From NCBI GenBank assembly GCA_963920765.1, contig OY987251.1:4652501-4716500 (forward strand): a DNA stretch of 64,000 bases, given 5' to 3'. This stretch comes from Ulota crispa. Lineage: Eukaryota > Streptophyta > Bryopsida > Orthotrichales > Orthotrichaceae. The position numbers were made by a program, and so were the translations under genes. Below, one piece after another: positions 1-64,000 of this stretch; within the stretch, counting starts at the first letter, position 1, and each line of letters begins with the position of its first letter. Below the pieces are notes generated by a model, which did no database searches, was not told where the DNA came from, and worked only from the letters and a program-made list of their open reading frames with translations.

Positions 1-294
1 AAAGTACTGCAAGTAAAATGTGAAAGATGAAATTTGTGAACAACTTTTGAAAAAGTACTACAAATAAAGTGTGAAGGATGAAATATGTGGCTAACAGAAC
101 ATCCATATTATTTTGGTTGAAGATTGGATTGGCTATGTCAATCAACTAATCAGGGAATTCATATTTGGTCCTCAATCATGGCTTGGCCATATGATAATCA
201 ATTAGAAGTGAACATTGGCTCCAAAGAAACTCTTTTTCAAGTTTATTTTCTTTAATGATAATGAAGCATAAAATTTTAAGGTGAATTTTGGCTA
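1..294. other. Left-edge intergenic DNA
   Basis: AT-rich sequence with no open frame or repeat that I can support. The first 90 bases hold two similar stretches (around AAAGTACTGCAAGTAAAATG and AAAGTACTACAAATAAAGTG), a short degenerate tandem duplication. Confidence 0.5.
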
Positions 295-696
295 TTAAGG
301 TAGTAGCACCCATAAGCGCCATGTCCCCATGGGCGTCACCTGGCACAGTTAGAGGCTACTGAATACAAAATCAAATGGTTATGGGTGAGAAAGTGATGGT
401 TATGGGTGATGAAGTGATGGTTGTGGGTGATTGCATGCCTGTTTTGAGTACCCATCTCACAATTTAAGAACCAATCAGCCTTGTTTTCAACATCTCTTAC
501 ACATGGTTCTTACAATTTCAGTATTTTTGGACTTTGAAAAATCTTTGTGAACAAATGCTTGTAACTAGAACCTTGAAATTGATGCCAATGTTTTTGGTTT
601 CCATTTCCTAACTTACAGTATTTTTTTCAAAATTAGTCAATTATTTTACCTACTCCAAAACCCTTATTTCCACGCTTATGGGTGCGCCTACCTTAA
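295..696. mobile_element. MITE with AAGGTAGTAGCACCC inverted ends
   Basis: The left end reads AAGGTAGTAGCACCCATAAG and the right end is its near-complement (CTTATGGGTGCGCCTACCTT). They form imperfect terminal inverted repeats of about 22 bp around a 400-bp AT-rich body with no coding capacity. The flanks are TTA at the left and TAA at the right, so the target duplication is TA or TTA. The outer AAGGTAG is shared with two other families in this window (16942 and 36435), suggesting one transposase group. A non-autonomous DNA transposon is the best reading. Confidence 0.75.
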
Positions 697-2492
697 ACAC
701 TGCTTGGAATTCATCACTAACAAGAGAGGATTTGTTGGAGCTATTTGTTGTGTCTGTACTTCGATAGCTCTACGTCGGTGTCGGTACAAAAAGCACTCAC
801 AGCAGAGACAAGCAAGCACACGTGCGAGCACACTACTTGAGTACTGACACAAAAACCTGGCTGTTGTACTTTTTCCCACTCACTCCATTATGATCTTTGC
901 ACTTCATGCAGTGGACCGGAAAAGCCATGAAGGCAGGCGTCTCCACTGCTTTGAATGCCGAAGGAGCTACTGCCTGTCAGCGCTTGTGACATTCAACTCC
1001 TAACGAAATCCCATTCTCACATTCATGGGTGGTGAAACCCTCCGAATATCCGATTGCCTGCTACATTCGTGGCATTCATTGCAGCTGTTTTTCTCCTTGG
1101 CAATAAATATGTCACAAACCGTGCAACATTTTCCCTTAACCTTTCATGATCTGACAGGTTAGACTTAACATAAGCTTAGTTACAGAGCGTTACAGCAAAG
1201 TAAAACACCAAAGCTGTCGTCTTGAACTCAAGTAGCTTAGCTTTCCCCTGCATTGGAAAAATCGTCTCTAAAATACTGTTTTTTTTCAAACCTTAGTAGG
1301 AGAGCATTATGTTCGAGAAGAAAACGTGAACAACTGGGCTCTTACCGAAGCGGAGTGAAAACCGAGGTGGGCAAACAATTTTGTATCGATACGGGGAAGA
1401 AGAGTCGGCAAATAATAATAGAGGTCACTTCGGGTGGGACCCCCAGCGAGCGAGCGATTCCGGCGTGGACCCCAAGCATAAAAAAGTACACGACATATTT
1501 TTGTGAGCATCTGGTAATGAATATTTGATTCTCCGAAACGCTCTCTCTCTCTATCTCTATCTGTCTCTGTCTCTCTGTCTCTGTTTTTCTCTCTCTCATT
1601 TGTCTTAACTTCTCTGTCATTTGTCTTAAAAGTTAGCTGTGGCTCTTCGTGTCTGCAGAGCCGCTTTTGCTGCAATTGTCACTCGCTCTCTATGCCCCAA
1701 ATTTCGTCAAACTTTGTGCCGTGTGTAACTTTACCTGGGTTTCTCCAGTTCTGTTGATTGCCACCGGGAATCAGTCAGTCAGTTGGTCGGTGACTGTTAC
1801 CATTTTCTTTGCCCTTCACCGTCCCCGTCTTGGGAAAGCATCTTGATAGAATATCACCTCTTCTCTTCTTTTCCTGCATTTTTGTCTCGACCACCGCCTG
1901 CTGCCAAGCTTGCAAAGCTGACGCCTTTTTCCTGTGCAGTAAAATTAAGTCACAAGGGTAGGATCAGTGCACGTGTAAGAAATTTTGTAGTGATTCATCT
2001 CAATCACCAGATTTTGGTAATGACAACGGAGCTTGATCGTTTGTGTGTAATAGAATTTGAATACGAGGAACGATTGTCGTCATCGTGGTCTTCATACCTC
2101 TGCTTGGATGCTATGAATTCGAGGGATTGGTAGAAAACTCCGAGCTTGGAAGCTTTTTTTTACTTTTTTGTCCGTGCGAAAACTGTTCATCTAAATTTGG
2201 AGCTCTTTTCTATAATTAGAGCTATGGTTTCACGAGGATATACATTGCGTAATTTGATGCCTAGAAAAGATATTGCAGGTTATATACTTCGGTGTCATGT
2301 CCAAATCCGAGGCATAGCTTGGATTGTTTTGGCTATGGTTTTGTAGAGCGAGGTGTCAGTTTTTTGTGAAGGAGAGAAAACTGAGGTTTTTACATGGAGT
2401 TTGGGATTTCAATTGCTATGACGATCGGGTTAGTGGGCGATTTGCTGCTGCTGCTGCTCCTTGGCCAGTTGTGAGCAACTATTGGCCAAGAG
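697..2492. other. Region upstream of the Dicer-like gene
   Basis: About 1.8 kb with no gene I can support. It should contain the promoter and 5' UTR of the Dicer-like gene. A CT-rich microsatellite lies near 1541-1598, and a short CTG run sits just before the start codon near 2445. Several short open frames on both strands overlap one another and show no recognisable domain. A cysteine-rich stretch near 905-1130 is discussed under rejected items. Confidence 0.4.
1541..1598. repeat. CT-rich microsatellite
   Basis: An interrupted (CT)n tract with TCTG and TCTA variants. Similar CT runs recur inside the first intron of the Dicer-like gene downstream. Confidence 0.8.
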
Positions 2493-5400
2493 ATGGCAGA
2501 CGTGGAGGATGATGAAGTGGACCGAGAGGATCCGTTGCTGATCGCCACTGTGAAGGCGAGGCTGAATCGTGAGGAGAAGGTTAAGAAAGTGGGGCGTAAG
2601 ACGGTGAAGCGATTGGTGAGCATCAAAGGTGACGATGAGGAGAAAACAACCACTGAAGAGCCTTCCAGTATATTGAATCCTCGGAGGTAATCTCATCACC
2701 ATCTCTCTCTCTCTCTGCTGCCTTTTTTGCCCTTTGGACTATCTCAAAACTCTCTGTTTTGCAAAAGAAAAAAAGGAGCAATTGAGAGGAGTGTTTGATT
2801 GCACCATCTCTTCTCTCTCTCCTCTCTGCTGCTTTTTTTTGCCCTTTTTTACCATCGCAAAATCTCTGTTTTGCAAAAGAAAACAGAGCAACTGAGATGA
2901 GTGTTTGATCTCACCATCTCTCTCTCTCTCTCTCTCTCTCTCCTCTCTGCTGCTTTTTTTGCCCTTTTGACCATCTCAAAACTCTGTTTTGCAAAAGAAA
3001 TAAGGAGCAATTGAGTCCTCGGAGGTGATCTCACCCTCTCTCTCTCTACTCTGCTGCTTTTTTGCCCTTTTGAGCATCTCAACTCTGTTTTGCAAAAGAA
3101 AAAGGAGCAATTGAGTCCTTGGAGGTGATGTCACCAGCTCTCTCTCTCTCTCTCTCTCTCTCTGCTCTCTGCTGCCTCTTTGCCTTTTGACTATCTCAAA
3201 ACTCTCTGGTTTGCAAAAGAAAATGGAGCAATTTTAGTCCTCGGAGGTAATCTCACCATCTCTCTCTCTCTCTCCTCTCTGCTGGTTTTTTGCCATCTCA
3301 ATTCTCTTTTTGCAAAAGAACGGAGCAATTGAGATGAGTATTGTGTGTGTGTGTTTTTGTGTGTGCAGATATCAGCAAGAAGCTTTCAAAGCAGCGTTGA
3401 GTAGAAACATTATTCTCTACTTGGAGACCGGAGGTGGAAAGACACTGGTTGCGGTGCTGTTGATGAAAGCCCTGGCGAAGTGCACGAGGTTGAAGGATGG
3501 CAACAAGCGCTTGATTGTATTCCTTGCACCCACCGTGCTCCTTGTCCAACAAGTAACGTCCCCTAAACCCAACCTTTTTCTCTACTTCAGATTCTTGCCA
3601 AACCGTGTTTATTGTATGTCGGTAGGTTTTGCATTTCTGATGCAATTTTCGGATTAGGGTTTAGTGCCACGAAGGATCAATATTGGTGTTGCAAAATCGT
3701 ACAAGTTACTGTTTTCAAGAGTGTGGTAGTTGTATTGATGATTTTTGGGAAAATTTCATGGATACCTCTGAAGTTTGCAATATTTACACAGATACCCTTG
3801 CTTTTTCAGAAATTACACAAATACCCTGGCGTTTGTTTTGTTGTGCTTGTAATTCCTACATGACCAATGATGAAAAAGGGAATGTAATGAAACAAAAAAG
3901 AAGCAACGTGCGCACAAAGGAAGAAGAGAAGTGGCATGCACAACAAAACAAACGCATGAAATTTTTGGTCTAGGGGTATTTGTGTAATTTATAAAAAAGC
4001 AAGGGTATGTATGTAAATATTGCAAAATTCAGGGGTATCCATGAAATTTTCCCATGATTTTATAAGGTTTGTTGAGTAAGAGCAAAGTTTGTGGTTTTTG
4101 GTTTTTGTAAAGCTTGGATGTTGAGTGTTTCTAAACTTTGTGAGGGTGTTTGATTGAGCCAGCAATCACGAGTGGTGAAGATTCACACCGACTTGAAAGT
4201 TGGTGAGTATTACGGCGCTAGGAATGTGGATAACTGGAGCAGCGCTGAGTGGGAAACGCAAGTCTCTCAAGTCGAGGTTCGCACTTTTCTACAACAATTC
4301 CTTTTTTTCCAAAGCTATGTTTCTTTTGTTGCAACGTGGTTTGGGATTTTCATATGTTGTTCAAGGTTGCGGAAAGATCATTCAGTCCAACAGGGTTGGA
4401 CACATGAGGATTCTGAGTACAAAAATACGCCTGAAATCTTTCAATATGCCTGAATATCTGAGAATCTTTGAGAATTTACTCAAAAACACTAGTAAATAAT
4501 TTTGTCATTGGACAGGCGAGAGGTCAACTCAATACTGTCCAATATGATAACCATGAATGGTCAAAAACCTGATATTTTAAAGTGCTTTTTGGCAGGTCAT
4601 GGTAATGACACCACAGATCCTGCTCAACAACTTGCAGCATGGATTCATGAAGATGGACGTCATTGAGCTCCTCATCTTTGACGAGTGCCATCATGCTTAT
4701 AAGAATCATGCCTATGCTCAAATCATGAAGGTAAAAGAGACTTGCTATCTTTTCCTTTTTGTGTTTCTTTTTGTTTTTTTGTGAGTTTGACCATAGTAAA
4801 AAGCTCTCAAGTTTAGTGTATGGAGTAGAGACTTAGGAGGCATGAGATTTCTTTGAGAAACGTAATCTTTGCCTTGGGTGGAACAGGGGTTCTATCACAT
4901 TAATGTAGATAATGGAAGGTTGCCAAAGATCTTTGGTATGACTGCGTCTCCTGTGACAAAGAAAGGTGATTTACGATACCGACATAACACAATGGTTAAG
5001 AATTTTGCGATTATTATCTTTGTCTTTAGTACGTGTCCTGCAGGTGTTTAAACTTGTGGTTTTTGTTTGTGAAGGGGTGAAAACATTTAGTGAAGCTGCT
5101 GGACAACTCTCTGGTTTAGAGGATATGCTTAGATCTGAGGTAACTCTTCTGCATCTTTACACCTTTTTCCTTACGTCTTGATTGATATTCTCTTGTATGC
5201 TTGTAAACAGGCTAGCAAAGCGAGAGTTTTTATTAACTTATGCTTGACAATGCTAGTTTTTAAATTGTTGCTGTAAAACAAAACAGGTGTTTACATTGAA
5301 AGATAGAGAGGAGGTTGAGTTTGTAGCACCTACAGCAAGCACTATTGAGGAGCACTACGATGCCCCAAATCTCAAAGTTATTGCACCGTTCAAGGAAAGG

Positions 5401-8400
5401 ATAGAAGCTCTTTTGAACAAGGTACGTCTCTCTTTCCTTTCGTTCAACGTGTCTAATGGGGTTAGTCAAAATTAGGGTTTTGAGTACAAAAAATACGCCT
5501 AGAATCTGCCTGAATTTTTTGAGAGTTCACTCTAATATTTTTTAAGTATTTGACATTGGCTGGGCGATGTGGTGTCCAATATAACTACCATGCTTGTAAT
5601 GTCTGTTGCACTTGACAGAGTTTTTACTGCTGTTTTGTACTAAATCCTTTGCTTTAAAATCATTATCTCGGAATATTTTCTCATGTATTACATATCTCAC
5701 TTAAACTTGACTGCTTCTTCTAGTATGAGAAAGCCAACAACGATGCTCTCACCAACTTGAAAGTTGGGTTCAAAGACCAAGCCGAGTTGATTGAGAGGCT
5801 GAAGGACAAGATCAGCAAGTTTCATCGGGACCTTCAATTCTGCTTGGAAGAGCTTGGTTTGTGGTGTGCATACAAGGTCGGTGATGATCTGACCCCCCTT
5901 CTCTTTCTCAATTGTCTTTGTATACTAGCTAGTTTACAAACTATCGTTATCAAAAATTTCAAAACATCCTTTGTAAGTAAATAAATCATCAAGTCTTTAA
6001 TAACTGTACAGAAGATGGTTTTCTTATTCCTGCAGGCTGCTGAACACTCGTTCAAAGTTGACAGTGGAATCAATGATTTTGAGGGGTTTGGAGATGCTAC
6101 TCAAGTCTTCAAACGCAACAAGGATCTGTTTCTGAAAGAATCTTTGCAATTGCTTCAATCAGCTGTTCCTGAAGGTTTTTGTTAACAACATACTCCCTCT
6201 GTCCCTCTAAGAAGCTCCAAATCAGACACATTTCTTGTACCTCTAAACAAACTCCCTTTTGCTGATTTCATACACTGGGAACGCGTTCATGTTCAATGAT
6301 CTCATGGGGGCAAGTGAAGTGATTAGAGAGCATTCCTCTCCTAACAAGCTTGGCCTTGCCCATGTGAGGTTTCATTGTTGCTACTAATCTTTAAATCATC
6401 AATAATGAGGAGCTAGCAACATGCACAAATATGGTACTTTTTGCATGGAATTTGGGTGCCCAAACGGTGACATAAAAACTGGAGATTTTGCATACATTTG
6501 GTAGATGGTATATTGAATCTAGAATGCATGTGTCACTAGCACAAAGACAAAAACACAGTTAATCCTTTGCAAGGAAGCTTTTTGGAGGTTTTTAGGGAGA
6601 CAAAGGGAGTAATTCCCAATCTCTTGATTTGTTTGATAGCCGGTTTTTTCGCTAGTTGTGATTTTTCTCTTTGTTAAGACTTACAAGACAAAGTTGCATG
6701 ATTTTTTCAGGCTGGGCTACGGTTCGCAAGGCGCAAGAGTTACAGGACGCTGTAAGCAAAGGCTACTTGACCCCAAAGCTCTATCAGTTAATAGCATTAC
6801 TTTTTCAGAAAAGGTAAGAAATGAGTTCTAAATGTGGTAAAAATTTGGATGCATTGAGTTGCATGATTTCCTGGCCCTTAATGCTGCTGCTTGAATTTTC
6901 TCTGATCCTCTTGCAATGAAAGCGTTTGAATCTGAATTCTTTTCTTTTTCTAGCTAAATGTGGTCGTCATGCTCGTTTTGCATCTGTTGAGTTGAGCAAA
7001 CACAGGAATTTTTGTACATTTCGGCTGATGATCTGGAAACATGGTCTGTTTGTCAGATTGACGACAAAGGATGCAAAATGTATAATATTTGTGGAGAGGC
7101 GCATGGCTGCTGTGGTGATTGCAAGTTTAGTAAACCAAGTGCAGTGCCTCTCCGAGTTCCTCCTTGCAAAGTCAATTTGTGGAGCCAATGCTGGTGTCGA
7201 TACTACTCGAGGCCAACAACAAAGCACCGTGGCTGCATTCAATCAAGGAGAGGTTGGAAATTTTTTGCTTTAACTCTTGCAAATTTTGTGAGGAATTCAA
7301 CCAAGTCTAAGTCCAAGTCTTTGCCTTCCTTGCACAAAGTCTGCTCACATTCCTATATTGGGCTCCTACTTCTTTTGAGCAGTTTTTACTGAGACTTTCT
7401 TGAGTTTTTTATATATTTTCAATGACAAACACTTGCATTTTTCTTCACTGCTTTTGGTGTTATGGAATCTTGCCCCGTTTCGGTTATGTCGTCTCTTTTT
7501 ATTCTTTGTCAAATTGGCCATTTTTTAATCCCACAAATCTTTGTATGAGCTTTTTATTTTGGACTTGCTCAGGTCAACTTGTTGGTCGCCACGGACATCG
7601 CAGAAGAAGGCATTGACGTTCAAACTTGCAGTGAAGTGATACGCTTTAGCCTTCCCAAAACTCTTCGTAGCAACATACAGTCTCGTGGACGAGCTCGTCA
7701 GCAAGGATCTACTTACATTGTGTTCTTAGAAAGGTGAGTTCAGAAAATCTGATAACAAAACACCTCCTTTTGTTTTATTTTTGCATTAAACACCATTTTA
7801 GGTAAATTGGAAAAAACAGTACATTTTGGGACTTTCACTATTTTTTAATATTATGTACAATTTAGCATATTACAAAAAAACAAGCGTGCTTTTTCTTGAA
7901 CAATAGTGAAGTCTCAACGATTGTCACCAAGAATTTCAAATAAAATGCAACTTTGAGCTATAGCTATGCCTACATTTACTGTATGTAAGATTAAGGTGGA
8001 GTACAAAATGGTCCCTCCGTTTTTCCCAATTTACCTAGCATGGTGTTATTTGCAATATGTCCTTGGAGCTTTGAATTTGTGCAGCTTTTGTATGATGGTT
8101 TGTTTTGGTTTTGGTTTTGATTTTGATTTTGGATTTCTTTTCTGTAGGGGTAATGTAGCACAAAAGGAGCAATTTTCCAAAATATTACGGAGTGAACCGG
8201 TGATGAGAGAGGAAGTTATTTCAAGAGAGCATATGCCTCTTAACAGCAGCTTGATTCTGAGTGCACCTCCTGCGGCGTTTCGTGTTGCTTCCACTGGCGC
8301 CTCTGTGACTCCTGAGTCAAGTGTTAACCTCATTCTTCGATTCTGTGGAAAGTTGCCTTCTGACAAGTAAGTTTCTGACTCTTCTTTTCTAACAAAACCT

Positions 8401-11400
8401 ACCATTTTTCATTTGTTCATTGCTGTTGTCTTCTTTTGGTCTATTTGCTTTATTTAGTAAAGTAGACGATACTACTTTCATCACTTTTATGCTTTTTGCT
8501 TATACAGCCAACTTTACGAGTGAGATTTAGACACATGAGCTCTTCTTCTGATTTTTGCACATTTGCTAAGCATTCATGTGGTTCGGGATTTTACCAGATT
8601 TTACATGCCAAAGCCGGAGTATATACTTCAAGAGGTAGGACTAAAACACAGGTGCAATCTCAAGCTACCACCTGCGTCTCCAATACACGAAATAAGAGGA
8701 GAGCCACAAAGCACCCCTCTCCTGGCAAAGCAACTAACTGCACTTGAAGCTTGCAAACAGTTGCATCAAATAGGAGCACTGAATGAAAATCTGGTACCTT
8801 CATTAGACTTTGAATTGGGAGAGGAGGAGGAAAAGTTTACACAGACGAAGAGCACATCCGGTGTCGGTAAGGACCTTATTATACATAAAAGCAGAGTTTC
8901 ACTTCTTTGTAATATTATGCTTGTCAGATAGACTCTTTTTTGCCTTTTCTTTTCATTTTGATTTTTGATTTTTGTTGTATTGGGATTTGTTTTTGTGAAG
9001 GTACTACTATGCAAAAGGAACTATATCCCTCTGAAGAAGCGGAAGTTTTTACTGGAAATTGGCACATTAGCAGAAGTGGTGCAATTTTGTACGCGTATTA
9101 CATGTCATTTGATATCCAACCTGCGGAAGACGTGGCGTACACAAATTTCGTATTGCTGGTTGGAAGTGCTCTTGAAGACGACGTGGCAAAGTTAGAGACT
9201 GAGTTATTCTTAACTCGGGGAAGAAAAGTCTCAGTCAGGCTTTCTCCGTGTGGAACTACTACTCTCTCAGCTGATCAGGTACTTATCTCTGGTCACACTC
9301 CGTATTTCCTTTTTTTCAATTTGTTTTTTACCCTTTTTCTACCAACGCATGCCATAACTTCCATTGATTCTATTGAGAATGTAATCATCAATATAAATAT
9401 GCAGCTGTGTGTCCTGCACCCGTTGAGCTACATTATAAACTGTTTAAATAAGGAAGTGATATATGCACACCCAGGGTTTGATATATGCACACTGGGGTGG
9501 GGGGGTGTAAATTTTAGATATTTACCATTAACAAGCTGAATTTGGAAAGTTTGAATTCAGGTTTGGATTTAGAGACCTTGATTTAGTGTAGAACCACAAA
9601 GAAGGATACAATTGAACAACGCCCTTAGCTAGGGAGCAAATTATTTACCCTTACCCTTGTTTGTAATAAAAGTTAAGCTTTTCCACCGGGCGTTTTTCAA
9701 TTGTAACCTCCTTTGTGGTTCTTGATTAAATCAAAGTCTCTAAATTCAAGCTACCAATTCTCCATGGTACTTTAGCTACATAGAAGTAAAATTACCACAG
9801 AGTAATTTTAACAATTCTAACGTGGTGCTTTTACTATTTTGTTCAGTTGGACGATGCAAAGATATTTCAAACGGTGTTGTTCAACGGGATGTTTAGCAAG
9901 ATGGTGAGATCCACCCAAGGTTGCCAAAAACGCAAGAGAGGGATGGACGTGTCCTCTTTGTTTATAGAAAAGTCGGATTTGTGGAAACATGATAATGTTT
10001 ACCTGATCTTACCAGCAATAACCAACACCTTCGGCGCTGGAATTCCAGTAGATTGGAAAAGCATCCAAACCACATCTTCTGCAATGAAAAACTCATCTCA
10101 CCAGGAAGACTTGGATGTAGAGAATATCCCTCCAAAAAAAAAATCTTCTCTTTTCAAGGCCTTTTTTCAACGTTTCACTCACCGACAAGAGCCACAACAA
10201 CCTCAAGGGAGTTCCTTGACTTTGGCAGGAGGCTGCCGAGCCTCCAGTTCACAGCTTGCTGACGTGGCAGTGCTGACTCTTCACACTATGATGATTTACC
10301 CTGTTGTGTCTTTACTCCACGACACCACCGCTCAAAGTCCCTTTCCGTTTTCTGGTGAAGGAAATCCAACGACTTACACCGAGTTTTTTAAGACAAAGTA
10401 GGCAACACCACATTGTTTCATAAATTAGTTTATTTTTTATTTTTTAGGCTACATGCATCTTTTATATTCAGTGTTAAGCTCAATTGTCTTACTTTGCTTT
10501 TTTTTGTGCAGATATGGGCTTACATTGCAGTATCCAAGTCAGCCTCTTCTTCAACTTAAGCAAAACCACCGTGCCCACAACTTGCTTCCCGGTGGTACTG
10601 GAAAAAGTGACAAAGGTATTATTATCCTCCACATTGCTTTTGGTAATTGATGTTGTAAACATAAGTAAATACAGTAAATAGTAGAAGGAGAAAAGGGAAT
10701 TGGATCTCGTGGGGGGAGTAATAATGCTCGGAAGGGTAAATTGTGGGCAGATCTCAAAAGGGCACTTATCAAGCTTTTCATGGTGAAATTTTTCTTGTGG
10801 TGGCAGGTGCGGTAATGAAAAGGAAAGCTGTGAAGAAGGAAGTGACTGTGGGGCAAGAAAATGGTGCTGGAAAGGTTCTCAAAGTTGTGAAGAATGCTGA
10901 TAAAAACGGTGCAGTAGAAGTGGAGGTTCCAAAGGAGCCAGGAACTCGATGTGCATCAGTGGAAATGCCACCTGAGTTATGCTTGGTTTTGGGATTCTCC
11001 GCAGCTGTAATACGCTCTGCTTATTGGTTACCATCTGTGATGAACCGCATCAAAGCAGCCGCCCTTGCTTCCCAACTACGACGGTGCATCCAAGCTCCTA
11101 AAATACCAGTCATGGAGGTAATGCTTCTCTTGATTTTCTATTGAAAAGTGTCGTGAGTTTCCATTGAAAAGTGTCTGGATTTTGCATCGATAGGTGTCTT
11201 GCTTTTCCATTGAAAAGAGTCTTAACTTTTCATTGAAAAGTTGTCTTGATTTTCCATTGAAAAAAAGTGTGTACCAGCCCCTGTCAGGATCTTGCCTTTT
11301 TCTCATCTCCTTGCAAGGGTGAAGTCTTCGGTTTTTCAGTCTGTCCTTTTACATGGAACTCCAGAAGAATAGCTGCTAGAATTTTGAGTGCTGCAGGTTT

Positions 11401-14400
11401 TAAAAGCCCTGACAACAACACGTTGCAACGAAAACTTCAACATGGAAGCCCTTGAGTTGTTCGGAGATTCTTTTTTGAAGTACGCTGTGAGCCGAAAACT
11501 CTTTCTGGAACTGAAAATAGCCAACGAAGGGATTCTCTCCACAAAGCGTATGCACAGAATTTGCAACCGAGCCTTGCATCAGTTGGCTGTCAAGCGAGAA
11601 TTATCTGTACAATCTCAAACCCCCTTTTTTCAATTGTGCTTCTTTCAACTTGCTTTCAGCCTGGTTTATATTATTATTTAGGTAAATTTTGATGGATACC
11701 TCTGAAATTTGCAATATTTATATCAATGCCCCTAATTTTTCAGAAATTACACAAATACCCTCAGACCATATATTTCAGGGGTTTGTTTTGTTGTCCACGT
11801 CACTTTCTTCTCCCTTTGCTGCTTCTTTCCCATTCTGTTGCACTCCCTGCTTCAACATTCGTCATGAAGGAAGTAGCGTGCACAACAAAACAAAGGCCTG
11901 GAAATCATGATCCGAGGATATTTGTGCAGTTTCTGAAAAACCGAAGGCATCTACACAAATATTGCAAACTTCGGGGTTATCCATCAAATTTTCCCTATTA
12001 TTTAAAGTTTCCATCTTATAGTACCAGCTATAATTCCTACAACATCTGTGGATTCAATTTTCTCAAAAGTGGTCTCTACACTTGGCGCATATTTAGAGTG
12101 TTGGAATTATGCTATGTTTACATAATGTAAGCCGCTAACGTGTTATTCCAATGTATTTTAATTAGCAAGAGCAGTATGGTATTAAGGGAGGGCTAAACTG
12201 AATTACAAAACAAGCTTAAATAGCCCTTACATGGTACGCAGAAAGGCACGAAGGTCGTAGATTTGTATCCAAATGGGTGAAGGAAACAAACTTGTGCCCG
12301 AGGATGTGTCTGTATTTTAGTAGTAGTAGAAGTATTTGTATAAGTATTAACATATTTAAGTTATTATAAAATCCTATTTATTTAAAAACATATCATTATT
12401 ATCTTCTCTTTACAAAAAAAAAGGTAAATTTTCAGTTTTTTCAGTTAGAGCAAAAGTTTTTAAACTTGAATCAAATTGAGGTTCTTCTATGGTAGAGTAG
12501 CGAGTTTCTCTCTCGATTCTTTTAAGCTTTTTGATTGTGGAATTTTGCAGTTTTGTGAATGGTTTTTAAATGAGTGTTTGTATTGTTGTGTTGTAGGGCT
12601 ACATAAGAGACTGTCCATTTGATCCGAGTCGTTGGGCAGCACCAGGTATGTTGGTTGCCAGAGAGGTTGTTTGTCGGTGTAAAGAGAAGCAGATGTTCAA
12701 AGCCTTTAAATCCACGACTTCCAAAGTAATTGGTGTGTTTGGAAGCGAGACTCTAAAAGAGCAAACCAGGAGAGACACAATCAAGCCAAGGATTGGCTTG
12801 ACTTGTGACAAAGGCCACCGTTATCTCTGCTCCAAAACTTTAGCAGACGTGATGGAGGCTTTGATTGGCGCTTACCTGGAGTTTGGACAAAACTGCAACG
12901 CTGCATTGAAGTTTATGATTTGGGCAGGCATTGACGTGGACTTTAATGATTCTCTCATGAAAGCTGCCAGTGAAGACTCTCCTGTGGATTTGCATTGTGA
13001 CTATGGCGTGGATGTGGAAGCCCTGGAGAAGAAGATTGGGTACAGCTTTAAAAACAAGTATTTGCCTTTAGAAGCCATGACTCATCCTTCGAACATGGGC
13101 GGAGACCGCGTTCATTGCTACCAGGTATCATACACCCTTACCCTTTTTATTCTATTTTAGTCTCATTAGCACTCACTTCATGCTTTTTCCTCGTAAATGG
13201 TGTGGTTTGGTGCAACCTTGGGATCATCGTAAAGAAGAAGCTTTTGAGTTTTGCATAGTGAGTCACTCAACAAGTGGCTTGAAAGCTTGACTGTTAATTT
13301 TTTGCTTGTTTCTTTGATAAATGATGTTCCAGGGATACTCTAATACATGGTGTCTGAAAATAGCATGAACTTACTACATGGTTTATCTTACACTATAGAG
13401 AAAAAACAGAGTAGCATTTATTACATGAGAGAACAGGGAGGTCTACTAAAAACACCATTTTCTGCTCATCTATAATGAGAAACCAATATGCAAGCATAGT
13501 CACAAACATGGGTGTACACTCCTCGCTTGATGCAAAAGCTATTATCAAACATACAAAGTGGTCGCCGACTGCATACCCCCTTTTTGCAAGGTTTTAAGAA
13601 AACCTACATGGGGGTTGGCCGGCGGTTGTAAATTTTTTCATAGTCCAACTTTGAAAATGGAATGATCTATAGTTTTCATCAGTAATGAATTCTAGCTCTA
13701 GAACTTGATGATTTTGTTGACATGAGATTGTTCTTTATTCAAAGTCTGTTCGTTTGTAAGCAACGCCGCAAATATTTTACAAGTGTGTTGGCAATTGTTA
13801 ATCCGTTTATGAAATAGGAGGGTGCAAAAATGTGCAGAATGCTATGAAAGAGTTGGTCGTGGTGGTGGTGATAGCCAAGCCCCTCTTTGCAGAGGATTTT
13901 TTGCACCACGAACAACACTTAATTTAGAAACATCATGAGCTACTACTTTGTTTTAAAGTTGTTTATTTTTCTTTTGTTGATTTTAGGGAGCTGTGAATTG
14001 TGGAATGTTTGTTGCAGAGACTGGAGTTCCTGGGAGATGCAGTGCTGGACTTTCTGCTGACACGTCACCTGTTCACCTCGCATCCCACATCCACCCCGGG
14101 GCTCTTGACAAGCTTGCGATCAGCATCTGTCAACAACGAGCGCTTTGCAAGGGTGGCTGTGAAGCACAAGTTCCACTGCTACTTGCGACATGGCTCTGGT
14201 TTGCTTCTGCACCAAATTGAGGAATTCGCCAAGTCTATTGAAGCAGCTGGTGATGATCAGACACACAGTTCCTTTGGCATGCACGGAATCGAAGCTCCCA
14301 AGGTAAACTAACTAACTAACTAACTACTCCCTCTGTCCCTCTAAAAAGCTCCTAATCAGACACATTTCTTGTACCACTAAAAATAGCTCCCTTTTGCTGA

Positions 14401-17400
14401 TTTTAAACATTGAGAAAGCATTTGCCATGTTCAATGATCTCATGAGGACAAGTTAAGCAACTAGAAAGCATTCCTCTCCTAGCGAGCTTGGCCTTGTCCA
14501 TATAAGGTACCATTGTTGCTACTAATCTTTAGATCATCAATAATGAGGAGCTGGCAACATGCACAAATATGGTACTTTTTGCATGAACTTTGGGTGCCTA
14601 AACGGGAACATAAAAACTGGAGATTTTGCACACATTTGGTAGATGGTATATTGATTCTAGAATGCATTTTTCACTAGCACAAAGACTAAAAACATAGTTA
14701 ATCCTTTGCAAGGAAGCTTTTTAGATGGACAGAGGGAGTAACTACCTAACCCTTTGTTACCAAACAAACTCCCTTTAAGATCAAGTTTTTTTTTCCTCAT
14801 GATAATTTCTTATGCGGAGAGAGAGTAGACATCTCTCTCCCTATTCAATGATCAATGGCCTTCATAGCCAAGTTTATGCTTTTACATCCAACTTGTTATT
14901 TGAAGGCTAACTAAGTGTATGTAAGCTGCAACAGTCATGTGGAAATACCTTGATGGAAATTTCAGTAAAATTACCGAACATAACAAGATTTTTTTGCTTT
15001 TTTGCTTTTTCCTGTTGGCAGGTGCTTGGTGATTTGGTGGAAAGCATTGCAGGAGCTGTTGCAGTGGATACTTGCTTTGACCTGGACAAAGTGTGGGCGG
15101 TCATGAAGCCCCTGCTGGAGCCAATTGTGACTCCAACCACTCTGGACATGCATCCGGTGACCGAGCTTGAGGAGTTTTGCTCTGGAAAAGCTTACAACCT
15201 CAAGTGCTTTGATCAAAATTCCAAGGATGGACGTACCTCTACAATTAGATACGAGGTATGCTATGTCCTATTAACCCAAAATTTTCTGCAACTTTCTGGT
15301 TTTTAGACTTTTTTACCATTTGACTCATTCTTATTACGTACAAGCAAACAAAAACATTGCCATGTAGTAATAGTGGCTTACTAAACTCTAAACGGCAGGG
15401 ACGCAAATTGGACCGCATATGTAGCACTTTTGAGTGGGTCGCTTGGGGACTTTGTTTGTTTAATTTTCATTTATTTTGTTAAGTTTTTTTATCAGCACAT
15501 GTAATGCTTTTCGCTGGTTCTCTGATGATTGTATAAAATTTCACCCTCTGTGCTTTTTATTTTATGTTGCCGTAGGTTCAAATCACTGAGGAATTAAGCA
15601 TTGATGGAACATCATGCCGTCCGAAAAAGAAGATTGCTAAAAAAGATGCTGCTGCCAAGGTCTTAGCAAAGCTCAAGGTAAAGCTACATAGTTTAAGTAA
15701 CCAGCTTCTGCATATGACATTCCCTTTTATGTAAATAGATTACAGCTCAATTATACCGTAAGAATAAGCTCATAGTTTTTTGAACATTCATTATTATTTC
15801 ATTGCTGTTTGGAAAGCAAGTAGATTAAAGTTGGGGTTTATTTTCTGTTACAGACACAGGGGTTTAAGGAGAAGTTTGGAAAACCCATCATCAAGTTTGA
15901 AAAGAAACTTGAGACCAGTGAAGCATTGGTTAGCCCACCAATAGCCAAGGAATTCCAGCAAAATTTTCCAGAGAAAAATGTTGTGGAACTCTGTACCAGG
16001 GACAATGAGTCTGGTGATGACAATCAGGTCAGACGAATTTAAACTCACTGATATCCATTTTCAACTTGAGTAAATTATTTATTTTTGTTTTTGTTCCTTT
16101 ACAAAAAACATTAAGCTCTACATTGAAAAAGAGATTGTTTTTAATGTTTACAGATTCAAAGATGCGAAGCGGAACTGGGAAAGGAAAGGGTAAACTCGGA
16201 GCCTGCAGTAGCAGTACCAGCAGCTCTGGTGATTCCACCAATTGTAAATTGTAAACCATTAGTTCCACCGGGAAAGGCTAAACCTAGTTTTCCTACCCCT
16301 TGTACCAAAGACAAACAACCTAATAAGGTTCTGCAGCAAAATACTCAAGGTAGCATAGAAAAAGTACCAAAGGATGGGTTGATCAAAAAGACTGAACTCC
16401 CACCAAAGGAACAAAAGTTCACCACCAAGCTCGAATTCTCCCCTTCAACAACACGCTTGGAACCTGTCACAGAAAATGGGGGTGAATTACACCCAAAGTT
16501 AGACTTGAAGAGGAAGGTTGTTACTAGTTCTGACAAAAAATCCAATACAAAGTCGAAGTTTTTCTGGTCACAAGAGACGGTTGTGCAAGCTCCAACAAAC
16601 AACTCAACAGGTGAACGCACATTACCGACACCTTTCTCCAATACTTTTTTTTTATCTGTCGGTACTTCTCAAAGATTCTGTTAGTAATGTTGGTGAAGAA
16701 TTACTCTATTGTTGACCGTGCTAGTGTTGTGATGAAACAGAGTTGCACTCCAAGAGGTGTAAACCTACTGACGAGGCCATGGATTTGCTGAACTTTTGCC
16801 CCTGGATTGGAGGCTTTTCATCAGGTATTATTGTTTCCTGATTCACTACATTTTGCATTGTATCCAATTGAAAAGGTATGCATTTGTTTGGAATATTACT
16901 CAATTGAAAAAGTATGCATTTGTTTGGAATATTACTCAATAAGGTAGGATCGGAGCAGGCTCTAAAATGGAGCACCTCCTCAAATGTACTCTATTTGTAC
17001 ATATTGTTTTTCATAGCCCTTCAACAATGTACAATTTATGTACATTTGAGGAGGTGCACCATTTTAATCAGAGAGCCCTATGGCCTTCCACTTCAAAATG
17101 TCATAAGTAAGCTTAATTCCACAAAGTTCCAGAAAATATGAAACAACTTGGGTTAGATGCCAATTCTTCTTGTCTTTCAAGGAAAATTTACTGAAAAATA
17201 TTTCAAGAAGTTTCACCTCCCCAAAATTCAGTTTCAGCCCTTAGATGCTCCGTTCATGAGCCTCCTACCTTAGAGCTCACTGGAGAGATAGCTTTGGAAT
17301 TTACAACAGAAAAAAACACAAAGGCGTTTGCTACTTTGAAGAGCCTTTTAGGGTTGAAAGTTGTACCGTGTTGAAATGCTTGCAGAAAGTTTTGTTCAAA

Positions 17401-18439
17401 CGTCGATGTCCATGAAGAGCTCTGTCGAGGTGTTGCTACCAGCGAAGGGACTCTCACCATCTCCCCAAATTGCAAGAAAACCAGTCCCAAAATCAAAGCT
17501 GTCTGGTATTTCTGCAGCAGCAGCCCAAGGGACGAAGGGTGTGAGCAAAGCAGCGACCAATTGTCGGCAGGTTTTGAATGATATCCGCATGAAGAACAAG
17601 TGGTGTAATCCAGTATTCAAGTTGATGAACGAAGAGGACATCTCTCATGTCCCCCCAAGGTTCGTTTCCACTGCTAATCTCTCGCTGCAGAAAATCAGAG
17701 AAAATTACGAAAGAAATAACGCTGTTTTGAGTGTTTTTGCTTGACTATCTAGGGGTTTAAGCATTTAGGGTTTAAGGGTTTAGGTTTGTATCCACTGCTA
17801 ATCTCTCGCTGCAGAAACTCACAGAAAATCACGAAAGAGACGCTGCTGGGTATTTTTGCTTGACTATCCAGGGGTTTAAGCTCTTAGGGTTTAAGGACTT
17901 GGGTTCGTTTACACTCCTAATCTCTCACAAAAATTCCGAGAAAACTATGAAAGAAACGACGCTGTTGAGTGGTTTTGCTTGACTATCTAGGGGTTTAAGC
18001 TATTAGGGTTCAAGGATTTAGGTTCGTTTCCACTGCTAATCCCTCGCTGCAGAAACTCAGAGAAAATTATGAAAGAAACAACGCTGCTGGGTGTTTTTGC
18101 TTGACTATCCAGGGTTTATGCTTTTAGGGTTTAAGGATTTAAGTTCGTTTCCACTGCTAATCTCTCGCTGCAAAAACTTAGAAAAATTTATGAATGAAAC
18201 TATTGGGTGTTTTTGCTTGACTATCCAGGGGTTTAAGCTATTAGGGTTTGGTGCACAATTTCTGAGGTTAAGTTGTGTTGCGGTGTTGCAGATTCAGGTT
18301 CTCCTTGATAGTGGACACGGGGAGAGAGAAGTTTGAATGCCAAGGAGAGGCCAAGGCGGACAAGAAGCAAGGAATGGAATCGGTAGCGTCAGCAATGTTA
18401 ACTGTTCTAAAGCAGAGAGGCGTCACCGGAATGCCGTGA
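2493..18439 (+). CDS. DCL: Dicer-like RNase III endoribonuclease (DCL2/DCL4-like), 28 exons
   Basis: Cuts long dsRNA into small RNAs for silencing. Exons read in phase: 2493-2686, 3369-3552, 4163-4276, 4596-4730, 4887-4965, 5075-5139, 5287-5421, 5724-5876, 6036-6174, 6711-6813, 7057-7252, 7573-7733, 8148-8366, 8598-8866, 9001-9278, 9847-10397, 10512-10615, 10807-11117, 11397-11606, 12597-13124, 14018-14302, 15022-15255, 15576-15677, 15854-16027, 16154-16610, 16741-16824, 17386-17659, 18298-18439. Total 5880 nt, about 1959 residues. An in-frame TGA 21 nt upstream fixes the start. Domains: helicase with Walker A TGGGKT (Lys about 89) and DECH box (about 193-196), TAS motif, helicase-C ending [11 protein letters not shown]; dimerisation domain about 595-690; PAZ region about 900-1020; RNase IIIa with Glu1150, Asp1154, Asp1284, Glu1287; RNase IIIb with Glu1379, Asp1383, Asp1475, Glu1478; dsRBD1 about 1515-1583; dsRBD2 about 1880-1955. 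All catalytic acids are present, so it looks functional. [16 protein letters not shown] and RSASVNNE resemble DCL2, but two dsRBDs resemble DCL4; the exact clade is unsure. Odd: a long Lys/Pro-rich linker of about 295 residues between the dsRBDs, and a middle Gly in Walker A. Confidence 0.93.
2680..3335 (+). repeat. Tandem duplications filling Dicer-like intron 1
   Basis: Six tandem copies of a roughly 100-120-bp unit, marked by six GCAAAAGAA motifs near 2761, 2873, 2991, 3090, 3213 and 3311. Each unit is a CT microsatellite, then TGCTGC with T-rich sequence, TTTTGCAAAAGAAA and GGAGCAATTGAG. Four units also begin with a copy of the exon 1 donor context (CCTCGGAGGTAATCTCACC and variants), so the 5' splice site is duplicated along the intron. 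The real donor at 2687 is chosen because the frame joins Arg65 to the helicase exon. Confidence 0.9.
3747..4053. mobile_element. Mutator-like MITE, copy 1 (Dicer-like intron 2)
   Basis: A 307-bp foldback with ends GGGAAAATTTCATGGATACC and its complement. It is flanked by a 9-bp duplication, ATGATTTTT at the left and ATGATTTTA at the right. Internal segments such as TTTTTCAGAAATTACACAAA recur in the copies at 11681 and 25529. The 9-bp duplication with long inverted repeats is typical of Mutator-like elements; the superfamily assignment is inferred. Confidence 0.85.
4405..4560. repeat. Dispersed intronic repeat, copy 1 (intron 3)
   Basis: A stretch beginning near TTCTGAGTACAAAAATACGC and continuing past TTGGACAGGC and GTCCAATATGATAACCATG. 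It is matched, with gaps, by intron 7 near 5472. The ends are unclear and the class is unknown. Confidence 0.55.
5472..5595. repeat. Dispersed intronic repeat, copy 2 (intron 7)
   Basis: Matches the intron 3 repeat: TTTTGAGTACAAAAAATACG at the left, then GAATTTTTTGAGAGTTCACT, then GTCCAATATAACTACCATG. It is shorter than the other copy because of internal deletions. The class is unknown. Confidence 0.55.
6193..6609. mobile_element. Stowaway-like MITE, copy 1 (Dicer-like intron 9)
   Basis: A 417-bp element flanked by TA on both sides, with ends CTCCCTCTGTCCCTCTAAG and GGGAGACAAAGGGAG. The terminal CTCCCTCTGTCC closely resembles the Stowaway consensus of plant Tc1/mariner-derived MITEs. The body is shared with the copy at 14332 (for example ATCATCAATAATGAGGAGCT and GCAACATGCACAAATATGG). 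Confidence 0.9.
7801..8035. mobile_element. 235-bp MITE, copy 1 (Dicer-like intron 12)
   Basis: Ends GGTAAATTGG and CCCAATTTACC form inverted repeats flanked by TA on each side. The internal sequence (CATATTACAAAAAAACAAGC, GGTGGAGTACAAAATGGTCC) is nearly the same as in the copy at 23673, inside the neighbouring ALF4-like gene. Non-coding; the TA target suggests a Tc1/mariner-type source. Confidence 0.85.
9555..9757. mobile_element. Foldback element in Dicer-like intron 15
   Basis: Two arms of about 70 bp in inverted orientation. The left arm carries TTTAGAGACCTTGATTTAG, GAACCACAAAGAAGG and CAATTGAACAACGCCC; the right arm carries the complements (GGGCGTTTTTCAATTG, CCTTTGTGGTTC, AAAGTCTCTAAATTCAAG). 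The loop is about 60 bp. In pre-mRNA it could form a long hairpin. I see no clear target duplication. Confidence 0.75.
11681..11995. mobile_element. Mutator-like MITE, copy 2 (Dicer-like intron 19)
   Basis: A 315-bp relative of the element at 3747, flanked by an exact 9-bp duplication TATTATTTA on both sides. The ends GGTAAATTTTGATGGATACC and CCATCAAATTTTCCC are slightly diverged. It lies in a 990-bp intron that separates two halves of the RNase IIIa domain. Confidence 0.88.
14332..14738. mobile_element. Stowaway-like MITE, copy 2 (Dicer-like intron 21)
   Basis: A 407-bp element flanked by TA, with ends CTCCCTCTGTCCCTCTAAA and GATGGACAGAGGGAG. It aligns along its whole length with the copy at 6193, in the same orientation. 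The terminal repeats are closer to each other here than in copy 1. Confidence 0.9.
16942..17270. mobile_element. AAGGTAGGAGGCTC-family MITE, copy 1 (Dicer-like intron 26)
   Basis: About 330 bp with a left end AGGTAGGATCGGAGCAGG, a right end GAGCCTCCTACCT, and TA on both sides. It has an internal inverted pair, GGAGCACCTCCTCAAATGTA and TACATTTGAGGAGGTGC, then TTTCAAGGAAAATTTACTGA and ATTCAGTTTCAGCCCTTAGA. These blocks identify five further copies at 20102, 31197, 42631, 53723 and 54343. Confidence 0.88.
17660..18265 (+). repeat. Tandem duplications filling the last Dicer-like intron
   Basis: Five tandem copies of a roughly 120-bp unit, starting near 17660, 17783, 17902, 18021 and 18142. Each runs from GGTTCGTTTCCACTGCTAAT through CTCGCTGCAG, TTTTTGCTTGACTATCC and GGGGTTTAAGC to TTAGGGTTTAAGGATTT. 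The first copy begins exactly at the exon 27 donor (CCAAG, then GTTCGT), so the 5' splice-site context is repeated. The TTTAGGG-like segments resemble plant telomere repeats. Confidence 0.9.
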
Positions 18440-18530
18440 AAAATGAAGAGTCTTCGGTAGATGACGGTTTAGGTCTCTCCACAATTGCAGATCACTTCCA
18501 ATCACCACTTTGTTTTTTGTGGCAACTCAT

Positions 18531-18736
18531 ATTGCCATGACGACGGTCACTGTATATTTGAAAGCCCATTTTGTAACAGACTTTTTACTGAATCTCTCCA
18601 AGGTTTAGTTTTTTTGGTACTTATTTTCTAACATTGCCATGACAACGATCACTGTATATTTGAAGCCCATTTGTGACAGATTTTTTGCTGAATCTCTCTG
18701 AGATTTAGTTTTTTGGTAACTTACTTCTTTTCTAGC
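18531..18736 (+). repeat. Two 102-bp tandem copies in the Dicer-like 3' flank
   Basis: Copies begin at 18531 and 18633 with ATTGCCATGACGACGGTCAC and ATTGCCATGACAACGATCAC and stay colinear to the end. They lie just past the stop codon and are probably within the 3' UTR. Confidence 0.85.
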
Positions 18737-18890
18737 ATCTGTGGTTCCAAGGATTCTCTTTGTGCATGGCGACCGTTTAGCTATGAATGTCCACCGCCAA
18801 GCATCCTCTCCGAACAACTCAATCAGAGGTTTTGCTTGTAACGTTTTGGTAGAGGAAAAAATGCAAGAAGCCAAAAGAGAAACGAGCAAC

Positions 18891-18952
18891 AAAACCCTTA
18901 AACCCTAAACCCTAAAAACCCTAAAACCCTAATCCCCAAACTCTAATCCCCG
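18891..18952 (-). repeat. Interstitial telomere-like CCCTAAA tract
   Basis: Reads CCCTTAAACCCTAAACCC, then variants CCTAAAAACC and CCCTAAAACCC, then CTAATCCCC. The unit is the plant telomere heptamer with length variants. About six degenerate units are present, so it is a short interstitial tract and not a chromosome end. Confidence 0.75.
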
Positions 18953-18982
18953 CTCACATCTGTCTTCAAAGAAGCGGTACAT

Positions 18983-19160
18983 ATTATAACAGCGTTCTTT
19001 AAACGGGCAAAAAAAATCGCAGGATTACTCCAAAAAATTCCTGCTGCTAAAAAAATGTAAACTTGTCAGTGCTCAATTTGAAAATTTTAGCGTTTTAGCA
19101 GTGCTTTTAGCCACTTGTGCTCAAATTGAAAAATCATATTTTGAGTATCATTGGGAACTA
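18983..19160 (-). mobile_element. CAGTGATCC-family repeat, inverted copy
   Basis: Starts with CAGCGTTCTTTAAACGGGC and ends near ATTTTGAGTATCATTGGG. It matches, in reverse orientation, the two copies in ALF4-like introns at 19637 and 20968 (shared CACTTGTGCTC, TTTGAAAATTTTAGC). It lies between the Dicer-like and ALF4-like genes. Confidence 0.65.
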
Positions 19161-19566
19161 CGTAACAGAGAGCACAGCTTGAGCTGTAGAAGAGCTGTGC
19201 CCGAGGAGTCATAAGCCAAATTCCAAGCTGTTTCTGCACAAACTTTCTTTAGAAAAACTTCAGAGAAAAATCAAACAAGAATCTTCAGGATATCGTGGAC
19301 AAGAAAAAATGTACAACGAGGGGGATTGTGAGCAACAACAGACGCTAGAAAAATTTGACACCAAACGTTGCACTCCAGAAAAAAATGCTTCACAAGAACG
19401 AGTGCAGCTGTTTGAATTAGTTACGAGTCAACGAGGACTAGTGGCTTCTTTTTTTACCAATTTGCGAGACAAGCTCTGTGTTTGTTTGACCGTCGTCTTG
19501 CTTGATCATGTTTGTGTTTTGACACCCCGTTTATGACGAGTATTGTTTTATTAGTTTGAGCTGGCG

Positions 19567-22500
19567 ATGGCGGCAATCTCTCTCTCGGAGCGATTGCAAC
19601 AGGCTGCCGATCGCTGCTGCCAGGTACGTAACCAGTGATCCCCAAATATGATTTTGCACTTTTATAGCACAAGTGGCTCAAAAAACTGCTTCAAAAGCCT
19701 AAAATTTTCAAATCTAACACTGGAACGTTTACATTTGCATGAAAAGTTTGTTAGCATTCCTGCAAAATTTAGCCAGTTTAAAGAACGCTGTAACGTAACC
19801 CATTATTTTGCCTCGAAAACTCCGCTTTGTGTTCATTGCTGATCTGGTGGGCGGAGGATTCAATGTTTGGGGTATTGGTGGGAGGTTTGTCAGGATGAGG
19901 AGGGGTTTGAGGCAGCGGAGATTTCCACGCGGGCGTTTTTGAATCTGCTTGAAAGCCCGCTCCACGATCAAGAGCGCAAGCAAGCGTCGCCAGGGAATTG
20001 GCTTGTTGAGTGTGAGCAGGCGTTACAGCAGGCTGGAGAACTGTTGGATCCATCTGCTGCTTCTTCTTCTCCCTCTGGCCTGGTAAGTCCATTGCTTGCT
20101 AAGGTAGGAGGCTCATGAATGGAGCATCTAAGGGCTGAAACTGAATTTTGGGGAGGTGAAACTTCTTGAACTATTTTTCAGTAAATTTTCCTTGAAAGAC
20201 AAGAAGAATTGACATCTAACCCAAGTTGTTTCATATTTTTTGGAGCTTTGTGGAATTAGTTATAAAATTTTGAAGTGAAAAGGCCATCGGGCTCTAAAAC
20301 GGTTCACCTCCTCAAGTGTACTCTGCTTGTACATTTTTGAAACCTATGAAAAACAGCATGTACACATGAAATACATTTGCGAAGGTGGACGGTTTTTGAG
20401 CCTGAGCGGAATATGAGCCTCCTACCTTAGCTCATTGTGCTTTGCAACCTACCCATCGTTTTTTTTGCACCTAGCAGCTATTTTTCTATTTTTTTTATTT
20501 TTTTCAAGGTTTTCATAACTGGACTTTAAACCCCTTTTTCATATGATGGGAGCTGCTGGACTTTTAGGTGCAGCAGCTCATTTATGTGCTATTCATGGTG
20601 CAACTGTTGGAAATAATTCTTTATTTGAAGATGGTGATTGCTGCAAATGCATTTGGTGCTTTTTAATCCAAATCAATCTGAAGAGACTTGTTATATTGTT
20701 ACATTAAATCGTTTTTGGTCTCAAATTTTTGGTGTAGCATTTTCTACTACATTGCTTGGGTTTAACTGGGCATGGCGTGCCGCAGGTGCTATGTGAGAAA
20801 ATAGGGCTGGAGCTTCCAAAAGTGGTGGTGAAGTTTGTGAGCTTGTCTCAAAAGTGTCAAGACCACTGTCTGAGCATCGTTGAGACCTTGGCGGAGAATG
20901 GCAACCCTCGTGAAATGTTCGCAGCTTTCATGGAGGTAGAGTTCCTCTTCATAAACAATCCCTGAGTGATCCCCAAATATGATTTTCACTTTTAGCACAA
21001 GTGGCTAAAAACACTGCTAAAAAGCTAAAATTTTCAAATTTTACACTGGAAAGTTTTCATTCTTTTTAGCTGCATGAAAAATCTGTTAGCATTCTGCGAA
21101 ATTTAGCCAATTTAAAGAACGCTGAATCCCTCTCAACTTCTCTCTCTCAATTCCTAGCTTTCTGAACCTGGACTTGAAACCTGTGACCCCTTGAGCGATG
21201 GATGGTGTGAGCTTGCTTGTTGTGCAGGCGTTGAACATTTATACGGCACCCCATACTTTGATCTGCTGCATTCCTCTCGTACAGGGACTCACTTTGGGTG
21301 AGCTCACTGAGACCTCTCTCTTTTTATCGACGTTTTAACAATGCTTTGGAAATGCCAGATCAGTAAAAAACCGATGATTTTCAAGACTCGCTACAAGGGT
21401 CTAAATCTAAGTTTTTGAAAACTAATGAGTTGTAAGACTCGCTACAAAGGTCTAAACCTAAAATTATGTTCAAACTTGGTGTTAGGAGGGGTATTAGCAA
21501 TATGAATGCAGTCTAAAAGTGTGTCCAAATGCATCTAGTTTTCCTTTGCTACCACCCTTCTCAAAACCAAGTGTGAACATACCCTAAGTTTTTGAAAACC
21601 AATGAGTTTTAAGACTCGCTATAATGTTTTAATGCAAGTAATGCAAGTTTTTAAGTTTTTATGCAGCGTTTGCTCGCCTTCAGAGGCGGCAGTCTCGGTT
21701 TTTCCAAGAGGCGAGTGCAGGGCTGGTTGCTTTAGTTCGTCTGACAGCGCTGCAAGATGATGATGATGAAGAAGAAGCAGAAGAAGCGGAGACTTTGATA
21801 GAAAACTTAGTAGTAGTACCTCCGGAACAAATTCATGCTGCAATTCTGGAGAACATTGTGCAACTCGCTCAGGTTGTCAGAGAAATATGCGATGCTGTGA
21901 ACGTAAGCTTTCCATGGCCTTGAGTGGTTTCTCTCGTTAGAATGGTTTGTGTTTTTCAAATTTTAAGCTGTGTGTTTTGACTTACTTGTAGTGTGGTTTC
22001 TTATTCTAAAAGAGGATTCCAACGCAGTAAGTACTTGTTACTTGAACATTGTATGAATGAGTTTTCAATGTTGGGTGAGTAGGTTTGCTATCTTCAGCTT
22101 TTGTGCATTTATGACTTACTGGTTTTCTACGGGAAAGGGTTCATTGTCGACGTTGCCAATATTGTGTTTTTTTATGTATGGCTCAAGGTGTTGGGGGTTA
22201 TTACTGCAGGTTGACGAACAGCGTGTAGATTTTCAACGAAGACTTGGAATTTTTGCACTGCAGATACTGGTGAGTTACTCATTTCTCTTACTTTTGAAAG
22301 CTGTTGTGAATCGGCAAGTGTTAACCCTTGGTTTTCACTAAAATTTTGTGTTCATTGAGTTGATTAGGTCCGTTTTTTTAACCCTAAACTCAACTTACCT
22401 GGGTTCACGGTTTTCGTTGCTGAAAATTTAGTCTTTCTTTTGCGTGATTGCAGGGCATCACTGGAGAGAAGATTGCTCGACCAGAATGCGAAGTGCCAGC

Positions 22501-25500
22501 TTCAGTGATGGAGCTTGTTGCTCTGCTGCCGCTCTGCAATCTTTCTATATCTCTCTTACTCACCAAAAAAAACCAGATTGAACTCCTTGCTGAAACAACT
22601 TCCGATGGTACTAAACATTCCGTTTTTTTGCCACGACTAAAAACCAATATATGCATTAATGTTTGGCTTTCTTGTGGCTGTACTTTTCCATATTGAACAA
22701 GGATAGTAAAAACATAGACATTTCCACAATGGAAATTTAGCAGTGGGGCCAAAACTTAGTCACTACTCTTTTGAGCCAGATGTAGTGGTTAAGTAGTAAG
22801 ACTTTGCAAGTATTTTCCTCTTCAAGGATCTCTTTTAGTAACTATAGGAAAATGCAACAGAGAGTTTGCCATGTTTTTGTAGATCTTGCTGTAATAAAAC
22901 TGTGTCCCTCAGACTTGCTATGCTGATTTTGTAGTCTCATTTCTAGATGTGATGACAGGAGGTGCTGACCAGACAGCTCAAAATGACCAGAGAAAGATAG
23001 AAGCCACAAAAGGAGCTGCGCTTGCAGGTCAACCGTCCTAGACTTTTCACCATTCATCTTCATAGTTTCTACTCAATTTTTTTACCCTGATTTGAAAGTC
23101 TTTTTGAGAGCTCACATGGTCATTCATTTTACGTGAACCGCTCGTAATTTTTTCAAAGTGACGACTACCCACTTGAATTGCATTGTTTGAAATGCTTGTC
23201 TGTTTAAAAACCATGTCTTGTTCCTCTTACGTTTGGAGCTATTTTTTCATGATGTTGATCCAGATGTTTGCCTTGGTGTTGGTGAGAGCAGCCTACTGGA
23301 TTCTGTGTAATTACCAAGGAGCTGCTAAAGGAGCCCTGAAGTCTATTAGAGAAGAGTTTCAAGCAACTGGGAGGAATGGCGTAGTAACTGCTTTATCCAT
23401 TGCATCGTTTCTGTTAACAACATCGGTGCCTGCATTTGGAGTGACGCTGGTTGAAACAATTCTTACGTTGGCGTCTTGTTTGGAGTTTTTATCTGACGAG
23501 GACGAAGAAGAAGAGGACGGCTGCCTTGCTCTCAGCTTGCAAATATTGCCTTCTCTTCAGGTTCACCTTGTCCTCAACAACCTTCCTCTTTTACCTGGCA
23601 TTTTTTTGATGTTTTTGAAAATATCCCTCTTGCAAGCACAAAAGCTGACTAGGTCTCTTTACCACCGTATTAGGTAAACTGGGAAAAACAGTACATTCTG
23701 GGACTTTTCAGTATTTTACCATTATGTATATATTAGCATATCACAAAAAAACAAGCGTGCATTTTCTTATACAATAGTGAAGTCTTAGTGATTGCCTCTA
23801 AGAACTTCAATAATTACAACTTTTGAGCAATAACTATGCCTACATTTATTGATGTGGGATTAAGGTGGAGTACAAAATGGTCCCCGCCGTTTTTCCCAAT
23901 TTACCTAATTTGGTGTTCTTTGCAAAACTGTGTGTCTGGATTTGCAGAGGCTTCAAAATGTGGTTGTGTATGCACCCAGTGTAGAAACGAGGCGTCAAGG
24001 GTATGCTGTGTTGAGAAAAGTAAGTTTTTGTTCTTCCATTCAAAGCCTGTCTCTCTCTGTGTTTTCATTCATTTTGGTTTTATCTAAAAAAAGAGGTTCA
24101 GAATTCTACTCTTTTTTCTATTCAAATTACGTGCAAATTTACTTCAATACCAGGTCATTTGCGAAGTACTTCCATCCACTGCCAGGTTCCAATGTCTGCA
24201 AATGCTCATCAACAATTGCCCTTTCCCATCTTTGGTAAATTTTCTCACCCACTTACCCAAGCGTGTCTCTATTTAGCTCTTCTACTTTGGATTTTCAAAC
24301 TATAATTTCTGTGCAATGGTTTTCACAAACTAAGTGAATGGAGCTTGTTAAATCCAGGATGTTAGATTTTTGTGGTGCACTCTTACGTTTTTGAACGTGA
24401 ATTCTGTTGCAGGTTTCGCTTCACTTGATTTGCATAAGAGATCAGGTTAGCAGAGCTTGGCCTTCAGGTTCCCACCAGCAAGGTCAACCAAGTACTGAAA
24501 CACAATCTACAGTTGAGAAACAACAAAGTAAACACGTGGCATCTCCTTTTCTAAGTGGCGATATTCTTGAAGTAGTTGGAAATATATTGAGACCTGAGAC
24601 TGGGGTTCCCCCTGATTTACCAGCGCAAACTGATTCTGTAAGCTTTTAATTCATGGAGCTTTTTCTGCAAATTGTATATTTTTACACCTTGCAAAAGTAA
24701 TCTGACTTTTTTTAGAAACGCACTCCTTTATTGTTACTGTTGTTGTTGAGTCTTTTTCTTTGGCGTATTTATGGGACAGGTTCAAAGTGCTCTCAATCTC
24801 TACCGTTTCATCCTCATCCGAGAATCCTCAGGTTCGTCCACTAATCACAACGGTGTTTACCATGATTTTTTGCTATAATTTTGCGTAATCTATGTTATGG
24901 TGAGGATACTTGAAGTATCCTAGAACTCATTTTTATTCCAATATGGGGGGTATCTTTCAAAGCGCAGTAGATTTCGCACCTAAATCTATCTTTTCTCTCA
25001 GTCCCTTTTTGTATCCTCCCTCCTTTCTCAAGGCTGGTTTCTTTAGTCTTTTTCCTCAATTTGTCAAGCAAGAGAGCCCATGCTTACATTGGTTTGGCAC
25101 CTCCCTGATTGTGTCAGAAAACTTCCAGTTTTTCTTATGCAAAAATGAAATTTTTGGCGTGATAAAAACTCTGTTTCCTCAGAAAATTCTGTTTGAAACT
25201 CCACGTGTGCTTTCAATGGGAGATCACTTCATAGAGCTCTTTGGAGAGAGGGAATGCTATATTGTGAACGCAAATCCGTGAACCTAGATTTTTTTTGTCA
25301 AAATATTAAATTTCACCTCTAACCATATACATAGGGCCTTATAATTGTGCATTTTTAACTTTCCTTCTCTTGAGAAACTTGCTGTTTCTTTAGTTTTTCC
25401 ATTGATTTTGAGCACAGAATCAGGTCCCGTTCACCAAAAAAACTGGCTCAATATGGCTCACCTTTTTACACTCACAAAATAACGTTGTGAAGGGGTAGTA

Positions 25501-26140
25501 TTGTACAAGACCAAACTCTTAAAATCAAGGGAAGATTTTATGGTTACCCATGAAGTTTGCAATATTTACATTGTTACCCTTGCTTTTTCAGAAATTACAC
25601 AAATATCCTTGGACCATAACTTCTAGACATTTATTTGTTGTGCTCATACTTCCTTCTTGACCAATGTTGAAGAAGGGAATGTAATGAAACAATAAAGAAG
25701 CAATGTGCTCACAAAAGGAAGAAAGGAGAGTGGCATGCACAACAAAACATATGCCTGAAATTTTTGGGCCAAGGATATTTGTGTAATTTCTGAAAAAGCA
25801 GAGGTATCTATGTGAATATTGCAAACTTCAGGGGTATCTATGAAATTTTCCCTAAAATCAAGTGTTTTTTTGTCATCACTAAGTATGAACTTTTTTTGTA
25901 CTTTGGATTTTTGTCCCTGCAGGGAAAACGAACTATACTGGAGTGTTATCAAAGCAAGCTTTGACAAAGGCTCGCCTTCAGTGGTTGCTGCCTTTGCGTG
26001 AACTGGTGGGAGGGGTGAGCTTGAGTTTCGCCATGGAAAGCAATGACATGTCGGCTGACATGAGCCTCGCCATGGATGCTTTACAAAGTGTCTTGTATCG
26101 TTGTCTTGAACTCAACGAAGAAGCTCTTGCTCGGTGTTAG
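19567..26140 (+). CDS. ALF4: ABERRANT ROOT FORMATION 4 / glomulin-like protein, 14 exons
   Basis: In plants ALF4 is a helical-repeat protein that binds RBX1 and restrains SCF-type ubiquitin ligases; it is needed for lateral root formation in Arabidopsis. Exons: 19567-19623, 19894-20082, 20786-20935, 21228-21297, 21667-21902, 22210-22269, 22454-22607, 22947-23027, 23292-23560, 23948-24019, 24154-24234, 24413-24637, 24780-24831, 25923-26140. All phases join to give 1914 nt, about 637 residues, close to the Arabidopsis length of about 626 as I recall it. Family signatures: [11 protein letters not shown] with GNPREMF in exon 3, KGAAL joined to AYWIL across exons 8-9, [52 protein letters not shown] and the C-terminal [10 protein letters not shown]. 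Acidic runs [12 protein letters not shown] and DEDEEEE lie in exons 5 and 9. The start is the ATG at 19567; exons 1 and 2 match the family weakly, so the exact N terminus and the exon 2 acceptor are less sure. Introns carry at least seven repeats and a plastid fragment. Confidence 0.9.
19637..19791 (+). mobile_element. CAGTGATCC-family hAT-like MITE, copy 1 (ALF4 intron 1)
   Basis: Runs from AGTGATCCCCAAATATG to AAAGAACGCTG. It is flanked by ACGTAAC on the left and nearly the same on the right, hinting at a 7-8-bp target duplication. It matches the copy at 20968 along its full length. Short CAG/CTG-type ends and 8-bp targets are hAT traits; the assignment is tentative. Confidence 0.7.
20102..20427. 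mobile_element. AAGGTAGGAGGCTC-family MITE, copy 2 (ALF4 intron 2)
   Basis: Full-length copy in opposite orientation to copy 1: ends AGGTAGGAGGCTCATGAATG and GAGCCTCCTACCT, flanked by TA. The blocks GGGCTGAAACTGAATTTTGG and GTTGTTTCATATTTTTTGG are clear. Confidence 0.88.
20517..20750 (+). pseudogene. psbD: Decayed plastid psbD (photosystem II D2) fragment in an ALF4 intron
   Basis: Conceptual pieces [47 protein letters not shown] and [13 protein letters not shown] match the middle of D2, including the His regions that in a working D2 bind chlorophyll and iron. Reading needs at least three frame changes (near 20538, 20634 and 20665) and there are extra codons, so it is a relic. It is very AT-rich at third positions, as plastid genes are. 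It sits inside ALF4-like intron 2, ending about 35 bp before the exon 3 acceptor. A nuclear plastid-DNA insertion is the simplest origin. Confidence 0.85.
20968..21124 (+). mobile_element. CAGTGATCC-family hAT-like MITE, copy 2 (ALF4 intron 3)
   Basis: Runs from GAGTGATCCCCAAATATG to AAAGAACGCTG, with AATCCCT immediately before and after, a 7-8-bp target duplication. It starts about 30 bp after the exon 3 donor. Confidence 0.75.
23673..23905. mobile_element. 235-bp MITE, copy 2 (ALF4 intron 9)
   Basis: Ends GGTAAACTGGG and CCCAATTTACC, flanked by TA. Nearly identical to the element at 7801 in the Dicer-like gene and in the same orientation. About 40 bp separate it from the exon 10 acceptor. 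Confidence 0.87.
25195..25495 (+). repeat. Dispersed repeat with GTCAAAATA core, copy 1 (ALF4 intron 13)
   Basis: Segments GAGGGAATGCTATATTGTGA, TAGATTTTTTTTGTCAAAAT, CATAGGGCC, AATTGTGCATTTTTAAC and CTTTTTACACTCACAAAATA occur in the same order near 47308 and 63552. No clear inverted or direct terminal repeats and no coding frame. Class unknown. Confidence 0.7.
25529..25852. mobile_element. Mutator-like MITE, copy 3 (ALF4 intron 13)
   Basis: A 324-bp copy of the element at 3747, flanked by an exact 9-bp duplication TAAAATCAA. The ends GGGAAGATTTTATGG and CTATGAAATTTTCCC are inverted. It lies about 70 bp before the last exon. Confidence 0.88.
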
Positions 26141-26799
26141 CATCTCCTTTCATTTCCTTCTCTCTCTTTTTCCCACTACTTCTCTCTCATGTGAAGAAAT
26201 TTTGGTACTTTTAGCAGTTGCTCACGTGGTAGTGTTTTTGAAAAAGTCTTAGTGCAGACGCTCATTCCAATAACATTTGTCATCGGATATGAACAACGTT
26301 GATGCACTTTTCTTTACTACGAGTTCAGCGTAGATTTAGTACCTTTCATTCACCAACCCAATCTTTGTCCAAGTTTCTATTACCACAATTGCACAAGCAA
26401 AGCAAGCAACCTCGGAAAAGTTTTACCATTTTTTCTCGACACAATTATTTGCTGAACTAAATTATATGACCTGACATCACAGAATGAGAAATTTTGGACC
26501 CCAGCATCGAGGTTTAAAAAATATCAAAGAATTTAGCACCTTTTTTACAAAGGCTGGAGTGCAACTTTCAATTTATGTCCCAGTCCTCATGCTTCTACAG
26601 CTTTGTCTTATTATTTACTATCACATCCCCTGCAATGCAAATCATCAATCTCCAAAAACTGCGAATTTATCGAACACTTGCTTTCTTTACATTTTCAGTT
26701 GGAAAAATGCAACATTTTGCAACGGTAGAGTAGACATAAGAGAGATTGTGGGGCCCCTTCTGGAGTGAGCTTTGGTTCACAAAAAAAATTGTTAATTGT
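26141..26799. other. ALF4 3' flank, no gene seen
   Basis: AT-rich DNA after the ALF4-like stop codon, presumably holding its 3' UTR. One open frame (26484-26768) has no recognisable feature and is probably chance. Confidence 0.5.
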
Positions 26800-27210
26800 A
26801 GGTGTAGTCACACCCTCTCCAAGAATAAGACTTCTATGAAGAAATGAGAAGTTGGGGAGTGCAAATAGAAGTCAATACGAGTTCTCCATGAAAGTGTAAC
26901 TCCCCTTTTGTTGACGGTGGAGATTGGAGAATGAATTCACCTCAAAAATGGCATTGCGATAAGAAAGCAAGTTGCACTCACACACTCAGTCAAGGTCTAC
27001 AACTACAAAGAGGACAAAAGCAAGAAGAGTATAATGAAAAAGAGACATGCAAAGGTAAAAATTTCACATGCTAAAACTTCTTCAAATTCATTCTTCTCTA
27101 GAGAAAAACTTCTCAATCTTCAAAGAATAGGACCTCTGCAAGTCAAGGAGAGAGTGCCACATCCCCATTCTCTGAAGATTGAGAATGGGGTAAAGTAGGT
27201 ACTACCGCTA
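26800..27210. mobile_element. GGTAGTCACACC-family MITE, copy 1
   Basis: Left end GTAGGTGTAGTCACACCCTC; right end, read as complement, AGCGGTAGTACCTACTTTAC. The internal blocks GTTGGGGAGTGCAAATAGAA, CATTCTTCTCTAGAGAAAAA and CCCATTCTCTGAAGATTGAG are matched in reverse orientation by the element at 50765. Non-coding. Confidence 0.75.
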
Positions 27211-27541
27211 ATAACGACACACACAACTCAAAGAACTAGAAGCAGATCAAACCCACACACCAAGCTAAACATGCGCTTCACAACTGAAGATTTGATATAA
27301 AAAGTACGAAAAAACAAACATAAGTTTTATTGTCCAACAATCGTTGGAAACAAAACATAATTATTAGAAAGGACTATGAGAGCTTTTGGGACCTAAGGCA
27401 GGTCCCCCTCACCATAAGAACGACCAAAGTCACATCAAGTGTAGCAACGTTTGTTGCCAACACAACCGGAAGAATCAGACACACAAAAAAAAAAACTAGA
27501 ACACACACACCCAAAATTTTGGCTGGGACTAAAACGCTCGA
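27211..27541. other. 3' flank of the ergothioneine gene
   Basis: About 330 bp of AT-rich DNA with an A-rich run near 27486. On the minus strand it is the likely 3' UTR and termination region of the ergothioneine gene. Nothing else seen. Confidence 0.5.
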
Positions 27542-30038
27542 TCATGCCAGCGTGGCACCAGCAGCGACGACGTCTTGGCAAACGCGGAACTTGGCAAAAA
27601 CGTACGGGTACTGGCGCTGGTAGAAATTCCGAAAGGTATCCCGCCACATACACGGATGCGTCACGGGCGACGCGCCTTTCAAGACGTAATGAGCGCCGTC
27701 AAAGAAATCAGAGGAATACTCAGGATACTCCGACATGCGAACAAATCCTGGAAACGGTTCAAACGGCGTCGATGTCCACTCCCATCCACCAGATCGCATC
27801 TTCTCCACGTCGGAATCAGCACGGGTCAGAACCATGTGGTACTCGGGTTCCGTCATGACGCGTCCGCGTGACCACGTGCAATACGCTTCCGCCTCGGACA
27901 AGCTCGCGTACACGGGCTCGTCCGCGACGCGACGCCAGTGACTCGTGGTGGACGCGCTGTGGATCCAGTAGTCGCCGTTGATCTCGCTCCACGTGGCAGG
28001 CGTTGTGAGATTCTCCCGCTGGAAGAATTCGAAGTCGAGTGGCTTCCAGTACTCGGGTTTCTTGTATCCTCCGGATTTGATAAAAGTTCGGTATTGCGAG
28101 ATTGTCACTGGGTTAAGGGATACCTTGAAAGGGTCTGGGATCGCGGTTGTGAGTTGTGGGTACTCGTTGTCCCACATGTATGTGCCGTCCTTGGGGTCTC
28201 CGCCAAGTGTCACCTCCCCCGGCGCAATCTCCACCATCGCTGGGGTGTTCTCCTCCTCATGGCCACCGGCTGAATCCTCATCGGTGATGCCATTATTGTG
28301 CACGTTGATCCCGTTGCTCTTGTGCACGCCATTGGAACTCTGATGGGCGCCATTAGAGCTCTGGTGATGGACGCCATTGGTGACACCGTTGGAGATGCCA
28401 TTGGAGCTCTGGTGATGGGCGCCATTGGAGCTCACGTGATGGGCGCCATTTGCAGTGCCGTTTGCGTGATGTGGTGAGACACTTTTGCGCATCTTCTTTT
28501 CGAAGGTGGTCTTGCGATCTTGAGCACGCATGTACGCAAGCGTTTCCAAGTGCATATACTCGTGCTCAAGAGCGAGGATGATGAGTCTCGAAGAGATTTC
28601 GTTGTTCGCCAAGGCGGTAAGAATCTGCGCTCTGGTTCTGTCCACGTAAGCTTCGATCTCGTCACGAGTTGGCCACTCAGGTGGGACTTCGGGATGCGAG
28701 TGGCACTTCGACGGATCAACAACATTAGGATCAATACCACGCGAGAACATGATATCCATCGAAGACGACACCTGCTCCGGACGCAACTTGAGCTTCGCAA
28801 AAGCTTGGATATGGCCGTAGTAGAATTTGAACGGGTGACGCACATCGATAGGCTTCTCATCCCACTCAGGAACCGACTGGAAGAACGCATCGGTTTGAGA
28901 CCAGCATCGCTCCAACGCTTCCCGGAACGGAATGAGCATCTGCATGCCCCACATGGTGTCTCGCCATGCGACGTCGATGTGGAACCCCGCGTCGTTCGCT
29001 AACCGATTGAAGTCGCCAACTGTAAACTTTCGGGAGATTTCCACCAACACTCGCTCGCCACGTTGGATGCGAATGTCGTGCTCGGGAAGCGAGAGCTCCT
29101 CGGAAAAGGTGACGTACATCTCCACTTGTCGTAGGGTTTCGTTCACCACCACTTCGTAGATCCATGTCGCCTCTTCCGCGTCGGTCGTGACGTGGTTTAG
29201 CAACGCGAGTGCGTATCGCATTCCGTTCTTGATGAAGAGCTCGGATAAGCCGAGTCGGTCGTGGTACGCGGCGTAGATCATGCTCGTGTCTTTCCACGTG
29301 TCTGGCACAAAATGCATGCACACAAAATCAGTGTTTCCGGTGAAGCGCATGCATGTGTTCGAGCTAGGGTTTCGGTGCGTACCAGCGCAAAGAAAAATCT
29401 GGCAACGAGTGCCGACGGCGGCGGAGATCTCCCGGAAGAATTGAATGGCGCCGGATTCGTTAAAATTCCCCACGGAGCTCCCGAGCCACATTATGCACAT
29501 GTTGGCAGTTGGGTACATCGCTCGCACTTCTTTTAACCCTTGCATGTACTCGCCTTCGACCATGTCAATGCACTCGGGTGCAATCCCCTTCTCAATCAAA
29601 TTAGCCCGCGCTTCCGCGAGGAACGACGCCGATACGTCAATGCCTACGAATTTGCACCTGAAGAAGAATCACTCCACATTAATTGCAACCTAATTTGCAA
29701 GCACAATCGACAAAATCGTGATGGCGATGGTGGTGGTGAGAGTCGAATTACCTTCCGCGGAGCTTTTGCACGGCGGTTAAGATGATGCTCGATTTACGAG
29801 CAGTGCCGCAACCGAGCTCCACGATCACGCTCTCATCGGGGACGGCCGCCGCGATTTCGTCCGCGCAATCGTGAAGCCGACGCTCTTCCACACGAAACGG
29901 GTAATACTCCTCCACCTCGGTGATCTTCTCGTAAATCTCCGACCCGCGTTCATCGTACAAAAGACTGCACGGGATCTTCTTCTGCTCTGATGACGATCTC
30001 CGCAGTCCCGCCAGGACTTGCGCCTGCGGCGATCCCAT
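27542..30038 (-). CDS. EGT1: Ergothioneine synthase, EgtD-EgtB fusion (Egt1-like)
   Basis: Predicted to trimethylate histidine to hercynine (N-terminal half) and then, with an iron centre, oxygen and cysteine, to make the C-S bond of the thiol antioxidant ergothioneine (C-terminal half). Coding exons, minus strand: 30038-29752 and 29657-27542, joined in phase 2 across a 94-bp intron; 2403 nt, about 800 residues. Order: EgtD-type SAM methyltransferase (LLYDERGS, VELGCGT, GIDVSASFL, WLGSSVGNF); DinB-like domain with a helix His (YYGHIQAF) and the iron-site motif EHEYMHLETL; a low-complexity Ser-Asn-Gly-His linker of about 70 residues; FGE-sulfatase domain (WEWTSTPFEP, LKGASPVTHP, WRDTFRNFYQ). 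Methyltransferase-first order fits fungal Egt1 and differs from OvoA, where it is last. The start is the first ATG after an upstream stop. GC-rich codons contrast with neighbours, which could reflect transfer or just local composition. The last step, a C-S lyase, is not seen nearby. Confidence 0.92.
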
Positions 30039-30340
30039 TTCGACACCACACACCTGCAGCCTCACTCACATTACTCAACGAACCACAATCCCAAGAGCTC
30101 GGGACGTATACAACATTGAAAGCAAGACGAGAAAGAAGAAAAACACCTACCAAGTAGACAACGCGACGTCGTGCAAACGAAAATAGAGAGATGGCGATGC
30201 TGGCATTCAAGGGCGCGTCGGCTTGGTGACAGTCAAGAGCGTCAAGAGGAGCAGGAATACCATGAGCCGGTGCAATCCACAGAGCCTCAGGTTCATTGTC
30301 GACGACAATCAGATCGAATTCTTCGACACGATACAAGCTA
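30039..30340 (-). other. Upstream exon candidate of the ergothioneine gene (5' UTR or coding)
   Basis: On the minus strand a GT donor at 30150 and an AG acceptor at 30054 would remove a 97-bp intron and leave phase 0 on both sides. The upstream frame (about 30151-30336) reads smoothly (FDLIVVDNEPEALW, ISLFSFARRRVVYL) but matches no domain I know and has no upstream ATG in frame before a stop. The acceptor lies 15 nt before the coding ATG. A 5' UTR intron is the more cautious reading; a longer N terminus is possible. Confidence 0.45.
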
Positions 30341-30476
30341 CCGCAACCTGTGCACCATCACCACAAAACACACCACAAAACCTTACCACTCCAAGAAACC
30401 GAGATCTTCCCACATTTTCAAAGCGCAATTGTTGCGACTGGCAACTCCAACCAACAAAATTTGGCGAGGCACAAAC

Positions 30477-30572
30477 ACCGAGTCCCACACACACATCGAG
30501 TCCCACACGTACATCGAGTCCCACACACACATCGAGTGCAACACGCAATTCGAGTGCTACACACACATCGAG
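30477..30572. repeat. 18-bp minisatellite upstream of the ergothioneine gene
   Basis: Five to six units of CACACATCGAGTCCCACA with variants (GTACATCGAG, GCAATTCGAG). Because 18 is a multiple of three, every frame across it stays open, giving spurious repeated peptides on both strands. Confidence 0.88.
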
Positions 30573-30875
30573 AAGAGAAAAAGGTTGCGCGGGAGGTTGC
30601 GTGAGGATTCTAGTGAAGAGTGATTGTAGAGTGACGAGGGAGAGAGAGAGAGAGACGACTTGCTACCTCATTGTTGGTGCTCCTTGTGGCAGGCGGGCAG
30701 CTAGGACCTCGTGCCCGAAAGCCTGCTTATGGGGGGGCATGTGACCGACGAGAGAACCCGGGATCGAAGTCAGCCATGTGGAGAATGTGGAAGCAGTCAT
30801 TTGCTCATATTCCCTTTCTACCATCGCCGCAACGGTATTGACTCGGGTTGATCGTAACTCGTAAGCGTAGATTAG

Positions 30876-30952
30876 TACTGTAGACTGTAGGGGGACTGTA
30901 GAGGATTTGGGGGACTGTAGAGGATATGGGGCACTGTAGAGGATTTGCGGGA
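30876..30952. repeat. 19-20-bp tandem repeat
   Basis: Three to four units of GGGGACTGTAGAGGATTTG with substitutions. Unrelated to the 18-bp repeat 300 bp to its left. Confidence 0.8.
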
Positions 30953-31196
30953 CCATGCAGGTGCTGAATTGCTGATGCGTCGCTCGTCGTCGTCATCGGG
31001 AGTGGGGTAACTTGATCGTCGAGTACAGTAAAACTACGACTGTGCAGTGTGGATTTCGAGCGTCGCATGCCACGCAGATTTGGGCGCGCCCACGCGGCGG
31101 ACTGACGTTGAGCCACATGATGTGCCCGGGCGGCGACGGGCACTAGCCGACGCGCTTATCGTAAGCAAAGTGGTAACTTACTGTAATTTAGTGGTA
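30953..31196. other. GC-rich spacer
   Basis: About 240 bp of fairly GC-rich DNA with no supported gene. The CT/GA-rich and GC-rich sequence between 30600 and 31150 may include the promoter of the ergothioneine gene. Confidence 0.35.
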
Positions 31197-31538
31197 AGGT
31201 AAGAGGCTCGAACTTCATTAGGGCAGTAATACCGCTCACCTCTCCAAATGAACTTTGCTTATACATGTCCTTATTCATAGCTTTTCAGAAATTTACAGCA
31301 GGTGTATATCTGAGCAGGTGTATATCTGATGAAGTGATCCATTTTAGAGTCTTATGACCTTTTCACTTCAAAATTTCATAACTAATTTCACATTGCTCTA
31401 CTAAATACATAATAACTTGAGTAGATGCCCATTCCTCTTGTCTTTCAAGGAAAATTTACAGAAAAATATTTCAAGAAGTTTGACCTCCCTAAAATTCAGT
31501 TTCAGCTCTTAGATGGTCGGTTTATGAGCCTCTTACCC
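31197..31538. mobile_element. AAGGTAGGAGGCTC-family MITE, copy 3
   Basis: Ends AGGTAAGAGGCTCG and GAGCCTCTTACCC, flanked by TA. It carries a short internal duplication, GCAGGTGTATATCTGA repeated near 31302 and 31316, not seen in the other copies. Confidence 0.85.
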
Positions 31539-33405
31539 TAAGAACGATTGGTGTGGCAGGCAGTAAATGAATGATTCCGGAGAGTGGTAGTCGAGTTCAG
31601 TGAACTCGTGGCAAGTCGGATATTTCCATCCTGGCATGTCCTTGGCACAATGAATGCAAGTCTAGGTGGCACGCTCTCATGCACTCATGCATTCACCACA
31701 GCAAGTACAGTTCTACACCCTCGTCTCCCATTCGTCGGCTCCCGTACTGTAGCGGTCAATGAACTGGATTGAAACCAGCGAGCGAGCCAATGCTACAGGA
31801 ACAGAGCCTCTTGTTGAAAGCGCGACAACGTAGAAGCCGTGCCGCACTTTTTTCCAACCGAACCCACAAATTGACAAAATACCACACGGAATAGTTATCA
31901 TATGCCTTCGCATTGAATAAAACAAGAGAGACGACGGACACAAGAAAGGTTTCTACACCGGGCCAGGGTTCTTTTTTGGCAAATTTTTGCCTAAATCTTA
32001 CCTCATATTGTCTTTGGCGACCAATACACTACGAAATTTGTGTGAAAAAATGAATGAAATTGCTACACTCTTCCTTACTTGAACATCATGTTTGTCAAAT
32101 TTTGGATGAAAGTAGCTTATACTAGTAAACTTATTGGGTGAACATGTGCAAATCGTCCATTCATTCTAGTTTAGCCAAATTTTCCAAAATAGTTGGTCTT
32201 CCCTAGAATAGAAAAGAAAAGAAAAAAAAAGAAAAAAAAAAAATTGTGGGCCGGGCCACACTGATAGGGGTAGTCACGGCTTCTTAGGGAATGAAAAGAG
32301 AATGGAGATTGAGAAGTTGTGGAGACAGAAAAGAGGAGCCAATAGGAGCTCATTCTTTGTGAAGATGGTGTGACACCCCGTTTGTTTGTTTTGGAGAATG
32401 GAGAATAGAAACTGGTTTACATAAAGAAAGGCAACATGGCCAGCGATTGGAGGAGCTCACGCGCTAACTCATTCTCCACTTCATTCTTCACCTCCGGAGG
32501 AAAAGAATGGGGATGTGAGAAGTTTCACACGAGCCGAAAAACGCAAACTTTGATGGCCACAAGCAGAATGACATGTTTGCATTCTCATTCTTCACGGCCA
32601 GCCAAGCTTTGACTACCCATAATATAAGCAGGGGTTTCAAAATAACGTTTTCTGAAAAACAGGTGGCAGTGTTCTCACTTTGCATAAAAATTCAAGAGTC
32701 CACAAACTGGCATCTCAAACCTCTTGCCCTATAATGGTGGAGAGATCATCTTCAGATGAACAGCAGATGAAAATATGAAAAAGTTATTACCTCCCAAATT
32801 CCGTTTCAAACTGCCGGTTTTGGCTAGTGTGGCCCCGGCATCAATTCCTTATGTTCCGGGGAGGACTGGAGCCGGTTTTGAGAAGAAGCGACTCCAGATT
32901 GGTGTGGCGAGGACGCAGTCGTCGTAGTCGTCGTGGTGAACTGGTGATCGTTTTTGTCACGCATTGCATGCAATTACCTGGGGTGTGTCGTGCGAACTGC
33001 GGAGGTAAGCTCCGGGGCGAGGGTCCTGTTCATGGGAGCAGAGAAGCAGGAAAAAGTGCGATAGGGTGTCGAGTTTCGACCCAGCAGCGTCGCAGCGGAG
33101 AAAGTGGACGCGTCATGGGGCCGCTCACGAGTCACGTACCGTCATCGATCGGCGTGCGCTTCAGGGTTGGTTGCTCGTTGTCGCTGCGACTGCCGAGGAT
33201 CGATGTGCACGTTGAAATCGCCAGGTGCGGAGCTCTCAGTTGCTCTCAGCGGCTGCTTCAGAATCAGGAGGAGCTGCTGCGGCTTCGACACACCCGGCGC
33301 CCCGGCCTGTGCCGTGCCGCCGCCTGCGAAGCCCCGCCGGAAGCAGGGTGGGCCGACGCTGACATGCAGTTCGCGTTGAGCTGCACCGGCCAATCCAAGC
33401 GAATA
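31539..33405. other. Repeat-derived spacer, no supported gene
   Basis: Contains a short relative of the GGTAGTCAC family near 32265-32375 (AGGGGTAGTCACGG to GGTGTGACACCCC), an A-rich run near 32210, and a segment at 32630-32850 (AATGGTGGAGAG, CCGTTTCAAACTG, CCCGGCATCA) repeated near 51780-52080. From 32820 to 33420 the DNA turns GC-rich and holds a 229-codon open frame (32827-33516) with no domain, overlapped by frames on both strands. I treat it as non-coding. Confidence 0.45.
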
Positions 33406-33406
33406 A

Positions 33407-33729
33407 GGGCATCTCCACCGGTCCACCGGTGCAGACTCGCTCAAAGTTTTCCATCTGGTGTGGCAAGGCTTGAAGGCTCTCAATCTCCACCCATGCTCTT
33501 TGACAAGGTGGCCTAACACTCCAAGACACCTCATAAATAAGCAGTTGACCACTTATCTAGGGAAGTAGAGGACAAAAACCACTAAAGTTAGGATGAATAG
33601 TGCATGAATAGTGGCTTGGAGAGTGGCTTGCTAGACTCGCCAGATAAGAGAGTTTGAGAGGGTCTTGAGAGGGGCTTGGCTACTTTTCATTCACTTTGAG
33701 CGTGCCCGAGCCACCGGTGGAGATGCCCT
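33407..33729. mobile_element. GCATCTCCACC-family MITE, copy 1
   Basis: Ends GGGCATCTCCACCGGT and ACCGGTGGAGATGCCC are near-perfect inverted repeats. The interior (CATAAATAAGCAGTTGACC, TCTAGGGAAGTAGAGGA, GTGGCTTGGAGAGTGGC) recurs in the next copy 180 bp away, in the same orientation. Confidence 0.87.
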
Positions 33730-33911
33730 CACATCAACATTTGGAAGTTTCACTAGAGCTCTCCCCCTAAAAATTGGGATTTTTGCCCATATTAGAGCAC
33801 CTCCACTCTTCCTCGAATCACCAGGCCTGGGCTCGCGACAACCTAGAATCGGGTTCAGCTCGGCCACGCCAAATGGGAAGTTCCTGCTGGCCGCTCCAAA
33901 CTTCCCCTTTG

Positions 33912-34228
33912 AGAGCATCTCCATTGATTTAGACTTGCTCAAAGTTTTTCATCTAGTTTGGCGAGGCCTAAAGGCTCTCAATCTTCACCCATGCTCTTTG
34001 AAAAGGTGGCCTTACACTACAATATACTCCATAAATAAGCAATTGACCATTTATCTAGGGAAGTAGAGGATAAAGACCACTAAAGTTAGGTTGAATAGTG
34101 CATGAATAGTGGCTTGGAGAGTGGCTTGCTAGACTCGCCAGATAAGAGAGTTTGAGAGGGTTTTGAGAGGGGCGTGGCTACTTTTCATCCACTTTGAGCG
34201 AGCTAGAGCCACAGGTGGAGATGCTTTG
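33912..34228. mobile_element. GCATCTCCACC-family MITE, copy 2
   Basis: Ends GAGCATCTCCATTG and CAGGTGGAGATGCT. Colinear with copy 1 over the whole length at an estimated 85 percent identity. The 180-bp spacer between the two holds a third partial motif, TTAGAGCACCTCCACTC, at 33792. Confidence 0.85.
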
Positions 34229-34230
34229 AC

Positions 34231-34511
34231 ATGCTAGTTTTCAGTGCGTTTAGGAAATTCCAACGTGCTTGGTTTCCGGGGAGACTCAATTTGTACCTCT
34301 CATCCCTCTCATTGGACAGGAAAAATAAGAATATGATTTTGCTGCTGGACAGATTCCTTGTGCAAGCCCCACATTTTGCTGTTCTTGTCCATCTTTGGAG
34401 AAGCAAGCTGGACCTCTTGCTCGGAGCCGCACCTTGCCCAATGAAAGTTGCACAGGAAATTCCATTTGGAGTGGTCTGTGTGGGGGGCAAGGCTAGAGAA
34501 GCTCTTAGTGG
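34231..34511 (-). repeat. Inverted partner of the repeat at 36040
   Basis: Read on the minus strand it runs GAGCTTCTCTAGCCTTGCCC, CACTCCAAATGGAATTTCC, AAGGTGCGGCTCCGAGC, CAAAGATGGACAAGAACAG and TGGGGCTTGCACAAGG. The plus-strand segment at 36040-36300 carries the same order of blocks. Either two copies of one element or the arms of a 2-kb foldback. Confidence 0.65.
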
Positions 34512-35011
34512 ATGTCAAACCTAGGTGTTTTTCACCCAATAACTCCAGATGACTTCACCTCATAATTCAACCACTTGTGCAAAGTTATCACCACTTGTGC
34601 CAGTTGTTAGGTTTGATGACTCTATAATGCACCTCAAGAGGTGCCTCTTAACTTAAACAAGTTATGATTCTTCCTATAAAAAGTTATTAGGAGATCTCAT
34701 AGAGGTTCCTGTGCGGTGACCTAATCCAACAACTGCTTGTGGACAAGCTCAAAGGGAAGCACCTCTCTGCGACCTATTTATTGAGCGAGCTTTGCTACGA
34801 CAGGTAGGACACCATAGTGTGTGAGTTGGGGAGCAAGATGATGGGATAGGGAAGAGGGAAAAGAGTTATGCAGGGAAGTGACCAAAGTTATCAGGTGATT
34901 TATGAAACTCTATGAAGGTGACAACTCTATGGGCTGCTACACATGCAACAACCCAATAACTCTATGTGAATTTTAGGATAGAGTTATCTAGAAAGCATAG
35001 GTTTGACACCC
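34512..35011. mobile_element. 500-bp MITE with TGTCAAACCTAGG ends
   Basis: Left end ATGTCAAACCTAGGTG, right end CATAGGTTTGACACC, with GAGTTAT-type sequence just inside both ends. The interior repeats short motifs such as AACTCTATG and AGTTATC. No coding frame. Confidence 0.65.
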
Positions 35012-35078
35012 ATTATTAGGATCAACTTCTATGATGCTCTAGAATCAGATCGATAAACAAGGAAATGACATGACAAAC

Positions 35079-35368
35079 TACATTGAATATTGCATTTAGG
35101 TTGCCTTGACCTATAAAGTTACCTCATGACTCATCACTTGGCCACTTGGAGGTGCATGCAGCTCTTTAAATACTTTGATTTCACATAGTTTACAACTTGG
35201 ACATAGTTAGTTTGTTTTTTTGCAACTTTGTTGTTGTTTCCATGGCCTTTAAAAAATATTTTTTACAATAATTATTGATGAACATTACTGTAGTAACAAT
35301 CAATATTCATGTAGTGTAAAATGCCAAAGAAATTAGTGTAGGGCAATCTAAATGCACTATTTTGTGTA
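35079..35368. mobile_element. TGCATTTAGGTTGCC-family MITE, copy 1
   Basis: Left end TACATTGAATATTGCATTTA, right end complementary (TAAATGCACTATTTTGTGTA). The interior blocks CTCATGACTCATCACTTGGC, TTTCACATAGTTTAC and GAAATTAGTGTAGGGCAA define the family, with further copies at 40968, 43052 (split) and 54027. Confidence 0.85.
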
Positions 35369-36039
35369 CTCAATGAATCATGCATGGATATCCAGGATAT
35401 GTTCTAAAAAACAATAAATTGGAAATTGGGACTATGGGTTTTCTAGTTTTTCAAAGTCAAAAAATGCTAATAACCATGACCAATGCTATGCCAGCATGGA
35501 AGAATCACGTAGTGCTAAAACTATCAATTTGAGATTTAGGAATGTTGCATTTTCATTTCTTCTTTTTTTCTTTTTTTTGTCTTTGCATTTATTGTAAGAG
35601 CCGTTGAGCTTTGGCATAGCCGTTCACCACGTAGAGGCTCAGGGTTTCCTTCAACTCCTCAAGATAGATTAGAAACATACAATAAAAATAATTCCCCAAG
35701 ATCATTCCAAAAGACTTTAGAGTTTTTAGGTTTAGAATTTCCACCCACTTTCTTGCTACCCATTTAATAATGTATATTGCGATTTATAATTCATCATATA
35801 TATTTATAGCATTCTTTTACAAAACATTGAATGACGATTGTTGGTAAGTATTCAAAAAAATTACCAATCCCTCTAAACCACGCACATCACGCTCTCCAAA
35901 TTTGGTGCAGTCATGCAATTAACATGATGCAATATGAGTCATAAAAATACTCTCTTCCACAAGAATGGGAGCATGGGAGCACGGGACTAGAGGGAGCCAG
36001 AAGTGACCATGAAGGAGGTGAGTTGCAAAAGCACAATTT
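35369..36039. other. AT-rich spacer
   Basis: AT-rich, low-complexity sequence with no gene or repeat I can support. Confidence 0.45.
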
Positions 36040-36300
36040 CAACCATAAGAGTTTTTCCAGCCTTTCTCTCCAAACAGAGGTCTACAAACGGATTTTCCCA
36101 TGTGATTGTCCCTGTGCAGGGTGCGGCTCTAGGCGGGGGTCCAGCCTGACTTGCCAAAATGAGGATGAAAATAGAAAATTGTGGGACCATTGTCCGGAAT
36201 TGTCGAAAGGGATATGTGCTGTCAGCGAGTATTGCCACAGCAACAAACAAGCTTCCAAAATAAGAACATGTCAAATTTCTTGGACACATTGAAAATTGGC
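36040..36300 (+). repeat. Inverted partner of the repeat at 34231
   Basis: Blocks AGAGTTTTTCCAGCCTTTC, CGGATTTTCCCATGTGATTG, CAGGGTGCGGCTCTAGGC and GGATGAAAATAGAAAATTG align with the complement of 34231-34511. Short open frames here are chance. Confidence 0.6.
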
Positions 36301-36434
36301 GTCTCGAAGAGGAAGTTTGATGAGCCCACGCAAAGTTCCCCGTGTGGCAAGCCAACACTGGACTCGGATTCCGCACCCTTGCATGCTCGGGCCTAGTGTT
36401 TGCCTGTCTGGCGAGCAAGGCTGGAGCTACTCTA

Positions 36435-36830
36435 AGGTAGGTAGCTCAAATTGCAACCCCTCTCTTGGAAAGCATCCCATAGGTAGCTCAAGAATGGATG
36501 TTAGCCGGTGGTTCTTGAATGGATCCTCTTTACTTATAGAAGAAAAGGTGTATTTTATTGCAAGAGCCAATCATACTCCTTGATTTCACCTCATCTCTTT
36601 ACAAGTTGCAAGGGTACAGTTTATGGGAGACGTAGAATCACAAATAGGTGCCTACTATTAAAATTTTCAAAAATTCATTAGCAATTCATTAATACTTCAA
36701 GAAATATGAAAAAAAATGTGTTACATTGGCATCCATTTCTCTTTGTCTGAAAATCAGACAAAAATCTTCTTGTCTCAAAATGCCCATGAAAGAGAGACCT
36801 TTAAAGTGTTGCTTTTGAAGCTACCTACCT
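36435..36830. mobile_element. AAGGTAGGTAGC MITE with 7-bp target duplication
   Basis: Ends AGGTAGGTAGCTCAAA and TTTTGAAGCTACCTACCT. TACTCTA precedes the left end and follows the right end exactly, a 7-bp (possibly 8-bp) target duplication. The single copy here shares its outer AGGTAG with the 330-bp family and the element at 295. Confidence 0.82.
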
Positions 36831-37430
36831 TACTCTAAAGCCATACGGGCATGCTTATATATGAATATATCTGCACTAGCCCACTTTGTACCAATCTTTA
36901 TGACACTCCCAATTACAAGTCTAGCAACCACTTTGAAACTACAATGTCCATTAAACATTAAAGCGGGATTTTTAAAAAAATGTTTCCAACTTTGCAAGAA
37001 AGCTCTTAAAATTCTTCCCCTTGTGAATGATATAGTGTTGCTTTTACATGTAAGACGATTGTTCTTAAACTATTTGATTTGGCTAGGTGGCCCTGTGGAG
37101 ATGCAAACAAAAAGGATAAAAATAAATATACGAACTTGCATAGTGACAAGTGCTTATAAAACAAATGAATAAATTTTGAAGACACAATGAATTAGTTATG
37201 CATGTAGAAGATTATTAGGTAAAACCCATACGAATACAAAAACCACACAAAGTCGACTAAAATGGCATTTATAGCATCAAGACATTCTCTAGGCCATAGC
37301 ATCATTGAAAAGAAATTGTACCTAAAGATCATTCCTTAACAAAGCAACCACTTCCATAGTACCATAAATTCACCCATTTATTGTCCAAAATCGTCATCAA
37401 TTTAACATACTTGTAGTCATTTTACTACTC
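36831..37430. other. AT-rich spacer
   Basis: No supported gene. One 103-codon open frame (36861-37172) has no domain and AT-driven composition. I treat it as chance. Confidence 0.45.
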
Positions 37431-37922
37431 AGTGCATCTCCCCTGGTGCTCTCCCAAGGTTTGACAATTGGATGAGAAGTGCTTCGGGCTCTTTTCAAAC
37501 CCTCTCAAAGCACTTTGTCCTAGCATACTTAGCAATGACCTTTCAAAATATTATCCATCCTAAGTTTGGTGAGCTTTAAAGCAAAAAAATATGTGCTTTA
37601 ATATAAAAAAATTGGATGTTCACTAGTTTTTATGTAAACAATGACATCAAACATAACATAATGATGTTGGTTTTAACATCATTTGTAACACAAAAACAAG
37701 TAAATGTCCAAAAAATCCATCAAAAAAAATACATGTTTCTTCTAGTGTTTATCTTATACTCCTCTTGATGGATGGTCAAATGACTATTTATGGGGCACGT
37801 CCAAGTGCAAGGGCCACTTTTTCTAAAAGCATGGATGGAGATCAACAAATCTGAGGGCCCTTCAAAAATCAATAAAACCTTTGAGCAAGCTAGGTGTAAC
37901 AAGCAATTGTGGAGATGCTTTC
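37431..37922. mobile_element. GCATCTCC-family MITE, copy 3 (diverged, reverse orientation)
   Basis: Left end AGTGCATCTCCCCTGGTG, right end CAATTGTGGAGATGCTTTC. The complement of the right half (CTTGCTCAAAGG, CCATGCTTTTAGAAAAAGTGG, CCATAAATAGTCATTTGACC) matches the left half of the copies at 33407 and 33912. Longer than they are (490 versus 320 bp) because of extra internal sequence. Confidence 0.68.
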
Positions 37923-39087
37923 ACCATTTTTAACATTACTTTGTCTTTGCATCCAAGGAGCTTTCAGGCTTCACTAGCTAAAATCCAACATTTCCAATTC
38001 ATAACCAATTTTCTTACGTGCATATACCCAACATTGTCTATATTTATTCTAGGATTTTATGATTTTGAAAATCTAGCCAAGTTTTATATGATAAAATTAA
38101 ATTCCAATCGGTTATTTTTTCGCCATTTGGGTCAGTTAACGTTGTATTGATTATCAAGTTTCTTTGGTCATTCCTTTCATTCAACTTTTCCAATTTAAAA
38201 ATAACATTTCACAATTTATTGGGGGTTGATATTAGGTGTCCTTACCTTGAGAACTATTTTGTACAGTACGGCACATATGATAAGCGGCCTAGAGAAAGTG
38301 AGTACAAAGCTACTTCCTACGCAACAGAATTCCCACTTTCGCATTCAATTGATTGGGCATTCATGCAGTTTGTGCTGGAGGGCAATGTCCGGGGAGAACC
38401 GGCATTTATTGTATTGTCAGCTGGTTGAAATTGCAAAACACTCGGTTGAATTTGAACCACCATCTAAAAAATTGGTCAAATTTACAAAAAAGTAATCTAT
38501 ATAATGTATTATATAGATATAGAAAATATAATGGATTATGTAGATATGGAAAATATCTGATGCAATTGAGTGAAAAACTAGTTGAAAATCTTAAAGGCAT
38601 CCAATAAAAGCAAAATCCTTCATTTGAGTATATCCATAGCATTAGTGTATTAGTTAAAATTACAATTATATTAGATAAATATAGTAGCTTTTAAAATGCA
38701 ATAGTTATTGGAGATGTGATTTTTTTTTTCATTTTTTTGTGTGGTTGTCTACAAAGGTAAGTTTTTAATTTGTTGTTGGAATTTTTTGTTTTCAAAAACA
38801 ACCATTGGAAATTTGGTTTGCAAAAGACCTTAATGTAATGTGAATTTCAAGCACACATTTGCAATGTATGCTCATGTAGGGAATGTTCCAAGTCTTTGTT
38901 GGTCATGAAAACTCGTGGAAATATGTCTAACGTTCTTTAGAGCATGTCCAACAAATTTCTCATGCATTTGTGATGCAAAAAGTATCCACCATATGTGGTC
39001 AAAGGGGCCTGAATTTTTCAAGCAAAAGTTAAAAAGAACTTTTTATATTGACTTCAAATGATTATATCCCTCAATTTGTACAATTAA
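37923..39087. other. AT-rich spacer with short open frames
   Basis: Nothing recognisable. A moderately complex stretch near 38220-38460 holds three overlapping frames (for example 38147-38428) without a domain. Confidence 0.45.
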
Positions 39088-40013
39088 CCTCTGAAGATCC
39101 AAATAGCGCTTTTTGGCAACATAGCAATTTTGGGCAGGCTATTACTTGTAAAACAATATATGTGTCTTCACAAAAAAATTAAAGGATGTGTGTCCAATGA
39201 GTAGCTTTCTATTGCACCAATTTTCAACCATTTCAATTTGTAGAAAAAAACTTATGATGGAAGATGTAGTTTTGTTTGCTCAAAAGGCAGCACAAGCAAA
39301 AAGAATTACATTACAAGCTGAAATTTTAAGATCTTGCCCAGAGGTTGAGGAGCAAAGATATTTCCTTGTTAGATCCAACCCAACCTCATTTTGTGACATC
39401 AATTGTTTTGCTTAATGCCCTTTACTTCATCTTTGTTGGAAGTGGCCCTACGTTGATGAAGCTTGTCAAAGCCATAGTTTTTGACCAATGTCCCTTTTTA
39501 TTCTCCCTTCTTTGAAGCTAGCTAAAATCAAAAACTCTACAATTTCTATTTTGAATTTATTCATTTATATGGAAGCCAAAATTTGTTGAAAAGACGGATG
39601 TGTATGAGAATTTTCTTGAAGCTAGTTTCCGACTCTAATTGTTTAGCATGTGTTCCCCAATGCAAAATGTTATGAAAATTTCAAGCATATGCCTAGTTGT
39701 ATTGCAAAATTCAATCTAGAAAATCACAATAAAACTTTTGAATTTTGTTGGTGCCAAAGCTAGCTCCCCAAATTAGAGCTGCCCAAAATTTGAATGCCCC
39801 AAAAAAACCATTTCTTACTTCAAACCTTATAATCTCACAATTTGTGCCGCAAACATCTTTAATCTTTTTACTATATCACAATGAAGTAGTCTACGGCTAG
39901 ATCCTACAAAAAAATTGCACCAAGATTTCATTTTCAATTTTTTTTTGCCTTTGCTATCAAAACAACCCATTTTGAATGTTTTTTGATGAAACATAGTCAA
40001 AGAACTTTAGGGG
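39088..40013. mobile_element. TTAA-flanked element, copy A
   Basis: Flanked by TTAA on both sides with ends CCTCTGAAGATCCAAATAGC and AACTTTAGGGG. The left 60 bp (AAATAGCGCTTTTTGGCAAC) recur after a TTAA at 55255. No intact coding frame. Ends of the form TTAA-CCCCT resemble piggyBac-type targets; this is inference. Confidence 0.6.
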
Positions 40014-40058
40014 TTAAACTTCCTGAAACTTTCACCATGCCTCTTTGCATAAGTTTAA

Positions 40059-40814
40059 CCCCTGAGCGCCCCAATGCCCCATATATCGCCTCCTACAATT
40101 TCCAAGCCCTGTTTTGAGGGACTAGATCTAACTTTTTGATCTTGCTATAAACTACAATTATGAAGGCATTCAAGTTGTCCATGCCAATGGAGTAATGGCA
40201 AGGAAAGCCAAATGTTGTACAAGTGCTACAAGAAATTTGATTGGGTGAAAACACCATATGGGGCGTGGTGGCAAGAAGCATTTTACAGGCTGCAATCGGT
40301 CAATATCCCTTGCAAGCTTCCTTGTGTAAGCTTTGTGGTAGTGGGAAAGTTGTTGGCAAGGGTTTATGCATGTTCTAGACCCTTATTATGGCAACAATCA
40401 CCAATTGTGCTGGTCATTGTTTTCTGCGCAATAGCCATTTGAAGCCCTAAAACTTGACATAAAATGAAGTGCAATCTTCAATAATTTACAAAGTGTGTGC
40501 ATTCATATCTAATCTTGCTGTTCACAAAATTTGAGATGAATCCGAGGCTTATAGAATTTTGTAAAAATCATTAAATACCAACTACCTACCAAAGAATAAG
40601 ATTTTGTCATCACATGTTGTTTGATCAAATGTTACAATCTCCCATCTCCCACGATGAATTGTTCCCAAAATTGCAAGCCATTTTCTAAGTAGGTGTTCCA
40701 CTACTTTCAATGGTCACTTTTTGTGGATCATCCAATTGACCAAGATAGAATGCATCAAAGTTGTTTGTCTCCAAAAACCCTAATTTTGGTGAAAACGGCT
40801 TGGGCGCTTAGGGG
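40059..40814. mobile_element. TTAA-flanked element, copy B
   Basis: A 756-bp element with TTAA on both sides and inverted ends CCCCTGAGCGCCCCAA and TTGGGCGCTTAGGGG, of which the right end is the clear complement of the left. It starts 40 bp after copy A ends. A third right-type end, GGATGTTTAGGGGTTAAG, lies at 40927-40942. Confidence 0.7.
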
Positions 40815-40967
40815 TTAATGCACAATCCTAACCTTAAATTTGTAAAAAATAGAAAATAAATTGTTCCTTGGTTCAAATTTCTAAAATGAGCAATTTTGAG
40901 TGTTTTTTGAAAAACAATGAGCTTGGATGTTTAGGGGTTAAGACAACCTAAAATATAATATTTGAAC

Positions 40968-41324
40968 TACACTAAATCTTGCATTTAGGTTGCCCCACAC
41001 TAATTTTTTGACATTTCACACTATATAAATATTTATTGCTGCTATAGTATCTTTCATCAAATATGAGTGCAACAAGCCATTTTTAGATAGTCTATCAACA
41101 ACAATGAAGCAACAAAAAGACAAACTAGTGGCTTTCAAGTCACAGACCATGTGAAATCTAAATATTTGGTGAGTTGCATGTGCCTCCAAGTGGCCAAGTG
41201 ATGAGTCATGAGATAACTTACTAGGGTAAGGCAACCTAATTGCCAAGGCAACCTAATTGCCAAGGCAACCTAATTGCCAAGGCAACCTAATTGCCAAGGC
41301 AACCTAAATGCAATATTTAGTGTA
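40968..41324. mobile_element. TGCATTTAGGTTGCC-family MITE, copy 2
   Basis: Opposite orientation to copy 1. Ends TACACTAAATCTTGCATTTA and TAAATGCAATATTTAGTGTA are almost perfect inverted repeats. It is about 65 bp longer than its relatives because of a 17-bp tandem expansion in one arm. Confidence 0.87.
41230..41310. repeat. 17-bp tandem repeat inside a MITE arm
   Basis: Four exact units of GGCAACCTAATTGCCAA (starts 41230, 41247, 41264, 41281) and a fifth partial one that merges into the terminal repeat. The unit is a piece of the element's own arm. Confidence 0.95.
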
Positions 41325-42630
41325 GCACAAGTTCCATATTTAGCAAGTTTATCACTGGATCCCACCACCCCAAATCTTGCACTTTAAGTACATGTCAATA
41401 GCCCAAAATTCCAACTCCATATATCTTATTTGGCGCTCATTTATTGTGCGATCAATGTTTGTTTTGGGGCAATTTAAGGCCCAATTGCCTCAAAAAAAAG
41501 AGGCTAGCTTCAAGCCTACAAGAAAAAAAGGGGGACTTTTTTTCAAAAAATGCCAAATTGCAATAATAAAATTCGAGTTGGAGCCCAGGCTTTCATAAAA
41601 TCCTTATCAAACTGAAAATTGATGCCATCATTTAAAAAATATTTGAGCATTTTAATTGTTTTTGAGGTGTTGCCTAATCCAATTCAATATAACACTTAAG
41701 TAACGGCAATGATTATTTGGATGTTTTCAAAAAATGACCAATAAATACTTTTTACCTACAAAAAAATCCCATGATGCTCCAAAAAATCCATGCACCAGGG
41801 CCAGCTTCAACTCCAACCAAAATAGGGACAGCTAGCAAGCTACAAACCATTTTCAAAAAATGCCACCCAAGCATCGGTGGGAAAACAAAAAAAAACCCTG
41901 TGTGCGACCATTGAGGTTGCTCTTATGATTGCCAGCATTTATTCCATCAATCATTGCCTGCTAATTTTCAAAGAGGTCGTTCTATTTTATATACTATTTT
42001 CTTAGTAACAGTATTTAAGGTTATTAGTGCGGAATCTTCCCAAAAGCATCTCTGAAGATACTGGCCTGGTTCTCAGTTCTCACTGGATGAATGAACGGGG
42101 GCCGCTTTCCAACTGATTGCTCAAATCCTGATTGGCAGGGGGGCTGGATTTTGGAACTTCGAGCTGACCACGTGCCACGTTGCAGGCCCTACAGCAATCT
42201 GACATTCTGATTGGTTGGAATGATTTTAAGTGGGACCTGTAGGTTTACACCACGTGCCTCAAACCAATCGTTTTTCTGAAAATTAGGCAGGAAGTACCTT
42301 TCAGTGTCGAAAACACATCCTGAGGGTGGAAAAAGATTTTTTTTTTCAAATTTTTTTTCTTGAAAGTGGTTAGAGAGATGTGCCACATCACTGAATGTCA
42401 AAAGTAGCTGCTTTCAATGCCTCCATATTTTTTAAAACACCAATTTGTAAAGAGATGTACAAGGTCCCTGCTGTCCTTTTTGTGAGGGCAGGATACACTA
42501 TTGACTTTTCCTTCTTTTGAAGAGAATATTATCTCTCTTGGACACATGCCATAGGCTGTTTGCTGCCCATGAATAGCGCACACTCTCCTGGGTTTGAGTC
42601 ACGGGTTTAGGGTTAGTCCTTTCAGGGTTG
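41325..42630. other. AT-rich spacer
   Basis: No supported gene. Contains A-rich and T-rich runs (for example near 41520 and 42338) and CACGTG boxes near 42170 and 42251 in a less AT-rich stretch from about 42080 to 42320. I see no promoter logic there. Confidence 0.4.
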
Positions 42631-42958
42631 AGGTAGGAGGCTCATAAATGGAGCATATAAGGGCTGAAACTGAATTTTGGGTAGGTGAATCTTATTGAAA
42701 TATTTTTCAATAAATTTTCCTTGAAAGGCAAGAAGAATTGGCATCTAACCCAAGTTGTTTCATATTTTTTGGAGCTTTGTGGAAGTTACAAAATTTTGAA
42801 GTGGAAAGGCCATAGGGCTCTAAAATGGAGACCCTTCTCAAGTGTACATTTTGTGTACATTGATGAAGGGATATGAAAAAATCATGTACTGTACAAATAG
42901 AGTACAATTGAGGAGGTGCTCCATTTTAGAGCTTGCTCCAAATTAGAACCTCCTACCT
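42631..42958. mobile_element. AAGGTAGGAGGCTC-family MITE, copy 4
   Basis: Same orientation as copy 2. Ends AGGTAGGAGGCTCATAAATG and GAACCTCCTACCT, with TA at the right flank only. Confidence 0.86.
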
Positions 42959-43051
42959 TAGTTCACAACTTCACATTATTCCAAGTCCCAACTAGGCAAG
43001 TCCCACTTGAATGTAAACATCACAAAATATGTTATGTAAGTTGGTTATGGA

Positions 43052-44847
43052 ATGCAATAAATAGGGCATTTAGGCTACCTTAACAATTAGGTTACTTTAT
43101 TGTAAAAATTCACCTTATGACTCACTGCTTATCCATTTGCAATTCTTTAACCCCTAAAGGATAATTGTCCATTCAACAAACAATTGAAAGTTTGTGTAGG
43201 TTCTTGTGAAGTCAATTTTAGGTGGATGTATTTGAAATTTGGAGAAAAGATGCATACAATGAATATCTTTGTTTGAAAATAAAAGAAAAACCTTCAATTG
43301 GATGCCTAAGTATTAATTTTTGATGCTTGAAATGATGCAGACTACTTAGGGAGCTTGGTGCAAATAGAGAGTAGTGAAGAAAAAAATATGCCCAAAATTA
43401 ACCTCATTAGTAATATTGGTGGGGGTTTGATTGAAGGTCCTCACATGAGGTCTTGGTGGAGGTTTTGGCAAGAGACTTGGCAAGGAAAGTGGCGGAATGT
43501 TTTTTTTTAGTATACATGAGAATGGTGAACATATTTGTCATGTATGTTCATGAGTGTTAGAATGGTAAAGAGCGGCCAAGGCCAATGATGCATTTCCAAC
43601 TATGTTTAGAATTATGCAAATTTATTTTACATGATTAGAGAAGACAAAATTGCAACGAACCAAGAAGTTGTAATAGATGTTATTACCCCTAAATATCAAA
43701 TTTGAGAAGAAAATATGTGGTTTGCAATGATGGCAAGTCACAGCCTTACATGTTTGGCCAAAACTACAATGACAAATACATGTACGGCCTTTGAGGATGT
43801 TTTGAAAAATGTCTTGATAATCTTCATCAAAAGGGTAGAAAATGTAATGGTTTTGTTATTTAGCATTTTTGAAAGCCAATATTAGCCGTTTGTAATGATT
43901 TGTTTTAACAACTAGTAGTTTGTTTAGTTCTCTAAATTGAAGAAGTTTAGTAGCTTATTGCTAAAGCATGGAGCTAACAAAGGGTTTTTTTCTTTTTTGA
44001 ATAGGATGGCATTTAGGAAGTCAATCTTCCTTTCTATCTTGCTTTATTCATGGAGGAGATTTGAAGACTAGTGGCAAAGCTTAAATTAGCATAACTTTGC
44101 ATGCTTTAGTAGATTTAAAAAAAAAAACCCTACTTGTAAAAGACATGGGTTCACATCATTTGACCTTTTGGATTTGTATAAAAACAAATTTTGACTATAC
44201 AAGAAATTTCTAAAAGATTAGCTAGAGTATAGTTATTTTCTTTGACCACCTTGTATTGCAAGCTCATTTAGAGTGAATTTGACATCTCAATTGCATTTGA
44301 AATTTTGCACGGTTCAACCTAACATCATATGTATTTACAAATGCCCCAAATCCTTGAATTTGTGTAAAACAAAAGATTTCAGCTACGGGGTCTCAAAGTC
44401 CACTATCCCTTTCAGGCTCGAGCTTTCAGGCAGGGCTTAAAAAAAACTTTTTGGGAACTATAAATGTTATAATATTTTAATCCGTGCCGTCATATGGGCT
44501 GGATTTCATTTCACACATTGCTTTACTTGTGTATTACACCTTTTTACGGCTAAAACTCAAAAAAATACTTTTTGTTTTTTATTTTTAATAAATCATCAAA
44601 AAATGGTCATTTTGGGCTTTTTTTTTTTGCAACATCTTTTGGGCTGGAGTTAAAAATTAGGAGTTCACATGGTTTACATCCACATCATTAGTCTTTTTTC
44701 ATATTGAAATTGTCGTGGCCAAGTCCTTATTATTGATCTAAAAACTTTATTGTAGTAATTGTTCTTGAAAATCATTCTAATACTATTTATGTAGTGTGAA
44801 ATGTTAAGAAATTAGTGTAAAGCAACCTAAATGCACTATTTAGTGTA
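43052..44847. mobile_element. TGCATTTAGGTTGCC-family MITE, copy 3, split by an inserted element
   Basis: The left part (43052-43150: GGGCATTTAGGCTACC, TTATGACTCACTGC) and the right part (44650-44847: AGTTCACATGGTTTACATCC, GAAATTAGTGTAAAGCAACC, CACTATTTAGTGTA) are the two halves of one family member. They are interrupted by about 1.5 kb that begins at TTAA plus CCCCTAAAGG. Confidence 0.68.
43151..44649. mobile_element. TTAA-flanked element nested in a MITE, copy C
   Basis: Left end CCCCTAAAGGATAATTG after TTAA; right end ATCTTTTGGGCTGGAG before TTAA, a degenerate complement. About 1.5 kb, AT-rich, no coding capacity seen. Nesting shows it is younger than the MITE it splits. Confidence 0.55.
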
Positions 44848-46017
44848 GTTAGTTCTCGAGGAGAGCGTTCCTTGTGATTTTATGATATACACATGAGTTA
44901 AGAAGGTATTTGATGTAGGGTTATTTATTTAGAATATGGTATTTAAAATGACCATATTTTTATATAAAAAGCTACGCGGATCATATTTCTAGTACCCTAT
45001 GTTTTTTTTTTATAAATTCATTCATTTAGTTTTTAAACAAGGCTATTTTATGTATAAATTTTGTTTGTCCAATTTTATCCTATTTCCATTATTCATCAAA
45101 AAAAAAATCTTACTTCCTGTTATGTATACACACATGGTATTTACCATGAAACCAATAACAAGCATATGGATTGGAGGGCTATTGTCCGAGTGGAAATTTT
45201 TAGTAATATTTTTTTAGTATTTCTCAAATCTATGGTGTGTATATAAAACAATTTAACATGAAGAGCAACAAACAACACTAAAAAATTTTACAACCCCTAT
45301 TTGTTAAGGTTACCTTATTAATAAAAAATCCTACTACCTAAAGCTTTTACATACTCTAATTTATATATACCAAAATATATAGTAGTTCATGAACCCTATA
45401 CTACCTCTACTTATTATATAAACTTTATGTTTTTTGAATTAAATAAATCCTATCTTTTAACGCATGTGGTTCCTAAAACATAGGTTAATGATCTCCCCAA
45501 GAGTTAGTTTTTGAATTCAACGATTTGAGGGTCAACTTTCAAGGTGGTCTATAATTATGAAAGCAAGGAAGTGTCAAATGAGTTATGTAATCATGCATGG
45601 AAGTCTTTCAGAAAGTAACAAACTTGAGAACTGAAAATAGCGTATTGGCTAGTTTTTTCGGAGAAAGCACAAGAAATATGGAAATTTGAATTTTCAAAGT
45701 AAAAAAATGCTAATGTTTGAGGTCAATTATAGGCCAACATGAAAGTTGGCCCTTAGAGGGGGTTATTAAAGCTAAATGTTTTTGTTACAAGGATTCAAAC
45801 CCTTAAGGGAAATTATTTTCTTTCTAAGTGTTTTCCCTTGTGAAACATTGGTTTTCTCATTCAAATTGCGTTCATTTTTGTGGAAACCAAAGAATTTTGC
45901 GCACCATGCAAAAGTGCAAGCATGGGCTCGCTTGCCTGAGATAAGAGCCAATCTTTAATCATTGAGAAAAGTTTGTAATCTGAAATTAAGGCTCTCACTG
46001 TTTATGGAGTAGTTTAA
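44848..46017. other. Very AT-rich spacer
   Basis: Low-complexity AT-rich DNA without a supported gene. T-rich runs and many short frames are expected by chance. Confidence 0.45.
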
Positions 46018-46941
46018 CCCCTAAAGGATCAAGCCCTTTTTTCAGTGAAAGTTACTAAAAACTGTCACTTTTGGGGAAATGAGTCAAAAGGTAAGAAAAA
46101 TAATTATTTTCAAAAATCTAGCCATAAGATCCTATCCTAAACTATGGGAGGTACGTGTGGAAAAAAATCAGCTCATTCTAAACTTAGAGGAGTGAGATAT
46201 TGACATCTAAAGTGCAAAAAAAAGTTTTTTTCCTTGCTGCCCAAAAATTTCAGAAGCCTTTGACCTCTCCTATATCAAAAATATTGCTCTACGCAAAGTT
46301 GAGGTTTATTTTTCCCATGTAGAAGACCAAGTTATGTAAGTGTGGGAGAGTTTTCAAATGAATTGGAGGTGTAAATCATACTTTGTAATTCTTGCAATGT
46401 TGGAAGGCCATGAATTTTGCATATACACTAGGCAAAATCAGAGGATATATGTAAGATTCAAAAATCTGAATAAGTTTGATTCAAATGGTGAAAACCAAGG
46501 AATCTTAGTCTACTACAACTTGGAAAAAGAAGAAGTCCAAAAACAAATACATAAAGAGCTCAAAAAAGTAGAGTACCAAAGGCAAAAGAAATGGAGGTAT
46601 GGGAGTCCCATACCTACCTGCAAACTAAAACTTTTCACTCATAAATCAAAATTGAATGATTTAAAGCTCCCCACATATGTGTAAATCTAGAGAACAAATT
46701 TAAGATTTTTATTTTGAAAAAATGTTATAAAAAAAAATGACTACCCACTCTCCCTTGTTTTTCAGAAATTCATGCATAACGTTTAATAATTGTCAAAATG
46801 AAAGAAATATTAGAAACCCACGCAGATATTTGAATTTCCCATCTTCAATAAAAGTTCCAAAAAATCACGCAAAGTAGTTTAGCCATAGATACATGCCCAA
46901 AATCCCATTTGTCCTCTGAAGGGACAATGATCCTTTAGGGG
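46018..46941. mobile_element. TTAA-flanked element, copy D
   Basis: Ends CCCCTAAAGGATCAAGCCC and ATGATCCTTTAGGGG, flanked by TTAA on the left and TCAA on the right. 924 bp. It shares TGCCCAAAAATTTCAGA with the element at 56036, at the same distance from the left end. An internal 114-codon frame (46340-46684) has no domain I recognise. Confidence 0.72.
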
Positions 46942-48209
46942 TCAAGAAAGGCTAGTATCTTAAATTAAATTCTCTTCCAAAAGATAAGTAATACTGGAGT
47001 GTTGCCTACCATTGTTTCATTGGCAAACTTGAAGTTAATTTTGACAATACCTTAGCCCAATGAGGGAGCAACTTTCATGGGCGGTTAGAATAAAAGTGAG
47101 GAAACAACAAACAAGTTCCAAAACCTGCATGGAGATATGCTTGAAAACAACGAAAATTTGGAAAATAGAGATGGTGTTTTGTCAAGTTTCTAGCAAGAAG
47201 GACAAGAGTTTTGAACAACTCATTTTTTCAATGTCAAAAAATGCTAATGTTGCTATCGTCAATGAAAGTTGACGCTTACAACCTTCAAAGTTTCTTTGAA
47301 GATTGAAGGAAATCTTGGAGAATGCTACACCATGAATGGGGATCTGTTAGTCATGAGCTGTGAGTGTAGATTTTTTTTGTCAAATACTAAATTTCACTTA
47401 AAAAAGTGTACTTACAATTTTATAATTTGTGCATTTAACCTCTCATCTCTTGAATAGTTTTCCATTTTTTATATTTATTCCATTGACTTTGAGCTCAAAA
47501 TTGGTATATACTCACAAAATCTTAGCTCTCTGCTCATGGTTTACCTTTTTACGCTCACAAAATAGTATTGTCCCTATTCTTGTTCTTGAAAAACATTTTG
47601 GGAGTTTTGATTTGTTGTTATTGAATTTTGAAACATAATTGTAACCGTAGGATCTTGAACTTGAAGACTTCTAGATGGTGCTACCAAAAAATTCCAAAAT
47701 AGCTAGGTGGATGTTGAGATATTTGTAACCAAATGTGAATGAGTACATAATTTATTGTTGTTTTTGGGGCCACTTAAAACTTGTTATGTGAAAATAGCAA
47801 ATTTTGGGTTTAAAATCAGGAAGCAATCACTTGTGATGATTTAGTATGTATTGTTGTTACTTCAAAACTAATGATTTTCCTTCCAAAACCATGATTATAA
47901 TTTCACAAATGAATTTGCAATGCATCAGTCAAAGAGCTACCACCTAACACAAAGAATTTTTTTAGTTCCAATTATTGACCTAGAATCATTACGAACAAAG
48001 AGAAATCAATGATGGATGAATTTTGATTTGTATAATAAAGATACTCCAAGTGAAACTAGCTCAAAAACACATTTGGATTTCATTAGATGGTGAATCTTTT
48101 AGTAGCATGGCCCTTACTACCTAAGGGGAGATTTTGGATTATCTTTAACTTGTCGCTTGTGTTTTCAATGTAGTAGCTTGTCATAGGCTCATTATTGACA
48201 TTATTCATC
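46942..48209. other. Spacer with second copy of the GTCAAAATA repeat
   Basis: Positions 47308-47575 match the dispersed repeat at 25195 (TGGAGAATGCTACACCATGA, GTAGATTTTTTTTGTCAAAT, TTTGTGCATTTAACC, CTTTTTACGCTCACAAAATA). The rest is AT-rich with nothing supported. Confidence 0.55.
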
Positions 48210-49107
48210 ACATTTTTTAGAGTACAGCCAGGTCCATTAATCTTACAAACTGCCATTTTGAGGCGCTTTTAATTTTTTAATGAAACTTGTAGTATAATTG
48301 GTGTATTCTTGCCAGAAAACTTACAATTGCATCCTTATGTAATCCCAATCAAGCACACCAAATACCAATTTTAGAAAAGGAAAACTTCATTCATGGTGAA
48401 ATTTTAAAGCAAAATTCCATGGTTTTACGTGGTATTTTATTAAAAACAATTGGTGATGAATTTTTGAGATTTGATTTCATGGGTATGAAGGAAACATCCA
48501 TATGCACATCTTCCATGCTAAAAAAATACCCTCTTAAGCAACAAAATTTGATCAATAAAAGATTCAATGAAACTTGTGATAGGCCCAAATCTTGTAAAAT
48601 ACATATTTTTAATTTTTAACTAGCTTTTCAGCAAGTAAACAAGATATCATGTTCAAAGATACAAACTTAGTCACAATATTTGACCAAACAACAAAATTTG
48701 ATTTTCATAAAACAAAATAAAAAAATCCAAGATTTGGGCCTATTTTATGTTTCATTGAATCTTTTATTGATCAAATTTTGTTACTTAAGGGGGTATTTTT
48801 AGCATAGAAGATGTGCATATGGATGTTTCCTTCATACCCATGAAATCAAATCTCAAAATTCATCACCAATTTTTTTTAATAAAATACCATGTAAAACCAT
48901 AGAATTTTGCTTTATAATTTCACCACGAATGAAGTTTTCCTTTTTTGAAATTGGTATTTGGTATACTTGATTGGGATTAAGTAAGGATGCAATTGTAAAT
49001 TTTTTGACAAGAATACACCAATTATACTACAAGTTTCATTAAAAAAATCTGAAGCCTCAAAATGTCAATTCGTAAGATTAATGGACCCGACTGTACAAAA
49101 AACATGC
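48210..49107. mobile_element. Large foldback element with ~390-bp arms
   Basis: Left arm 48210-48603 and right arm about 48727-49107 are near-complementary throughout, around a loop of about 120 bp. Outer motif GTACAGCCAGGTCCATTAAT against its complement at 49070-49095. Inner motif TTCAATGAAACTTGTGATAG against CTATTTTATGTTTCATTGAA. Matching frames in the arms are mirror images, not genes. Confidence 0.93.
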
Positions 49108-50764
49108 TTATACTTTAACTCTTGAATGCCAGGCTGGTCATTGCGACCAGCCCGGCTACAATGTTCTACATTGATATTTAGTGTTGTCATTGGTGTGGCA
49201 ATTGGCAAGTGCCCAAGAAGCTGCAAAAGTCAACATTACATGCTGACCTCATGAAATTTGCAAGAAGGATAGCATGGGATCTAATACCATGTGTGTGAAT
49301 CTTCTCATAATTTAGGTTACCTAAAAATATGAGTATACTTTGTGAGGTTGTTTATTGCCTTCCATGATACACAATGTATTTATTATCATTTAAAAAATAA
49401 TAATAAGATGGAAATTGGCTATTTTCCGACTTGCACATTTTTTTGTGACCAGCTGATGATTTTTGTCCGCCTCGTTGTTCAAGGATTAACTTCTATTAAA
49501 AATAATTAGAATGTAGTATAGAAGGCATCCAAATTGATCATTGAAGCTAACTTTATACCACAGCTTCTTTAGAAGACATTTAAATCTCTATATTCAAGAA
49601 AGTCTCAAATTTTCTTGAACACCAATATAACATTCAGTAGCAGTCAACCTCACTGCCCTCCCTCCAACTGAAGAGTGTGAAATATTCCACACTCCTTCTT
49701 TTTTTTGTTATTATGATGAAGTTCGTAGATGATACCTGAAGAGAGGGAAAGGCAGCCTCTCTTCAGGCTACTGAATGTTATGAAATTTGATACCTTGGAC
49801 ATTTAGGAGAAATCCAAACTCCAAAGAGCTTTTGTCCTTTGGTAGCTCCATTCCCAAGAAACAGATCGCTAAAATTTAGCTTTTTGCATGGGAAGTGCTG
49901 CAGAACCTTCACTTTTTGAAATCGTACAGAGAATGCGAACTGTTGAATTTTAGAAAAAGGAGTACATAAAGTTGTCATGTGGTCATAAAGGAGATCATTG
50001 GCATCTATCCACAACTTTGACTATTCAACCTGACATAGTGGACAATTCTATCTCCAAATCCTCTAATACTAGAGTAGTAGAGTTTCACCAATGAGCACTG
50101 ACTAATATATGTAATTTCCATAATCAATGGGGTAGTCACGACGAACTCTTATTTTTTATGCTTTTATGAATGATAAAATTTCCTAAAAATGAAAGAAACC
50201 AAATAATACATACGATTATGTCTAAAGATGGGAATTGCTAAACCTACCACAGCTTCTTGCTAAATCCACCAAATCCACCACATTGCATTAGATTTATTAT
50301 TCCATAAAGAAAAGAAAAGAAAACTTTACATTTATTGAAAGATCATTTAGTGATGATGGTAGACCTACATATTCCTAGATTATATGTATACATTCAAAGT
50401 TTCTTTTTTCTTTTTTCTTTTCTTCATCCATTCTTTCTTTTCTTTTTTTCTTTTACTTGGATTAATTTTCATAACTCATGGAATAATTGATTTTAGATTT
50501 AGAGAGCAAGTGAATGACTTATCCCTCCCACATGTATATTAAGGGGGTTCAATTATGGCATTTTGCACCAAAATCGTTCTCGTAAATAATTAAGATTCGT
50601 GAAAAACGTGGGCAAGTCACTCCGTGAACTAACCATGACAACCTCTTAGAGGTCGTCATAGCGTATTCATCGGTGAACAAAAACTTGTTCACAACCATTT
50701 GTTCATTGTGGTTTTGAGATATATGAAACCCCCTATTGTATGAAAAAAATAGATGAGGTTTTTA
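49108..50764. other. AT-rich spacer
   Basis: No supported gene. A CT-rich low-complexity tract lies near 50403-50460, and a fragment GGGGTAGTCACGACG at 50129 resembles the end of the GGTAGTCAC family. Confidence 0.45.
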
Positions 50765-51150
50765 CAATGCAATATTAGAGGGATAGTCATGCCTTCTTTA
50801 CCCCATTTTCAATCTTCAAAGAATGAGGATAGAGCATTCTCTCCTTGATTTATGGAGATCCCATCCTCTGAAGAGTGAGAAATTTTTCTTTTCACCTCTA
50901 AAGGAGAAGAATAGGGTGAAGAAATCTTTGCATGCCATTTTCTTATTGATGTTTGTCTATTTCACCTTTGCTCCTCTTGTGTACATCACCATTTTTAAAG
51001 TAAAACATTCTCCATCCTCCATCACTCACAAAAGGGGAGTCACACCTTCATCATGGAAAAGTGCTTCCATTGACTCCTATTTCCACTCCACAACTTCTTG
51101 TTCTTCATAAAAAAATAGTCTCGAAGAAGGTGTAACTACTCCTAATATTC
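50765..51150. mobile_element. GGTAGTCACACC-family MITE, copy 2
   Basis: Reverse orientation relative to 26800. Left end GAGGGATAGTCATGCCTTC, right end GAAGGTGTAACTACTCC. Shared blocks include TTTACCCCATTTTCAATCTT and CACAAAAGGGGAGTCAC. Flanking AATATTAG and CTAATATT extend the inverted symmetry. Confidence 0.78.
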
Positions 51151-52165
51151 TGAAATTCATCATTCATTCATACGTTGTCCAAAAACATATGCTAAGAGGA
51201 TCTAGAATAGTTTTTTGATTATCAACAAAAGACACAACCCAAAGTATAAGACAAATCTCAAGCAATGCAAAGCATGCACGCAGAGATGCCTATGAGGTCG
51301 GTCTCCGGTGGAAGCAGGTTACTCAACTGCCAAGTGGAAGCCCAAGCTCTACTAGCATGGCCAGGCTCTTGAAGGGGCCAAGAGTTGGAGCATATCCTGA
51401 ACAGCCAAAAGCCACACCATGCCAAAATGGGTTCACAATTATCCAGTAATTCACACTTCCCTGGTAGAGATTTGTGCAAACACTAGTATTTCTTATTTTC
51501 AATTTGGTATACTACAAGGATTTTCTAATATTGACTAGATTTGTTTCTAAAAACGGTGGTCTTGACAGGATTGTTCCGCCTGCTTGGACCACTGGAGGAG
51601 TGACACGTACGCTATAATTCATGCAGATATGATGGCAAATGAAGCGAACCACCCACGCAAGCATGGCCATCCAATCAATCAGCTATTGTTAAGAAGATTC
51701 TACCAACCTAATATTTTGGGTTGGTAGTTTCATCCAATTCCTCAAGGCAAGGCCGGGCCCCACAGGCCAGAACCGGCGTTTCAACCAGGCAGTTTGTAAA
51801 AAATAGGTGGTAGATTTTACATGTTTGTGAAAAAGTAAATTCTTTGCTTTTCAAGGTTCATTTTTGTGGTCTATTCAAAATTGTCAATTTTGAGAGTTCG
51901 AAAACCGGCATCTTCAATCGCTTATCTTAGAATGGTGGAGAGGTTATCTTTAGGTGAACAATACTAGATGAAAACTTGGAAAAGTAACTCTCTCCTAGTT
52001 TTCCTAAAACACAAGTTCCTCTTCATCCGTTTCAAACTGTCGATTTTGGGCATTTGTGGCCTTGGCATCACTCAATATTTGATGTGTGAAAATGCATGAA
52101 ATCAACTTTGGCATCAACATGAGGAAAGAAAGGCTCTAGTAAGCATTCATACAAAATAACACAAT
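51151..52165. other. Spacer with a dispersed repeat
   Basis: Positions 51780-52080 share blocks with 32630-32850 (GAATGGTGGAGAGGTTATCT, CCGTTTCAAACTGTCG, TTTGTGGCCTTGGCATCA). Nothing else supported. Confidence 0.5.
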
Positions 52166-52385
52166 AAAGTAGACCTACCTTATTCTAACCCTTGTTGTAA
52201 TCCCATGCATCTGTACATTGTGTGGGTATTTTACCCCAAAATCTAGGGACGTCGTAGATGCCCTATTTTTTGGGACCCAATAAATAGGGCATCTATGACG
52301 TCCCTAGATTTTGGGTAAAATACCCACATGATGTACATATGCATGGGATTACAGCAAGGTTCGGAATAAGGTATGTCTACCTTAA
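52166..52385. mobile_element. Near-perfect 220-bp palindrome
   Basis: Arms of about 100 bp: AAAGTAGACCTACCTTATTC, AATCCCATGCATCTGTACAT, GGTATTTTACCCCAAAATCT, AGGGACGTCGTAGATGCCC; the right arm is the complement with few mismatches (GGGCATCTATGACGTCCC, ATGCATGGGATTACAG, GAATAAGGTATGTCTACCTT). The loop is about 25 bp. No coding frame. It would fold into a long hairpin if transcribed. Confidence 0.93.
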
Positions 52386-53224
52386 TCTTTGTCTTTTGCA
52401 GTTTCAAATTGTTAAAGTGAATGTTTGAAATTTGAAAATGCTCTTGGGGGTTTGTGATGTCCTTTTAAGGGACGAGTCACAATGTTCCACATCCCAAGTC
52501 CCATTTGAATCTCAGAATATGATTGGTGGAAAGCCAAAAGTTGAGATTGGCACTTCACACTGCGCCTCAAGTCCCACGTCCCAGTTGCTTGGAAGTTTTG
52601 GCATCAAAGAAGGTTTGAGTTCACTCAAGGTTTGAGTCAAGTATTTTGCTAAACCCAACTTTTAGCCCACCAATATTTTGCGTAAAAGATTCATGACTTT
52701 CTCAAATACCCATTTTTGCTCTTAGTAACCCAACTACATTGGACTTTGGCATGAGATGAGACTTGCAAAGATGGGATGTGGGATATAGTGTGAGCCACCC
52801 CTAAGAGTACCCTCAATTAAAAAACCAAGAACAAAGTGTTGAGACCTTTTTTTTTTTCCTTGACTTGTTTGCCAACCTTATTTATTCAACATTTAGACAT
52901 AGAAAAGAGTCTTAAAGTAGTTTAGCATCCTTGTTTTTGACCATTGTGCTATTGTAGCATCAAATAAGGAGTGTTGTCATTGCCATCATCATGAGAGAAT
53001 CTAGCACACACTCAATGTCCTTGTGAGTTTGAGACAAAAAAAGAACAAAGCCTTCACCTTACCAACAAGTGCAAAGGTTGGATTGGATTAATGTTTATTA
53101 TATTGTCAAGGAGCCCTACCCAATATAATGTCATTGCCAAGTTGCACAACAACTCAACTAAAGATACCCTAATCATGCTCAATGTTCACAAATGTGACTA
53201 AATTAAGTAAGTAAAAAAGTTCTA
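52386..53224. other. AT-rich spacer
   Basis: No supported gene or clear repeat. The text around 52430-52830 repeats CATCCCAAGTCCCA-like phrases without a clean unit. Confidence 0.4.
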
Positions 53225-53610
53225 AGAGCATCTCCACCCCTACAGTGAAAAAAGGCCAACGATAGGGATTAGCCGATTGTGTGGATATTGTGATGTTTTT
53301 TGAGCCCACTTGTTTGGCTTCGACCTCGGCGTTTCCCTAGAAATGGCATTTTGGTTTTGGTGCTTGATATTTCTCCTTTGTTTGCCATGCTTGTTTGCAG
53401 CTCAACAATTCTTGTCGTTTCTTGTGTGAGTGGAACGGACAAAACAAAGTCCAATGAAAATAATAGAGTTGAATGAGTGTAGCACTTGACCCACAAACTC
53501 TATGGCAGCCATGTGCGGAACTTCTCCCCAATCACCTTCCACTAGTTTGCGGGCCCCTAAAATCTCTATTTCACCAGCGTTGCCAAGCACTGCAAGTGGG
53601 GATGTTCTAA
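53225..53610. mobile_element. GCATCTCC-family relative with long inverted ends
   Basis: Left end AGAGCATCTCCACCCCTACA, right end GCAAGTGGGGATGTTCT, complementary with mismatches. The 386-bp interior differs from the copies at 33407, so it may be a separate subfamily. Overlapping minus-strand frames (53269-53641) show no domain. Confidence 0.6.
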
Positions 53611-53722
53611 TAACTATTTTTTCACAATAACTAGAAAACACAACAAATACAACAACTATAAGATTGGAATTTTAGCACATTTGATAGTAGAGTTGTGAAC
53701 CGCTTGAGCTTGAAACCACATA

Positions 53723-54026
53723 AGGTAGGAGGCTCTAAAATGGAGCACCTCCTCAAATATACTTGGTTTGTACATGTTGTGTTTCATAGCCCTTCAACAA
53801 TGTACATGTGATGTACATTTGAGGAGGTGCTCCATTTTAGAGCCTTGTATCTTTCTACTTCAAAATTTCATAACTAATTCCACAAAGCTCCAAAAAATAT
53901 GAAACAACTTGGGTTAAATACCAATTCTTCTAATCTTTCAAGAAAAAATTACTAAAAATATTTCAACAAGTTTCACCTACCCTAAATTCAGTTTCAGCCT
54001 TTAGACACTCAATCTATGAGCCTCCT
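53723..54026. mobile_element. AAGGTAGGAGGCTC-family MITE, copy 5
   Basis: Left end AGGTAGGAGGCTCTAAAATG after TA; right end GAGCCTCCTAC, where it runs directly into the next element. The last few terminal bases (CTT) are missing or shared. Confidence 0.85.
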
Positions 54027-54319
54027 ACACTGAAATTGCATTTAGGTTGCCTTGACAATTAGGATGCCTTACCCTAGTAAGTTACCTCATGACTCATCAC
54101 TTGGCCACTTGGGGGCACATGTAGCATACAAAACATTTAGATTTCACATGGTTTATGATTTGGAAGCCACAAGTTTTTATTTTTGCAGCATCATTGTTGT
54201 CCAAAAATAGTTTATTGCAGTAATTTTTGATGGAAAACATTGTAGCAGCAGTAAATATTTATATAGTGTGAAATGTTGAGAAATTAGTGTGAGGCAACCT
54301 AAACGCAATATTTAGTGTA
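54027..54319. mobile_element. TGCATTTAGGTTGCC-family MITE, copy 4
   Basis: Ends TACACTGAAATTGCATTTAG and TAAACGCAATATTTAGTGTA. Same orientation as copy 1. It abuts copy 5 of the 330-bp family, so one probably inserted at or into the other's terminus. Confidence 0.87.
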
Positions 54320-54342
54320 CTTTATCACATATGGGATCAGTA

Positions 54343-54666
54343 AGGTAGTCTGCTCATATTCTACTCATGCTCTAAAACCGTTCACCTCCTCAAATGTACT
54401 CTACTGATACATGTCTTATTTTTAGCTTTTCAACAATGTACATGGGACAAACATTTGAAAGGTGGGCTGTTTTAGAGCACCTATGACCTTTCCACTTCAA
54501 AATTTCATAGCTAGCTCCACAAAGTTCCATAAAATATGAAAACACTTGGAATAGATGCCAATTCCTCTTGTCTTTCAAGGAAAATTTACTGAAAATTATT
54601 TCAAAAAGTTTTACCTCCCAAAATTCAGTTCAACCCTTAGATGAACGGTTTACGAGCACACTACCT
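54343..54666. mobile_element. AAGGTAGGAGGCTC-family MITE, copy 6
   Basis: Ends AGGTAGTCTGCTCATATTC and GAGCACACTACCT, flanked by TA. More diverged at the ends than the others; the interior CCTCCTCAAATGTACTCTAC and TCTTTCAAGGAAAATTTACT are intact. Confidence 0.83.
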
Positions 54667-56035
54667 TACTGGACTTTATAAACCATCAAGCAATCTGACA
54701 ATTGGCAGGACGTGGACTTATCACATCCCAAAGTAGATTCAAGGCTATTAACTAATGGCCGGAATATTGACAAGGATCGGAGAAATTCTTTGTTGGTCCA
54801 TTGGGCAATGGGCATGTGACACGCACCCTCAAATACACTTCGATTACACGTCGTAAAGGAAAAACGGATAGCGCCACCCACGCACTCGTTCATTTAACTT
54901 GTGAAATGTTAAATAGTGGCGAAAGGAAATATTAACTTTGATTTGATGGAATATTGTGCGCACAAAACTGTTGAGATTTGGCTCCTAAGTTGAGTTTTTG
55001 TTTTTGTAACATTAGATCAAAGTTCTAATTCTTTGACACCAAAATTTTAGGAGTTGTTTTAGCGTGTCAAAATTTAGGGAAACCTGCGAGAGTATATTGA
55101 AGTGATTGAATTCTTGGGTATCACACTTCTGGCATTCAATGAGAAAAACAAATATTAACATTATTAGCCCATTTTGTAACTACATGCAAATTTTGTCTTT
55201 GTAGTGGCTAAGTGGGAGGCTCAAGAAGAGGGATTCCATACATTTGGAAGATCCTTAACCCCTAAAAGTCCAAATAGCGTTTTCTGGCAACATAGTGATT
55301 TTGGGTAGCTCACTACAAATGAATTTTTCTTTTTTTTTCTTTGAAAATTTCATACATGATTTTCACTAGGAGTAGCTTTAACCCCTCACCGCCTAAGGGG
55401 ACCAAAACTGTCCACCTTGCATTTCAATTTGGAAATTTTTTACTTTTCTTGAAGATTAATTTTAGTGGTAAATTTTTTAATTATTCTTGTTGAAGTCTTG
55501 TTTTAGTATAAAAAATCTGATTATGAAAATGAATGACTATAATTTGTTTATTCAAGATTTTGTGCAAGGATGTCCATTGCAAATCTTCACTTTCTAGTGT
55601 TGAGAGCTCTTGGAAATGAGCCTCAAGTACACTAGAATTTGGAGAAACAATCACATTAGAAACTTAATTTAAAAAGTTATAGAGTAGATTTTAAGAAGCT
55701 GTATATTGATTAGGGTTACACATGTTGTACTTTACATACTCATATTTTTTTTTATATCCTCAATTTTAAATTTGAGATGTGCAAAGAGGATTGAAAAACT
55801 TCAAATCACTTTCAGAGTTTTAACACCCACATGATCAAATCTTATCATCTTTCAATCCATAAGTGATATTGTTGTGTTTTCTTTTTAGGACTATGTGATC
55901 TCTAACATATCTAGTTTGAATTTGTACAGTTACGAGTTTTTTAAAATGATGCAACTTATCAAAATGTTGCCATTTAGTTCATCTAACATCAGATTCTCAG
56001 ATGCTTGGGAATGTCCGTGGACAGTGAGGGATTAA
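54667..56035. other. Spacer with unpaired TTAA-element ends
   Basis: Contains left-type ends after TTAA at 55255 (CCCCTAAAAGTCCAAATAGC, like copy A) and near 55379 (CCCCTCACCGCC), whose right ends I could not pair. No supported gene. Confidence 0.45.
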
Positions 56036-56930
56036 CTCTTAAAATACCAAGGCCATTTTCTGCCAAAAACCACTCAAAACTGCCCCTACTGCTGTGTTCA
56101 TCAAAAATTCCAACAAAATGCCTTTTTTTGAAAATCTAACCATGGGACCTTGTAATGTACTTGTAGAAGTAGTAAAAATTTTGTGATATTTGACCATATG
56201 GATTGAGAGTTGTGAGCATTTGAAGAAAAAAACTTTTTGTTTTTTTTTTTTTCCATTGTGCCCAAAAATTTCAGATGGCTTTGAGTGACATTTGTTGATT
56301 TTTTTGCACTACAGACCTTGAAGATGTAATTTTATCTTACATGTTGTCAAGTTAGACCTTTGCACACCAATTTTCAAGTCAATCAAAGATACAGAACACA
56401 TCTTACAAAATATTGCAATGCCACTATATGACAAGTTTTGCTAATACACGATGACATTTTTGAGTGAAGTTTCCCACCACATGTTTTTTGATATGAAAAA
56501 TCCAAACAATGTATTTGAAGATAAATATTCACTTCAAATGTCAAAAACAAAAAAAAAGTTAAAAAACTCAAAATCTCTAAAATTTACAAGCACCCAAAGC
56601 TTAATCTAACCTCCTAATTGAAAATGAACGGAGGCAATGACAAAATATTAAGGACCACCACAGCAACATGTGGCAACCCCTTACTTGCACCCCCCCTTCA
56701 AAGTCAATATCTTTTCTCTTGCCCAAGCTGCCCCTTAAATTGCTTTTGGCAAAAAAAAACCCATAACTTTTGAACCGTGTGACACAATCACATGATTTTT
56801 TGCATCCCACAAACCTTATACATTCCTACACACCCATAAAAAGTTTCAAAAAATTATGTCAAAATTTGAGGTCACACGAGCCTACCCAAAATCCTAAAAG
56901 TCCCTCAAGCGGACTTTGGTCCTTCCGGGG
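56036..56930. mobile_element. TTAA-flanked element, copy E
   Basis: TTAA on both sides. Left end CTCTTAAAATACCAAGGCC, right end GGACTTTGGTCCTTCCGGGG. 895 bp. Shares the phrase GCCCAAAAATTTCAGATGGC and its placement with copy D at 46018, so the two are diverged relatives. Confidence 0.68.
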
Positions 56931-56934
56931 TTAA

Positions 56935-57190
56935 GGTCCAACAGGGACATTTTATGATATTCTCAAATCTAACCAAGGGAATGTTTCATATTTTGAAATA
57001 ACTAAGAGACTTTTTTGTCAAGTTTTTTTTTTAATAAACTAGGGGCATTAATGATATTCTCAAAGATAACCAAGGGTATTCCTGATGTTCTTACATATAG
57101 CCAGGTGTGTTTTTGATATTTCAAATCTTTGCGGGGTATATTTGAGATTTTGAAATAGCCAGTGAGGGCATTTTTGACATCTTCCTTTTC
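56935..57190. repeat. Degenerate 35-45-bp tandem repeat
   Basis: About six loose units built on a phrase like GATATTCTCAAATCTAACCA followed by a short G-rich stretch (GGGGCATTAATGATATTC, GGGTATTCCTGATG, GGGGTATATTTGAGATTTT, GAGGGCATTTTTGACATC). Length and sequence vary strongly between units. Confidence 0.6.
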
Positions 57191-57718
57191 TTTTAAACCA
57201 TACACCTTTGTATAGGTCCCTTTTACATCATTTTTACTTCTTTCTTTTCTTTCTTTAATCTTTATTTTATGTAAGTTTTTATACATTGCTCTTACATACC
57301 CAAATATAAAAAATCAATACCAAGAGAAAATAGAAAGTCAAAGTAAAAACTCAAGGTATTTTTAAAATTGGAACAAACTAATATCCTAAATTTGAATCCA
57401 TAGTAAACCCCAAGATGTGGAACAATACTACAAAAATGCAATGTATTATAAAGAATCTTAAACGTAATTTTTAATACACAAATTAAACTAAACTAAGGAA
57501 AATAAGAAAATGACTCATCATATGCAAAATATGAAATTAAAATGGACAAAAAATAGAACAATAACTGATCAGTTTTTCATTTATAAAATCCTATTAATAA
57601 TTCTCCTTTTACTATTTTAATAATGATATATAAGGTATCAAGATTCAACAGTTTAATCATAATCTTTTTTATAACATCTATGAGTTTCATCCTTGGTGAA
57701 TTTTTGTTAGTGTAAATC
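57191..57718. other. Very AT-rich spacer
   Basis: Low-complexity DNA. Two minus-strand frames (57002-57286 and 57577-57975) look like chance results of AT-rich sequence. Confidence 0.45.
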
Positions 57719-58404
57719 ATGGATACACATGAGCTTGATATATTGTTGACAAAGGATGGAGGCTTAACAAAGTATAATGATACGCCACGAAGGTATTTAA
57801 AATTTTTTTTGCACGCCTCGCCAAATAAAAATAGTAAGGAAATTTCTATGCTTTTGGAAGCCCTCTTGAAGACTACTAGTAAGTCAATATTGTCCAACAT
57901 TATTTTCCCAGGCTTGGAAATGTTGCCTTTAATTCCCACACGTTTACGTTGTAATAATACCATAACAATCGACAATAGGTTTGTAGGGCTACAGATTCTG
58001 TATCACATCCTTGACCAATTTCAAACTGATTTTCTCAAAACCCCCATCCTCCGCAAGACGTTGCATTTGTTACAGCATTTGGAGAGTTGTGGAGTGCTTC
58101 AAGGGCATGAGCTTTGTGGTTGTAGTCCACATTTTTGCTTTGTAGAATTTTTGAAGCTCCTTTTCAAGCTTAAATCGCATGAAGATCGCATAGTGCAAGC
58201 CAAGGTGGATTGAGATCTATGTCTCAAATGCCCTTGTGGCATTGGTCGCACGATGAATGCATGCAAGCTGCCAAATTTGCAAGGCCAGCGGAACTAGTTA
58301 GGCTTGTAGAATTAGTCAGGCAAGCGGAATTAGCTAAGCAAGCCAAATTGGCTAAGCAAGTGGAAAGAGCAAAGCTAGAGGAACAAGCAAAGCCACAAGA
58401 ATAA
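57719..58404 (+). other. Unrecognised open frames, possible relic gene
   Basis: A 164-codon frame (57719-58213) is followed by a 64-codon frame (58210-58404) overlapping it by 4 nt. The first contains Leu-rich stretches (LQILYHILDQ, LHLLQHLESC) and a Cys cluster (CGVLQGHELCGC). The second has a degenerate repeat (AELVRLVELVRQAELAKQAK) from a short DNA tandem repeat and would be helical. I recognise neither. A relic of a host gene or transposable element fits, and chance cannot be excluded. Confidence 0.3.
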
Positions 58405-61040
58405 AAAATTAAGATCCATGGAAAAAAAAAAGATTTTGAATTAGTGTATCAAGAGATTTTGAGCTCCATTGGAAAAAATCCATCATTCTTCTATTCCAAC
58501 CAATTTTTTGAGTGTATGCTCCAAATATTGTCTATAAATTTATGCTATAATTAGGCATTTTTTTGGAAAGTTTGACCAGTTTTAATCCAATTTATTCAAA
58601 TTTCAACCTAGAATTATGTTGTTTTGCTTGGTTGACTTTATTTATTTATATGTATATATTTCCCTACTCATTGTTTTGTTTTGAGTACGCCTCCAACTTT
58701 GACCATGGCTTGCTTGCCCATTGTGGTACAAAGCATTAAACTCCCCAACTCAAGTTTTGTATGTGGGGAATAATAGAATTTTGTACAAATCCAATGCACA
58801 CGTTTCATGGGTTGATGAAGATATGTATGGTAGGTGGCTTTTTGAATGCTCCCATTGACAAAGAAAGAGAATCCCGAATATTTATTGTAATGATTATCTT
58901 TCATGACCAAGCATCTTAGCCCTTTTTCGTACGTAGAGTTCTTTTATAAGAGAACTTGTATGTTTTGGAAGTGATACTTGAAGCTACTCCTTGTGATGTC
59001 ATATGGATTTATTTTTTTAGTTGTTTTTGAAAAGACCCAAAATCAGTCAATGTAGAGAGTTCACACCTTTACACATGATCATTGACATGCCAAGTATTTA
59101 CAACTACTTTTGAAGAGCCCTCAAATTTTTGTCCCTCATCCTTGCTCTTCAAGAATGCTTCATAAATAATCAATTGATCAATCATCACATTGAGCATAGG
59201 ATAAAGCTTACTAAACTTGGGATGTATAATCATTTCAAGGGTCATTGCCTAACACACTTAGTTTGAGTGTCAAGAGAACATTTTGAAAGGTCTTGAGTAC
59301 TTATCATTTGTGTATTGTGTGTATCAATCCCTAAACATGTAACAATGCAAATGCTTTTAAGCTCTAAGGACATCTCCACTCAACCTCAAAAACTACATTA
59401 ATAGGAAACACATTGTTTTTCTTGTTTCTAGTATTGACCACTTGCTTATCCCACCTATCCAACTAGGTGCATTAGCCACTAAAAGGCCCAAGTTCATTTT
59501 TTCTCAAAGGTCACCTAGAAATTATCATTTGTAGTCATGATCTCAAGAACAATGTGTTTCTTTTTTTTACAAATATAACTATAAGATCTTGCATTAGACT
59601 TATGCAAGGAGCCATGATGAAAGTTTCATGAGGTTTGCTTTTACGAATTAAGAGATTTGATCATTCAAAGTTGGTAAAAAACTTTTTCGAACCTTTGCCC
59701 AAGATTTTCAAGTCCCATTGATCGCATATTGTGAATAGTTTTTGCAACATGGATGCAAAAGAGATTTATCCAACAAGCTTTAAATCATTTAGGCATATTT
59801 CCACAAGTTTAAGGCCAACAAAAACATGGAACACACCCTACATGGCTTTGCATTAAAAACATGTGCTTGAAATTCACACTGCATTGGAGTTTTTTGCAAA
59901 TTAAAATTTTGAGGGCTCTTGAAATATAGAAATCCAAGCAGGGCATTGAAAAAACTTACCTTTATTGACAACAACAAAAAAAAATGAAAAAAAACCAAAT
60001 CTTAATAGCTATTGTATCTCAGAAGTAGTACACTACTGTTTTGGATTTTATCCAATGAGAGTCATGCTTCATAGATTGCAGAGAAGGCAATGGAAAATGA
60101 CATTCTCAACTTGCCCCTAGTTCAGAATTATCCATAAAATACTCATAACTTTTAAATTGTAAATCCCATTTCTATAAAAATTATATTCCCATATAGCTAG
60201 TTGCAAAACTCCATGTTTTTGTTCACCTTCGGTGTGAATGTACCCAAAGGAGGGTTGAAGCATGTAGATTTAGAGCTTTTGAGTAAAGAATTAAGTATGG
60301 CCTATGAAGATTCCAAAATTAGATTTCACTATTGCAAGTGTTCTTTCTTTCTTCTCTTTCTTCCATCTATATATGAACTAACTCAAAGTCTTGCACAAAA
60401 ATCATGAAACACCCGCTATTCAAATCATTCACTCAATTGAAAAAGAAACAAACAACTAAACCAATTTTCCAAATACATTTGGATATACTTCATCCATTTC
60501 ATAGAAAAAACATTTGAAATCATTTAGCGTCCATGTAATGAACGCCTGCACTCTTAGGGGTTAACCCTTAAATGTCTAAAAAACCCTTTGCAACTAGTGT
60601 AATACACAATATTTTTCTTGTATTTGAAACATATCCACACCTTAACTACATTTGAGATCGACAAAGAAACTAGAATATAGATCAATGCAATTCTAGTGAG
60701 CTATTTGAAATACCAACTTAAACTTCTTGTTGATATCAAATGCAAACTATACAAAAATGTACCTACTATGCCCATAGGACGTTTAAGGTTTAAACGTCAT
60801 CCCATATTGGATTTTGCAAAGAAAAGCCCAATCATTTCTCCTCATAGACAAGCAAAAGAGTTAGAAATATATATACATATGAAATACAGCTCACTGCTTG
60901 GGCAGTAAATCTCAAGCATTTAATTCCCAATCTATGCAGTATTTTCTGGATTTGAGTGATTAAAAAACAAGCCCCTATTCACAAACACTACTACTGTCTC
61001 TACAGTCTACAGGCATTTCATTTTTTTAAATTTATTTGTC
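58405..61040. other. AT-rich spacer, no gene
   Basis: Repeat-derived DNA. A diverged member of the GCATCTCC family lies near 59105-59375 (CTTCATAAATAATCAATTGATC, then GGACATCTCCACTC). TTAGGGGTTAACCC at 60555 marks another TTAA-type terminus. The frames at 60201 and 60696 show no domain. Confidence 0.45.
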
Positions 61041-63964
61041 TTATAGAAAGTCAGGTTGGCCAGTGGAGGTGAGACACCTGTGCCACATGCGGCTGTTGGG
61101 GTCCACGTTTCTGGCATAAGCAATGACCTCTGGAATGGGAAGCAGCACGTAATGGTTGTTGGCAATTCCCACGGTCACTCCAGTGAATCCAGCAAAACCT
61201 GCATGAACCTGCAAAATAAGAAACAACAAACAAATTACGGAACCAAGTATGGAAGTGTTTTGGGAAACAACAAAACCTGCAATCAAATATAATGTTTAAG
61301 AAAGTATTTTTGCAAGAAGCATGGAAAATACAAGGATCTGAAGTTTTTCAAAGTTGGAAAGCGTCGATAATAGTGGCCATTTCCAAGCCCAACATGGAAG
61401 TTTGTTCCTGTCAAATACGGCAAGGACTAGGAGTACAACATGCACTTTAGACAAGTTCTTTGATAATAGAGGTCAACCTTATGTAGTAATACATTATTTA
61501 TTTTACTGAATGTGAGGAGAATATGCCAAATTATAATGATGCTTGGATGAGGTCAGAAAAAAACGTTGATCATATCCAACCGTTAACTGTAAACAAGCAC
61601 TCCATTTAACTGGGTCCAAAACACAAAAAACAGTGGGACCTTGACACTATCCAAGTGTTTCTCTTGCAAAGGTTGACCTTATCCGAGCAAAATTGTAGTT
61701 GATTACCAATTCCAAAAGTTTATTCAGCTAAATTATGGGCGTAAGGTTGGGACCAAGAAGTTGCTATTTCATATATAGAGGTTATTCCCTTGGGTAATAT
61801 ACATTTTGAGACATGTTCAATTGTACTCCAGGTAAAGTGTTTTTGAAACCATAAACCACTGCAAGGAAATCTCCAAACGAAATCATTGTAAAAAATTAGG
61901 GTTTCAAAACTGGTACAAAAACTTAAATTCGTAGTTGGGGGGGATTAATTGGGGATTAGAAGATAATTCATCCACTTTCTACAAAGTATGTTCATTCATT
62001 TTCATGCAGTGATTTACATCTTGTAATGTTGGACTCATCAAGCATCACAAGTAAGAAAAGAAAAGGCCTTCCTTGTCAAGCTTTGCCTCCTCCAAGAATC
62101 AGCCTTTTTTTCCGTGATACTCTCTTTGTCAAGTATTACTCCATACTTAAAAATATAGAAACCTTAGAACAAATTGATGAAAAGCTTGCATGTGAAAGTG
62201 AATTGAAAGCATAAGAGTTTTGATATGAAGTACTTTTCTACAAATGGGTTGCAAAATACAATGATGCTAGGTTGTAAGAGAAACGTTTGGATAGTGTCAA
62301 GATCCCCTCACTTTTTTGTGTTCTATGCCCAATTAAGCAGAGTGTTTGTTTACAATCAGTGCTTAAATATGGTCAACATTTTTTCTTGCCCAAGGCATTG
62401 ACTTTATCCAAGAATCACTATATGAGAATTTCAACGAAAAATTGTGTAAAAAACGCGAGAGGTCTTTTTTTTTTTTTTTGGTTTGTTTGGCTAGAAAAGA
62501 GACGTACCGCGTTTTGCCCAAGTACAGCACACAAGATTCGGTCCGAAGCGTTGGCACGACAGGCTCGGATCATGTACGTCGGATCAATGTACTTGACATC
62601 CACTGATACTCCAATAGTTTTAAAATGTTGCTTTACCTGCATTTTATCATATAAACAAATAAAATGATTAGCAACTTTAATGAGCCGCTTTGTATTGCAG
62701 ACCTGGGGTAAAATGGAAGTACAGTAGAACTTGTGTTAAAAATGCATATTGCCCAAGTGAATAATCTCTATATATGAAATAGCAACTTTTTGGTCCCAAA
62801 CCGTGTTCACAAATGTGGCTATATTTAGCAAAACTTTACCTTAAAATATATACTATAGTGCATGACACTTATAACCAACAACTATTGTCATAATAAGAAA
62901 TACTAAAGCGCAACACATATATTTATTAGCTCAGAAGCAGTTCCACTAGCAAGAAGAACATAATCTAAACTTCATGGTGGTGGTCTTGGATTTTTTTTGC
63001 CGGAGCAATAGACTACTGTATCCATTTGAATTCAAGAATTGTTGGTTATGAGTGTCCTACTACTACAAAAACAAAAAAAGTTGACATCACATTGTTAAAT
63101 TTGAAAATTTAGCACATTGAGCGGTGTTTTTAGTAGCTTGAGATAGTTATGAAAACACGTTTTGAGATTGCTAGTCCCAACCTTAGACCCACGGTTAAGG
63201 TGTATAAACATTTGGAATTGGTAATTGAATAATTTGGCACGGTCCTCCCACATTGAGTAAAACAAACAATGTATTGATGGAACAGAAATAACATGTCTAA
63301 AGTACATATCCTATACCAATCCTAGTTATATGCAATTGAACAATTTCTTCTGTGGAAATAATTACAATCGAGGACACTAACTAATCTTTGTTGGTGAATC
63401 CAACATTGAATTTTACAACAGGATGTACAAGATCAAGAGTAAGGAGAGGCAACACTCGAGGAGTGGAGTTTTTTGAGCTTCACCTGAAATTATTGTTCAT
63501 TTCTCATATTCAATTGGTTTTCATATATTTACTGTAGATACCACCTCTGTGGAGAATGCTATACCAAGAGTGGGGATCCATGAGTCGGGAGCCTAGATTT
63601 TTTGTCAAAATACCAAATTTCATCTATAACCGTGTACATAGGGCCCTACAATTGTGCATTTTAAACTTTTATCTCTTGAAAAACTTGCAGTATTTTTAGA
63701 TTTTCCATTAATTTTGAGCTCAAAATTGGTTCCAATCACAGAATCTTAGATCATTGCTCACCGCTTATGACTCACCGTTTTATGCTCACAAAACAGCGTC
63801 ATCCCCACCCCTCTGTTTATACTATGACTACACTTTTTCCTTTAAAAGTTTGGCTGAGTTCTATGGAGAGGCATGCTAACCTCTTTTGTGATATGACCGC
63901 CAATGTCTCCCAGGACTGGGTTTCCAGAAGCATCCTTGGCAGTTGATAAACCTGCCATCAAATC
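61041..63964 (-). CDS. PFK: ATP-dependent 6-phosphofructokinase, plant type, 3' part only
   Basis: Phosphorylates fructose 6-phosphate to fructose 1,6-bisphosphate in glycolysis. Three exons on the minus strand: 63964-63881, 62636-62508 and 61208-61041, all phase 0, giving the last 126 residues. Recognisable family blocks are DLMAGLSTAKDASGN, VDVKYIDPTYMIRA, SDRILCAVLGQNA and VHAGFAGFTGVTVGIANN, ending RMWHRCLTSTGQPDFL. These match the C-terminal lobe of plant ATP-PFKs; the catalytic and ATP-binding parts lie upstream, beyond the right edge. A cytosolic or plastid location cannot be told without the N terminus. Introns of 1299 and 1244 bp hold repeats. The pyrophosphate-dependent family is a less likely alternative. 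The intact frame and consensus splice sites suggest a working gene. Confidence 0.9.
61700..61825 (+). repeat. Repeat in PFK intron, partner of 62735
   Basis: The segment GGGACCAAGAAGTTGCTATT, CATATATAGAGGTTATTCCC, TTGGGTAATATACATTTTGA is the complement of the sequence at 62735-62840. The two lie in adjacent introns in opposite orientation with one exon between them. Confidence 0.75.
62735..62840 (-). repeat. Repeat in PFK intron, partner of 61700
   Basis: Plus-strand text CATATTGCCCAAGTGAATAA, TATATATGAAATAGCAAC and TTTTTGGTCCCAAACCGTG is the reverse of the 61700 block. Element limits unclear. Confidence 0.75.
63552..63808 (+). repeat. Dispersed repeat with GTCAAAATA core, copy 3 (PFK intron)
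   Basis: TGGAGAATGCTATACCAAGA, GGGGATCCATGAGTCGGGAG, TTTTTTGTCAAAATACCAAA, ACATAGGGCCC and TTTTATGCTCACAAAACAG follow the order seen at 25195 and 47308. It is the best-preserved copy. Confidence 0.72.
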
Positions 63965-64000
63965 CTGACAGCATAGAAAATAAAAGCACCGTCAAATATC

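Follow-up and report, generated by a model that had tools for sequence, protein, structure and literature searches.

Does a moss carry its own gene for making ergothioneine and, if so, is that gene an old possession or one acquired recently from another organism? The question is raised by a stretch of 64,000 nucleotides of the Ulota crispa genome (the window), in which an EgtD-like and an EgtB-like part are joined in one gene on the minus strand. A sequence-only reading of the window had pointed out this fusion and proposed horizontal transfer followed by intron gain. Our analysis indicates, with high confidence, that the gene is the moss orthologue of EGT1, that it would feed an ergothioneine pathway and that it has long belonged to the green lineage instead of having been acquired recently.

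Moss EGT1 and moss ergothioneine are already known. According to Kock et al. 2026 (PMC13358676; cited throughout from extracts, as are the other papers), EGT1 is present in every bryophyte, lycophyte, fern and gymnosperm species examined, as well as in Klebsormidium and in every ZCC-grade streptophyte alga analysed, and is absent from angiosperms, where a loss is inferred. In the same extracts, sterile Physcomitrium cultures contain ergothioneine, heat and high light raise it in both P. patens and Klebsormidium, and Thuja callus has none. A 2015 paper (PMC4659905) lists an Egt1-like protein of P. patens with the same domain order; as extracted, PMC10295655 still has plants taking ergothioneine from soil, and PMC11313143 deals with tardigrades. 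The newness implied by the sequence-only reading is therefore lost to earlier publication (PMC13358676, PMC4659905), and its statement that seed plants do not synthesize ergothioneine agrees with that paper for angiosperms but is overtaken at the gene level for gymnosperms, which carry EGT1 (PMC13358676). The present locus extends the published view of ergothioneine synthesis as a green-lineage trait lost in angiosperms by a further moss, together with a corrected gene model.

Structure and surroundings of the locus

The gene lies 4.68 Mb inside a 15.8-Mb contig (C10) of a 274.8-Mb genome in 157 contigs. It is open from the start codon at 30038 to the stop codon ending at 27542, and removal of two introns keeps the frame and yields a protein of 773 aa (Table 1). 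The plant-like intron described earlier is present as intron 1, but the gene does not have the single coding intron claimed for it: intron 2, which is in frame, had been read as coding. If translated, intron 2 would add 27 residues to the methyltransferase between LCA and DTWKD. None of the six bacterial EgtD rows aligned to the 773-aa protein has an insertion at this site, nor do the EgtD rows from the PDB; the algal EGT1 row described below lends no independent support, because it was spliced by eye exactly there. We thus correct the gene model to include a second coding intron, predicted from this alignment. Within it, CTGAT resembles what we take to be the plant branch point consensus. It seems improbable, though worth stating, that retention of intron 2 acts as a splice switch; if it did, a full-length protein with 27 added residues within the methyltransferase core would result, which could stop hercynine synthesis and leave the sulfoxide synthase intact.

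Table 1. Features of the window in and around the predicted EGT1 gene (window positions).
Feature	Position	Strand	Description
Dicer-like exons	3238-14311	+	DEAD/ResIII helicase, two RNase III domains; 13 kb or more from EGT1
EGT1 exon 3	27542..29301	-	Methyltransferase end, DinB with HX3HXE, repeat-rich linker, FGE-sulfatase, stop
Tandem repeat, 24/48-nt units	28326..28450	-	TRF; encodes His/Ser/Asn/Gly-rich linker between DinB and FGE domains
Intron 2 (predicted)	29302..29382	-	81 nt, GT-AG, phase 1, in frame, no stops
EGT1 exon 2	29383..29657	-	Methyltransferase continues, contains LGSSVGN
Intron 1	29658..29751	-	94 nt, GT-AG, phase 2
EGT1 exon 1	29752..30038	-	EgtD-like histidine N-methyltransferase domain begins; spliced reading, PF10017 87.2 bits

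A Pfam scan of 10 frames of the window matched three, all of them Dicer-like and located at 3.2-14.3 kb; neither of the two frames closest to the supposed ALF4 gene had a match. Separately, a 245-codon open frame on the (+) strand (window 32779-33516) is part of a GC-rich region (0.554 at 33-34 kb) and has no Pfam match at E 0.01. Short tandem repeats of 18 nt (window 30470-30572) and 19 nt (30877-30953) are found on the upstream side of EGT1.

Domains, conserved residues and the proposed pathway

The predicted protein combines Methyltransf_33 (PF10017, 87.2 bits), DinB and FGE-sulfatase (PF03781, 86 bits), in this order. The first and the last score above their Pfam cut-offs; DinB_2 reaches 22.0 bits, 2.8 under its cut-off of 24.8, with the HX3HXE motif present. 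This architecture bears out the intact EgtD-EgtB fusion described earlier and, judged from the protein sequence, places the gene in EGT1, the fused ergothioneine synthase family. At E 1e-5, all six PDB matches of the N-terminal half are EgtD structures, and the top matches of the C-terminal half are EgtB-IV and SenA. In the EgtD half, Y28, Y45, N160, Y200, E275 and S277 are identical in all eight aligned rows; we take these to be substrate and SAM-site residues with the roles they have in Mycobacterium EgtD. Likewise, H434, H438 and E440 (HX3HXE), the upstream H351 and five more positions are identical in 10 of 10 rows, with HX3HXE and H351 presumably forming the iron motif and upstream His of the EgtB-type half. 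Residues 300-773 were modelled together with eight bacterial relatives, which gave a structure of moderate confidence (mean pLDDT 63.8, pTM 0.68) in which the linker repeat region is unstructured and of low confidence. In a fold search, the top matches of this model were EgtB types II and IV (E values from 4.1e-16).

The protein reaches none of the curated NCBIfam cut-offs (EgtD, TIGR03438, 184 of 291 bits; EgtB, TIGR03440, 139 of 360; SenA, 181 of 420; OvoA, TIGR04344, 141 of 400). The ranking of the C-terminal half, with SenA above OvoA and EgtB, which are about equal, would suit a sulfoxide synthase with another substrate, i.e., a SenA-like selenium donor or OvoA-like histidine, and hence a different product. 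We consider this reading very unlikely, as all three scores are far under their cut-offs and hercynine is the likely substrate of an enzyme fused to an EgtD half. Moreover, the domain order is opposite to that of OvoA, whose methyltransferase lies at the other end (judged from the name and matched region of 8khq and from the brown-algal order extracted from PMC4659905), and P. patens is reported to produce ergothioneine (PMC13358676).

The reactions, product and role that we assign to EGT1 are drawn from family knowledge and from the published work on Physcomitrium. The N-terminal methyltransferase would trimethylate histidine to hercynine, and the DinB-FGE half would act as a non-haem iron sulfoxide synthase that joins hercynine, cysteine and oxygen into hercynylcysteine sulfoxide. 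Cleavage of this intermediate would then fall to a PLP lyase of the EGT2 type, with its gene on another contig, and would yield ergothioneine, which may serve as a stress antioxidant. Through a TIGR04343 search, we reached a candidate EGT2 exon (C6:9615616-9615882) whose top PDB match is Egt2 / hercynylcysteine sulfoxide lyase (75.5 bits, E 4.6e-20), a structure that we take to be from Neurospora; its score with NCBIfam EgtE is just 38.4 of 400 bits. The presence of EGT2 is weakly diagnostic, since EGT2 homologues occur in every plant surveyed (PMC13358676). The 12 matches of a PF00266 search were not taken as EGT2: they belong to Nfs1-like, PSAT-like and MOCOS-like genes (names from our reading of the translations), to a further gene with several exons on C10 and to three weak fragments. 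With EGT1 intact and ergothioneine published for a moss (PMC13358676), the earlier proposal that this lineage can make ergothioneine is very probably right.

Several known systems resemble the Ulota gene. By description, Physcomitrium patens EGT1 is a moss protein with the same methyltransferase-DinB-FGE fusion (Pp3c20_13320 and Pp1s94_113V6, which we assume to be one gene; PMC13358676, PMC4659905), and fungal Egt1 (Neurospora NcEgt1; S. pombe SPBC1604.01 / MUG158) shares the domain order and the inferred reactions (PMC4659905, PMC13358676). The closest likeness that we could align is an algal EGT1, a candidate for the trebouxiophyte type, found on a second contig of the same assembly (C74); genes of this type are published for Apatococcus and Auxenochlorella, as extracted. 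Specifically, moss and alga share 45% identity across the fused protein (the algal protein spliced and trimmed by us), but the algal gene has about eleven introns, compared with two in the moss, and a shorter linker.

Origin of the gene

Bacterial relatives were found with the second of two scans. A scan of genome_contigs with a two-row alignment (A1) gave no confirmed relative, and a scan with a 79-column C-terminal alignment gave 111 pattern matches, which led to eight bacterial loci (L030-L037; Acidobacteria, Myxococcota and others). Both halves align with the moss protein, but six of the eight loci have them as two separate frames, egtB first; L031 and L036 have the EgtB half alone within the DNA examined. 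The moss EgtD half shares 39.5% identity with the alga and 24.8-29.0% with the bacteria (six rows), and the EgtB half shares 42.4% and 25.9-37.9% (eight rows), respectively, the latter being a small margin. In trees of both halves, which were built from moss, algal and bacterial rows and drawn with a midpoint root, moss and alga form a pair that is separate from the bacterial rows (support 100/100 and 100/99). In the EgtB-half tree, this pair falls in one unresolved group with rows from Acidobacteria, Myxococcota and Eremiobacterota. The moss branch is long in the EgtD tree, the moss row is of unusual composition in the EgtB tree, and the inner branches are mostly unsupported (one of five and two of seven starred).

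We examined base composition at third codon positions (GC3) in exon 3 of EGT1 and in nine other exons or genes of the genome, a set that excludes one row, an EGT2 stretch in the wrong frame with seven stops. GC3 of EGT1 was 0.684, and the others ranged from 0.455 to 0.719; eight were below EGT1, including four neighbouring exons in the window (0.455-0.581), and the MOCOS-like gene was above it (0.719). The GC-rich coding noted earlier is therefore real relative to the neighbours but lies within the range of the genome. Two genes elsewhere in the genome are also long single frames.

These data bear on a recent acquisition of a fungal or bacterial gene by the moss followed by intron gain, which we regard as having only a few chances in a hundred of being right. 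Fungi are known to have EGT1, the Ulota gene is GC-richer than its surroundings, with a GC3 above that of most measured exons and genes, and its introns are fewer than those of the algal gene. The compositional and intron arguments, on which the earlier proposal of transfer was founded, lose their force when one other gene exceeds EGT1 in GC3 and two others are long single frames. The tree check suggested earlier, run here with algal and bacterial rows, groups the moss with algal EGT1 and does not support recent transfer, and the bacterial halves are separate frames in all six loci that have both. The EasF model (TIGR03439), presumably a fungal-type methyltransferase, gives 158 bits, under its cut-off of 205.55 and under the 184 of the bacterial EgtD model, a comparison that comes with no fungal Egt1 control score. 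In addition, as extracted, EGT1 occurs in all examined bryophytes and other non-flowering land plants (PMC13358676).

A second EGT1 in the assembly and the question of contamination

The algal EGT1 lies on a contig of 28.7 kb with a GC content of 0.529 and is intron-rich. Its introns, about eleven in number, come from a hand-made splice model, in which several introns within and downstream of the linker are uncertain and the third intron was read by eye. One phase-2 intron lies 3 to 4 residues from the phase-2 intron 1 of the moss gene, in the same variable loop; this nearness is suggestive of an old shared intron but is not proof of one. When 5,000 bases of the contig were searched against the genome, a repeat had 10 other matches, all on C21, C48, C49, C50, C80, C85, C86, C114, C126 and C149, and none on C1-C10. 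The contig probably stems from a co-sequenced green alga that contaminates the assembly, and the trebouxiophyte Apatococcus is reported to have EGT1 (Kock et al. 2026, PMC13358676). A probable algal EGT1 contig of this kind could mislead pathway surveys of the assembly.

That the moss locus, too, is contamination from an associated organism has next to no chance of being true: one EGT1 of the assembly looks foreign and algal, but the gene studied here lies deep within C10, with Dicer-like exons 13 kb or more away, and no similar DNA was found elsewhere in the genome. Both matches of an FGE-sulfatase search of the genome belong to this EGT1 gene, a search that is not exhaustive, as the split algal copy was missed.

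We also looked at photosystem genes in the assembly. PsaA of contig C157 has 8htu_A as its best PDB match (1733 bits), followed by the sequence of 6l35/7ksq/7kux/7xqp (1713 bits over 742 residues), 9lut_A (1698 bits) and others at 1651 bits and less; we take 8htu_A and the 6l35/7ksq/7kux/7xqp sequence to be Physcomitrium photosystem I, which lends fair support to a moss as the source of the assembly. Matches to PsaA or PsaB fall on C1-C10 in 46 of 48 cases, 23 of which contain stops. These pieces are probably plastid DNA inserted in chromosomes, and C1-C10 themselves are probably nuclear.
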